Below, piece by piece: positions 1-64,000 of a DNA stretch of 64,000 bases (its first letter is position 1; each line of letters starts with the position of its first letter). Location: NCBI GenBank assembly GCA_019614645.1, contig JABWDB010000016.1, positions 6,095,501-6,159,500 of the forward strand, read 5' to 3'. The DNA comes from Stratiolaelaps scimitus (taxonomy: Eukaryota > Arthropoda > Arachnida > Mesostigmata > Laelapidae). Below the pieces are notes generated by a model. The model ran no database searches, had not been told where the DNA came from, and worked only from the letters and a program-made list of their open reading frames with translations. The translations under genes and the position numbers were made by a program.

Positions 1-170
1 GCCGTCAGCCGGCCAAGCCTGTTCTTGAGTCTGCGGCGATCTGCCTCAGTTCCTCTGCATCCCCTCCCCGTTCGTCGTCTTAGTCGAGTCCGTTGTATCG
101 TAGAGGTTCCACTTGTGCCACCGGTAGCCGCAATTGTAAAAGCAGAGGTAGCTGTCATCGTATGCTCCGT

Positions 171-231
171 GTTGTTGTTGCTGTTGTTGCTGTTGCTGTT
201 GTTGTTGCTGTTGCTTTTGTTGTTGTTGCTG
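171..231. repeat. CTG/TTG trinucleotide repeat
   Basis: Interrupted run of TTG and CTG triplets. It reads as poly-leucine on the plus strand and poly-glutamine (mixed CAG/CAA) on the minus strand. Mixed synonymous triplets resemble arthropod opa-type repeats. No splice sites or conserved flanking sequence support coding, so it is listed as a repeat in possible 5' UTR-like DNA. Confidence 0.75.
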
Positions 232-539
232 GTGGCGGCACTCTGCGTGGTGACGGGTGTCACTCACTTCACTGTCGGTGGTCAGGGCTGTTGTCGCTTT
301 CCGGCGACGACTCGAGTCGCTTTACGCGCATCTATGCGTATCTATGATCTGCCTATACGTAACTGCGCGTCCGTCTGTGTTCGCCTGAGTCGACATGGGG
401 TTGCTGTTTTGTCCTTTCCAGTGAAGCAGTATGCCTTTGGTTGTCTTGGTTGCATTTGGTCTCGACTTGCGTCGTTCGCTGGCTTGTCGTATCTCTCGGA
501 ACGCACGAACAAGGGACAGACCAAGCGAGCTAGACAGAG

Positions 540-680
540 AAAAGAAGTAAGAGTGGCTCCAACCAGCCGCTCGGCCGGCCGCCCGCCCGCCCGCCCTCCC
601 CGGGCCAGACAGCGAACCAATCGAGCTGGTACTCGCCGCCGGCGGAGTCGCTGACCCTATTGGACGACTGTCAGTATGGC
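540..680. promoter_or_regulatory. CpG-rich patch, possible promoter or 5' UTR
   Basis: A locally GC- and CpG-rich stretch (repeated GCCCGCCC, CCGGCGG) in otherwise AT-rich DNA. No TATA box or start codon could be tied to it. It could be a promoter of a gene lying outside the window or of an unrecognised one. Confidence 0.25.
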
Positions 681-704
681 GACGTAGCTCTGGTTGACCA
701 ACCG

Positions 705-915
705 CTACACGCTCGTGGCGGCGATCGTTTCGCCATAGTATGGCTGCGATGTGTTGTCACAGGCCTGTACGGTGACGCTGAAACTGATGATGCTGTTGCA
801 GGTGAACATCGTCGAGGCTGCCCACCACCAATCCTCACACCCCTGGCCATCTGGACGCGATGTGAAATCACGCGTCCGTACGATCTCGGCCTGGCTCAGA
901 CCAGGGCAGATCAGG
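705..915 (-). CDS. possible terminal exon, unrecognised protein
   Basis: After a plausible acceptor (CACTATGTCCAG) the minus strand is open for 69 codons to a TAG, entered in phase 2. Third codon positions are strongly G/C-biased, unlike the surrounding sequence. The product has features of an extracellular segment: CEDWWW near the middle, then several Cys (FTCNS, VQACDN). I do not recognise the family. No upstream exon, no poly(A) signal and no matching donor were found, and a plus-strand frame is also open here, so this is a candidate only. Confidence 0.25.
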
Positions 916-1020
916 CTGGACATAGTGGATGATAATAATATCATTTATAGTTTGATACAAGCAGAAGGGGCGGCCGACTCTATCCGGCCTCTATATCTCT
1001 TCGCGCTATCGTATGCCTGA

Positions 1021-2205
1021 TGTCGAGCAGCTAACTACTTGGCTGAGTATGGCGTCAATTCAACGGTGAAGAATCTGAGCGATTCTCAAGAGGGAGTAGC
1101 TTCATGCGGAAGGAGAGAGCTCGCTGAGTTTGCGTAGGCGGTCGGATAATGTGTGAAATGAGAGAACTAATTCGACGGATTTCGATTTGCTTCTGAAACT
1201 ACTGGTTAGAGTCAACCGTAGATCAATCTACCGTTTAGTGCATTCATCCGAACTAGAGATGCCGTCGTGATGAAGCACTATTATATCTGCAGACGGTAGA
1301 GGCCCACTTTGTATTGACGACCATGAGAGAGTTTACGTAAGTCAGGCTTTCGCTGGACGGGCTTCGCATTGACTTCACGCATAGCGGCCTATCGAAGTGC
1401 GTATTTCACAATGCAGTAATAAACCGTAGACGTTCGCCTACGCTATATATATATATATATATATATATACAACGCAATCTTATAGCTGCGCCATCTCTTG
1501 TGGCATCGCATTCTCTATAGACAACATACTAAACCCAGTACAGGGAAGCCCACGCTAGTCGGGCTTGGTCGGCTTTCAGCAACGGTATTGGCTCGATTTG
1601 AGGAGAACCTGTGAAATACGAGTATTTTGCATCCAGTCTTCGCCTGTTTAGCTAAGCAACACTTTCTTGGTTTTGTGCCGATTGAAAAAAAATATAGATA
1701 GATAGATGGAGGAGGCAATGAAGCGATACAATTGAATGACACCATTCCGTCACCAGGTATTTCGTTAAAAAAAATCGATATATAACATATATATATATAT
1801 ATATATATCTACTCGTGCCAGGCCGCCGACCGATCAGGTTGTAGCTAGCATACATATCATCGGGCGCCTATTGCCGAGCCAGCTCATAGCTTGACAGTAT
1901 CCTGGACGTTAAATGTTGGCTGAGAGTCAGCCCGGAAAATTTAATTTAGCTCATAGCTTCGCTTGAGTGTTGTCTGCAGACGGTAGCCTATCAAGTCGCC
2001 TTAATGATGAATGCCTCGCTATAGACAAAACTTCTGTAGTGGTGATTCATCTTCAGAGCGCATTCGAAAACAAACTTTGACACGCAGCTCGTCTATTCGG
2101 CGAGCCGCCATCCACTCTCGACCTGGGCCCAACCGTCAGCAAACCTTCTGACCAAGATAGCGCTTCTCATTGCAACACGTGTGCTGACTGGTCCTTCATA
2201 TTCAG
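1021..2205. other. non-coding stretch with two (AT)n tracts
   Basis: No supportable gene. It contains (AT)n microsatellites at about 1445-1469 and 1788-1808 and one copy of the dispersed repeat described separately. Confidence 0.6.
1902..1940 (+). repeat. dispersed SINE-like repeat, 3' segment, copy 1
   Basis: Begins TGGACGTTAAATGTTGGC and continues into AGTCAGCCCGGAAAA. The same segment recurs near 5.05, 35.9, 56.0, 59.8 and 61.97 kb, in both orientations. At 35.8, 59.4 and 61.9 kb it is preceded by a head with a tRNA-type B box. Confidence 0.75.
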
Positions 2206-2930
2206 CTCTCTCTCTCTCTAATCACAACACAATACGGCAAAAAGGACAACATAGGAAACTGCGTAGTAAAGCACACGAATACATCTGAGTTGTTGCTGTT
2301 GTTGTTGCTGTCTGTGGCCTCCTTCCGAGATCGTAGCTTCGCCTCCGGCAATTTCTATTAGCATTATCTCAACAAAAATAGGCTGGAGAACGTCTAGCCA
2401 TGACCGCATAACCTAAAACCGTCCAACATCTATACTCTCCCCCTCTCTCTCTCTCTCCCTCTTTCTCTCTATATAGAAGTATCTGTATCTATCCATCTCT
2501 ATCTGCATTACGTAGAAAAACAACTGAAAGGAATCTCAATGATGGCGCTAGCAACGTATACATTTATGACGAGAGCAAACGGACGCACCGATCCACGCAG
2601 GGACGATTCGTCCTTCATGCCTCCGCCCTGAGAGTTGCCATGATGTTGGACGCGTCCGTCGAAACGCTGACCTGCACAATCTGCGATGCTTCCTTCGGTA
2701 TTCAGTTACCTGCCGACTCTTCAAAACACGGCCGTCTACGACGGCCGTCACGGATCGATCGGGGCACATTAAAGGAGCCAGCCTCGATGTAGGTTACAAA
2801 AACAGTCTCTCGTTCGTGTTGTCGTGTTCCGCTCTCGGCGACCGGTTACCGACCCCGAGCGCGAGAGATGAACGCAGGATGTCAATGTGTACGAAATGTA
2901 GAAAATGACTCAGGAGGACTTCAGCGTCCT
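2206..2930. other. non-coding stretch with CT-rich tracts
   Basis: Contains CT dinucleotide runs near 2206-2219 and 2436-2470, a short TTG/CTG run near 2291-2311, and a short perfect inverted repeat (ACGGCCGTC/GACGGCCGT) near 2733-2753. Short open frames here have no splice or composition support. Confidence 0.5.
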
Positions 2931-5900
2931 TCGTTCCGATTCCGGAAATGTTTTACTTTCAAGTGCCCCGCACAGCAATAGCATGGATGCAGTACAGCGG
3001 CTAAATGTCCAGGAAAACATGCCGATCTGTAAGAAGAAATGCGTAGCGTATTTGGGTCTTCGTGTTTCTAGTTAAATAAATAAATAGATACCTTTTTCCT
3101 ATGCCGAAATAAACGAGCCAAGTGGCTAGCACACATACATTATACTGAATATGAATGACATTCAGATGACTGTTCACTGATGTGTTTGCTGTTAACGTCG
3201 AAGGTCACCAGACGAGGAAGTCAAGCTCAGATATTTGTGCAACAAGTCGAATAACGAGCCCATATTAATTTGATTTAAGGTAACAAACGAAACCCACCAT
3301 AATAATTAAATCATAATGATAATAATACTGATAATAACAGAGGAAGTGTCAAAATCGCTAAAAACGACCACTCGAAGCGATCTGCTGATCACGGCATTTT
3401 CCTCAAGTTCATCAGTACCACCATATAGAGCGATACCACCGGCTTGACCAATGGGCCGCAAATCGATAGAATGCACTATCTCATTTGCGTTACTTTACGA
3501 TGAGCATTCATTGTGGCATGGGTATACGGCTGGCGGCTTAAAGTGCTGAATTGTTGAATTCTACGTTAGGTCTTAACTAACTCCATCGATTGATTACATC
3601 GGGTACCGTGTCATTCACCATTCACGATATTCCCTCCGTGCCTATCTGGAAAGTGCATATCTGTTGCGCGGTGTACTCGAGTGGTTGTGGTACAGCACAC
3701 GATCGATTCCTATTATAGCTACCAACAAGGTTTCGGTTGAGAGAAGGATTTGACGAACGCTCGAATGGCTTTTTCAACCAAGCTCATTTTTTTCGTCAAC
3801 TCACCCCCACTGTTTCGACACAGCAACACGGCTAGGAAGCCCGGCCTAGAAGCGACGTTTGTACGCGATTCAATGCTGGCCAAGCGCATATTTATTATTT
3901 TAAGGGGAAATCCAGCCAGTCACTAGTTCGTCAGTGGTCATCAATGTGTACGGAATTATGCTGGAAAATGTAGATGTAACGAAACATCTCAACACTTAAA
4001 TAAGCAGGAAAATAATGCTTACTAGCGAGTCCCAGGTTTTCAATAACAAAATAGGCTAAGGGGAATTGGGTGTTGATGACACTGCATTTATGCGTACGTT
4101 TGTTGCGAGGCCTGTGTTTAATAACGTTCGACCGTCGGTTTCCTACGGGTCAGCATCGTTCACGTTTTCCATCGGGTTGAGATCCGGAGAAAAGCTGGTC
4201 ACTATAGGTCACTCCTAACCACTCACGTGTACTCGCGCTGACATGAATTGTTGGAAACTAGTTGGCAGTCGATGAAATCTGGCACTAAACTCTAGTAGAT
4301 TGTCGGTCAACATTGGCTGATAGTCCTCGCTAATCATTCGAGACTAGACGAAAGCGAGTGCGAGTTTGCCAAGCTCTGAAATGGCCGAAATTTGCCGCAG
4401 AAATTGCCCTTCGACACGTACCGCGACTCTTTATATACATCATGCCAGTAACCGTTAAATCCACTAGCCCGTCCAAATTTAACTTCTTCTCATAACTGAA
4501 GACGATCTGAAACAACATAGTACCTTTTAGATAGATGTGCACCCTCAGGATACTATTTGAAAAACGCAGCTCCAATATTCACCAATGTCTAGTCTCTGAC
4601 AATATTGATGCGACCGAGTTTAGATTTGATTTTTTTCAGATGTGCTAGCATTCCAAAGGCTCGTTCGCGGCATAATTGTGATTCTCAGCAACGACATTGA
4701 AAAATCCCCTGGATTGATTTACCCACACTCAAGGCCGGCATCAATATTAAGTCCACTCAAGTATACTAGATACGAAGCAATTGGTCAAATCGTAGTGTTG
4801 AATGAAGGTTGTGGTACCATTGGGTCAGTGCCGTTTGGGAGTTACACAATGTTTCCGCCTTTATCCCTTCTCGATTTTTTTACCCCACCATGAATAATCA
4901 TAAAAAGGTAGATAATGATAATTAGAACACCAACCGCACGAAGTGATTAAATGAATAATATCTCTTTCCTCAACCTGTATTAGCACAAGTACGGGAGAAA
5001 TAAAAAAAAATACTCCCACTTTTTAATAATAATACATTTTTCGGGCTGACCCACAGCCAACATTTAACGTCCACGGTACTTCCAATGTGACCCTTTGAAC
5101 TAATAGGATATGGGTGTTTTTACTTTAGTTTAATTAATGAGTATCCCACTAACTAAAAAAGTTGTTTTTTTCGGACTGTACAGGGGCCTAGTCATTCCAA
5201 AATCGATTGCTCGGCAGTCTGCCGCATCTAAAGAAGTATATAGACGCCATTCAGGTGGTTCATAAAATGGTTGGCCCGAAGAGCCGGCAAACTGTATGCG
5301 ATGTTCCAAATTAGACCGTGTATCTGCCTTCCATGGTCAAAGTACATGCTGACGTCGACATAAGACACTACAGAAGATTAACATTAGACAGTTCAAGCGA
5401 TAATTTCATCAATATCCGCCGTAATTTTACTTCGCAGTGGACATATTTTCCGCAAAAGGGGGCGGTCGCTCGTAGGGAGCGTCTAGACAAGACATTTCCC
5501 TGTCGAGCCTCTTGTATGGGGGCAATTATCGTCTAGCGTTACAAATATTTAATACTCTATAGGAAAAAATTTCTGTGATTGCTTCAAAGTGGCAAAATGT
5601 TGAAAAGTATCTCGGGAAATACTAAGCTATGCAGTTTGGACTAGCAACACAGTTCAGCTGAGTGCAGCAGCAGTTCTAGCTAGAAATATTGGTGTCAATA
5701 AATGGTATCAGTCAAGAACGTTTTCATTGATGAGCTCGTGTGAGAAACCTCCCAGCATATGTAGACATCCACACGGAATTGAGGTTGGCATAATGACGAG
5801 TGAATGAATTCATATTTCACTAATTGCTCGGGTGTGTAATGTGTTATTTTCATACTGCTCATGGCCAATCGAGGAGTCACTTCCTTGTACCAAATTAGAC

Positions 5901-6590
5901 TTCATCATCCATCAAACGTCAGCGCCGGCTAGTGTCAGTAATAAGACCTCGAAGTAGATTGCTGAATAAAGTAGATTGTTGATCTTGTAGGTAAATTCAC
6001 CTCGAAGTAGATTGTTGAATCAAATAAAATACACATCCCTAAAACAAAAGCTTCTTTAGAAGCCGTCATAGACCTTGCGGTCAGCGACGTGGTATCAGAA
6101 TTAGAGCCACTTACTCTCTGAGCGCCCTTTATGGGTTGCAGATGAATAGCTGTTGATTTTTAAGAGGATAAATAAACACCCAAAAAAATACCCGACCGCA
6201 AAGCAAACCTCAGATCTGCGGCAGTTGGTTGCTACTGTGACGTGCACACCCACTAAGACTCCGGACCTCGGTAACTTGGGCTAACGCACGAAGAGAAGCT
6301 GACCGAAGCCCAGTGGGCCTTTTGCTCCAATTTTGCCCTGAACGTGTACACAGTGCATATAATGTGTTAATTTGAGCCGTGAAACCATAGCCGCATATAA
6401 CGTGACCGGTCAATTCCTGCCATCTGATCGTCTGAATAACACTATCGCCCTTGTTAACTGTTCAGTGACCGCGTCACTCCCTCTTCCTCGAATTGGTATC
6501 ATCAACCAGCAAAGCGAGCATTACTTTGAGATAGCTGGTCGCACCCTCTAATCAGGTCGTGCAGCCTGAACGCAAACCACCGGCGCGCGA
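2931..6590. other. intergenic AT-rich DNA
   Basis: No exon-like segment found on either strand. Apart from one minus-strand copy of the dispersed repeat at 5041-5078 and an imperfect local duplication near 5945-6030, nothing distinctive is visible. Confidence 0.5.
5041..5078 (-). repeat. dispersed SINE-like repeat, 3' segment, copy 2
   Basis: The reverse complement reads CCGTGGACGTTAAATGTTGG followed by CTGTGGGTCAGCCCGA, matching the plus-strand copies with a few substitutions. Confidence 0.7.
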
Positions 6591-7215
6591 CTGAGTGAAG
6601 AGAGTCGGCGGACAGCAAAATCGAACGGGGGACCGAGGAGTTCACAGTTGTCAATAGAAGCCTAACGTTGCTAACCTATTGAGGAGAGCGTTGGCGAATG
6701 ATGGCGTTGCCAGTGCACTTGCCAGTACCATTGTACTATAGCATAACATAATAATCATCGTAGTTGGCAGTCGTGTTGTAGGAGCATGCTGACAAATTCC
6801 GCATCGCTGACCGCCCACCGTCGCGCCAACCGAATACCAGCCGTGCCTTTAACCCCGACGAGAAACAACACCCAATGCAAGCATCGCGCAGATGACGACA
6901 ACAATAACGACGACGATACTTACAACGACGACGAACGGCTCAATATTTATCTATGTACTTGCCTATATATCAGCTAGCACGACTTAACTGGGTGCCAACC
7001 CGACGGCGGATGTGGTCAACTTGTCGATCGTCGATCGCCATGTCAAATTGACGCCCCGAGAAGAACCGCGCACTCACACACACACGCGCGAGCACGAACA
7101 CTCGCAAGAGAGCAGATTGGTGGAAGCAGCACCCGCACACAGGAGCCACAACTACCATCCTAGCGGGGTGACGACGTATCAAAAACAGTCAGTAGCTGGT
7201 TGCGGCGGTGCTTAA
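6591..7215. other. moderately CpG-rich, unassigned
   Basis: GC content is raised relative to flanks, and there are GAC/AAC triplet runs around 6895-6935 and a short CA run near 7074-7084. This may be a 5' UTR or promoter, but no start codon with a matching donor could be defended. Confidence 0.25.
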
Positions 7216-8818
7216 CTTGGGCTGTGCTTTCAAATTTGCACGACACGTTCCCTTCGCGATATTTGTAATCTATTCGGGCAGCAGAACTGCTCGAGTGCCT
7301 GTTAAGGTTGTCAGATAGCCCAAGATAGCCCGGTATACATGAGGCGGCTGCGTTTGTACGAACGATGACCGCGTTCGAACACGGGAGTCTATTCTGTGCT
7401 AACTAATACATAGACGACGATCGGATCTCGTCGTATCGGTCGATGCCTCAGCTGCCTGCTCAAATCCGATTTTGCATCGCGGTCTTGATCCAAGGAAAGG
7501 GCAGACTCGACTGAATACGTTGAGCAATGCAATTTCACATTATGCATGTTGGTGATATGTGCCGGGTGGACTTGTGTTGGCTGATACCAACAAATACCAT
7601 TTTCGGAGCTAGTTTTCTATTTGTCAACCCATTTTCTTCCGAGTTCTACACTACCGGGTAGGGAATAAGTGAAAAACGCTTACAGTTAGAAAAAAATTGA
7701 TGCTTAGAGTTGGCGAAGATGTGAGTTTAGTACAGTTAAGAAAAGGATAGTTTTCTTTTTTTTTTCCTGCATCTACTACATGTTCATCCGCATGTCCGTT
7801 AGAATGCCAAGCTGAATGAATTATCTTAATGATATTGCTCACCGAAATGCATCAAACGCGAAACAACAACTATCTATTGCTGCTATTACTGTTATCACTA
7901 TTGAGAGCGTACATAATGGTGTAACAACGACAGCTAATTATGCTGAATTATGCACTCGCATAATGACTCGCGACGAACCGGTTATCTCAAATCGATAATT
8001 ATTCAGTTGCTTAGAATTTGCTCTTGGTGTATATACGCCTTTTTGGTCTCTAGCTCGTCAAAGATGTACATTGCATTCATTGTCCACGTGTGGCTTAAGC
8101 CCCAAACTCCCTGATCTCGCCCTAGAACTGTGACCCGGCAGCGTCATCCGATATTGTTGTACCTGGAGTACGTCTCCCATGTCCTGGTATAGACTGAAGA
8201 TAAGATCCGAATTTAAAAAATAAAATACCGAAGTGAATCTAATGAAGAACGTACCTTCTCTTTTAATCGAGCGACTTCGAATCGACACAGACTTTAGTGG
8301 GTTATCATTGGGATTATAGAGCACGTTGAGATGTATTTCTGTGCATTACTGTTCGCATTGTTGCTTGCGTAATGCCAACACTTGCTGAAATGTAACCAAT
8401 TATTTCTTATGTGACTCTAACTTGTGAAGTCAATAGTTACGGATTGTTTTCATAGAGTTAATTTAAAGAACATCATTTACCATATCGAATCTCCATCATC
8501 ACAGGAATATCTCAGCATGTGTTCGGCAGTAATCCTCAATCCGGGTTTTCTATCTAATCGGCCAGTGTTTACAATGGCAATAACAATTACATAAAAGAAC
8601 TTGCGATTCGCTAGTGAAAATACGTCCAGATTCACGAGGTTGTTGTAATGCTGCAGTAACATTTCACCATTAATTATTTTTGCGAGAACTTAAGCATTGT
8701 GAAACTGCAGTTCCGAAAATATACCTCAAATGAATGAATGAATTGGCCAAGTACTATATATTAGAAGATTTTTGTTTATAAGTTTATTCATATTTATTCA
8801 TACATATCCAAACCATCT
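7216..8818. other. intergenic DNA, nothing recognised
   Basis: Only short unsupported open frames and homopolymer runs (for example the T run near 7755-7766). No exon or repeat family recognised. Confidence 0.5.
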
Positions 8819-8877
8819 TACAGTGTTTTTCTTTATGAAGGCGGTCGACGGCCGCCTTCATACAGAAGAACACTGTA
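8819..8877. other. 26-bp near-perfect inverted repeat (hairpin)
   Basis: Left arm 8819-8844 and right arm 8852-8877 are complementary over 26 positions, with one G:U-type pair and one mismatch, around a 7-base loop (TCGACGG). The arms begin TACAGTGTT and end ATGAAGGCGG. As RNA this would be a 59-nt hairpin of pre-miRNA-like size. It could also be a miniature inverted-repeat element. No flanking gene explains it. Confidence 0.8.
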
Positions 8878-10899
8878 CGGGAGGATGCACTTTCGTTGCT
8901 AAGCAAATAAACACGCGACAAATTTGATAGAGTAAGTTTTCGTTTTTATTAGAATTATCTATTAGATTAGAATTATTAGATGTGTTTTTTTTATAAGATT
9001 TTAAATATATAATGCGGATTACAATAACGACATAGGCGATTATATATGATGTATGTAACGTTGCGATGCCACCAGGCGAGTTCGCGTATTAGAAAAAAAA
9101 GACAAAGCTGTGTTTATTGAGGACTTAACCGCCGGCGTCTGCGCACCTGTATGAGCAGGTCAACTTGAACCTCATACATTTCCCATGTCGATTAATCGTG
9201 TACGAAGCCAGCTGACAATTGATCTAATTGGGATCCCTTAAATATTTACAATCAATAAGAAATATTAATTGAAACACCCCTGTGGCGAATTGAGGATAAG
9301 ATTCGTCGATCTTCTTTACAGTCTTCGTCGTATTCGTAAGATATACGTAACACTGGTAATAATAATAATCAATTTTACAATTAATATATATTATACGTTT
9401 ATATGGGCGAGCTGACATATCGTGCTCGATTGTTGCTCTAACATTCATGCACAATTTTCACCACTTAGTTCCACTGCATCCCATATAGTGATTTACATGA
9501 GGCTTGACCTCACGTTACGCAATAAGTTCAACTGGATTCGGAGCCTTGTCCAGCTTGTTCCTCAACAAGCAACTACCGTTTAATGGAATTGATTGGATAC
9601 GTATTCATCAAATATATGCATATTTCTTCATTTATCGAAGCGGATTTAAGACTCCTCATCTATTTGCTACTTGGAATATATATATATTTTCCCCTAAACG
9701 AACTAGATATGTATTTTTAAAATCTGACTATGAATTTATGCTATATACTATATAAGTGGTAAAGGTATAAAAATTGTTTCGATCATTTAAAAGTAATCTT
9801 TTTATCTCATCTCGCTTTTTCCTATGCCTCATATGAAAGCGACGTCAGCACACTTTGTTTAAATGTATTATTTGTTTTGTATATATATATATATATCTAT
9901 ATTTCTTTATATACATGTCCTTTAGGTTATACTCATTGGCACTGTGGTGCGATTATTAAAATTCGGACAAATAGTATTAATAATAGATTGCAAATATTCA
10001 AACAATTTTTTTCCCGTCGAACACAGAGGAACGTGCCCTCAAGGAACATGTGTTTCTTAGACATCATCCCCCAGGAGGACGCTATCAATGGCTTTCTCTT
10101 CGCGATCAATCTATCTGATATTAAGTGGTATTTGTTTTGTTTATTTTGCATCGTATCATGTTGGTGTCGATTGGTTGTTCACCATTGCACCGTATTAGGT
10201 TCATTTCAATCACACCTGTGGGATATTTAGTAGTTTTGTATCGATTTAATTGATGACACTGGTCGAAACAGAAACCAGCCGTAAATAAGGTTCGTGGCCG
10301 GGGCAAACAAAGCCGCCTACGGCGAACGATGCATAGTCGTGTATATACCATACTGACTCGTTCTATATGTGTATGCTGTCATGATCATCATTATAGTTGT
10401 ATCACACTTTTCGAGTTAAGTTAATCAAATGAGCCAGTTAACCCTGTTTGACATTACAAATTGCAAACACTATCGTTGCCTATTGATTTATTTGTATAGA
10501 AGTATTGACCTATATCAAACACAGGTAGAGTGCCTAGTATAACAATCAGTATACTTAGGTTGCAAGCCGCTCTGCAACCGTTCTCCACAATATTGTACGT
10601 TAGAGCAATTTATGAGTGGACAAACCTGTTGAATGTATTTTAGCTTCGCTCCATAGCCACGACTGGCAGCTAATGTGAACGTTTTTGTTGGATTCGAACT
10701 GGAGGCGTTTCTAAGTCACGTTGCAGCTACCACGTATGAAATAGCGAATAGCTCAATAATAGAAAATAGATCAATATACACACTATTGCGGTTGCAACCA
10801 TTATTCGTAATAAATAGGGGCATCTATATATATATATATATATATTATCTATTTTAAGAAGCAAATGTGTTCCTAAAGACAGCTCTCTCTCTCTCTTCG

Positions 10900-10938
<39 letters not shown>

Positions 10939-10966
10939 CCATAAATGAGTTTTCTATGAAGGATCA
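8878..10966. other. intergenic AT-rich DNA with microsatellites
   Basis: AT-rich, with (AT)n tracts near 9881-9897 and 10823-10845 and a compound (CT)n(AT)n tract at about 10881-10938. Long open frames here (for example 9877-10230) have no splice signals and follow from base composition. Confidence 0.5.
10881..10938. repeat. compound (CT)n(AT)n microsatellite
   Basis: CT dinucleotides interrupted by one TCGT, passing directly into AT dinucleotides. Unstable simple repeat with no evident gene association. Confidence 0.85.
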
Positions 10967-11005
10967 CCGGTTTCGGGTCAGGTGGTCCCTGTGACCCGAA
11001 ACCGG
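10967..11005. other. perfect 14-bp inverted repeat
   Basis: CCGGTTTCGGGTCA at 10967-10980 and its exact complement TGACCCGAAACCGG at 10992-11005, separated by 11 bases. It is GC-rich inside AT-rich DNA. Its role is unknown: fold-back element, protein-binding palindrome and chance are all possible. Confidence 0.85.
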
Positions 11006-12010
11006 GGACGAGATAATCATTTGAGCTGAATTAGATTTGATTCAATGTTTCTGATATATAGCGTATTAATATAGGTCGACTAGTCGGCACTTGAACTTGG
11101 TCGAGCATTGTTTTAGCAATAGCTCACAACAGGAAGCTCACCACAAGCTGAGCTTTAGCACAATATTCATTGTAGCACGGTCGATAGGATTCATCTGAGG
11201 GGATAAAATAGGGGCGGTTTAGCGAGTTTGACTGAACAACAGCTGTAACGACGGCTGCAGACCAACAACTGTTCCTCCGCACGAGCTGCCAGCTGGTTTT
11301 GTATGAACAAATGTACAGGATGTTCAGAGAGCACTGATACGCAACCCTATCAGAGACGGACAGGTTCCGAAGGGAGAAAAGGCTTGATTCGAAGGAGAGG
11401 GAAGTTCCGAAGGAGATCTCCCGTGCAATTTTTTGAGTTCTTTTGGTCTACCAACAGATATCTAGACGAGTAGCGTGTAAATCAAAGAGAACATCAAACT
11501 CTGCTCAGAGAGAATGTTGAACCGCAGGTGGGATTTCGAGTAGGGTTTTTACGTACTGTCCTCAATGATATCAGCCGACTTTTTCCTCTGACTAGGCGAA
11601 TGGGTGTCTGCAGATAACGAGAGGAACAATCATCCGTTGAAGGCTACCTTCAAGGCCGTCAAACTATTTTTTAGTTTCCCATGGGGTTGCGTAACAATTT
11701 TCCGAACATCCCGTATCAGACCCGCTAGTTTGGCCAGCCATTGAATTCATCGACCGCTGATGCCAGCCAGAAGAGAAAGAGCCACATGTACGCCTGTATA
11801 CAGTTCTGCATTTCCCTACAATTGAAACTCAACAGCTCATTTCCTGCTGTCCCTTCTTCGTCTTCGCTAAGGCCGGAAAAGAATCTGGTCAGCGTAGACA
11901 TTCTGCAGATGCGCGGCAAATTGTTGCGTTGTTAATATTAAGCGCCGCTGCACCGTTGGCTATCTAAGCTTTGCGGGTTGATCTAAGAACGATTACATTT
12001 GCCGGACGGT
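11006..12010. other. 3' flank of the FLVCR-like gene
   Basis: Follows the transporter stop codon on the minus strand and probably includes its 3' UTR. No canonical minus-strand AATAAA was seen in the first few hundred bases. No other gene is supported. Confidence 0.4.
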
Positions 12011-12108
12011 TCAGCCCGTCACGACGCTGTTTGGCTGACTAACACAGGAAACTTTGAGAGTGTGACCTTCAAAGGCCCGCTGTCGTCGCAGATCGGAGCG
12101 GATGAGAG
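12011..12108 (-). CDS. FLVCR-like exon 8 (terminal)
   Basis: Acceptor TTCTGTTGCAG, then 98 bases to TGA. It completes the split codon of exon 7 as Ala and gives [12 protein letters not shown], matching the LIKSDLRR tail of vertebrate FLVCRs, followed by a short divergent end. Confidence 0.9.
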
Positions 12109-15100
12109 CTGCAACAGAATCAAGGTAAGAGAAAAAGTACAGGATTATTAATTAATGAGTGCAAGTGCAATTTGTACAAGAATATCAGCCTTGTTGATAC
12201 AGACCGCATGCATGGCTGAGACAGATAAGGAGAATGTAAGATGTATCGATATCACGAGCTGAAAATCTAATGGGTTACTGTGCAGCGCGTGTTCTGTTTC
12301 GTATGCATGGGAGGCTGTCGTAAGTTTTAAGACGATGCTGAGAAGTTCGATTCAATTTGTGGGTGTGTGTGTGTGTGCTTTGTCATAGCTACCTGTCATA
12401 ATAGTTCCAACGATAAGCATAGCTGCGAGAGTGAGGTTTGCGGACACGTCGCCGAAGGCACTTTCGATCTTCGTGGCACCAAGCGTGAACAGGATGCCGA
12501 AAATCTGCGCAGAAGCGTTTAGCAATCCTGAAGAGGTTCCTTCAGGCTCTGGATAGGTCAGTTCTGACGACAACTCGAAGCCGATAGGTAGATAACCCGT
12601 CATGAAGAAGCCTAGTGAAGATACATTCGACACCAGTTACAGTTGACGCCCCAAAAAAGTACGTTGAATTCCTAGTCTGACCAATAGATCATCACACAGT
12701 CTTTCATTACGTGATGATAGCTGTGGTAACAAAGCATTTATGGCATCAGTATGAAGAAGACAACAGATATTATACATGCGTGTAGAACGGTTCTTTTCAT
12801 CAGTTATGCCACCTGTGATTAATTCAATGAAACTCTTACTAAATGCCGTTCAGTAAAATCGTACCGAGAGAAGCGGTGGTAACAAAGATGACCGGCACGG
12901 ACTCCGCCCGAAGTACAAACGTATAGACGAACATCAATAGGGTCGAGAGTAGATAAAGGCCAAGCGTGACCTCCTTGAATTTTTTGCTCTTATCTAGGAT
13001 AACGCCACACACCACAGATCCAACCATCCCGGCGATCACAATTGACAGACCCATGAAGCCGATTGTCGTGTCCTGACCCTGGAAATGAAGCCACATATAG
13101 AAAACAACAGGAAGCACGGTCATATGACAGAATAGAACTCGCTATAAATATATATATATATATATATATATGTATATGCTTTAAAATAACGAAAATCGGC
13201 GGCCTATTCGATGATAGACTGTGAACCAAGGTTTCGGTCCCGTTACTAGCTTGTCATCATATTTAGTAGTCCAATAAATGGTTTGAAAATTGCTAGCTGA
13301 GGTGTGATGTTCACCTCGTATAGCGAACTCACCGGCAAGTACTTCGAGATCACTTGGTTAAGCAGTGTAGAAATGGCGTAAAAGACTCCCACATTAACTC
13401 CGTACGATAGGAGCAATAGGACATACGGCACATTGGTGAAGAGATGCCGAAGAGTACGCAAATAGTCAGGGTCAGTATCACACGAAATTTGTGCCCTGTT
13501 TGGCGGTACAGCAGGCTTCTCTCGGAAACCTGTCGCGGACACAATGGATCGACATCAATCAAAGGGTTAGCTAATAGCTCGTGCGTGCAGCGTTTGAACT
13601 GAGAGCGAATTGCAAATTGACCAGTGCGAAGAGAAAAAATATCCATTCTGACAAAGCGTTGTCGAGTATCACTCGCATTGTGTCTCTCCAATACAGTGAA
13701 CAAAAAGGAAATTGCCATTTACAATACAGTGAACACGGTGGCGTGTGGTATAGTTCTATATACGCGTCGTTAAACTATTGTCAAAAAATTAGCTGAGGCG
13801 CGTACCGATCAAGATGGCCACTAGCACGACTGTGGCAGCGATTGCAGCCCCTAAGAAAAGTCTGAAAAGACAGGCGGAAGTCTGTGCCGGATCGAGACCT
13901 CCCGGCACCACCATCGGAGGAACCACGAAGCCCAACGCAATGCCCACCTGTGGACAATAACCAACCGGTTAGTGAATAGCACCTTCATTCCTGAAGGTGT
14001 ACACGGATCTATCGTTCACAAGCGATGTGACCATTGCGCCTGTTCAGGCTGTTAATGGCGGTTATTTATGCTACTGCAGAACAGATGACGAAACCAGATG
14101 AATTTTTCGCTGCGATCGAACACCAGGGCAAAAGGTGTCACAGATGAAATCCACCTGTGTTGAGCCACAGGTTAAAGCTAGACCATATGTGAAATATTAA
14201 TGGAGGACCCAATGTATGGTCACGCAATATGAATGACCTCCTCTACTGCGGTCTCTGCTAACCTGGTTGCCGAAGACTCCAATGGCGCAGGCCCTGGAAA
14301 CTTCTTCCGGACTGAACCAGACGGCTGCCAAACGTGGGGGAACAGACAGGATGAAAATCTGAGAACAGGCCACAATTGTTTGGCCAATCATTGAGATCCA
14401 AAATTGATCGGGCTGTGTACTAAACACCTGCAATCAGAGAGAGGGTCGCAGTCGCATCGGGTTAGCCAGGCACTTCATGTTGTCGAAGGACAATCTCAAG
14501 TTTGGAAAAAGACACAATCTGCAGATTGTCTACTGATTCCAGCGGGGCCGATCTTGAGGGTAAACATGCCCCTAAATCTTGCTAGAAAAAAAATCAGAAA
14601 CGCAAACGGAATGTTGCACAGACGGCACGCAAATTGTGTATTGATCTTCCAGTTGTTGAGACAACAATGATAACAACACAGAACTCTGACTGAGATCGAT
14701 CATAACTCGAGTGGCTCTGTGACCTTACCTTGTTCCTACGTTGCAAGTGGCAACGTCTTTGTGGACTATGCAGTCTATTAATATCGTCAGCATCGGGAGC
14801 GACAATTACGTGAGATGCGAGGCGGAATTAGTTATTCGTAGGGCTGGACATAATCAAAAATTATTGTGACACTCAAATGTTCCCATCTGGCTAGTGCCGT
14901 ACTTGAGCGGTGCGTCTCCTCCCGTAGGTCGACCTTGCACCTCGTCGGGGCCAATGGTCCACAGAGGCGATCGCTGGTTGCCTCCCTTACCTTTATCCAC
15001 GAGCCCAACGCGGTGCCGAGCGAGCCGACAATGATGACGAAACGCAGGCCTTTTTTTTCCATGATCCAGGTGGCCGGAAAGATCAATGGGATGTAGGACA

Positions 15101-15838
15101 CCGAATAGACAAGAGCTGTCCAATTCACCGTCTCGTCGTCCTGTGCACGTTCATCATATTACGATAATGGAAGAGAGAAACACGAAATAGCCCGTGACGA
15201 CGATGGTCCACGTTGCCAATGGAACAGGTAACAAAATAGATGTTCATCTTAGTTAGGTTTAACATATACGAAGACACACACATACGCCTTACCTATGAGG
15301 AACAATGTAAGCAGATCTGTGAGATACCGTAGCAGTCAAAATTTCTATCGCATATGATAAAATGATCAACGGAAGCGCTCGTTTGCTAAGTTTAGCTAGC
15401 ACCCTTTGGTTAAGTGGCCTTGCAAGGATTCGAAATGATCGTCACGGTGTGCGGACGTCCTTACGACATTGTATTGGGTATCTTGCGTGCTACTTGTTAT
15501 TTGATTCGAGTGTCTCTAAGGCTGGGCAGCACTAATAAAAATAGAAAAAAATTGAAAACTGTAAGGGGTGTCGCATCCTAAACTGGCAGGGTGCTACAAT
15601 CGAACACGAAATCTCCAGCGAGTGCCGACCCAATAGTCTGCGTACTTACTTACCTGTATTTGATAATGCCGCTTGACGACATCGTGAATGATGGAATATT
15701 CGACCCATCCAAATGCGTTGACCAGCGAATACAGGCAGAACAATAGAAGAATGACATATCGGTAACGGTAAACCCGGGTGACGCCCTGAACAGTCCCGTT
15801 TGGCTGGGGTCCACCAGACATCAGGGTTGAGGTGGGAT
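12011..15838 (-). CDS. FLVCR-family major facilitator transporter, 8 exons
   Basis: Multi-pass plasma-membrane transporter of the major facilitator superfamily, related to vertebrate FLVCR1/FLVCR2. These were described as haem transporters and more recently as choline/ethanolamine transporters. Eight minus-strand exons with GT-AG borders join without a phase clash and end in TGA, giving about 461 codons. Family landmarks in order are: [18 protein letters not shown] (helix 1), [107 protein letters not shown] and the cytosolic tail [10 protein letters not shown]. Introns are short (236-563 bases). The N-terminus is uncertain: the first exon found has an in-frame ATG (MSGGPQPNG), but the acceptor before it suggests an upstream exon. 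Family assignment is strong; substrate is not deducible. Confidence 0.93.
12360..12377. repeat. (GT)n microsatellite in FLVCR intron 7
   Basis: Run of GT dinucleotides just inside the intron that follows exon 7. Confidence 0.8.
12393..12611 (-). CDS. FLVCR-like exon 7
   Basis: 219 bases, phase 1 to 1, acceptor CTTCACTAG, donor ACAG|GTAGCT. Encodes the most diagnostic family segment, [16 protein letters not shown] and [16 protein letters not shown], plus the last helices. Confidence 0.95.
12865..13078 (-). CDS. FLVCR-like exon 6
   Basis: 214 bases, phase 0 to 1, acceptor CATTTCCAG, donor CTCG|GTACGA. Encodes [19 protein letters not shown], the short cytosolic loop [12 protein letters not shown] and two further helices. 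Confidence 0.92.
13146..13171. repeat. (AT)n microsatellite in FLVCR intron 5
   Basis: About 13 AT repeats between exons 5 and 6 of the transporter gene. Confidence 0.85.
13315..13529 (-). CDS. FLVCR-like exon 5
   Basis: 215 bases, phase 1 to 0, acceptor CGCGACAG, donor GAG|GTGAAC. Encodes the central loop ([13 protein letters not shown]) and the helix with [20 protein letters not shown]. An earlier GTGAGT at the KYLP codons is a stronger donor on sequence alone, but would break the frame into the next exon. Confidence 0.9.
13806..13947 (-). CDS. FLVCR-like exon 4
   Basis: 142 bases, phase 0 to 1, acceptor TTGTCCACAG, donor ATCG|GTACGC. Encodes [17 protein letters not shown] and a membrane helix ending VVLVAILI. 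Too short in ATG-started frames to stand out as an ORF, but fixed by its neighbours' phases. Confidence 0.9.
14263..14427 (-). CDS. FLVCR-like exon 3
   Basis: 55 codons, phase 0 to 0, donor CAG|GTTAGC. Encodes [18 protein letters not shown] and the family block [19 protein letters not shown] ending in FGNQ, which is followed in relatives by a G-rich helix as found in the next exon. Confidence 0.93.
14991..15140 (-). CDS. FLVCR-like exon 2
   Basis: Exactly 50 codons, phase 0 to 0, acceptor GTGCACAG and donor AAG|GTAAGG. Encodes [18 protein letters not shown], then two helices ([27 protein letters not shown]), a very conserved block of the family. Confidence 0.93.
15654..15838 (-). CDS. FLVCR-like exon 1 (first found)
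   Basis: Acceptor CTCTTCAG before position 15838, strong donor CAG|GTAAGTAAG after 15654. Entered in phase 1 and left in phase 0. Encodes the variable N-terminal stretch ([14 protein letters not shown]) and the first membrane helix. If no upstream coding exon exists, translation would start at this ATG. Confidence 0.88.
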
Positions 15839-18800
15839 CTGAAGAGATAGAACAATGCACAAACAAACCACAGAGCTCGTAAGTGTGACATCGATGACAC
15901 ACTATTGAATTTCATCTATGTATGTATAACACCTCATACTCACAAAGGGAAATGAAGGAATATGTCATATCACGCTATTTCAATAACCATGATGCGCATG
16001 TGCACGTTTATTATGACGACGGCGATAAAGTGAATGACAATTTGTCTTCACATAGGAGATTATATCATTTGTGCCTGGTGGCCTCAGAGAGATGCGGATT
16101 TTATTCGCTATATATCTCGTAGTGACCCCCCTATAAATAAGTAACGAGAAATGTCCGATAGGATAAGGGCTTGCCGCTTTTCGTCAGGTCAGCCGCAATC
16201 GAAGGTCAATTGAACTAAGTATTTATTAAGAAGTATTTATTAACTTACTCGTGCGTATGCAGCCGCAGCATTTTGTTCAGTCATTTTCAATCAATTAATT
16301 AACCTTTCCATACAGCACACTATACTGGCACTTCTTTCACAACTAGCACGTCCGTGAGGTCCGATGCATATTAAAGCTTATCTAAATATAGACGAATTAA
16401 TATAGGATGAGAGGACGATTTGACGATAGCCGATAGCAGAGACAAAATGATTCACCCACGCACTTATGCAGCCGAGTGCAAATATACCAACGATCTTTCA
16501 AGCTGTTATCTTTCATAACTCCCATAACTACAGCGATGTTTTCTCAGAAGTGGCCCCGCGCAATCCGGAGCATCACTTATACATAATCTAATAATACTAC
16601 CGCGGCGATTACTTGCTAAATTTAACTCACTCGTCGCCGTGTTGAAGAAAGAGCATTCGTCAGAGAAGACCAATGAGCTCAAACATTCGTGACGTTATCA
16701 TCAATCAAAACGAACGCGTCTTGAACAGCTACACCAGATACTACTACTACTAACACAAGGGGTAACTGACGGTTGCTTCGTCTTTGTTTGATTGACAAAC
16801 CAGCCAGAATGGCTGCACGACCATAGCATCAGAGCTCAGAACGAGATCAGAGTCTCGGGTTGTTCCGTGCGAGGAAGGACAACATCAATAACAACAACAA
16901 CGGATCTGTGCATGGTTGCTTAAAAGGAAATCCCGTTTGCATAGACCACGTAACTAGATCAGGTCCATGAATTCAATGTAGTGTTGGCAAAACGTGAACT
17001 CAAGATGCCTATTACATCATTTCACTCCGTACAGCTCTCGAACAGATTAACGCTATTAACGTTGCATGAATGGAAGAGATGAATGAGCTTCTTCTGAATA
17101 CTGCAGAATACAAATGACGGCAGCATTGGCAATTCAAAAAAAAATTGTATTCCTAAAAGTAACACAATAATTGCCAAGGTTGAAAATCAAAGCAGACGGT
17201 GGCCTCGGCATGCCCTCGGTAGTAGATTACCCAAAGGTTTCGAGTCGCGGCCTGTCACACGAGAGGAACAACTAAGAGTCAGCCCAAAGAACGTTTGTAC
17301 TAGCCACCATAGATCATGCCTGCACCATAATGTTTGGGATTAGAGATAGAAACATCCGCTAATTATTGACTTGTTCGGGCTTTCATGGACCGGGAGAGAT
17401 TTAAACCAGAGAAAGACAAAGTTGTCTTTAGTTCTTATTTCACAAGGTATGACATTGCCTAACGATATTTATTAGTCAATTATAAAATACATTATGCTAT
17501 TTGACTGTGGCTAGGATAGCTGAAAATTTACTCATGTACACACTCACCACGTTCGCGCTGAACAAAATTTACTCCACAAATACACCATGAGATCGTTCGT
17601 AGCTTGAGGATGGCGAAGACAACTATCGCGACCTAAGCACCATTGCACTTATTCCCAGTAGAGGCGTTACGTCTTGGCTATTTTACCAAGACTAAGTTGA
17701 CTGAGTAAAGCAGACGCGTGGGTGGTTATGGGACCCGGCGAATTGCTATTGTAAATAATGAAAATTGTTGAAACCTCACCCACCAATGTTGCTAGCCTCT
17801 TCGTCAATTACCCTTAACAGCATACGCGGCATGTCTATGCATAGGATGCGTTATCTTATACAGCCATATCATACTCGCCTCTATTGAAGCTCTATCCCGT
17901 AATAGCTCTGTCGATTCCGCGTCTCATTTTCGCGCTAGTGGTCTATATAGTCCAAGGGTCAGTGTTCCTAGAACCATGACTATTTGACTCACACAATTGA
18001 CGATTATGTTTAGCGCTTTTCCACGCATGTGTTAACCTAAAGGCCACAATAGAATGATTTCTATTGTAATGGTCGCAAGCCAACACGTTCACGGCGCATC
18101 ACATAGGCGGCCTATCATATATTTCCATAACAACTATAGCGGAGAGGTGAGCAGGCTCGGGTGTAACTGGAGGAGAAAATCTATCCGAAAGGTTAAGTCT
18201 TAGTGAGGGAATATGATCCTGGTATTTAATCAAATCGAATGTTATGTGTCGACCTGACATTTATTGAATTCTCATCTGGGAGCACAGAACGTGCCTGCCA
18301 TTTGACTATAGGTGATGCGAATATCAGCCTAACAATCCTTTGAACTCCTACCTTTCATTGGCTGTACATTAGACAGACTCAAGTAAAGGAATTTTTTTGG
18401 TTTTAATTCATCAGTCAAGAACTAATCGTCTGACCATTAAATAATAGGTCAGAAAGTGAGTAGTTCAATGAACCTCCAGACCAGACATAAAACCACATAT
18501 TTATTAGGCAGCTGTCCGCTACAAGGCCACCATAGCCCCCGCCCTTAGTGACATAACCTGGCACTACGATCTCCTGAACATCTGACAGCGTTGTTTGTCA
18601 GTTCAAGTAGTACAGAGTATCCACAATAGCAACACCACCAACATAGAGTCCAACACCCGTACCTCAAGTGACAAGCCAGCTTGAACTAACCAAATATGTT
18701 AGAACCAATAGGCATATATTTGCTGGCCGTTCAGGATTCAACAACAGAAACACAACAACAACAAGCCGCCACAAAGTCTGATTTTACCAGAGCTTTCATT

Positions 18801-19280
18801 CATGCTATCGGAGCTATATAAGTGCGAGATAATGTGAACGAAGTTACATGGAACAAAAAAATTCAATTCAAAATAAAATCCATAATTACAAGCGAAGTTT
18901 GCTCGAGAGCAAAACGGCTTCAAACCAAATTAACGTTGTCCACTTGCTCACGATGAACTAGGGTAGTCACTTCCAAACTTTGATCAGGTATCCCACTTAA
19001 CGGAACGCTGTCTGTGCCAAACACGGACCACTTTCTATCATATCGTGTATATCCGCTTGATGTTCCACCTGTCGACCGTGATTCGCGCGCATCGGACGGT
19101 AGACGTCGCTGTGACGCTCTATTTTGATTGCGACCACACAGACAGGTACACGATAAAAGAATTGGTAAAAATCACCGGCATCATCTCACTCTGACCACAA
19201 TGATGCGGCGACTGGGAAAAATATAGCATCGAGTGTACGATAGCATCCTCCCGTTATGGTCTCAAGCTGAAAACCCTCTG
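15839..19280. other. upstream flank of FLVCR-like gene, no exon confirmed
   Basis: Expected to contain the transporter's promoter and any missing 5' exon. A short minus-strand ATG frame ending in a GTAAGT donor (about 16240-16296, MTEQNAAAAYAR) is the only candidate, but its phase does not join exon 1. Otherwise nothing recognised. Confidence 0.4.
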
Positions 19281-22200
19281 CGGAATGCGGAGTACGTTGA
19301 CATGCTTGTTAGCAGCTATATTCTATACTCTAGAGGGTACACAATGTCGCCTTTGCTCGAATACCTTGACGGACTTCTGTGAGATCACACTAAACATCAG
19401 ACACTTCCTTGTCAGCAGGCCACGACTCCTGAGCACAGTGAGCGTGCGTGCTTGTTGTTCTACCGCCAAATAGTAACTGTCTGAACGTTGCCTACATGTC
19501 CTGCTCATGGCCTGGACTGATCTGCTCTGCCGTCAACAGAACAGCGGCCAACAACAGCGTTTTGATTGCTCTAGTGTTCCAAGAATGTTAATAGGATTAT
19601 TAACCGTATGTTTGAATAAACGATTATTTAAGGTGCGCGACATTACTCGTGTGTGTAGTAATGAGAAATAGCACAAATCGAATAGATTACTCCGCTCCAG
19701 AAGCTAGAAAGTGTTGTAGTTACATGGCTTTCCGATACGCGACATCTATCAGTGATTTTCGAAAAAAAAACTATGTGAACACCCTATTGTATAATATGAA
19801 AAACAAAAATAAACACTGATATCAAGCATTGATAACGCCCAGCATTGAACATAGTTGTTTTCGTCTTGAAGGTAGGACCTTGCGTTGTCAGATACACAAA
19901 ACATAAAATTATGTAAACGGTCAACTGTAGTAAAATCTAATTGAGACGATACAATCTTTATAACGAGAAAAAAAGCTACTGAGTTGATATCTTGAGATAC
20001 GCGGAAGAATTCTAAAATTTTAGGCAAAGTTTGTTAGAAGATGCTGTTCGAAATCGGTCTCGTGGTTCGATACAGTTGTGAACTGCTGGAATACTCTTAG
20101 CCATATTTGATAAACAATAAAAAGATAAGACGCTTCTCACGACTGACACTATATATTTATACAATATATGTATATTACATTATTTATTTATTTTGTGTTT
20201 GACGCCCTACGTATGCTTAAAGAATGATTGTAAATTATCAGGTGAGAATTTTGTCTGGTGAATGCTTGCATGGTCTACCGGAACGTAGATCTCGAGCGCG
20301 GCAATCTCTTTCCAAATATGTAATAGCTATTTTACTCCGATAGAAGAAGCTTTAATTCGAAATGATAAGGCAATCGACCCCATTGAACTACGCTGTAAAA
20401 GCTTAAAGCATATGGATGCATATCTAATTTGAGTATTCACAAACGGTACCGGTGCGGCTTGCTCGGATTCTACCTATTATAAATCAATTCAAATCGTCTC
20501 GCCGCACCAATGGAAATCTATAACCTTAATAGATAAAGTATCGCAACTAATATTACAAATAATCCTATGATAAACAAAGCGAGACCAACGTGACACATTC
20601 ATATTCACGTTAATTGCATTTGTTCCACTAATGTCCTACGCCGTACTATATCTTAAACTGAACACAGATTCGACTACGTCATCCGTCGCCCCCGTTCAAT
20701 TGACGCGGGCAATTTCTGCAAATCTTGGTTGAAACTATTGAGACAATCGAAAAGAAGTCATTTTCAGCAGTAGACTCGAATATTCGTGTTTGTAATTTCT
20801 AGTTTGTAGGGTCCGGCTTGGCGGCTTGTTCTTGCCGTTTCGTTGGTAGTGGTACACTCGATATCTAATCTCTATATCAAATGCTCTACCCTGTTCCACG
20901 CTCAAATGGAATGGAGTCTAAGTTGGGTGGAGTTGTTGTGGACGATTCCAGAAGAACACAACTCTCTCACGAAAAATAGAAAGATCGTAATATTTTCTTC
21001 CTGAATCATGACTGCTTGAGAGAGACGAACGTGAAGATCACCCCGATATGATATTATATGATATAATTCCAGTACGCGTTGACGAGGCCCGCAGAGTTGG
21101 CCATCTGACCTTTGAAACTTGTGTCAAAGTCGATGGGTGTGTAAGCTCGCACCTTGACACATCCGCTTTAAAGATTCCTTCGCATCTGCTCAGCCAACAA
21201 TTGGATCTATCCCTATTGAAATGCGCATTACAATTCCGAATTCCTATTCAAAAATACACTTTTTTTAATTATAGACACTTGACTTCTCGGCAGTAATTGC
21301 CACTATAGTCGTATGCGGTGACGAGGGTTAAAATTCTCGTCGTCATCAACTTGCGTGTTAGACGAGGATCATATCCCCAATGAGAAACAATGTCCATAAT
21401 ACACAGGTGTCTCTACGGTGATTGCTACTCAAGGTCACCTGAATATACTCTACACAAGTGAAAGCTCACAGTTTCCCTATACCGGGCGTACTGGCGTATA
21501 TATGAACACGGGCAGGTTTATAAATACAATATTACAGCTGAGAGGATAGCGTCAGCTTATACATCAGCCCGCATACGACATGAGGCGCGAAAGCGTGTGC
21601 AGTGGAGACAATTATATTTGGATACACAAGCTCCTTCGATCATGGGCAAATCAATTAGGAGGATCCGGTGTTAATACGAATCAAAGAGCTAGTATTCCCT
21701 TATCGAGACCGCCCTCTGAGTACAATCGAGTGGGCCCATGGACTATGCTAACACAACAGCTACGTACAATAGTAACAACATAGCCAGCGGTATCTTCCAA
21801 AGCTGTGCTTTGCCGCGGCAGGAGAAAGCGTTCAGTAATCTGATGTCGTGTCATTGATCTCACACGAGGTGGTCTTGCACACTTGAGACGGTCGCCGACT
21901 GGCGGTTGGCTATGAAACGTACCCTGGATCGATTGAAAACGATTTCGGGGAATCCTCGACCGGAATCTTCCAAGCTAGTTCTTAACTGTGGCTATCCATG
22001 CGTGATACGAGCAAGATAAAGAAGGAACCATGTGTCAAAGTATTGTATAATAGATAACACGTCTCTGAGGGATAACGAATATGTGGCGTGTCCTTATCAA
22101 ATATTCATAGCGTTCGTTCACAAATAGAGCGATGAACGAATGTAGGGACTCTCGAAAAGGTGTCGAAACTGTGCATTGCTAAAAAATCGGACAACTCCCT

Positions 22201-23857
22201 CCCTCTGTATCGGTTTTAACAAGCCTGTTCAAAAACCAACTAAGCTACTTAGTCTGCTGTGAAATGCCAAAGAAAAGAACGCGCATAAATCATGCTTATA
22301 TTTATCGTCGTACACAAAGCTGTGTTGCCAATCGGGGCTGGAACGATCGAGTTGACTTTTTAAACACCCTGTACGCATGGCCCCATTTGTAAAAAAAAAA
22401 CCTAAAATTATCGAACAGGAACTGGCCGCAACCGTACCTAAGTAAATCGTTAGAACGCTAAAGTGACCAGTGAAATCAGATGTTCAAATGTTTCGCGAGT
22501 TAACCGTCGCTAGTATTCTACACCTGATGAGATGCTATGCAGGATAACTTATGCATTGTGAACATTGCAGTTCCTCTAATCGACGAACAAACCTTTACCT
22601 TTAATTATTCTTGCAATTACAGGTGAATCATCGAATGTTCTAGGTCGAAATACCAAACGCCTCGTATAAATAATACAAAAAAGGCGTACGGATTAGTAGT
22701 ACAATTGACCAGGAACGCGCATATTAACCGTGTTTATAATATGTTCCTTATTAATATTAGCAAACTTAACAAGATCGTATTGTTATGTCCACCTAGCAAA
22801 CACCCCGTAGCAAACTGTGCAGTATTCTTTGCGTGTCACTGCGTTGCGTACATTGTCAGCAATTTTGTCAGTAACTGCTGTGTTGTTCATGCGGTGAATT
22901 TCATCGATGTTCGGCGTCTGTCGTTGTCACCAGCTTGCACACACATTGCGACTAGTGGTAACTAACCGTCGCTTTCTTGACAAAATCACAATCATTCGCA
23001 CAGCTTATGACCTCAGTACATGCCATTGAATTGTGCTTTGTGTCGGCGTTGTTGTTGTAACCAGGAGTACTGAACCGTGTACCGAAAGGCGGAACCGGTG
23101 CGAATATACTCAAATAAATACAATAAATGCAAATAAATTCCCTCCTCGCTACTAGTTAGACAGTAAAAAGAAAACAGAGAACAAAAAACTACTGAACCTT
23201 ACATTAAGGGTCTAATCGACACTGTTCAGTATAGACATTATGATTTTAAGCAGTATATATGGGGATCTTTTATCAGAACTGCCACTAGGCCGCGATACTG
23301 TCTGATGCTAAGCCAGCAGCGACTTAGTGCGGCTAACAACCTACCCGGCGTCAAGATCTTGTTCGTTTGCCATCCACCTAGCTAGAGATTAGTCCAATCT
23401 ACAAGGTAAAACTATGCCGAAAGTTTATTACATAATAGTGAGTAAATGTAATTTATGATATATTTCTACAAAAATACTATTTAATATTATTATTATTATA
23501 ATCGCACGTAATGTATATATATTATGTATTAGCGGCTCTCCAGGATCATAGATCTCCAACACATTACATTAGGTATCCACAAAGGACTGTGGAATTATTC
23601 CCGAACAATCCCACATGAATCCATAGTTGCGGAATTCCGTAGCAATTCTTTACGGGTTCATATTGTCTGACGATTGTGTTAGAGTTATCTCAAACTTAAG
23701 ATTGTCTAGTAATCCGATTCTCAGATGTTCCTTTAATGTCGTTACACTCTCCACCCGTGATCTATTCGAAACAGTCTCCTCCGAATAACGGGCGAGACCT
23801 TCTAGCGAGAGATGTTCTCGGCGAGAGGTTTTAGCCGTCACGAACAAAACAATAGTG

Positions 23858-23904
<47 letters not shown>

Positions 23905-24900
23905 TATTGTTCTTAAACCACTAGTTCGTAAGTGCTAGTTAAGTATTTTAATGATGTACCCTGAAAACTACCCACAGCACATCATACATATGTTACTCAC
24001 CTTGCTTTAGATGAAATGTTTAGGGCGCTATAGTAATCTCTACACAGCAATAACTACATTTGTGTGGTGTTTATCCACAAAACTTACCGAGGTTGCCTTC
24101 CATCATCTAGCGATCCTCGGTCGAGAAGATGTCGAGGCAAATCGAGTTGACAAAAGGTAGCCGTCGTGGCGATTTCTTCGCGCCAAATAATGACCCAGGC
24201 ACCGAGTTACGCAAGCAGACCAACAAACAAATAAACACAGATAAAGAAGATCAGAGATGGATGGGTAAGCCGTTACGCTCTACGGAGAGAGGCAAAATAT
24301 CAGTAATCTCAAGCTGCACATCTCAGGAGGGTGACTGGCTGTAACACGCCGAAGCGTTTTTTGCTTAATGGATGATTTCTATTGTTTCCTACGTTTGATC
24401 TCTGTGTCGGCCTAAGAGTTCATTCGGGGACGACTCAGCGATTGACCGGGAAGCATAACAATAACGCAGAGCTTGGAAAAGGAACGCACTGTTGTGCACT
24501 ACAGGGCGTCTCATGATCAAGACGATCGCGGCTGTGGGCGTCAAACAATCTGCTGTTTTTTGTGGAGCTTGTGGCGAGGAGGATGCTCATACGTGAAAAT
24601 GAACGCAAAACAGTAGCATATCCCGCACGGCGGTAGTATATAAATCTGTTGCAATTGTCATAGACAAGTTAGCGTCAGGTTCGTTTCTGTTGACAACTGC
24701 TTATACCTTGTTTTAGCTTAACTTCACAGCCGTAAATCGGTATTTTAAGGGACCACAACGGACAATGTATTCACTACGAACTACGCCTTTGATCCGTATA
24801 CTTATGTCGTATAGGCATACTCGAACTTGCAAGGTGCTGTTTGCGAAAGTCAATATTAGTGCAAAACAGGGACACCACCAAAAATCGATCACCTTATTTG
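19281..24900. other. intergenic AT-rich DNA
   Basis: No gene supported. It includes a long (AT)n tract at 23865-23903 whose flanks (AACAATAGT and ACTATTGTT) form a hairpin with it, and a minus-strand signal-peptide-like frame near 19500-19580 listed under findings. Confidence 0.4.
23865..23903. repeat. (AT)n microsatellite, longest in window
   Basis: About 39 bases of near-perfect AT dinucleotides, flanked by complementary ACAATAGT and ACTATTGT. Confidence 0.9.
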
Positions 24901-25140
24901 TGCTTTAAGGATTCTCGTCCGCCGCGAGTCCTTGACGCACGTTTTCGCCCCTCTTTGAGCTTGGCTTTATAAACGGTGATATATGTTTAATGCGGGGGAA
25001 CGCAGATGATGTAAGCCAGGTGCTTGCGTCATTGCGATGGAGTTTATTGTTAATCAAAAATGTCGTGAGGACACCGCAGGGGAACGCATTTCCCAAAAAC
25101 AACAAAGAGACGAAGCAAAAGCCGGAGGGTGGCCCCTTCA

Positions 25141-25413
25141 ATGTTTAGTGTCATCACTGCAATTTTCTCCAAGAAACGCACGACGACGCCACGCCGCTAC
25201 AAGTTTGACGACATGTTTGAAGGTCACGGTCGCACAGTGGCAGTTGATAGCGCCCGAACGAGTGACAGTAATTACAGAGCCGCTCGAGCACGTCAACACG
25301 CTGACAGAGGAGATGATCTGGGGGGCGAGGGCTCATTGAAGAAGGACAAGTGTATGCCTCATTCTAGCATTGCTCGTGGGCAGGAGCTTGACGTTAGCGG
25401 CTGGTGTTCGTAG
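25141..25413 (+). CDS. unrecognised ORF, possible coding exon
   Basis: An ATG-started frame of 90 codons in a GC-raised island (about 24.9-25.65 kb). The first 70 codons have G/C-biased third positions and a basic, hydrophilic product (MFSVITAIFSKKRTTTPRR then YKFDDMFEGHGRTVAVDS). A second plus-strand frame is open across the same DNA with similar bias, so the frame itself is uncertain. No matching upstream or downstream exon was found, and no family is recognised. Confidence 0.25.
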   Translation: MFSVITAIFSKKRTTTPRRYKFDDMFEGHGRTVAVDSARTSDSNYRAARARQHADRGDDLGGEGSLKKDKCMPHSSIARGQELDVSGWCS

Positions 25414-28400
25414 CATGATCTCTGCCATCTCGGCAAGCAGAGCGTGTCGTCCACAATCAAGATCTCATCGGCGTGAGCCGAGCGAAATCCCGGCCACCTG
25501 AACTGACTTCAAAAGTCGTTACCGTACAACTACGCCAGGTTGGGGCTGCGTCCGAGAACGGAGATCGTCGCGCGGGCTGAATCGGACTGAACTGACATCT
25601 CGAGTGGAATGTCGGCCAGTTGAAAGTAAGCGGTACTTTGGTTCACAGTTGGATATATATATATATCTATATGAATACTACCCGAGAAATGTGAGAGTCT
25701 TGTAATCGTTCACGTACGCTACAAGTAAGAATGGTTAACCACTTACAGCAAAACGTAGAGTGGTCGGATTATGAAACATGATTATAGACGCTTGACAAGG
25801 AAACAAGCAGGTTGTGGCAATACATATACAATATATATATATATATATATATATCTGCGAGCACTGTATGAGAGTGCGTGTATTGAGTCTATGGGATACC
25901 AAAGCTCATTTTCTCACTGACACAAACACATGATACAGGCACAAACAGACAAACGCGGTCGTCGTCGTTACCATTTCATGCACGAATATTAATTAACGGC
26001 CTTCCTGTGTATGGCATTCGTAACGTGTTCATGGATCGTCAGGAATAGTCAAAATCAGATATTTGATCATTTCATTAACTTGACGCATTGGTACGCTTCA
26101 TCGGCCCGAAAAAAATGCCTGCTCTTCCTAATCAGCTACTTCATTTAACACTCCGTATCGTTCCAATTTTAATATATGTATCCGAAGATACTCGTTTTGT
26201 CATCCACGTTAACCCTGCACTGGATCGGCCCACTTCCATAGAGATTGGAATATCTCTGGTGGTGTCCGTGCGTTCCTCCTCTCGAAAAAAAAAAGTTCGT
26301 TTAATACTATAGTACAAAGCAATCTCGGTCCAGATCGACGTAAATGTGAAGAAATAAAAGAGACATACTCCGTCTGTACTTGCTGGTTGATTCAATGAGA
26401 GTCGCACAATCACGCGTACGAACTCACGCACACACACGCACGGTCCAACGGCACGCGCCGGATATCAAACGTTCGGCTCCAGTAACCACCGGTGTTACCT
26501 GCGTACTTTTCTACACAATTTACGTTGATGTACTTAGTGGCGCGCTGGTTCTTTGGCTTTGACGAGAGCCCTTAGCTGCGTGTCAACTGTGAAACAACGT
26601 TCATCGCTTCCTCTCGCCACAGAGCGCGCTTCACTGGAAGAATCGGTGGTGCGTGCAAGACGAGCGACGTCAGTGAGCCCGGCGAGTGAGTGGATGCCCG
26701 GTGAATGACCAACACGAGCTGAATCCTCGAGATTGGAGAAGAGCGAGCGTATTCCGCTGTCTTACGTATAATGGCGCCGTCTCACCGATGCTGGAGAGGT
26801 TGAAACATCGCCGTGGGTGGTGGCGGACATTAGCGGACATGGGGCACCCGTTAAGCACGCTGAATACAAACACAGACAACGAGATACACTACACAAAGCG
26901 CCGCCACTATGAGAGCGAAATATGAGTACTGACCTCTTATCGCTGTTTAAAGTGGCCGGCTGGATCTCGCTTATCGGACGGGGCTGGATGAGGTCTTAGA
27001 TAGGTTTTCGAGGATTACCGAATGTGCTGAATTTCAGGTACTTTTCTTTGATGAACGAACATCGCGGTCTACGTTCGATCCCCAGATCAAGGATCAGAGA
27101 GCTTACAAACCAACCAGCGTTCATGGTATATGATTCGCTAATGGCTATTATTATTATTCATTAACCAGCCAAACACGTTGGACAGAATTAAGTTTTTTTT
27201 TTACATATTGGGTTATAGCTGAGATGATACGGCCTACCGGAAAAATCTTGAAGCAGAATCAAATGATGGCTCTTTCAAGCTACTCTACAGAATTGTTCAC
27301 CAAAAAAGCAGTCGGCTTCCTGATTAATTTCGCTGGAAATTTTTACTTAAGAGCTGTGTATTTTTTGCACACATTCGACCGAATTGTACCTACACGGCGA
27401 CCCACCTCACTGCGTTCGACCCATGCATAATCAGATGACAAGATCGAAGGGTCTGAAGTGGCTCTCCTGGACCCAGGATAAAACCGAAGGTGGGCTCAAT
27501 TCACGGGTATGGTAGGTACAAACCAAAGATAAGGTAGAATCTCGTGGAATAGGTATGAGTATATGTATGAGAATAACCCGAACATAAATATAAACTAACT
27601 TGTGTATGGGTCGTGTACGCGAACGCACTAATCCAACCTTTGTGTTATGCTGTAAGAGCTCTACCTTGGGATGTCCTACACTATGATGGGGTATGACCTA
27701 ATGAAGGCGATCAATGGGAGACTCAGCTCCTCGCCATTGTGTATTCTGCCCGAATACGGTGTAATCCTTTATTCTTCTGAAAATGCCCGCCGAAAGGTCT
27801 CGGTTGTTACAGCCACCAGTGGTCTACCATACTTTTCGTAGTAGTATTACTAAATCTCGTTAGGATGAGACCTTTCTACGTCGCTAATAACCTAACAAGC
27901 CTGCGAGACATCTTCTCTTTTTGTCCATACGGTTAAGTAAGCATAATAAGCAAGCCTAGTGATGCAGTGAATGTCGCAAGAGTTACACGTAGACGGCGAA
28001 TATTTTGATCAGGGCCATATTTGGTCAGAAGCCATACGAGTCTGGACTGTGTTCTTCAATCGGAACAGTCGTCGTGGACTCAGGCTACCATGTGTTTTGG
28101 CTGAGAGACCTGCGAAGTAGCTGTTTTCAAAGAAAACCATGAGCTCAGCTGGAGCTCGTTTAGACAGGAACCCACCATACGACAAGTCGTCACCACCGTT
28201 CATCTACCTTTAGTTCTCTCTGACAGACGAGAGTGAATGCTTGAAATGTATGTCTGCGTGTGTGACAATGGCAATAACGTGTGCATACATCGACAGCTAT
28301 ATTGGCGACTCCCTTCGAATATTGAATCAGCCCACTCTCTAGGCAGGTGGCAATGCACGACTGTTCCTGTATGCCAGAAGTACGGTGACAATTCTGCTGA

Positions 28401-30977
28401 TGAAAGCTGAGGTAGACCGGAGGATACCAATTATCGAGTGGTATTGACCAGTGGACGAGGTCTCTCTCTCACTCTTCACATCTCTCTCTAGTCTGAGTGT
28501 TTAGCATCACGTCTCCGTTGGCGACCCAAGTTCGAGGTGCGACAAACGTCTGTTGGAATCGTCCGTTTGACTGACCTGTCCGATTTATCGGCGGAATTCT
28601 GTGTGAATCGTTGCCCTCACAGCCGCGTGTTGAGGCTCTAGAGGCTGATGTTCCTTCTTGGAACAACTGCCCACGCGCAGCTACTTAGACGACATCCGAT
28701 AGAGATAAGGTTGCTATAGCCTGCATGGGAGCGTTTAGCGCCTAGAATCAGTTATGCTAAATTGATCGATAGCCACCAGCCATGTCCGATCAGTCAAGCG
28801 TACTATAACTGCATTGAGTTATAATGTAATGCCAACCTGATTTGTTCTCCAGCTGCCCGTTAGATTTTTCTTGCATTCCTAAGTTATACGTGATAAAATG
28901 GTCCGCTAGTAAGACGAACCATACGCATGGAGAAAGGACATATTGCTGCAAGCTGATTTCAGCTGTAGCACTGTTTAACTGCGAACAGAATTTGTTGAAT
29001 AGTCTAAGTGAGAGCTAAGTGCGATTCGCCCATATATTATAATATTAAGGTCGTCAGTGCTCGGCGGATTTAGTGTGCTATGCACTTGGCAATTACGAGG
29101 TCGACTAAACCAAATCGGCGGCGTGATATTCTGCTTAGCAAAGCAATAGACGCAGTCCATAGCTGTTGGTGTTAAAAGTAGTTCCTGGTAGATGATCGCC
29201 TACTTTCAGACCCTCAACGCAGCAAAGGCCAATACGTTAGAGAGAGTGAATCCGTACCGCGGAGGCGCTTGTTCCCGGAAGTGGTGTGCAATCAGTCCTA
29301 TGCGCACCTAGCAAGATCAGCTATCGAGATTTGTATCTATTTATATATATATATAAGGAAGCAATATTGACAGTATCCGCTGATTCTGGCAATTCTGCAG
29401 TGCCCCGCGTTATGATTGAAAGGTTATTGATCAACCGCAACGAATAAGGCGGCGCCTCAGAAAATAACTCAAGAGCAATGCTGGCAGGCATCGCTTGAAC
29501 ATCTATATCAGCCATGCTAACTTGGAACTATTCTGCATGGCTGGAAAACTAACGAAACTAGATCAAAAGTGGATTTTAAGATAGAATATTCGTTAAAAAA
29601 CGTTCCTTGCTGCTTAGGGAAATATGATAAATACAATGACTAAAAAAAGAATGCCGCAGTGATAAGAGTTGATATATATAATCTCACAGGATTGTCTCAA
29701 TACGTTATTGAGCCGAATTGTCATCGCGTGATATTCGCTAGTTGTTTATTTACTTAAGTCTAGGAGCAAGTCGTGATATTGCAAAAATGTTGCGATTGGG
29801 ATGATACGGGCGACTGAAGAACGCGGAAAAGCTTCATTAGCGATTCTACTAATTGAAGGAAGCATCTGCGTATTAGGCATCCACCTTCATCAATCCTAAC
29901 ATCCTTCTACTGACGTTCCAGGATGACAACCTGAGACTACGCATATTTGTGCGCGCTTTGCTTCCGCCAGAATCTACATACAAGTGGAAATGCAGGTTGA
30001 CATAATGAAATGCGTGTTCTTTAAATGATGGGGCTCTCTAATGAAATTAATATCAAATACTGGCAAATGTCATTTTTTGGACAGGGCAAAAACTCTTCCC
30101 TTAAGACAGCACGTATGTAAGCGGATGAGATGAGGCAGACACACCTTAAGCCGGTAACAAGGGTAAGGTAAGCACACCTCTCAGAGGCAACGTCAAAAGC
30201 TACTACTGTCGACAACAGCGAGTTCGCCTCACTCACAGCTGCTGTTTGCCATTTTCTGCCTCTCGGTGGCTACTATAAAAGCACATTAACAGCTCCGGAA
30301 ACAAAAGCCCATAATATGATATATATATATATATATATGTATTCTAAAGCCCATTCATTCTTCGAAAAAAATAGAGAGAGTGAGAGAAAGAGCGCGCGTA
30401 AGCGAAATAGAGAGGAATCGGAACTGGCTGTCCGACGATGGGCGACGGAACGCAGAGCGGTCTTGACCTGGAAACTCCAAATAAAGGGTCGCGGAGCACG
30501 TGGCTCACGCTACGAACAGGGAGACAGACAGCGGCGTCGACATCCACAGCATGTGTTTGGGGCACACTGTCAATCTACTCGTATTTGCTGCACAATCATC
30601 TCTCAATGAATTTCCGTCCGGCGGACGAATAATTCATAGATGAAATAACACCGAACAAGGATCGGATGCAATTCGTTTAGGCGCCGCTAGGAGATAGCAC
30701 AGGCATGTTAGTGACATACTTTCAATACGCTTTACCAACGATGTGAACAAGCCATACGGCGTCGCCAGTTACAGAGAGGGCCTCCGGTGGCGTTTCATCA
30801 CCACGGCAAATCGTGACAGCGGGCACAGTCTAATAGTGTAATGCATTTTGGTGTATCGCTATTATCGGGCGAGATGTTCGATATCGATTTATTCCTAGAC
30901 AGGATGTCGTTGTCATTACGTTCTGTCACATTACGTCAGATGTGTTTCACTGGAGTAGGAGGTGAAGCGGCGAGAAA
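25414..30977. other. intergenic DNA with microsatellites
   Basis: (AT)n tracts near 25647-25664, 25828-25852, 29340-29356 and 30318-30338. One copy of a dispersed repeat at 26237-26294. A GC-raised patch at 26.5-26.9 kb could be a promoter, but no exon was defensible. Confidence 0.4.
26237..26294 (+). repeat. dispersed repeat B, copy 1
   Basis: Shares CATAGA, then ATCTCTGGTGGTGTCCG, then a TCCTCCT-plus-A-rich tail with 44595-44670. The A-rich end suggests a retroposed sequence. Confidence 0.6.
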
Positions 30978-31079
30978 ATGACCGGTGTTTTCCCGATCGC
31001 CGATGACGGAAAAATGATCGGTTCGGTGAAGACCCCGCTCGACGTCAACGCTTCAAACAGTGACCACAAGAAGAACTAA
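30978..31079 (+). CDS. small ORF, 33 residues
   Basis: ATG in an excellent context (GAGAAAATGA), then MTGVFPIADDGKMIGSVK and a hydrophilic end to TAA. Third positions are mostly G/C, unlike the flanking DNA. It is too short to be significant on length alone. It could be an independent micropeptide, a first coding exon (GTGAAG lies inside the frame as a weak donor) or chance. No family recognised. Confidence 0.3.
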   Translation: MTGVFPIADDGKMIGSVKTPLDVNASNSDHKKN

Positions 31080-31479
31080 CAGCTGATTCTGTCATTGGTC
31101 GGGGCAAGTGGACGGGGGTGCATCTATCGAGTATAACATTTATTGCACCTAGTCGAAACCGATTATGTCGTTGCCATTGTTTGCATGCTCGAACATCGAA
31201 CACATGTGTGGCGGGCGATACACGATATGGTGTTATGGGGCCATATGCAGATGCTGCGGCTGCTGCGGTTTCTGCTACAGCTATTGCGCTCGAATACTTG
31301 TGGCGTTCTATCTGAGCAACTTACCTTGGATGAAATTGCACCGCGCGAAAACAGTTCTTCAGCCCGCCGTTGCGGTAACAGCTAAGTGTTGGCGGCAGAT
31401 ATGGGAAGCGCACTAAACGACATAAACGACACATACAGTCTATGGTGATTGTTGATCACCACGTATGCCACGGGTGACA

Positions 31480-31790
31480 CTCCGCGCCCGTGGATAGTGT
31501 TCAACAGCACCAGGACGGTACGTGAACTCCAGCACAGCTGATCGACGTAGGCGCTCAGCCGCCGTGGTGGAGTGCCAGAACGAAAGCGGTATCCAACTTA
31601 CACTCGCTACTGCTTGCTCCGAATGGTAGAGCAGGGCTCACGGCTCTGCATGGTGGTCGTATAGCTGCAGCTGATGCTGGTGAGTCGGCCGGCAGTCGGG
31701 GCCGGGAGGGCGGACAGCGCCCTCCTGTGGGTGTTCAGGAAAGCTCGGCCCGGCAGCAGACTTTAGGACTTCCCGGCAGCAGACTTCACG
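31480..31790. promoter_or_regulatory. CpG-rich patch, possible promoter
   Basis: GC- and CpG-rich, with a short direct repeat of CCCGGCAGCAGACTT near 31750-31790. A minus-strand GTAAGTTGG donor near 31590 and a plus-strand GTGAGTCGG near 31680 suggest non-coding first exons in either direction. One could belong to the minus-strand transporter gene, but that is speculative. Confidence 0.25.
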
Positions 31791-31851
31791 CGAAGAATTG
31801 GTCCCTTTTTTTGAGACGGACCGGACCTGTTAGGCCTGATTTATAATAATA

Positions 31852-31896
31852 ACTATAAAATAATAATAATAATTTTTATTATTATAATAATAATAG
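31852..31896. repeat. (AAT)n microsatellite
   Basis: AAT triplets that become their own complement halfway (ATAATAATAATTTTTATTATT), giving a small hairpin. Confidence 0.8.
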
Positions 31897-34125
31897 ACTG
31901 TAAGCATGTACACACTTATGTCAGCGGGTGCCCTCGAGGCCAGTGCACAAGGCAACCGTACGGAACAGGTAATATGGAATAGAGAGGCATTTTTTAACTA
32001 AAACGGTTTTCGCGAAAAATGCAAACATTCTGGCAGTGTTTATACAATTTACAAACAAGAAATCAGTTACACTAATCAATGGCACTAATTATTATTAATC
32101 GCTTGTTGTTCTCCATATTTATGCAACCTAATAATACACAAAAACCCTTTCAAGAGTATGAACAAAAAGAATTTATCACTAACAAATAGTCTGGCCGATT
32201 TACCTGAATCAAGCCTAAGTAGTTTCCTTTATCCTCATCTGTTTTCGTTAACTTGTGTTTAGTTAATTAGAGACATCGCACTCATGTGCCATCTCAAAGT
32301 TCGCAGCCCGCGAAGTGACCACAAAGATGATACGTTTATGTTATGTTGCAATGTAACAGATGATAGATCTATAAGTCGGGCTGCCCTACTATATAGTCAC
32401 CAGGTGGCACTCTAATGTAGGCTATGCTGACTAGACTCTAAGATTCATATGTTTAAGTATTTCGTTTCCGTGCGAAAGACATTCCCATTCGCACGCGCGG
32501 CGGTGCTCCGCGATAGCCGCGGTAAGCTGTTGGCTATAATCGCATTGATTGGTCAGTCATTAATTTGTTAACCCCTATTTATTGACGCTCAGCTAACCAA
32601 ACGGCAAAGGCATTTAGGTATGGTAGTAATAAATACTAAAATGAAATTCGTATTGGTTGCCATCATTCTCAGGTGGATAGACACCATGGACAATGTGCAC
32701 CCGATAGATTAAAACAGTTTAGCGAGCCTTGCTCGATTCACGCTAATTGGATCCATATTGATTAATTAAATTGTACTAATCATCATGCTATTCGTATGTC
32801 GTCGAATATAATCAATCGAACATAACACCACAGGAGTAACTATTTATCATCGCTATGACACATCAGAGAAGAATTACACTGTACTAGTAGCAGTAGTGTT
32901 ACGCAATACCACTCAATAATGTAATTGGAAAACATATATATTTATTATGTAGGTGTGACCAAAGCCCACAGGGATGATACGGCAAAAGAAATGCTTTTAA
33001 TTGCTTCCTTTCGGTTTTGTTTCCGATCGTCTTATTTGAATTTTTTTTATTTTTTATTTAGATTGCTCTTCATAGCATGCATCAATAGTTGCTCGTTCTG
33101 CGAGAGCTCGTCTCAGCATGATGGTCATTGTTTGGTGCTAACCATATATGTATGTATTATATTACTATTATGTGGGTAGTCGTCACTCGTCTATGAGATG
33201 ACGACACGTCCTGCGATCTCTTTATAATATATTGTGTATAGTGTTTCTTCATATTTTACATACGAAATATGAATATACACCATGTTTGTACCTCTACGAC
33301 GTTACAAAAGGTCGTCATAAGTCATTCCGTTTCATAATAGTATTCAATTAGATCAGGGTCGCGATTGTTAATTAAACTTCCTTATACAGACAATCGGATC
33401 AGGTGCAATGCATTAATTACTATTGGAACCTACACAGCTTTTGCTACTGTTTGTTTTGTTTTTCTCTGTGTACCATAACGAATGGCAAACGCAGGCCGTT
33501 AATATCATGCGAGGGGTCATATAATAATCGACCTGGAAAGCATTCATTGACATATCGATCCTAGCTCTAAATTACAACAAATCCCGCATTCAATTATATG
33601 CCATAACCGTCAACTTATCGGGGCGTAATTCAGAAAAATAAATTGTATCCCGTGACCAATCGATATTTCAACAATAAGCATGATCAGAGGATGGACTAGC
33701 CTTGTATTCGATGGTATGACTCAACGTAATCTTTAGCAAATTTTTGAACTGAAGTGTCATTACTTAATATCACCATGGGATGGATATACTGTGTCGCTGT
33801 GTGTCTTTGTATAGCTGTCGATGTGAGTGAAGTAAAGGTTTTCATTTAGCCAATAGAATAAACTATACGTTATGAAAAGAGAACTTGAGTTTTATTAGTT
33901 CGAACAGATGAAGGACTCACTCGTTTGTCTTTATGAAACAAATTCTTAATGTCTTCTCATCAAGCTACACGTTGAAGATTTTGTGCGACTGGTTGTTGTC
34001 AAACTGCTTCAATGATAATATACATCTCATATGTATTGAGTTGTGTGGCTCACCCCAAATGTGACATGGATTCGAATGGTAAATAATATGTGTATATATA
34101 TACGTACATAGTAGTTGTATTAGTT

Positions 34126-34181
34126 AAGCAAATATACATTCGGTATATTAGGTAAGAAAATATACATTCGGTATATTAGGA
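34126..34181. repeat. 28-bp tandem duplication
   Basis: Two adjacent 28-base units starting TAAG(C/A)AAATATACATTC, differing at one position. Confidence 0.85.
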
Positions 34182-35811
34182 AACAAATGAATTTTCGGCA
34201 TTTAAACCGCCTAAAAACAGCACGTCAGCACAGCGTATTGTACACCGAACTTACGCTTTGAGGGTAAAATAAGAAACTAATTGCAGACATTTAAATTAGC
34301 CCAGACACTGGACCTGTACAGCTGATCAGGTCATGTTCGAGAGTGATTTCCGATTTAGCCACCTAGTCCTCAACGAGGTTGCATGCAACACTTCAGGGAG
34401 CCTAATCGAATACCCATAGGTGTATACGCTCTCGCATAGAGAGCCCCTAACGTATTGAAGGGAGTATATAGTTTGGCAAGAGTCTCCAAAAATAGCGTTG
34501 CTCTCAGAGGCAGATCCACTGAAAAACTCCCAAACATGTTAGAAGGAAATTGCCTGGACACACGTTTTTCACTCGTTGTCAATCTGGTTTTGCTGATCTT
34601 GGCGATAAAGGTTTCTTTGCTGTGAGATTACTGTAGACTTTGTCTCCTTTGTAGTTTTCTAATTTAACTGACTGTTTAGAGGTTGAACATGCCCTGGTCG
34701 GGTTGTTTCGACAACAGCAGAGCCCTCTAGTCTTGTCAATTTCCGTTCATGCCGTTGGGCGCAGCTGACTTCTGCTGATATTTGGCTAGATGTTTCCTTC
34801 AGCAAATAACGCCCACAATATTTTATTCTAAAGGTAAAACTTTCTCTCGTTAAAACTGATGTTGTGATTAGTACAAAGATTACCTGCCCCTCCATGGGTC
34901 TTCTGTTTAATTAAACGGTTGGTTCTTCCTTTGTAGATATGAACATATGTATATATATATGTTCTTCTTTTGAAGATATTCTTTTTTCATAAATATGCAC
35001 GTATTTGCTACATCCTAATATACATTGACACGTAAACAAGTTACTGCGTGCGCTAGAAAACGTTATATAATAAATAGGTAAACTTGTAAGAAGACCTATT
35101 TCGATATAAATTGGGAAGATTTTCCCACGAAGAGCATGTCGTTTAAAGTGTTGATTTTTGTCAAACGATTTGTAAACAAAGCACGCATTACAATTACTGA
35201 AACATACTTAATGGAGACCCTGTATCCGAGTTTAGATTCAACTTTGTTATACGATGCTGAACTTGTCTATAGCGGCCGAGCACCACGCTTGAGAACGATA
35301 AAGTTGCCTCAGACAACGTTCTAATCTGTGTTTTATAGTCCACTTGCTGAGCTGAGCTCAGGCATATTAAACGGTGGACGATATTAGAATGTTACGAGGG
35401 ATGGATGAGTTTCATTGGCGCAGTGTTATATTGTTGTGTCATGCTCCAGCGGATACTGTCCTTACGGATAATGACCAACAGGGATTGCAGGATAATAACT
35501 AAGTAAGGAATATACGCCGTAATTTCGCAGGAAACATGGATACATGAAGTCGTAGTGATAAGGATAATAACCTTAGCGCACTGCAGGAGCAGAATTCACC
35601 GAAACTCTCGGCGGTTTTTCAGGCTAAACAGCTTTGTTTGACCTCAGATAGTTTGCCCTAGGTGCTCACGTTGTCTTTTCATCATCATACTTGTAGAAAT
35701 ACCGTTCGAAGTAGTGCAGCAAGAAATATGTAAACGCACATCTAACACCAGATATATTATCAAGCTGTTTTAGTCCAACTTATTGCAAGCTACAGTCTCT
35801 TCGCAATAGGA

Positions 35812-35944
35812 GGAGACACTTAGATGCACGGGTTTGATCTCCACCGTTGCACATTTGCATTTAAAGGGGTTGTCCGTCGTATGAATCAATGCCAAAACCA
35901 GTGGACGTTAAACGTTGGCTGTGAGTCAGGCTGGAAAATTGAAG
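35812..35944 (+). repeat. dispersed SINE-like repeat, near-complete copy
   Basis: Head TGCACGGGTTTGATCTCC resembles a tRNA-type B box. It is followed by CATTTGCATTTAAAGGGG and then the common 3' segment GTGGACGTTAAACGTTGG...GTCAGGCTGGAAAA. The order head, middle, tail matches the copies at 59.4 and 61.9 kb, so this defines the family. Probably an old Pol III-derived SINE. Confidence 0.65.
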
Positions 35945-37685
35945 ATAAAGTCTTACGATGTGAAGGGGTCATTAGTCGATATAAACAAAACGAAAATGAG
36001 CAAGGCCGATGCGTTATCTTGAGAGGAGAACTGAATTAGGTAAGTTCCGCATCTCCGTCACGATCCGCTGGATGATAGCATCATATAGTCAGCCCGATTA
36101 TCATGGCAATGAAGCATCGTATGTTAGAAATTTAAGAAAAACAATACGATATCTAATAATTAAGGAAAATTCAAAGGAATGTGTTTGTGGTTATCTCACG
36201 AAAGGCTGCTCAAAGTTATACCATAGGCATATGTGGTACAACGAAATTGATGAACATATCGTGTGGGTAAACTATATATATATAGTACTGATATAGCCTT
36301 GGCATCCTTACGCTTTAATTTAATAAATAGTAATAATAATAATAATAATAAAATGGAGGCTGATTTGACCCACGGTTATGACAACAGTCATCGGTCATGC
36401 ACGTGCGAATAAACAAATCGTCGTCGTTAACACGGTGGAGCTGTACACAGATTTTTTAGTTGTTTGTATATATAAGATGAACATGACGATCACCATGAAT
36501 TTGTGCAGCTCCGCCCTCGTCGGCTCTCGTCCTTACGACAACGACATGATTTTTTCCTTCATTCAATAATTCCATGTTTGACGTTGTTTATCGAGCTGTC
36601 TCCATCGGGCGATAGCTTTTTTTCAAGATGTTAATGACGTAAATTTAAATTTCCGGTACATTCGGACCATGGTACTCCCCTCTCGGTCGTGACGGGGTTG
36701 TTTAAACATATTCACTTATTCGCTAGTTGTCGGTGGTGAGACGTAGGCTGACTTATTGTCAGGCTCCGACCATCCACATAAGCGTGCATCGTCCAGACGT
36801 GACGTCACCCAAGTAGGAAAAAAACACGAGCGTCGCTTAAAAACCACCTCCTCTTTGATCGTTCGTGTCTGTGGCGAAAATTGCGTACGACGGGTTGACC
36901 ACAATGTGTTTTCTACCGGCGAAGCGGATATCCGCTTTTTCCTGGAACTCTATTTGCAATTGGCGCTGAACGACTCCCACAACGAGATGTAGCTCATGGT
37001 TGGTTTTTTTTTTAATTGAATTTACTCTATTAAACGTTATCCAACTCGTCTAAACGAATATACCCTCTCATTAGAGGATGCCGATGAAGACACTAACGGG
37101 TGAACAAAATTCTTCATCTTTTTCCATTGGATTAATTTGTCTTGTCATGGAAAATCATTGCATTGAATGCTGGAACAGCAGAGAGACTGATGTGTGATAC
37201 CATGCGGCATCTGGAAGAAAAATGGCGATTTCAAAATCGTGCGGGACGTCCGTTGCCGCGACGTCTGTCGCAAATGACGACTTGGATTGTCACACATTTG
37301 CAGGTGCCACCCATGTGATACTAATGTTGCTGTGTTATATTGACTGGGCACTTCAGAGTTTGTATATGTGGCGATGGTTAGCGATCTGCTGTGGGGCTAA
37401 TCGATCTATCGGAGCTGCGGCTCCGTCTGCCGGCAGTGGCATCAGTGGTTATAAATCAGTCAACACAAAACACAACTGTACGTGATGTTACGTGAATGAA
37501 GTGATCATCATAACTAAGATCAACGGCAGGTTTCAACGAGCGACGGATCGTGCGTTGGGGCAGGCGGTCGGTGACGGTAGAGTCATGTGCCCTAAATTCG
37601 AGTGTCTTCTCCGGAGACCTTTCCTGCCAAGATTATCCGCCGTTCTCGCCGTTTCACAACGTCAATTATCATTTGGTGACAGTTA
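35945..37685. other. non-coding stretch
   Basis: Contains an (AAT)n tract near 36330-36352 and several short open frames with no splice or composition support. Confidence 0.4.
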
Positions 37686-38000
37686 TCAGTTGACGCCCGC
37701 ATATCGTGCGGTCGTTAAGCGATACTCGTTGTCAGCTGATGTGTTTATTGGTATTTCACAGCTCGCCGTTATCTCGCCATTTGCTATTGAAAATTGAGTC
37801 ACGATAGTAGAGACAGGCAGAATTTCGTTCGTGTATCCGCGTAATGACAGCCCCCCCCCAGTGTTCCCTGCCTTACAGGCAAACGTCTCAATTTTAATCT
37901 CTCGTGCAGAGGTCATTTGGCGCCCCTCTCTCTGAGACTGAGTGTATCTCAGTCTGTTGATCGGTAATGCAGTGCGCAAGCGACCATCGTATGTGGCCAT
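37686..38000 (-). CDS. unrecognised 104-residue ORF
   Basis: True ATG with purine at -3 and G at +4, open for 104 codons to TGA. The product is soluble-looking, beginning MATYDGRLRTALPINRLRY, with no signal peptide or repeats. A plus-strand frame of similar length overlaps it. Length is near what chance gives in a window this size. Not recognised. Confidence 0.15.
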   Translation of the reverse strand: MATYDGRLRTALPINRLRYTQSQREGRQMTSAREIKIETFACKAGNTGGGLSLRGYTNEILPVSTIVTQFSIANGEITASCEIPINTSADNEYRLTTARYAGVN

Positions 38001-38812
38001 CTCCTAAGTCAATGCCAAATTGTAATGGTAAATTGTGGAGGGAGTTAGCGTCGGGCTCGGTCTCGATTTCGGTTCATCCCTGTTCCCCTTCTCGAGCGGC
38101 TCCACGCAACAAACGTGAGGCAAATCTAACTTTTTAGCTCCGTGTCAGGAAGACACAGACCGAGCCACCGAGCTGCAGTACTAGGTAGGTGGCTGTATTA
38201 TTAGTGGTCGTCGAACCGCAAATAGTTCGATGGACAAGTGGGAAGCAAAACTCGCGCCGCTAATTTAATCCGATCTGCCGGACGGTATGACTATGCTGTC
38301 ACTATTACCGACATTAGCGACTTCTTCAATGCCAATAGCAGCGGCGGCAGCAGCAGCAGCTGCAGCGACAATAATACCAACGATCGTAGCAGCAGCATCA
38401 GCAGCTGCGGCACGAGAAGACAGCTCGCGATAGACAGCAACGCAAACGAACGAACATCCCACCCTATTTCTATTCTATCTCGGTCGACAATGCCGGCGGC
38501 CGCGTCTTGGGGCCGGCGGCTGTGGTCGCTGGAGTCGGCGGCGGCGGCGGCGGCGGCTGACTAGCAAGCTGGGATGATCCTCAGGCCCCCTTGGGCTCTC
38601 GTTCACCAGTGGCGACTTCGCTCGCCATCATCACTGGGTCAGTGGGGGAAAGCGGCACTTGTGTTGTGCGGAGCGGCCACCCGCTTGCAGAAGAAGCGTA
38701 AGTGTTGCTACCGCCGCCGCCGCCGGTGAGTGCGAGGAGACAACGGCTACGACAACTGCCATATGGCGGGCACCACCGAACTCCCGGGTTGCGGTACCAC
38801 CAGCTAGACTTC

Positions 38813-38845
<33 letters not shown>

Positions 38846-39201
38846 CTGCCGCCGTAGTAGTTGTTGCTGGTGCTTCTGCTGTTGTTGCTGGTGGACCTGT
38901 CGATCGATCGACAACACGAGCATCAGTTTCGAAGTTCCGCAGCCAGCGAACCCCGAGCGGTTTCGCGCGCGCATGGTTTTGCACTGCCGCCGATTGCTTC
39001 GGCGAAGTTCGCGGAACGAACCGAAAACCGCTAGCTACGGCAGTCATCAGCAGACCAGGGATCTGCAACATCATCAGCAGCGGCTATTGCGCTATGAACG
39101 GAATGGCTGTCTGCAGCGGCATAGATTCTTGAGCCCGGCACGCTCAGAGCAGTGCTTTAGATTCTTGTTCGTTGTCGTCATCGTCGTCTTCTATACCCAT
39201 A

Positions 39202-39223
39202 TTTATATATATATATATATATA
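39202..39223. repeat. (AT)n microsatellite
   Basis: AT dinucleotides within the CpG-rich 5' region. Confidence 0.8.
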
Positions 39224-39515
39224 TGCTTTTTTTATATCTTCGGACTACGACTGCTGTTGCAGTTGCTGTTGTTTTTGTCGTTGTTGTTAATATCTTCCGG
39301 TGTATCGGCAATCTGCCTGGTGTTCAGCCTGCGCCAGTTGCAGCGGTCCACAATCGAAAACAGCCAGCTGTTGAGTAGCATCACCCAGCAGTAAGACAGG
39401 CAGACGGACGTCTGCCGGCAGCTCTGTTTAGATGCTAGCTCTATACGTGTCTAGCGTTGGTAGCGAGTGGTAGTAGCGTTGCTTGCGGTGCCACTAGTGC
39501 TAGTTTGCTCACATA

Positions 39516-39545
39516 CATACACACACACACACACGCACGCACGTA
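39516..39545. repeat. (CA)n microsatellite
   Basis: CATACATA passing into CA and GCAC repeats. Confidence 0.8.
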
Positions 39546-40538
39546 AGCAAGCACACATACGAGAGCAGCCATATGCCGAAGGGCTATATAGTCGATAGCT
39601 AAGAGAGGCGAAGAATCAAGTGAGGAGGAGACAGGACAGTCTGGGAGTGCTGGCCAACCCGTCATAACGGTGAATGTCGGTAGCGCAGACGTCGTTAGGG
39701 CTCAGCGTAGAACAGGCACGCAGCGTTGCGGTCGCTTCAAGCGTACCCCACCACAACGACAAGCGCACGTCGTATAGGTAACGTGGCGTAAGCCCAGCAC
39801 AGCCCGACCCAGCTCGGTCCGACCCAACCCAGCGCCGCCGATTGGGTCAAACAGAGACGGCTGCGCGTCAGACCCAGACACCGCGGGCCGGGCCGCCGGC
39901 GAGCACCATTCTGAGTGCCTGTCCAACTGCACGAACGACAGCTCTGGGAGAACGACGACGGCTTAGCTCGGTTCAGCGGGTGGTGAGTGTAGCCAATCAG
40001 CCGGCGGGCCGCTGTCTCCTGCTTTTCACATGCAGTGAGGTGGAGGCAGGGGCCAGATCGGAGTTGGCTTTTGCTTTCGTCGGGGTTGGCTACTCCGTAC
40101 GTGGAACAGACCGCGCTACAAGGGAGACGGCCCTTTGGAAGGCGTTTGGTGTAAAAACATCAACAACTAAAAAAAAAATAGTAGAGATATTGGCGAGAAA
40201 GAGGAGGAAGAAAAGTTTGCCCAAAAAAGTTGACCACGATTCGGATTAAGTGAATGCCACTCGCGTTGTGCTGCCGTGGTGATAACTGTCGCTGGTGTAT
40301 CAGTGTCATCGTGTATGTATCTGTCAGTCAGTCAGAGCGACTGTTGCAGCTCGCTTCTCGCAATGGAGTTTGGCTGTGGATATAACTAGTGAAGAAACTC
40401 TATGAAGGAGAATAGATATACGCTTTGAGACAGTGGACGCCGTGCTCAAGTATTAGAAGAGTGGTGGATAGCTGAGTGGAACTGCGCGCATTGAATAGGC
40501 GCATACAACGTTGGATTGAACGGGTCCGCAGCTGAGCT

Positions 40539-40563
40539 ATGGCCGGCGACGCCGATTCCACCT
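40539..40563 (+). CDS. acidic protein exon 1 (start codon)
   Basis: ATGG start followed by eight codons (MAGDADST) and one base before donor CCT|GTGAGT. The position just below the CpG-rich region and the codon-level fit with exon 2 (phase 1) support it. Confidence 0.5.
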
Positions 40564-43500
40564 GTGAGTTCAAACACAATTTCCTTGGGGTACACTCTGT
40601 ACCTGAGTGACTTTATCCATCGACTTGACATTGATCTATCTGATGTCGTGAGCAACCAGAATAACGCACTTGGCGAAGTGCGTTATTCGCGAAGTCCAAT
40701 AAGCGCCTGCTGGTGCAGTTGGAATAACTTGGTGACAGATAGATCTGGGCCAACGCGCCTGCGTATCCAGAACGATTTCTACTCTATCCGCTTTTATAAT
40801 AATGTTATACAATATCGAACTGCGAGTTTCAGCGCCCTTCTGGAATCAAAGAACAATGCACAACAATAATAGAAACCGTTGGACGCTTCCTCTCTACACA
40901 GGACAAGATGTCCTTTTCCTCGTAATTGTCGATCGTTTGTTTGAATGGCAACTGGAATAATTAAATAGAGCCCTCGGGTGCACCGTGTATCTGAGTAAAA
41001 TTAAATCAACTGGGAGAGTTCGAGTTAGTCAACGCCGATGCGTTTGAGAACATCTAATTTTCGCCAGGCTATGAAATCGTTCGCCGACTGTCTGAAGACT
41101 TAACTATCGAATCATTTTATGAATATACTCATTGGGTTGGGATTACTTGGATTTGACGGCCCCGATATTCTTCTATTTTTAATTAGTTGATACCTATCTA
41201 TGTGTAACAGGCTTTACCTCTACTGCAAGTACACTGATCTCATACTTTTAAACACCAACTAGCTTTTGTAACACTCATTCGCTACATTGGACGCTTAGAT
41301 AACAGGGAGCCGCAAATAAGCTACCCATTGCCGAAGCAACTTCCTCAACATGATTCTATTTTATAATGAATAGTCGGCCTGAATCGTCTCCCGATTCGTA
41401 ATTTCCCGCAGAGACTACTACCTTACCTCGTGCCGCTCCAATGGCTAATTAATGCCATACGTTTACGAATTGAATCAACTAAGTAACGGACCATATATGA
41501 CTCATATGCTAATGTCCGAACGGCGGGGATCGAACCCGCTCGTCCACGTGTCGCCTTCGCCTGCAGGGCGTACACGAGCCCTGTGACGTATCGAATCTAA
41601 TCTCCGGTGAAAAATACAATTGTTTCTTTAGCATATCTTATATCATGCCTAGCCAATGACTACGATACGCCCTTACGTATTTACGCACGTTATTACGCAT
41701 ACTCGATTCACTGGCCAGAGTGCACATTTGAGCGCTGTGACTGCATACGGACGCTCGATAATTACACGGCTTCCTCTCTTCCGCATCCCGCCAGCATCAG
41801 TATCAACTATCGGCAAAAGCTGTCCCGCCCCGGCGAAAGTAACAGCAAATCCACGAGCCGAAGAGACATGGCCAACGAACGCCGGCAACGTATCGTGCTG
41901 CGCCGTCTCTAGCGGTCTGCTGGGCGCCGGCCGTCGCCTTGCAGATGATGACCCAGTGACCGAAACTTCTGTTGTTCACCGTCCTTCCGAGAACGATATA
42001 TATTGCAAGCGGTGCTTACCGGAGCCAAGCAGACTAAAGAATAAACGATTGATAAGAGGCTAAAACACAGAGGGTTCCCCATGGATATGCAAATGCTGAC
42101 GGGGCAGAGCGATGAAATATGATAGAGAAGTCAATTGGTAGAGTTGTGACCTATTCTAAATAATCAGGAATAGATTATAAATGTGTTTTTAAATTATAAA
42201 GAAGCAATAGACAATGAATGAAGTGAACCGTCAGTCGTTCGTGGCGTTGTTATTATTATATTGAATGTTTGGTTTGATGTTGTATGATTATTATTATTAA
42301 TATTATCATAATTTGTATATACTATTATATAATATCATGTATTTGTCGCCTAGAAAATTATAGGCTAAACCATGGGAAACAGTCTAACCACGAAAGGGTA
42401 ACAGGATTTATTTATCTAACATTTTGGCTACCGGGAGCAATTCTAGGTTTCATAATAGCACAGCCGTATTTGGCAAATCGACGAGGCTCAGTTCAGAGCC
42501 CCAAGAAAAAATGTCCATTGTGTGCCCTCTCTTGTTCATCCAAGACGAAATAGTCGGTTCCACCAACTTAAGGCAAACTATCCAGTAAATGGCTACTCTT
42601 TGGATAACTTTCATACAACAGTAGCAAATCCATGTCTAAGAATGGTCGAAACATCTTGTTTATACCGTCCGGTACGTGACTGTTCAGTTCATGCGGCTGC
42701 GGCCACTGGCCGCCGCCTGTGCCAAAGCAATTGAGCACGGGTTTATTTAAGCTGCTCTATGGGACATGGCCTGATCGCAGCGACTTCGAAGCATCTACAG
42801 TGTGCTTGTAATCATCACCAGACAAATGAATTACGACAATAGCCAACCGTAGATATCGATACAATAATAGAATTTACTAATACAATAGCATGCATAATAA
42901 ATATAACAGCGTAGTGGTAGCAGTTATGAATGGAGCTCGTCATACATCAGCAATCACGCTGACCAAGAGCACGCTATTAATTCCAGCGTATGACTACTGT
43001 GTGTATGAATTAATCGACGCGTACCATACCAAGGATCGCAGGTTGTGGAGTCAAAGTGGGATACATTTTCAACGTAAATAATCTGCCTACTGGAGTTTTG
43101 CAAGACCTGTTGGATGCTGATTATAGATGGACACCATAATCGATTTCGAGAACAACTTCGTATTCGAGCCTCGAGGGCTCGAAAGAGGCCCATAAATTAT
43201 CTCTGGATTTGTATAGCTTATCCGTTGTGAGACGTGGTAGCTTGACCTTTCAATTCATTTTTCAACAACCTGTTAAATGTAATAAGTAAAATTTTGTCAA
43301 TAATTCACATAAAGGAACCATTTAAAAAATGGTTAACGGTTTCAAACAGGGATTTTTATTAGTATCCGCATCACCCCTCTCTCCCGTCATTGTCTCCTCT
43401 ATTTCATTAAACTGAGGGTTCACAGAAACGTATATCTACTAGATTATACATATAAGTATACATATACATATGTGCTATTCAAATATAGTACTTGTTGTAA

Positions 43501-46500
43501 ATACTTTATAGGTGCTGAGCGTTGCTAGGAAAAAGACTTTCGCCCCTTAATAATAATTATGTCGATATTGCGAAATAGAAAATTCTACGACCCTGCTGCT
43601 CACACGCAAAAGTTCGCAGTCTATCTATCAACTGGGCGAACGCAGCCAACTGTAGTGTCTCTTTCAAACAGATAACTAGAATAAGTGTACATTGTTGTTC
43701 GTTCGGTTTCGACGGAAACCCCACCACCATTAGACCAACACAGGCAGGATTCGCACATTCGTACATTACACACTCGTTTTTATTTATGAAATTAGCAGCG
43801 GAATTTTTTTTTATTCAGGTCATATCGAGGCTGGACAAAGCATCCGTCAAGCTTATCTTGTCAAATTTAATGCGTAGCTCAGAGGTGCAAAAAATAACGT
43901 TGTCTAGACGAATCATATCGGTGCTGTAGATTGACATTACTGCTCGTCGCGGACGGGCAGTGAGCTAGCGCTTGGGGAGTAGTGATACAATGCTTTCAAT
44001 TTCTACAAACGACGACAAAATCGTAGACAAAATAGGCCTTAATTATTCAACCTATACACGACCCATTGCAAATTGCCAATTATCAAAAACGGATGTACGA
44101 CAAATAATCCAACACAGCCAAATCACATCATTCGGGCTTTTTTTTTTATTAACATAATCTTAGTTCATGACTCCATTCGCGCTTTAGCAGCGTTTGACTC
44201 CGACAACGTTGAATGCTGCTTTTTAAACTTTTCGTTGACCTGGTCGTCTCCGGAACAAGTCCAACTTCAACCATGCGCAAACACCCATCTGTGCTGCCCA
44301 TCAATCAAGTGATGTTCACTGGGTAAATTCTTAGTTTGCTAATTGTCCCTACATTAACGTCGTTGCGTAACGTTAATATTTCTCCTTCCTTCTTCTATTA
44401 TATATTACATCATCATGGATAATATGTTCTAATAGCGCGTCATAGTGTCGTCAAGTGACATCGTGAGACTACGCCTCAATAAGCGACTCATTTTAGACTG
44501 CATTATAAGAAAAAATACCCTTTTGATTTTAATCAATGTATTCTCGCATTGTACTATTGCTTTCTTATAGACATAACATCTTTCATCTTTCTTTTCATAG
44601 AAATCGGAATGTCTCTGGTGGTGTCCGGACGTTTAAAGAAAATCTCCTCCTTTCAAACATCAAAAAAAAAGACATAATATCTTACAGTCGAATTAGATGA
44701 CTGTAAATGCGAATGCTGGAATAGCTTCTTAACAGAATGCGCTGGTAGGAATAAACGATTTTGTTGAACTATCTCAGATTATTTCCCGTTTTATTTCGTG
44801 TTAAGCAGTGCGCGACCGTTATGCTCCAATAGAACGCCGATCTTTTTCTGCTTCCTAATCGAATGTTTTCTTTCTTTAATTTTCTGACGTGACTCGTCTT
44901 TTCTTCGCGGTAGCCGTCGGTGGGGTGATCGACCCATCATCAACATACACCCACAAGCTCATCAGTCTTCCAGATGTCGACCTGACGCCACGATCAAGTG
45001 ACAGCCGTTCTGGCCACGGTGACTCCGGCTCGAATCCTGTTGTTGTGGTCGATCATTGTGACGAAATGGATAACAGCGAGATGAGGGAGCAGTGTCGACG
45101 GATGACGCGGTCTTTCTCCAGCTCGATGGATGACGATCTCTCGTCAGAGATCCCCCTTGACAAGTACGTGAGCGTTGCTCCGTTGTGTTATCATACGAGC
45201 GAAATTGCGATTCTGCTGTTATGGATAGGCCTGTTTGTTCGTTTGTAGTCATGTGCATGTCTTGGAAGTACGCCGGCGGTGTGAAGGCTGACACCAGAAA
45301 ATTGGCAAATTTAAATAGCATTTATCATCTCCATTGGTGTGTATGTGCGCGTGTGTCTTGAAGGGGTTTGATGTTTGGTGGCTTCGTGTCGAGCAAACGC
45401 AACAGCATTGACACAAGCTGTAACTGATGCCAACAGTCACCGAAACGAGTTGCCAAAGAACCACTATGTTTGTTTGGTTTTCCACTGGCACTAATTGTCA
45501 TTATCTTCACACCGTAGCGCCGTAGGCTCCAGTGAAGATATTCGAACTTTCTTGCGGATCGAAGACGATAGTCACTACGCGTCTAATTTGTAGGATTACT
45601 CCCATCAGCTCCACCACTCGGATAACTCTTTATAACTTGACCATAGATACAGGCTAGTAGCCTTATGCGACAATGCTGAAAGAAGTACCGCGAACGTCCT
45701 GAAAACTCTCTAGCGCCGTTAAAACTATCGAATTCTGTCTAGAAATGTTTCCTGGAACTCCCATCGCCGCTCAAAAAATGATATTCTACTTCACTGCAGG
45801 GATGGACAAAAAATTACTACATTTCCGTATAAGCTAATTGTTCTCCAATTGTCCTCCTCTCCTGCGTTGTCATATAGCAGAGGGCGTCGCTGTGCCTAGC
45901 TGTGACACCTGGCCGTGCGTGATACCATCATTCGGTATCAGCCTTCTAACGCTCATGCGTCACATAAACTTACAGGGCCTGTTTCTCGCGTCCGGGGGGC
46001 TTCCTCGAGCCGACAGCCGTCTCCAGTTCTCCGGGAAATTCAATGGATGATTACGCGATGTCCTTCTGTCGGCCCGAATCAGCAACGCCGTCTCCTCTTC
46101 TCGATTTCGAGAACAGAGATGACGAAGACGATTCGCTATTTCCGGTTCGTTAAAATTGCCCAATCTATCTATAATGTACGATGCATCTACCATATATCTA
46201 ACAGAGCACAATTACTCGGGGGCCGGAATACAGAGCGAGGCCTATTGGGGGCGCGGGGGTGGCACTAACTACAACTGGATACGATAAATAGCAGTAAAGT
46301 CGACTTGTAGTCTATTGCATAGACGAGCCCAAATCGTTAAGAACGCATAGGCTGATTTTACCTCAAAGATGCTTTGCGACGCACGCGTGAGTTGGTCCAA
46401 TGCGGAGCTCTGTGGGTGTGCCGCTTGCCTATACCGATGTCGTGACGGGAACAGGTAATCCAGTTCGTCGCTGCAGATGACGCACTAAATTCATCGAGCA

Positions 46501-46651
46501 AGTACGTGAACGATCCGCTGGGAAATCTACGAGAGCGGTACTCGCTAACGGTGTTTGGGCTCGTTTTTTTGTTTGTTTCAGGATCTGGTTGATCCAGCGG
46601 CGGACGACGAGGAATTAGTGGATCTCATCATTGAGCAGGCAACTCTACTCA
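40539..46651 (+). CDS. acidic Ser-rich protein N-terminus, 4 exons, family unknown
   Basis: Four plus-strand exons (40539-40563, 44914-45163, 45976-46144, 46582-46651) join in phase 1-1, 2-2, 0-0 and leave in phase 1, so more exons must follow. The 171-codon product starts MAGDADST. It continues with a Ser/Asp-rich region (TRSFSSSMDDDLSSEIP), a Pro/Ser segment (ESATPSPLLDFENRDDEDD) and a very acidic end (DPAADDEELVDLIIEQ). There is no membrane segment or known domain; it looks like a disordered cytosolic tail. The next phase-compatible acceptor seen is at 51093, inside the first scramblase-like exon. The four exons could therefore be a long alternative N-terminus of that gene, or a separate gene whose remaining exons I did not find. 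Confidence 0.5.
40659..40688. other. perfect 13-bp inverted repeat
   Basis: GAATAACGCACTT and its exact complement separated by GGCG. It lies in the first intron of the acidic-protein gene, close to the donor. Role unknown. Confidence 0.85.
40690..44594. other. intron-like DNA
   Basis: Lies within intron 1 of the acidic-protein gene model. A GC-raised segment near 41784-42005 follows a good polypyrimidine tract and is open in one frame, but no donor in the required phase was found, so it is not called as an exon. Confidence 0.35.
41521..41590 (-). repeat. tRNA-like fragment (intact T-arm, no tRNA)
   Basis: On the minus strand GCGGGTTCGATCCCCGC forms a perfect T-arm with a consensus B box, and CTCGTGT...ACGAG can pair upstream. 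The 5' side does not pair with the expected acceptor strand and no anticodon arm is convincing. It is read as a tRNA-derived SINE fragment or tRNA pseudogene. Confidence 0.45.
44595..44670 (+). repeat. dispersed repeat B, copy 2
   Basis: Matches 26237-26294: CATAGA, then GTCTCTGGTGGTGTCCG, then CTCCTCC and an A-rich end. Confidence 0.6.
44914..45163 (+). CDS. acidic protein exon 2
   Basis: Acceptor CTTCGCGGTAG, phase 1 in. Donor ACAA|GTACGTGAG, phase 2 out. Encodes 82 codons rich in Ser/Asp, e.g. LPDVDLTPRSSDSRSGHGD and TRSFSSSMDDDLSSEIP. A second donor 4 bases on (TAC|GTGAGC) would instead skip directly to exon 4 in frame, so exon 3 may be a cassette exon. Confidence 0.5.
45976..46144 (+). 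CDS. acidic protein exon 3
   Basis: Branch-point-like TTCTAAC and acceptor AACTTACAG, phase 2 in. Donor CCG|GTTCGT (weak), phase 0 out. Encodes 56 codons including SSSPGNSMDDYAMSFCRPES and LLDFENRDDEDDSLFP. Composition matches exons 2 and 4, and the frame differs from the two longer ATG-started frames over the same DNA. Confidence 0.45.
46582..46651 (+). CDS. acidic protein exon 4
   Basis: Strong acceptor TTTGTTTGTTTCAG and strong donor CTCA|GTAAGA. Open only in the frame that gives DLVDPAADDEELVDLIIEQ. Phase 0 in, phase 1 out. Confidence 0.55.
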
Positions 46652-49600
46652 GTAAGACAATTCTACGCTATCTCATGGTCATGATCTAGGGCCAGCCCGT
46701 TTGTATTAGGAGCTCAAATATGAAGATCGTTCGCTTCATTTTCATTGAGAAGGCCACCAATCTTGAATGATGCTAGCGTGCAAAACACCGTCGACCAAAA
46801 TCAACTGATCATCCAGCAATATATATATATTTATATATATATAAACGCCACTGAGAGTTCGTCTTGGCCGCAGTTGGGATTTATTGAGTCAATATTTCGA
46901 GCGATTATAACAGCATCACTTCAATGTCATAGAATCCGTGTTCATTCCTGTCGGTTTCGTTTGAAACGACAACAACTACAACGAAACAAGAGTACATACA
47001 CAAACGCGCACACATCCGATTAGCCGTTGACTGATATTGAGACGTGGCGCTTCTTTTTATACTTCGATTAGTTCAAACTAGGAGAGTTGAACAGCTGATT
47101 AGCCGCCTATTTCATTACGTTGCGATGCATACTACACGACGTGCTAAGTACAATTAATGATGGAGTAAGTGCATCACGTTCATTTGAGTTATACAACTAG
47201 CGTATGACCGTCCCAAAGGCCACCACAAATCAAACCAAGTCTGACAGCCATCAGTCAAGCTAATTAGGGCCGCAGATGCGGCGGATCAAGCCTATTGCCA
47301 TGAATCCATGGATTCATGACTGCCAGCAGGCGCGACCATCTGAGCAATAAAAGACATTGGTAGACTTCAACCATTCATAGATTAATACATTCCTACCATG
47401 ACTTCATATCATGGTCAGCTGGCAAAGAAATTTTTGTTCCAGAGCAAAGCAAGTGTTGGATTGCACATAACGCTTGTGATTATTATGTCAAGAATGACAT
47501 GAAATGTACGTTGGTTTGTATTTATTATTTTGAATTATGATCATTATCTGTTTGAGAGAGAGAGAGAGCGAGTTCTGTTACGATATTCCATCAACACTTG
47601 TGACTGTTTTGTGAATAAATGTGTACATATCAATATATGAAAGTCATTGATGTTCATTGGAATAAAAAATCTCTTTCTTCATAGTAGTAATATGAACGTA
47701 CGTATGTAACTTCAAGAAAATTATAGAAGACGAGGAGACAGCGTGACGACTTCATTCAAAACCTCCGCCAAACCAAAAACACCTATAGAACAATTCGAGG
47801 TGGTTTTTCTCACCTTTTTTTTACAAAACACGATTTTGTTTGTTTGCGTTTCGTCATGTACCTATGCTTTCACCTATTGGCTATGTTCGTTGATTTCCTC
47901 AAAGAGCTTGAACAACGTGAATAGCAAAATGCGAAAGACTACAAAAATCAATTCGATGTTGTAGAAGGTAAATATATGCGTCAGTTCAAACAGGATAAAT
48001 ATCGGTATCAACTCAAAAAGGTAGGGCATACGCATTTCCACCTGACTGCTATCGCTTCCATTAGCTGTCTGTTGGTAGCATAATAATAATAATAATAATA
48101 ATATTTCACCACCGGGGACAAGCGCGCAGGCTCTTTCCTCCTGCAGCGCCTGTCCCTCGCTGTGCAGAGAGGCAATGCCATTGCCTTCCTCGGGACATTG
48201 TCGTCCTCACCCCCCCCCACCCCCATAATCCCTAGAAATTCCTAACTACTGTATGTTTGAATAAACTATAGAATAATTACCATAATATTTCATATGTGTT
48301 ACAAGCACACGCTGACATGAAACAATGATACCACATTGATAGCTGGCTAAAATGAGAAGAAAAATATTAACACAAATAAGATTTTTTGACGACCCGGCAA
48401 AAATTGTTGCAGCTTGTATTGGATGATTTGGTGCACCCATCGTGTAGCTTCGACCTTGCGCCTTCACGCTATCGTGTGCTCCGTACGCAACAAAAACAGA
48501 GAACGTCTACGAAAGAGGGACAATGATATTCGTGGGGTGATGGCAGAAGGTTATTCTACAGAATTGAACATATTTAATTGATTAAAATCGCTTTAGTAGG
48601 TACACTGGTTGAAATCCACCCTCTGAAATCCACATTTTCTCTACCGACTTACACATTCGCCCAGCACATTTGACTGTAACCCACGCACCCGCGACAACTG
48701 CTTTCGAAAATGAGAAAGTATGCCCTTGAAAATGGCGTTACGTAGTTGTTATTACGAATTACAATACCCTGATATCCGTATTGACGTTTTTGCGCCTTGC
48801 AATCAACAGCGAAAATACGAGGCATATTCTGTCTATCAGTGCCCTTGACATATAGTGAGATATACTCTTCAGCATGGCCATATCTGGTACCTTGTCAATT
48901 AATCTCTCAATCAATTGTGTTCATTAACACAACTAGATCTACTACGGTCTGTCTTATTCTCCATCTTCAATGCGACTCTTTATAATATAAGCCCATTATG
49001 CCCACACGTAACTAGCATCAACCTCTAGAGAAGTCGGTTGAAATCCAGACGACACTGAAGGAGAGACGGTCAATTTTGCCGAAACATTTTGACATGATAT
49101 ATTTTTTTGATCAACATAATACGACAGATTTACCCTTACAGGGGTCGAGATGCTTTGTACGAAAGGCACTAAGATCGCAAAGTGTAAATAACGTGATTGA
49201 CATTTGCACTGGCTTGAATAAATGCGATTTTCATATTTTCCAATAAATCTAAAAGAATAATTGTAGCCTACTTTTTCAATTTAAAGAACAAATTCTTTCA
49301 TCAAACGAATTATGATCCAAGTAAACATACGGCCACAGTACGTGGCTTAGTAACGGCCGGCTATTCAACTGAGCTGACCGTGGGTACTTAATGATACATA
49401 GACCACTTCATATACCACCAAAGACAACTACTGTTAAACAATTACCTTCTGGTTGGCCTGTCCGCGTCAAAGCCCTTACAACAATTGCTACAAATTACTT
49501 AGTTGCAAAAAATATTAGGTGCAAACAATGAAAAAATGACGTTACACATTAATAAAGATATAAAATGACATTCGTAAAATTTACATATATATATATATTT

Positions 49601-51067
49601 CTAAACATTTATACATTCCGCGGTATCACATATGCTCAATTCGAAAGATGGATAGTGGCGGTGGGAGAGTTATCATGCTCTCGTCAAAACGGATGCATTT
49701 ATTCGATAGTCCATACATGAACATGAGATAAATGTTACAGCTGTCCACGTAAACGACGATTACATGTTTCGGTTAACGTCCCTAAGCTGACGCTGGATGT
49801 ACGTCACTCAAAATTCAGAGGAAAAATTATCGAGGATCGGTGCAATCATTGATATTCCCCGGCTAATATTTCCATCTCTATCGAAGACGAATCTGCCCAC
49901 ACCCATTGCGCCGGCTCGATACTGGAGGAAAGTTGCAGTCGTGAATTTGTCTGTCTCTGGCTTCTAGCTGCCACTTCCAGCTGTCATTAATCCTCCACGC
50001 CCATACGAGCGCGATGTCGAAATCCAAGTCACGAGGGGTGACTGGCGATGAAAGGCAACGCCAACTATAACCGGACAACTGTCGTTACACGTGTTTGTGT
50101 TTTACTGAGAGTTTAGCCGCTGTGGTAAACCGGAGCAGTGTGCTGGCCTCCGGGACACATTTGACCGGAGTGGCTCGACTGTAACTGATGATCGTTTCGG
50201 CTAGAGCAGCGGCCTGAAGTGGACAGACTAGATTTCACTGGCCCTCTCAGCGATTTAGCCAGCAGCGAGTGATTGACGAATGAGAGCGATAGACTCCAAA
50301 CGGGAAGTCACGGGAAAGCGGGGGGAGATGGAGGACATCCAAGAAATCATCTGTAGGCTGACGGTTCCGTTCAATGGGACAACCTGATTAGTCCCTTACG
50401 GGGTGGTGGTATTCCAGTCACGACGACTGGATACAATTGCGAGGCAATAGCATTTACATAACCGGAAGCACATCGGAATAGCTAGCAGGTGTCAACCGAT
50501 CGATTATACTATTGACAGCATAAGCCGATCTAGTTGTCAAGATGCCCGTATACGTTGTTTCATTAACGAATTTAAGAGCGGTTCAGCAAGAGCGAATGTC
50601 AGTTGTGCTAGTGTGTGTGTGTGTACCCGCTGTCATTAGGGGTGCCCAGCCAGTCACGTTGGATTAAGTTTTCAAATTTGTTCGTCCCGTAATAGTCATC
50701 ATGTGGAGGTAGCCCGATATTAAAGTGATAAGCGATAAACTTGTGTATCATCACTGCGCAGCCGCCTTCAGGGGCACTGGATCTGTGGGCCGGCTAACGC
50801 TGTGATTGGTCGTTTTGTGATCAGGTTATGAACAATACCAAAATCAACAGCATCTATCAGCTTTGGTTTGCAGCTTTCCGCCCAGCTCTCCTCTCACATT
50901 TCGGTACCTATCAGCCAGCCACGCTCATCAGCTGAGATTTATCAGCTGATGTACCCTGCAAGCTCGCGGAAGCTCTACAGCAACGTCAATCTATGTGATT
51001 GGAATATATTCTTGTGCCGGTGTCCTATTCCGCTTATTATCACTGTGCTACAATTGTAAACGGCCCA
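46652..51067. other. intron-like or intergenic DNA
   Basis: No further exon found. Contains a (GA)n run near 47554-47571, an (AAT)n tract at 48079-48104, a truncated LINE end at 48105-48250, a 20-bp palindrome at 47299-47318, an AT tract near 49586-49602 and a (GT)n run near 50612-50626. The GC-raised stretch 49.9-50.9 kb may include a promoter for the downstream scramblase-like gene. Confidence 0.4.
48105..48250 (+). mobile_element. 5'-truncated LINE, 3' end, copy 1
   Basis: Nearly identical over about 140 bases to 59604-59750. It starts at CACCGGGGACAAGCGCG, covers the last codons of a reverse-transcriptase ORF, a poly-C run and CATAATCCCTAGAAATTCC. It is inserted next to an (AAT)n tract. 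Dead on arrival. Confidence 0.75.
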
Positions 51068-51160
51068 ATGGCTATGACCATGTCGGACACAGTTGCCATT
51101 GCTGAACGAGGCGGGGGAGGTCAACTCAATGTAGCATACACCGGTGGTGATACGGATGGG
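51068..51160 (+). CDS. scramblase-like exon 1
   Basis: ATG in good context (GCCCAATGG), 31 codons from MAMTMSDTVAIAERGGGG through NVAYTGGDTDG, strong donor GGG|GTACGT, phase 0 out. An internal acceptor-like ACACAG before 51093 would allow joining in phase 1 from the exon at 46582-46651. Confidence 0.5.
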
Positions 51161-51947
51161 GTACGTATGCACAATAGAATATTTTAAGACGATATCGGAA
51201 CAAAACTGCGACCTGAAGGAAAAATTGCTTTTCAGTTGACATTTGTGGGAATTAGAATCAAAGAGAAATAGAGAGAGAGAGAGAGAGATTGTACACCCGA
51301 GGGAGTTATCTCGAACGTCTATGCGTCTACTTAACTTTCAATGCGACTGTACAAACACATGTGATGTCTATACAAATGGTACCAACGTGTCACGTAAACA
51401 CATACGAAACGACAAAGCTGCAAGTTGTATGAGAACATTCGAAGTGCAAGATCGAAGGCACCTTTGACAAATAGCAACAGTGTATGCATTATATAATAAT
51501 TATAATAGAAATCATCAAAATCATTTCTTGTGCCGAAGGTATTTAATAGTTGAATGAAGTGGTTCTCCATCATGTGGATGGATAACCACTTCACAAATTG
51601 CTGTCCTTTCGAAAGCACTCTCTTACACTCGAAAAACTGTGCCCATGCAGCGCTGCCCTCGCTGGCGGATACAAATGCCGACTTGATACACATTTGCACA
51701 TTGATATCATAAATGGTTATAGTGCCCCCGCTTCGTATAAACAGTCCGAGAGCCGAGAAACCGCTAGAAAATAGAAATATATATAGTGAGGCCAAACAAA
51801 ATTGATATCATCGATACAGAAATTGTTGTAATAAATGCTTCCAGCAAATGTCAAATGAATCTCTTGGCGCACAGCAGTACCCAATATTGTTGCCGAATTC
51901 TTAAGAATTTTTGGTCTAAATACATTTGTATACACGTATATATACCA

Positions 51948-51980
<33 letters not shown>

Positions 51981-54900
51981 ACTAGAGAGAGAAAAATCAC
52001 AAATGAATATGAAAAATGTTAATTGTTACCAGCATATTTTCGTCAGATAGATAGAGAAATTTCATCTCTACTATTTCATCTGGCGGCAGGTGATAACCAG
52101 CTTATTCTTCCTCTTCTACTGTCAGCGACAGCTTACATACGGTTGACATAACGGTGGTACAGGCTATGACTCAACACAGGATGTGGATAATCCTCACTTT
52201 TCTCACTTCACAGGTCTGACAGCTATTTCTTATCCCTTCTAAGGCCTTTCTCTGAAATAGCCCAGACTCCTTCAGTATCCTCCACGAAATAGTCCTATCC
52301 GAAAGGCCAGATAGCCTATCGTCAGGATAAGGCCAGGAATAGGAAAAAAGTCGATGAATAATCCTTACTCGTGGCCAACAGAATTGTTCGCGCATGAGCC
52401 CCCTCTGCTGACAGATTCTTGATGTGATGCTCTAATACAAACTGGTACCGAGACCTTTCTCCCACAGAACGAACGAAGATGAGGGAAGGGTCAACTTAAA
52501 GAAAATTTGTTAAGGGAATACTCCATTGCTGTGGTGGACGAGTTGCAATCCGCGTTTTCCAACGGGGAGAAGCTGTGAAAAGTATTTGGCGTGGTTAGCG
52601 AAATACTACTTTTATTGCAATATAGTATCTACGAGTGAGTATGTAAAGACGATTTCTTTGCGGTTGACCTTGAGGCAACGAAATACAGTATGGGCATAAA
52701 ATATGCTACTTTGAGACTTCAGCAAGCATCATTGCATATATTTATTTCTCCTGCAAGTTATAATAAGCGTCCCTCATATTCTAAAGCGAGCCCGGAAAAT
52801 GGCTTTTTGGCAAATATGGTGCTTTTCTCGAAAACGGCCGAAAGCTCCTGAAAAGAGTCAATCGTTTCATATTGTTGGACAGCTCCGTTTTTCTAGCATC
52901 TAAACGTGGCCAAGATTCAATTTTGGGTATATCCAAAGCATCATTGATCAAGTCACGGAGTAACTGCATTGGGGTAACGGTATAACTATAAAAAGGGAAG
53001 AGGTTTACTGCAGCGAAGGGTCAGTAGTTAAGTGGAAAAAGTAGAAGGAGGAGATACTTAACACAAAGCAATTAAAAACCCCAACAGATGCGGGAGATTC
53101 AAATATCCGTCCAATAGCCAAGTCCCTCACGCAGACGACGCGTTTGAAACGACAACCACTAGAGGCTGGGCTTCCCACAGGGCGAGTGGCTCTTGCTTGA
53201 GTCACTGCATAACTCATATTGTTGTCCCACTCCAATATTCGGCCCGGTGATGGGTGTTTACCTAGCTCGGCTAGTGCGTCAGAATTGCTGGCCATTCTCG
53301 GTGATCTCGTTCATCTGATGACTGGGATGGAGTGCGTCTCGTCATTATCATAGAGATAGACCTTTGATCGTAGACGGTCCGTATTCGATGTGATCACACC
53401 TCGATGAAGACGTACACTGTAATAGTAATCTTTCCTGCTGTCCTTTTCCACCTTTCTTCCATCATTTCCCCGCGATGATTCAACAGGTCAGCTTGACGTT
53501 TGGGGGCTCCCACCTGATGCTTCACCAGCAAGATGTCCCGCTCGTACCCGGAATGCACCATCTATTTCCATCGTCTTCCCTGACGCCAATCGGGATGATC
53601 GCCCAGACTGCCGAACTATTTGGCAGGTCCGCATTGCCCACATCTATAGGGCCCAAAGGTTAACGATGATTCCAATACTTGGAAATACTTTGATAGGTGT
53701 GATAAGTCTAGTCTATAAGTGTCTCATAGATCCCAAGCCACCAAGGGAAGCCCTAGCTACGTGTGGCATTACTCCAGCTGTCAGTAGCGAACAGGCTACT
53801 TTCTGCCTCGGTGGCTTAGTGGCTAGTATAGGACAATAGACTTATATTAAGAAATAATAGCGTATAATCAAAGTAATTATTGCTATTATAATAATATTTA
53901 TAGCGTTTAGGACCCTCGAAACCGCGGGAGATTCGCCCCCCCCCCCTCTCTCTCTCTTTCTGTCTGGAAAATAATAATTACTCCCCGAATTTAATCTTCG
54001 GCTGGTTCAACAATAACGGTAATCTGGTCTACTTTGCTGCGCTACTCGTGTATTCACAGACCCATCACAGTACCTCATTCCTCTGTCGCATCATTCGCAG
54101 CTGGATATTGTCGAAGCGGTCGCCACTCAACCGAGACCAGGTACCGTACATGGTTTATGTGTATGCAGCATATGTCGAATCATTTTCGACCGTGTAATAA
54201 AAACAAATAATGTCGCTTCAAGACACTCGAATAGTCATCTCGTCGATTTAGAATAAATGCTATAAGCAATTCTACATGAAGGGTTGCCTTTGTGAAATGA
54301 ACTGCTATGCGCAACACATTCGGTGTTCATACTCAGGGAAACCAATCTCATAGATGCAGCAGCAGCAGCAGTATATATGATAAGTACCAAAGATTCTCAC
54401 CCTTGCTTAGTTCATGTGCAATGTTCTATTCAGCAAGTATTATACGGATGCCAAACAAGATTTTGATTCAGCGAAGAGTACAAATATAAATGAATCACCG
54501 ACCTGTCCTTGAGTAAATTTGATATACTACTATAGTAATAGTTTTCCATTGTTTTGCGATTTGCTCTAACAATGTCACTTTTGTTTTAGGCAGTTTTACC
54601 AGGAGTTTCCAGATAAACGGCGAGGATATGAGCGCTCTCTTCTCGCTTAACCTCACAACTATCTATAAGGTGGGTTGGTTTGGAAAATCACCGCGTCCCC
54701 CCGGCAACGCGGCTGCCCAATGAACTTGCTGGCGATAAAATACTAATATAATGTCGTTTACAAATGATGGTAAATGTCACTCAATTAGGGTATCTAATAA
54801 GTGCTCGTACATCTTATCCTCTCTCCCAATCGCAATACGGATGACGTTGGGTTATTCTACACAGATATGATTATGATTTATTGTGTGCTTATCGCGAGAT

Positions 54901-56717
54901 GCGTATAGAAATCAAAGAAATGTACTTCTGGGACGCCAAGCCCATGATGACACGTTGATTATCAAGCATGAGGACCCAATGAACGAAGATATCTGCACGG
55001 CTGATATACTTAATCCGTTCATGTTATGATGCAGGGATCGCCGCGGAGTCGAATACTCGCGAATTTGAAAGATCGGTCTGGTGATTGCGTAGCAGTATTT
55101 CGCGGTCCTGAGGGTAGTCAGGGATGCGTCTGTTGTTGTACACGATGTGCCCAGAGTCGCCTTGTGAAAGCGAATCATCAGGTGACTCATGCAGCAGGCA
55201 GTGTCTCGTCGCAGGGCGGCACCGTGTTCCTTAATCCACAAGAGGTAAATCAGCTGTTACCTTCATAGTAGAAGTTGTAGTAAGTTTCTCAATAGATATT
55301 TGTGGCGATAAACACATTTTGGCGACCTTATATTTTATTTAGGATGACTACATTTAGCATCGAACACCTTGTGTTCGGGTTGTCTGATTGACCATAGGAG
55401 ACACAGATTAGTTACACGTACGATATTCTAATTTCCCCTTTGTCATTGTTTGTCATGTTTACCGTATCTACCGAGAAATTTGTAATATTGCACCGTTTGA
55501 AGTATCGATGACTCGAAATCACGTAACATCGTATTTGTGGTAAAAGTTAACTAATTTAATTCACAGACACAAGGACAAACAAGCGGTATAATTTGTGAAA
55601 TGATACACAGAATTGCACATAAGGCGCCCGTGCGGAAAAGCTATTTAAAGTCATGTCATATTTCCACTACGATTTCAGTCGCTCACAGTGGAGTCACCAT
55701 CCGGAACTGTCATTGGACACATTGCGCTGCATCACGACTTCTACGGGGTTTATGATAAGGGCATGCTACAGTTACTGTATAGCATACCGTTTAAACCCAA
55801 CAACGGATCGGGCTCGCACACTGTAAGTGCGAACATTTGCGGTTGTATGTGATCAGTGCAGATCAGAAGTTTTGAACCCCGTGGTAGAAATGTGTGGGAG
55901 CTCAACAGCAGTGTCTCAGTTGGAACAAATCAGAAGGTGCATCAATCAACGATGTGTTTTTAGACTTGGTTAGGTTGGACGACTCCGAAAGCGGTTCCGT
56001 GAACGTTAAATGTTGGCCGAGGATCGAGTCAGCCTGGGAAAGTTTAGGTGGAAGTGTAAGCGTCACTGTTTTTCATGATGAACACAACGTCGATAACTAA
56101 GGCAATATATTTGGTTGCGAAATTAGCCTGCATTAACTAGCCGCACTCTACCTAATCGTAAATGGTATTCGACTTCTTAGTCTCGTTCTTTTTAGCTGCA
56201 TTGATTCACATGAGCCCCACAAGATATTTCTATAGATGGATTATTTTTCAAAGTGGCGTTCAACCAATGACTCTTTTTATTGGGATTTTTCTCCATTATC
56301 CTGAACCCCGGGAACAGGTTACGTCGGTGGAGAACGGGGCGCGAATCGCTGCCAGTTCCGGCAACAAAACCAGCCGAGAGCAAGGCCGTATCTCTCGATG
56401 CGACGGCCCGCATAGCGCTCTTAAGGTCAATGTTCGACCGCCGCACAATGCCCACTCATCGCATCATAAACTTCTACTTATTGCAACCGCGGTCTGCATG
56501 GTAAGTTGCATTTGGACTCAACGTGGGGTCCTTCGTTGATTGAAAAGGTTGCCATCACACGAAATGCCAATACATACATATGTGTGAGCACTAACTCATT
56601 AACGTCAATCGATGTATGCTATTGCAGTTTGGCATGGAAACAGAACGAACGTCCCGACCTCTAGAATGGCTAGGCTGCGTTCGACTTCGCAACGCCCTTG
56701 AAGAGGGCTGCTGCTAG
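51068..56717 (+). CDS. divergent phospholipid scramblase-like protein, 7 exons
   Basis: Scramblases move phospholipids between membrane leaflets in a Ca2+-dependent way. Seven plus-strand exons (51068-51160, 53487-53626, 54594-54669, 55035-55244, 55679-55822, 56318-56500, 56628-56717) join without phase clash and give 311 codons plus TAG, the usual length of PLSCR proteins. Matches in family order: an N-terminal Gly/Pro/His-rich part; GMIAQTAELFGSFTRSF, like the family's QQKVELLEAFTGF; FQINGEDMSALFSLN; SRILANLKDRSGDCVAVF, then GCVCCC; LTVESPSGTVIGHI; and a C-terminal KLLLIATAVCMFGMETER, like KAVLLGACFLIDFMFFER. The family's second Cys cluster and its acidic Ca2+-binding stretch are not seen, so activity is doubtful. 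A 25-codon phase-0 exon at 55862-55936 might add part of it. AATAAA lies at 57018-57023. Confidence 0.6.
51271..51290. repeat. (GA)n microsatellite
   Basis: GA dinucleotides. Confidence 0.8.
51331..51750 (-). CDS. unrecognised long minus-strand ORF in scramblase intron
   Basis: Open for more than 130 codons on the minus strand, opposite the 3' side of scramblase exon 1 and intron. The product reads like protein in parts (SAFVSASEGSAAWAQFFECK), but is Tyr/Phe-rich near its AT-rich end (DDFYYNYY). It has no supported start. Length is borderline for chance. It could be an exon or remnant of a nested gene. Not recognised. Confidence 0.2.
   Translation of the reverse strand, partial: LGLFIRSGGTITIYDINVQMCIKSAFVSASEGSAAWAQFFECKRVLSKGQQFVKWLSIHMMENHFIQLLNTFGTRNDFDDFYYNYYIMHTLLLFVKGAFDLALRMFSYNLQLCRFVCVYVTRWYHLYRHHMCLYSRIES
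51951..51981. repeat. (AT)n microsatellite in scramblase intron 1
   Basis: About 15 AT repeats. Confidence 0.85.
53487..53626 (+). CDS. scramblase-like exon 2
   Basis: Pyrimidine tract and AACAG acceptor, donor GGCAG|GTCCGC. Phase 0 in, phase 2 out. Encodes a His/Pro-rich segment, then SSLTPIGMIAQTAELFG. A second frame is open across this exon, but only this one aligns with scramblases and joins exon 3. Confidence 0.6.
53806..53948 (+). repeat. possible tRNA-derived SINE remnant
   Basis: GGTGGCTTAGTGGCTAG is a near-consensus Pol III A box. About 115 bases on, CCGCGGGAGATTCGCCCC resembles a decayed B box, followed by a poly-C and CT tract. The AT-rich DNA between could be an insertion. It lies in a scramblase intron. 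Confidence 0.4.
54594..54669 (+). CDS. scramblase-like exon 3
   Basis: Acceptor TTTTAGGCAG, donor AAG|GTGGGT. Phase 2 in, phase 0 out. Encodes SFTRSFQINGEDMSALFSLN. The alternative AG four bases upstream leads to a stop. Confidence 0.65.
55035..55244 (+). CDS. scramblase-like exon 4
   Basis: Acceptor TTATGATGCAG, donor GAG|GTAAAT, 70 codons in phase 0. Encodes SRILANLKDRSGDCVAVFRG and the Cys cluster GCVCCCTRCAQ. An internal CAG|GTGACT, also phase 0, could end the exon 17 codons... earlier, after KANHQ, and would remove a stretch with no family counterpart. Confidence 0.6.
55679..55822 (+). CDS. scramblase-like exon 5
   Basis: Acceptor ACGATTTCAG, donor ACT|GTAAGT, 48 codons in phase 0. Encodes LTVESPSGTVIGHIALHHDF, the best family match (V-SP-GTVIG). 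The rest is divergent. Confidence 0.65.
55998..56046 (+). repeat. dispersed SINE-like repeat, 3' segment, copy in scramblase intron
   Basis: CCGTGAACGTTAAATGTTGG, then GAGTCAGCCTGGGAAA. It accounts for the open frame seen across 55894-56100. Confidence 0.65.
56318..56500 (+). CDS. scramblase-like exon 6
   Basis: Acceptor CCCGGGAACAG, donor ATG|GTAAGT, 61 codons in phase 0. Mostly hydrophilic, ending in the start of a C-terminal hydrophobic segment, HHKLLLIATAVCM. Another frame is open here, but the phase of both neighbours favours this one. Confidence 0.5.
56628..56717 (+). CDS. scramblase-like exon 7 (terminal)
   Basis: Branch-point-like CACTAACTC and acceptor TGCTATTGCAG. 29 codons then TAG. 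Encodes FGMETERTSRPLEWLG and a short tail ending GCC-stop (Gly-Cys-Cys), a possible lipidation site. Confidence 0.55.
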   Translation, partial: FGMETERTSRPLEWLGCVRLRNALEEGCC

Positions 56718-57017
56718 CGACTGACCTGCCTCGGCTCTATCACGGCTCTGATTGGTTATAGCAGCTGAATTTCATTATTTCTTCTTGTTGTTTGTTGCTA
56801 TGTTATCCTATTTCGTTATGATGCTGTTTTACTCAAATTCTAAAGAAATACGAAGGGCATCTTTAAAGGGCATAACTCCATCGGAACATGACTCTAACGA
56901 GCTGTGTCGAATCTTGTTGACCAAATATAGGTAGAAAAGTATCGCAAATACAAACATCTCAAATATAAGAACCCACAAACTCACGTGATACAAACATCCT
57001 CAGGGTAATCGTTAGTA

Positions 57018-57023
57018 AATAAA
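57018..57023 (+). terminator. poly(A) signal AATAAA for the scramblase-like gene
   Basis: First canonical AATAAA found downstream of the stop at 56717, about 300 bases on. Confidence 0.35.
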
Positions 57024-58722
57024 CTCATGAGATTATGCGAGTGGCGTGCGTTGTCGTTCGCAAGCCTTGATCGAGTGAATCCCGATGAGAGCAAATGCGA
57101 TACTTCCTTCGGCCTTTTAGGTGGAGGACGAATCGGAATTGCGTGTCCGTATATAGTGTGAATATAGACGTCGGACGGTGGGTGCCATGATGCTCACGCT
57201 TGTGGAGGGTGGTTTCGAAATAGGTTTGCGCTGCCCCGAGTCACACCTTCTTCTCCTCAGTCTCGGCTGATTCTTCTGCAATCTCACAACAACAACCCTC
57301 AGCGATCGGAATTCCTATGGACGTCCTGTAAGCTGTGTTGTGGAAGGAAGTGCAGTTGGAACGGCGTAGCACAGCTTGGGGACGACGTGGTTGATGATAC
57401 TCGACCATCCTTTCCGGTGACGTCCTTTCCGCTTTGTACCCCATAGCTCCTAGCCACCGCAGCGATTCGTTGAGGGTTCATTGATCGGTTGTTGTCTTGC
57501 CGTGTGGATGAGGATATTGCTTGCTCCAGCTACCCCATAGCCAATCCATCCATAAACATTTCCCGTAAGCAACAACACCAGGGGGCGCAGATGGAGCATC
57601 TCCGGAGCGCTCCCGCATCTCTCCATTCTACCACAGATAATCGTCTATACTACGCACGTATATGGGGGTAGTGCACAGTAGAGCACAGATAGCCAGCGGG
57701 CCCAGACGGCTAACTTGCATGCGTGTCGATTCGGAGGAACAAGGAACTCCGACGCGTCCTAGCAGCTGGCACTGCAGGGCAAAGTGAGTGAGCTTTGCCT
57801 CATAGGTGGTGGCGAGGCCTGTGGAAATATTGGCAGCGCTGAACAATGATATAGGAGACCGATGACTTGTATTCTAAGGGCCGCCCTGGTTACTGTACGT
57901 TGATGGATGATAACGTAAAAACAAGCAGTTTGACACACTGCAAGTGGGCGGTCATTCGTAACCCCTATCTCTCGCTTTGGTTTGGTAATCTGTAGCTAAG
58001 TTGTGGGGTCTAATCCATTGAAATGAATAAAGACGACGACGGCAAGAAGAATGGCCAACGAGTCGACGCAGGAAACGGATGAATCAGAACAGAGCGAGAG
58101 ACGGATATCCCGTGGACGGTGAGATCCCGATTGTCGTTGCGAATATCGCACGGCTTGAAATTTTTTTTGTCGTTTGTCGTAAAATCCTAATCTCTAAATA
58201 GCTAAGAGCAATTCAAGGTCATCGCAGCATGTGAACGTAGATACACCGACAATATTAATACCACACAATTCCGTCTAAGACAATGGTGGAAATAGGGAAT
58301 GTTTTTTTTCAGCTGGGTATACTTTCTTCGCTCGCGGGCAGTCTCCACTCGGATAGAACTATTTTTTACTGCGGTTGCCACGAGAACCACGGAGTGGTTA
58401 GAAGGGCGGAACAGAGTCCTGCCGGGTGGAACAGAGTCATGCCACGGTAATAACTTCCAGCGGTGCGGAAATGTACTCTAAGTCATAATACTGGTAAGGG
58501 TCACACAAACGAACCAGAGTTCTGCATATGAACTATTATTAATCAAATTAATTTTGTAACCATTGTTGTAGTCAGAGATAACTATTGCGCCCCAACTTTA
58601 GACCTTGTGTATGCCCTTGCGGAGTCGCTATCCAGTGATCAAGGCTGATCCAGCCTCGCAGTGGCGATTCCAAATGCTGCTATATGATCGGCCAAGCATT
58701 CCTCGATTGATGACTTCATTTA

Positions 58723-58932
58723 TCAATTAAATCTCCCTGGTACGGGCAAGCAGCAGGGGACGTTTGGTGCGCAATCGATTGCGTGGTCAATCCTATCGAA
58801 ACCCTCAAGACAACCCTGTGACCAACAAAAACCTCCGGCATCCCTGCACTTGAAGTCAAGGCAATCGACAGTGTAGTGTGCTGCTAATGCCAATAGTACG
58901 AGGATAATGGCGATAGTCGCGTTCTTCACCAT
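58723..58932 (-). CDS. secreted beta-defensin-like peptide, one domain (copy 1)
   Basis: Intronless 69-residue precursor. Signal peptide MVKNATIAIILVLLALAAHY, with likely cleavage around TVDC (Val at -3, Cys at -1). The mature part has six Cys at 29, 36, 41, 54, 60 and 61: spacing C-x6-C-x4-C-x12-C-x5-CC, the pattern of beta-defensins, big defensins and the domains of tick carboxypeptidase inhibitor. The glycine before the second Cys (GGFC) is also typical of this fold. The tail LPVPGRFN has the Leu and Gly-Arg seen at the end of domain 2 in the edge copy (CCLGR). It is secreted and could be antimicrobial or a protease inhibitor; the sequence does not decide. Two paralogues follow in tandem. 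Confidence 0.72.
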   Translation of the reverse strand: MVKNATIAIILVLLALAAHYTVDCLDFKCRDAGGFCWSQGCLEGFDRIDHAIDCAPNVPCCLPVPGRFN

Positions 58933-59059
58933 TTCAGTGTTTTATGTAATGGTCTAGCTGTTACACGTTCGGTAATACGTTCGGCAATGACAAGAACCTT
59001 CACAGAGGAGTACAGCAAGATTTAGAGCGAATTGCGTCAGTTAGAAGCGCTTGTATGGA

Positions 59060-59095
59060 TATATGTTTATGTATATATAGATATATATTGGTCAC
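59060..59095 (-). promoter_or_regulatory. TATA-rich upstream element of copy 1
   Basis: Minus-strand TATATATCTATATATAC about 140 bases upstream of the ATG. The paralogue has an (AT)n tract at the corresponding place (61425-61447), and both are followed upstream by a conserved GGTCACG. A TATA box is possible; a simple repeat is the alternative. Confidence 0.25.
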
Positions 59096-59387
59096 GGTTC
59101 GAAGTATTTCTAGCTTAAGTTAATATCATTTCGGTATGATTATTTAAATGTAGGATCACGTTGACAGCTAGTTCACATTGCACCACTGTAATTTACTGTA
59201 TAATATTGTTCGAAATCAAGTTTCAATTTCGTAGTGCATTCATACGAAGAATCAATCATCAATATCGCGATCATGGCTGGAATATGTTGTTTGAATAATT
59301 CTTCTGATCAAAAAGGATCATTCATAAGGGGAAAACAACGATAAGATTCTCAAACTGTCTAGTTCCCTTCCCTCATTCTTGCTATTG

Positions 59388-59836
59388 CACCGGCTGCATG
59401 GGTTCGATCCCCGTCGATGTACATTTTCATTTAGGGATTGATTTTACGAAGCAATGGGAAAGCAATACCGCGGGCAAAGCTGAGGAAGTACGCCGCACTC
59501 CAAGCAACGCACCTGTTTTCCCCCCTTGCCTTTGAGACCCTGGGCGGGCACGGCCCTCTCACTGCGAACTTCCTCGAGGGGGTCTACCATAGGTTGATCC
59601 GCGCCACCGGGGACAAGCGCGCTGGCTCTTTCCTCCTGCAGCGCCTGTCCCTCGCTGTGCAGAGAGGTAATGCCATCGCCTTCCTCGGGACATTGTCGTC
59701 CTCACCCCCCCCCCCCACCCCCATAATCCCTAGAAATTCCGACCTATTGTAACGTTTAATATATTATAATAAATTATACTTTTCAAGCTATACCGTGGAC
59801 ATTAAATATTGGCTAAGAGTCTGCACGAAAAGGTTT
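59388..59836 (+). repeat. SINE-like repeat interrupted by a LINE
   Basis: Head CACCGGCTGCATGGGTTCGA (B box) at 59388-59476 and tail TACCGTGGACATTAAATATT at 59792-59836 are the two halves of the SINE-like family, split by the LINE fragment. TACCG is present on both sides and may be the target-site duplication. Confidence 0.65.
59474..59790 (+). mobile_element. 5'-truncated LINE with RT-ORF C-terminus, copy 2
   Basis: Encodes the C-terminal end of a non-LTR retrotransposon polyprotein to a stop at 59750: FSPLAFETLGGHGPLTANF, TGDKRAGSFLLQRLSLAVQR and GNAIAFLGTL. These match the post-RT C-terminal segment of Jockey/CR1-type elements (P-A-ETLGG...SFL-QR-S-A-QRGNA). A poly-C run and 3' UTR follow. 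It is truncated at the 5' end, inserted into a SINE-like element, and nearly identical to 48105-48250, so the family was active recently. Confidence 0.75.
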
Positions 59837-60607
59837 GGTATTAAATAAGTATCATAAATAGTACCCTGTCGAAAGCAAGATTTCTGAATATGAGCACTTC
59901 GGAGAAAAAAAGATTGTAAAGTCCGTAGAAAAAAACGGCGTGGTTGCTGATACTGGGCCATCCCTCCCGGTGACGTCCTTTCCGCTTTGTCGCTCCATAG
60001 CTCCGAGCCACCCCAGCGATCCGCGATGGGCTCATTGATTGGCTTGTTCCAGCTCCTCCCCATAGCCAACCCATCCATAAACACTCTATTCAAGCAATAA
60101 CACCAGGAGGCGCAAGCGGAGCATCTCCGGAGCTCTCCACTCTATCTCTCGCTCCATCTACCACAGATAATCGTTTGCCCTCACCGAATGTGTGTGGGCA
60201 TGGTGCACAGTAGAGCGTAGACAGCCTAAATGGTGTACATCGCCAGCGCGCTGCCTGGCGGTGGTGGCTAGATTTATGGAAATATTGGCAGTGGTGAACG
60301 ATGATAAAGGGGACCGATGACTTGTGTCCTAGAGGTGGGTGGTCCTAGTTACTATATGTTGATGATGAAAACAATAATAAAACAATCAGTCTGACACTAC
60401 AAGTGTGGGCGGTCATTCGTAATTGCCGGCCCCTATCTCCTCGCTTTGGTTTGATGATCTGTAGGTAAGCAGTGGGGTCTAGTCCGTTGAGATGAATAAA
60501 GACGACGATAAGAAGAATGGCCAACGACTCGGATGCAGGAAACGGATGGATCACAGCGGAGTGACAGAAGGGGAACCCCGTTTACCGTGAAGAATATTTC
60601 ATAAGTC

Positions 60608-60754
60608 ATGCGATATTCGTTATCATATGATTTGCAGCCCCGATTTGTCTGCCGCCGGCTACGGACAAATCGGGGCATTACCCACCAATGGAGCGATAAT
60701 GCGTGATGTCCGCCTGGGGCGTGAAATTGTAAATCGTGATTACGAATATCGCAT
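60608..60754. mobile_element. fold-back (MITE-like) element
   Basis: Terminal arms ATGCGATATTCGT at 60608-60620 and its complement at 60742-60754, with imperfect pairing continuing inward to about 27 bases. Within it, a second perfect 13-bp hairpin, GCCCCGATTTGTC (60637-60649) with its complement at 60664-60676. Not present as such in unit 1. It codes for nothing convincing. Confidence 0.5.
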
Positions 60755-61113
60755 TTCCAAAAGTTTGAGGATAAGCTCTCAAGCTCGTCTGTCCATTCAT
60801 TCATGGATGGAATATGGATGGATTTAGAACGGTGCGGAATTGTTGTCAGCATCTATACTGTTAAGGGTCACACAAGCACATAAGCGCACTTATATTATTA
60901 TATATAAAATATTATTTGAATTGACTCCCCTCCGTTTCCAAGTTGATTAAATAAACATTTTATAGCGTTATTTTAGTGAGGCAGCTTGTTTCAGAATATT
61001 GCCCCGCAACGTTTGGACCCAGGACGCATATTCCCGTGGGATGAGTCCCAACCCAGTGATCAATACTGATCCGTCCTCGCAGTGGCAATTGCCTGTGGAT
61101 GATCGGCCGAGCA

Positions 61114-61152
61114 TTACTTCCGTATACAACAGAATTCAGATAATTCGCAACC
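61114..61152 (-). pseudogene. remnant of a second peptide domain
   Basis: Just past the stop of the middle peptide gene, and one base out of frame with it, the minus strand reads GCELSEFCCIRK then TAA. It aligns codon for codon with the end of domain 2 in the edge copy (ECKLHEFCCLGR then TAA). The middle of the domain is missing. This shows the middle copy descends from a two-domain gene. Confidence 0.6.
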
Positions 61153-61360
61153 TTGAGCCCTTGGGGTGGGGTGTGCAGCAGGCGACGCCTGGTGGACAAT
61201 CTTCAGCGTTGTTAACCCTAGTGTAACCCCGAACACAATCTACCGGAGGCGTGCAATAACCTTGATGAGCGTGGCAGTTGAATTTCCGACAGTCCACAGT
61301 GTAGTGTGCTGCCAGTGCCGACAGTATGAGGATAACTCCGATAGTAGAGTTCTTCACCAT
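61136..61360 (-). CDS. secreted beta-defensin-like peptide, one domain (copy 2)
   Basis: Intronless 74-residue precursor with signal peptide MVKNSTIGVILILSALAAHY, nearly the same as copy 1. Mature Cys at 29, 36, 42, 55, 61 and 62: C-x6-C-x5-C-x12-C-x5-CC. Closest to domain 1 of the edge copy (AEDCPP, CCTPH). After CC the frame runs TPHPKGSRLRII and stops, because a deletion and frameshift removed most of a second domain, whose end is still visible at 61114-61152. Whether the shortened product is functional is open; the signal peptide and all six Cys are intact. Same possible roles as copy 1. Confidence 0.72.
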   Translation of the reverse strand: MVKNSTIGVILILSALAAHYTVDCRKFNCHAHQGYCTPPVDCVRGYTRVNNAEDCPPGVACCTPHPKGSRLRII

Positions 61361-61424
61361 TTTAGTGGACTATGTTATGTTCTTGCTATTACACGTTCTG
61401 CAATGATGACAAAAAACGTAGGTA

Positions 61425-61447
61425 TATATATTATATATATATATATA
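61425..61447. repeat. (AT)n tract upstream of peptide copy 2
   Basis: AT dinucleotides at the position of the TATA-rich element in copy 1, followed by GGTCACG as there. Confidence 0.7.
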
Positions 61448-61892
61448 CCTATTGGTCACGTCTCGAAGCATTTTTAGCTTAAGTCAACAATCATTTTGGA
61501 ATGATAATTTAAATGTAGGGTCACGTTGGCGTCAAGTGACAACATCTGCTCGCTGTTGGCGGTTGATTAAGTCATGGAGAACTCCTGCGCTAAATAAAAT
61601 AAAACAAATACCTTCTATACTATTTTCTCGTTACTGAAAGTAAGTGTTCTTTGTACATTCATTCTGAATGTTAAAGGAGCTTGTTGACAGCTTGTTTACA
61701 TTACCTCTTGTTTGGCCCACTGTAATTTACCACATAATACTGTTCGAAATCAAGTCTCAATTTCGCACATTCGTAGGAAGAATCAATCATCCAATATTAC
61801 GATCATGGCTGAGATACGTGGTTTAAGTAATTACTCTGATCAAGACGATCATTCGTAAGGAGAAAACAACGATAAGACTTATTCTTGGTATT

Positions 61893-61995
61893 GCACCGGC
61901 TGCGCGGGTTCGATACCCATCGATGTATATTTGCATTTAGGGGTCCATTTGCGGAAGCAATACCGTGGACGCTAAAGTCAGCCCGAAAAGGTAAA
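61893..61995 (+). repeat. dispersed SINE-like repeat, uninterrupted copy in unit 2
   Basis: CACCGGCTGCGCGGGTTCGA, then CATTTAGGGGTCC, then ATACCGTGGACGCTAAAGTC and AGCCCGAAAAGG. This is the intact-order counterpart of the LINE-split copy in unit 1. Confidence 0.7.
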
Positions 61996-62142
61996 GGTAA
62001 AGGTTTAATGGTTTATTGAAGGAGCTGCAATTTTACAATGCTTAAGCTCTCTTATATGTCACACGTTTGGTATTAATTAGGAAAAGTAAACACCTCTGTT
62101 GTTCCGCAACGACAAAGCTAGGTCCTGCCAGCCTCTCCGCCG

Positions 62143-62925
62143 TTGCATTATGGTAATTGTGGGAAATGGTTTACGCCGTGTGCGTGCCGCGCGGGAGGGC
62201 GATGCCTCCGGAGGACCTGCCGAGTGTCCGGCCGCCCAGGAGAGCGAAGCCTGGAGCGGCCGACGACGTTGATGCTAGGGAGGTCGTGCTGCCTGCTGAC
62301 GATGCGCCCTTCAGGGAGCAGCGTACGAAGGGCGCCAAGCGTCGCGCGGGCCGTGCAACGCGCGCACTTCGGGTTGGCATCCACTCGAGCCCTCACTTGT
62401 TGGTTAAGGTGATGGTCCGTGGCTGGGCGGTTGAAGCCGGCGGGCCTTTCCCTCCCTTCGAGCAGGGCCAGATGCTCGTCCTATTCAAGAGTGCTCATGA
62501 GGCTCTCCCGAGCTGCACTCCAGCTCTGTGGGGCCGACGGGCTCATATTTGGGCGCCCACCCTGGAGGTCACCCGCAAGGCGATGTCGCTAACGACCCTC
62601 GGCCGCATCCCGGTGTTCACTCACAGTTCGGGCTCTCGAGTACCAAGGCCCGCATTACGAATGTCTGCGGCCTTCATCGATGCCGAGATTCTGGCTGAAC
62701 ACGCGTCACTTCCGTCCGCCGTCTCCCCGCCGCGCCGGGTCTGGTTCGCCTCTCGCCAGGGCCTGTCTTGCTCACCTTCAGCGGGCCGCCTCCCCCCTCG
62801 GTGTTCCTCGGCTACCGGTCCCACCCGCTCGCCCCCGAACCGGACCGCCCACCGTTGTGCTTTAACTGCTGCCGGACGAGTCACATCGCATTCATTGATT
62901 CGCTCAATGAACAAAAGTAGCTTCA
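62143..62925 (+). mobile_element. LINE ORF1-like fragment, frameshifted
   Basis: A GC-rich block with a long open frame (62157 onward, 283 codons), but the recognisable part lies in another frame. There LTFSGPPPPSVFLGYRSHPL leads into RPPLCFNCCRTSHIAFI, the pre-zinc-knuckle and CCHC knuckle of non-LTR ORF1/Gag-like proteins (GY---V-P--P-P--CF-C---GH). The last Cys of the knuckle is lost. Frameshifts and the missing RT ORF mark it as dead. It separates peptide units 2 and 3. Confidence 0.6.
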
Positions 62926-63049
62926 GGGTAGAGTGGAGAAACGAGTGTTATATCGCTGGATTCGTATTGCAGTACGGATATACTACGTACAGTAAAATCG
63001 AGAAATGATTACAGATCCAGGTTTGATCTTCTAGCTTTTGCTCATGTTG

Positions 63050-63208
63050 TGCTGCAAATACTTACTCGCCAAAGAAAATGGAATGTCGAGGGAAATGGGG
63101 AATGCTGCAAATACCTACTCGCCAAAGAAAATGGAATGTCGAGGGAAATGGGGAATGCTGCAAATACCTACTCGCCAAAGAAAATGGAATGTCGAGGGAA
63201 ATGGGGAA
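63050..63208. repeat. 53-bp tandem repeat, three units
   Basis: Three adjacent 53-base units (63050-63102, 63103-63155, 63156-63208) beginning TGCTGCAAATACYTACTCGC, almost identical. The period is not a multiple of three, so the open frames across it shift between units; this is a minisatellite, not a protein repeat. Confidence 0.9.
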
Positions 63209-63625
63209 TGTCATGGAATGTCACTCCCTCGAATCGTTTTATCTAATCTAGCTGCATTTCGTGAAGGATTACCGTATCGAGTAAACCTATGCTCACACAG
63301 TTACCGCAGTTACATGACGCAATGCAGCTATAAGACTTGGTGAAGGTGATATAACCGGTGCAGCTCGTGTTCTCTGCTGTTGAGATACGTACGGGGATGA
63401 CAGTCTTCCTACTAGCATCCACCTGTACAATCTAACTTTCAACTAGTTTCCTGCAGATCATGGAACGGAACATGCTTACCTCAGGTGGCATGGAATCTGC
63501 AATCCATGGTACCCAACTAGCAACCCGATCGAATAATAGCCATTTCATGCGCTATGCCCTTATAATACGATTACGGAATAATTACAAAACAGCAGGTGAA
63601 TTTGATCCAGGAATGCTATGTGTTA
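63209..63625. other. spacer between LINE fragment and peptide copy 3
   Basis: No gene or repeat recognised. Confidence 0.5.
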
Positions 63626-64000
63626 GTTGAATGAGGTAGCAAGCTTCAGAATATTGCGTTGCAGTGTTCGGACCTACGTCGCATATTTCCGTGGGATGAC
63701 GGTCACAATCTGCCCTCGCAATGGCAACTGCAAATGGTCGTGGATGATCGGCCGAGTATTATCTCCCTAGACAACAGAATTCGTGTAATTTGCACTCATA
63801 GGCCAATCTGCGTATAGTTCCATTGGGGCAACGGGAGGAACAGTACCCTCCATTTTCAGAGCAAATAAATCCTTCATGGTGGGGTGTGCAGCAGCGGACG
63901 CGTGGTGGACAATCTTCAGCATCGTCAGTTCTAGAGAAACCCTCAGGACAATTCCCTGGTGAACAAAAACCTCTATGATCCCGGCAGTTGAAGTTCCGAC
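63626..64000. repeat. tandem duplication unit 3 (cut by window end)
   Basis: From GAGGTAGCAAGCTTCAGAAT this resembles 60977 onward in unit 2 and the 3' flank of copy 1, including the conserved GATCGGCCGAG block just past the peptide stop codon. Confidence 0.65.
63759..64000 (-). CDS. secreted peptide with two tandem beta-defensin-like domains (copy 3, 5' end outside)
   Basis: Open from the window edge to TAA at 63759, with no start inside the window. The visible 80 residues hold two six-Cys domains. Domain 1, starting CRDHRGFCSPGNC, has spacing C-x6-C-x4-C-x12-C-x5-CC. The linker is TPHHEGFI. Domain 2, starting CSENGGYCSSRC, has C-x6-C-x3-C-x11-C-x5-CC and ends CCLGR-stop. Domain 1 aligns with the single domain of copies 1 and 2, so the missing part should be the same signal peptide. 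Two tandem beta-defensin folds in one secreted protein is the architecture of tick carboxypeptidase inhibitor, whose C-terminal tail blocks the enzyme; here the tail is only Leu-Gly-Arg. Antimicrobial activity is the alternative. Confidence 0.72.
   Translation of the reverse strand, partial: RNFNCRDHRGFCSPGNCPEGFSRTDDAEDCPPRVRCCTPHHEGFICSENGGYCSSRCPNGTIRRLAYECKLHEFCCLGR

Follow-up and report, generated by a model that had tools for sequence, protein, structure and literature searches.

Three paralogous genes were identified from the ORF list and translations on the minus strand of the window, by which we mean the whole 64-kb stretch of DNA analysed (Table 1). Copies 1 and 2 each sit in a unit of about 2 kb that has been duplicated in tandem, and the reading frames together with these units bear out the tandem arrangement of three minus-strand paralogues given in a preliminary description of the locus. 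The ORF of copy 3 is open at the window edge, and its signal peptide would fall past position 64000. A tblastn search with the three proteins detected no further copies in the 64-kb window (best E-value besides the copies, 0.11). When ten other frames of the window were compared with Pfam, no family scored above cut-off and two matched weakly below it; Rfam and ARAGORN scans of the window found nothing. With a CpG o/e of 1.10, the DNA is in keeping with an invertebrate source; this ratio and the lack of an intron before the cysteine domain both disfavour a vertebrate origin.

Table 1. Features of the array, with positions counted from the first base of the window.
Feature	Position	Strand	Description
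Duplicated unit with copy 1	57382..59455	-	Pieces homologous to 59935-61961, in the same order
Copy 1	58723..58932	-	Complete 69-aa ORF including stop; signal peptide, then one six-Cys domain
Copy 1 six-Cys domain	58750..58848	-	C-x6-C-x4-C-x12-C-x5-CC
Copy 1 signal peptide	58861..58932	-	24 codons; putative cleavage after VDC
Duplicated unit with copy 2	59935..61961	-	Homologous to the unit of copy 1
Domain 2 relic of copy 2	61119..61149	-	3' end, in another frame than the ORF; 25/31 bases as in copy 3
Copy 2	61136..61360	-	Complete 74-aa ORF including stop; signal peptide, one six-Cys domain
Copy 2 six-Cys domain	61175..61276	-	C-x6-C-x5-C-x12-C-x5-CC
Copy 2 signal peptide	61289..61360	-	24 codons; putative cleavage after VDC
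Copy 3	63759..63998	-	79 aa visible; two six-Cys domains, 12 Cys
Copy 3 domain 2	63771..63863	-	C-x6-C-x3-C-x11-C-x5-CC
Copy 3 domain 1	63888..63986	-	C-x6-C-x4-C-x12-C-x5-CC

The four domains share the spacing C-x6-C-x3/4/5-C-x11/12-C-x5-CC, a beta-defensin-type six-cysteine array that ends in CC in all four. The strict pattern, applied to the six frames of the window, returned exactly these domains and gave 0 matches in 60 first-order Markov simulations, which rules out a chance origin of the cysteine pattern; a relaxed beta-defensin pattern recovered the same four domains only (simulations: mean 0.03, largest 1). The six-cysteine array with its terminal CC therefore stands as first described, but the gap between the second and third cysteines is three, four or five residues, not only three or five. 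The motif MVKN(A/S)TI...ALAAHYTVDC was read in the signal peptides of both copies 1 and 2, confirming that these are shared, and in each copy the signal peptide runs straight into the cysteine domain within one uninterrupted ORF. The C-terminal tail that follows the six-Cys domain differs in copy 2. In copy 3, the twelve cysteines include two CC pairs, and three residues (Leu-Gly-Arg), the last of them basic, follow the final cysteine.

An AF2 model of the copy 1 domain (pLDDT 86.7) matched solved trans-defensins, and the domain is predicted to have a beta-defensin fold. Trans-defensins accounted for 25 of its 29 Foldseek matches, none at E <= 0.001. The solved structures in the fold lists are defensins and not the tick carboxypeptidase inhibitor (TCI), an absence compatible with TCI likeness; sea-anemone channel toxins appear low in these lists. 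A disulfide pairing of 1-5, 2-4 and 3-6 would follow from the spacing and the fold. The single-sequence model of the two-domain protein was poor (pLDDT 52.7), and the fold suggested for domain 2 derives from its cysteine pattern and a weak profile match. Pfam Defensin_beta (PF00711) matched two of the four domains (best 16.7 bits, E 0.0073, below the cut-off of 21), and Meleagrin/Cygnin (PF08189) matched one, domain 2 of copy 3 searched alone (E 8.6e-4); copy 3 itself scored 16.3 bits with this family, below the cut-off of 25. When cysteines were kept in place and the remaining residues shuffled (five shuffles of the copy 1 domain and five of domain 2), 0/10 matched either family, and one matched zf-A20 (E 0.94). 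We conclude that, in its anatomy, the locus very probably consists of tandemly arrayed genes for secreted, disulfide-rich proteins, which are predicted to adopt a beta-defensin (trans-defensin) fold.

One- and two-domain forms had been noted in the array. Copies 1 and 2 do carry one domain and copy 3 two, but these are not two parallel designs: copy 2 is a truncated two-domain gene. It retains an out-of-frame piece corresponding to the 3' end of domain 2, with a score of 32 against a mean of 13.2 and a maximum of 23 among 1,000 nulls. The frame of this relic (61114-61239) ends, as copy 3 does, three residues after the CC pair and in a basic residue. Because copy 2 keeps this piece, its ancestor had two domains; as read from the sequence, its one-domain form is secondary, the second domain having been mostly deleted. 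No such relic was found behind copy 1, where the best score of 16 was reached by 203 of 1,000 nulls. Copy 1 also has no second domain, and derivation from a two-domain gene is claimed for copy 2 at least.

The out-of-frame relic could also mean that copies 1 and 2 are pseudogenes in decay, next to two-domain genes that remain intact (copy 3 and possibly more past 64 kb), and the mature-domain dN and dS, which are about equal across the three pairs (0.61/0.45, 0.39/0.50 and 0.29/0.29; bootstrap fraction with dN > dS of 0.78, 0.29 and 0.50), would agree with such decay. However, neither ORF is interrupted between the signal peptide and the stop codon, and the signal peptide of copies 1 and 2 is under constraint (dN 0.10, dS 0.62). 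All six cysteines are kept in both copies despite a base divergence of 38% in the mature domain, the simulated chance of retaining them being 0.0003 at 40% divergence and 0.04 at 18%. We consider pseudogene decay improbable.

Between the same two copies, only 18% of bases differ in the signal peptide. A conserved signal peptide joined to a variable mature part is common in secreted toxin families, and the contrast would suit ligands of a venom or saliva type, acting for instance on ion channels or signalling proteins, that diversified on a defensin scaffold after duplication; the sea-anemone channel toxins in the fold lists point the same way. Yet the raised divergence runs into the 3' flank and is not clearly specific to the coding part: between the two copies, the mature part is more divergent than the 5' flank (38% vs 19%, Fisher p 1.8e-5) but not clearly more so than the 3' flank (38% vs 30%, Fisher p 0.08), whose count includes a block at about 58152-58479 that is 53-62% divergent and may be misaligned. 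The ratio of dN to dS is about 1 and not clearly above it. The mature peptide gives no clear support for positive selection, since dN does not clearly exceed dS and the divergence is not clearly above that of the 3' flank. A ligand function of this kind seems unlikely.

We compared the array with known cysteine-rich families. The preliminary description had placed it in the beta-defensin/big-defensin fold, of which the beta-defensin part is retained, given the cysteine array and the predicted fold of the copy 1 domain, and the big-defensin part, known from horseshoe crabs and molluscs, is not. Copies 1 and 2 have neither a hydrophobic N-terminal domain nor an intron before the cysteine region, whereas beta- and big defensin genes are described as sharing a phase-I intron just before it (PMC7203481, accessible text). 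Panusins of lobsters are alike in being one-domain arthropod beta-defensin cysteine arrays without the big-defensin N-terminal domain; the comparison is by description, and the accessible text mentions no two-domain form (PMC7203481). The double AvBD11 of birds, with Cx6Cx5Cx9Cx6CC-x9-Cx6Cx6Cx7Cx6CC as given in the available part of its source (PMC9138766), differs in spacing from copy 3, with Cx6Cx4Cx12Cx5CC-x8-Cx6Cx3Cx11Cx5CC, and any likeness would reflect convergence or very distant kinship. Ovodefensins (Meleagrin/Cygnin, gallin) gave the best Pfam E-value, that of copy 3 domain 2, for which gallin was also the one PDB match (E 0.74). These are, however, bird proteins, and the OvoDA spacing of x5-x3-x11-x3 (PMC9138766, in part) differs from x6-x3-x11-x5 in that domain. 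Rusticalin-like and other paired Cys-rich repeat proteins have a beta-defensin-like pair with remote TCI similarity, as far as the available texts describe them (PMC6339383, PMC7379824), but there the repeat pair usually occurs together with further domains, for instance a peptidase, and no such domain was seen in the array proteins.

These likenesses bear on whether the copies serve host defence as antimicrobial peptides of a beta-defensin-like kind, in the manner of panusins or, for copy 3, of AvBD11. The predicted fold is closest to beta-defensins, the profile matches vanish on shuffling, the family is secreted and tandem, and panusins are a precedent for such arrays in arthropods (PMC7203481, in the text available). 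On the other hand, those matches lie under the Pfam cut-offs, copies 1 and 2 lack the phase-I intron before the cysteine region, and the net charges (K+R minus D+E) of -2 for the mature part of copy 1, +4 for copy 2 and +1 for copy 3 are not the usual cationic make-up. Antimicrobial function is a possible reading, though a less favoured one. Of the immune or inhibitor role first proposed, it is the immune part that these charges weaken, and the closest printed ecdysozoan two-domain relative that we found is an enzyme inhibitor.

That relative is TCI (MEROPS I68; PDB 1ZLH, 3LMS), which like copy 3 has two beta-defensin-type domains, 12 Cys, CC pairs and a short tail. The accessible texts give the family '12 conserved cysteines' (PMC3244413) and single out TCI as the one structure described so far that has a double beta-defensin repeat (PMC6339383). 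This twelve-cysteine, two-domain plan is present in copy 3 and absent from copies 1 and 2. Known carboxypeptidase inhibitors of different folds are said, in the parts available, to have in common a C-terminal tail of 2 to 5 residues as the active-site element (PMC5511257, PMC9966942), a range that includes the 3-residue tail of copy 3. By analogy, the two-domain protein would be a double-headed metallocarboxypeptidase inhibitor: one domain of copy 3 would sit on an exosite of the enzyme, and the tail after the last cysteine of domain 2 would enter the active site, its basic last residue resembling the substrate ends of B-type carboxypeptidases. Copies truncated to lack domain 2 and the tail should not inhibit in this manner and may be free for another role or decay. 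The near-zero charges of copies 1 and 3, which do not favour a membrane-lytic peptide, are in line with such a model, whereas the existing Pfam matches, below cut-off as they are, point to defensins, and so do the solved matches in the fold lists. P1 here would be Gly, against the mostly aliphatic P1 recorded for inhibitors of this tail type (PMC9966942, in part).

The likeness to TCI is one of overall plan; no sequence similarity was detected, and in the array one-domain copies adjoin the two-domain gene. Sequence searches of PDB at E <= 10 listed no TCI chain, and the Pfam matches included no I68 model, Pfam presumably holding one. A tick-repeat pattern had 0 matches in the window. I68 is reported from Ixodida only, in the text accessible (PMC5673224). 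The plan of copy 3 resembles TCI as much as classical antibiotic defensins, and we do not claim I68 membership because the searches yielded no sequence match, whether with I68, with TCI chains of solved structure or with any other protein covered. Protease inhibition is the function we favour, tentatively, and a double-headed, TCI-like mechanism for copy 3 is plausible at a similar, still modest, level of confidence. It is possible, with lower confidence, that the array represents an undescribed invertebrate double beta-defensin-fold family unrelated to both big defensins and I68 inhibitors, with signal peptide and cysteine domain in one exon and one-domain forms arising through loss of the second domain.

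Sequence searches gave no relatives. In the protein database, P0003 and A3 had no candidate and A2 had five, none at E <= 10; the four proteins searched against NCBIfam found none; and neither the 28 pattern matches in viral contigs nor the 54 in prokaryote genome contigs were confirmed. Matches to PDB sequences at E <= 10 numbered 0, 15, 13, 1 and 0 per search and were mostly unrelated proteins, with factor VII light chains first for A2 (E 0.032). No published description of this array was found in the accessible parts of the literature searched. A 2020 review, in its available text, names besides horseshoe crab big defensins only panusins as ecdysozoan beta-defensin-type cysteine arrays, and the word tick is absent from that text (PMC7203481).

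Collectively, the array shows domain loss under way: copy 2 combines an intact first domain with a fragment of the lost second one, which makes its two-domain ancestry directly legible. Another family with two domains would help to settle whether the scaffold was recruited for enzyme inhibition once or repeatedly.

A scan of all six frames for the strict cysteine pattern C-x6-C-x3-5-C-x11-12-C-x5-CC returned four matches in 64 kb, all of them within the reading frames of three paralogues (copies 1, 2, and 3), and none of 60 first-order Markov simulations produced a match. These matches correspond to four six-Cys domains, and a tblastn search of the window found no further copy (best other E value, 0.11). 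Copies 1 and 2 have a signal peptide of 24 residues in common; that of copy 3 would fall outside the window. The preliminary description, which proposed three minus-strand six-Cys paralogues with a common signal peptide in copies 1 and 2, is thus borne out in both respects.

Positions of the genes, duplicated units, and neighboring features within the window
Feature	Position	Strand	Remark
Copy 1 reading frame	58723-58932	minus	
Copy 2 reading frame	61136-61360	minus	
Copy 3 reading frame	63759-63998	minus	cut by window edge
Duplicated unit, copy 1	57382-59455		
Duplicated unit, copy 2	59935-61961		
Relic of domain 2, copy 2	61119-61149		
Short repeat with GGTTCGA, copy 1 unit	59384-59407		
Short repeat with GGTTCGA, copy 2 unit	61890-61913		
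Open frame, 105 aa	59435-59752		
Dispersed repeat pair	48109-48270; 59604-59768		
GC-rich block	62157-63008		
Tandem repeat, 53 bp	63050-63210		three copies

One- and two-domain forms are both present, as had been described, but the single domain of copy 2 is secondary. In a DNA alignment, the greater part of domain 2, the second domain of copy 3, has no counterpart in copy 2; the 3′ end of that domain survives in a frame differing from that of the ORF. This relic is identical to copy 3 at 25 of 31 bases and has an alignment score of 32 (null mean, 13.2; highest of 1000 nulls, 23). Because it is retained, copy 2 must descend from a two-domain gene. A relic sought behind copy 1 was not found (score 16, equalled or exceeded by 203 of 1000 nulls); the flanks common to copies 1 and 2 suggest that copy 1 may be of the same origin.

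The two units, tandemly duplicated segments of ~2 kb around copies 1 and 2, are homologous piece by piece in identical order. When aligned, they differ at 86 of 455 bases in the 5′ flank (19%), 13 of 72 in the signal peptide (18%), 47 of 123 in the mature domain (38%), and 338 of 1121 in the 3′ flank (30%). For the signal peptide, dN was 0.10 and dS 0.62 between copies 1 and 2. Mature-domain values (dN/dS) were 0.61/0.45 for copies 1-2, 0.39/0.50 for copies 1-3, and 0.29/0.29 for copies 2-3. From these divergences, we conclude that the secretion signal is under constraint and the cysteines are retained, and that positive selection on the mature domain is unsupported.

Several other features lie near the array. 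A short repeat common to both units contains the motif GGTTCGA, which we take to resemble a tRNA B box; ARAGORN found no tRNA. Between copies 1 and 2, an open frame without a Pfam match gives the impression of the end of a retrotransposon protein, and one member of a repeat pair (91% identity) lies there too. Between copies 2 and 3 are a tandem repeat with 99% matches and a GC-rich block (62%, versus 44% for the window) that has no counterpart elsewhere in the window and is perhaps an insertion; its plus-strand open frame of 283 aa has no Pfam match. Across the window (1-64000), CpG observed/expected is 1.10 at 44% GC, which is unlike methylated vertebrate DNA and would suit an invertebrate source. 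A scan of the window with a tick repeat pattern gave no match.

The suggestion of a big defensin did not hold, as both the N-terminal domain and the intron before the Cys region, the criteria in the excerpt of PMC7203481, are missing from copies 1 and 2. The array also failed on score against the Pfam families Defensin_beta and Meleagrin. Copy 3 alone matched the architecture of the tick carboxypeptidase inhibitor (TCI; MEROPS I68), and there was no sequence match to I68 in the PDB and Pfam searches. We therefore place the array, without assigning it to a family, in the trans-defensin fold class, where it would be a new member that resembles TCI in its plan; this placement draws on four domains, two of them in the edge-cut gene.

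According to the excerpts cited here, invertebrate proteins described as having two such domains include TCI and rusticalin-like proteins (PMC6339383; PMC7379824), and Cys-rich repeats occur in further fungal and metazoan proteins (PMC7379824). TCI members have 12 conserved cysteines (PMC3244413), number 24 sequences from nine tick species (PMC5361777), and are reported as restricted to Ixodida (PMC5673224). The short tail after the last Cys is the acting element of carboxypeptidase inhibitors (PMC5511257; PMC9966942), and TCI inhibits activated TAFI by inserting into the active site of that enzyme (PMC8036986; PMC2684115). Copy 3 resembles TCI in plan and in its three-residue tail, which ends in Arg; its P1 residue would however be Gly, which counts against an inhibitor. 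An antimicrobial role, a rival explanation, seems to us somewhat less likely than inhibition. Net charges, counted without His and termini, are −2, +4, and +1 for copies 1, 2, and 3 and do not favor membrane lysis by copies 1 and 3. We tentatively favor inhibition over an antimicrobial role, and the two-domain protein may be such an inhibitor.
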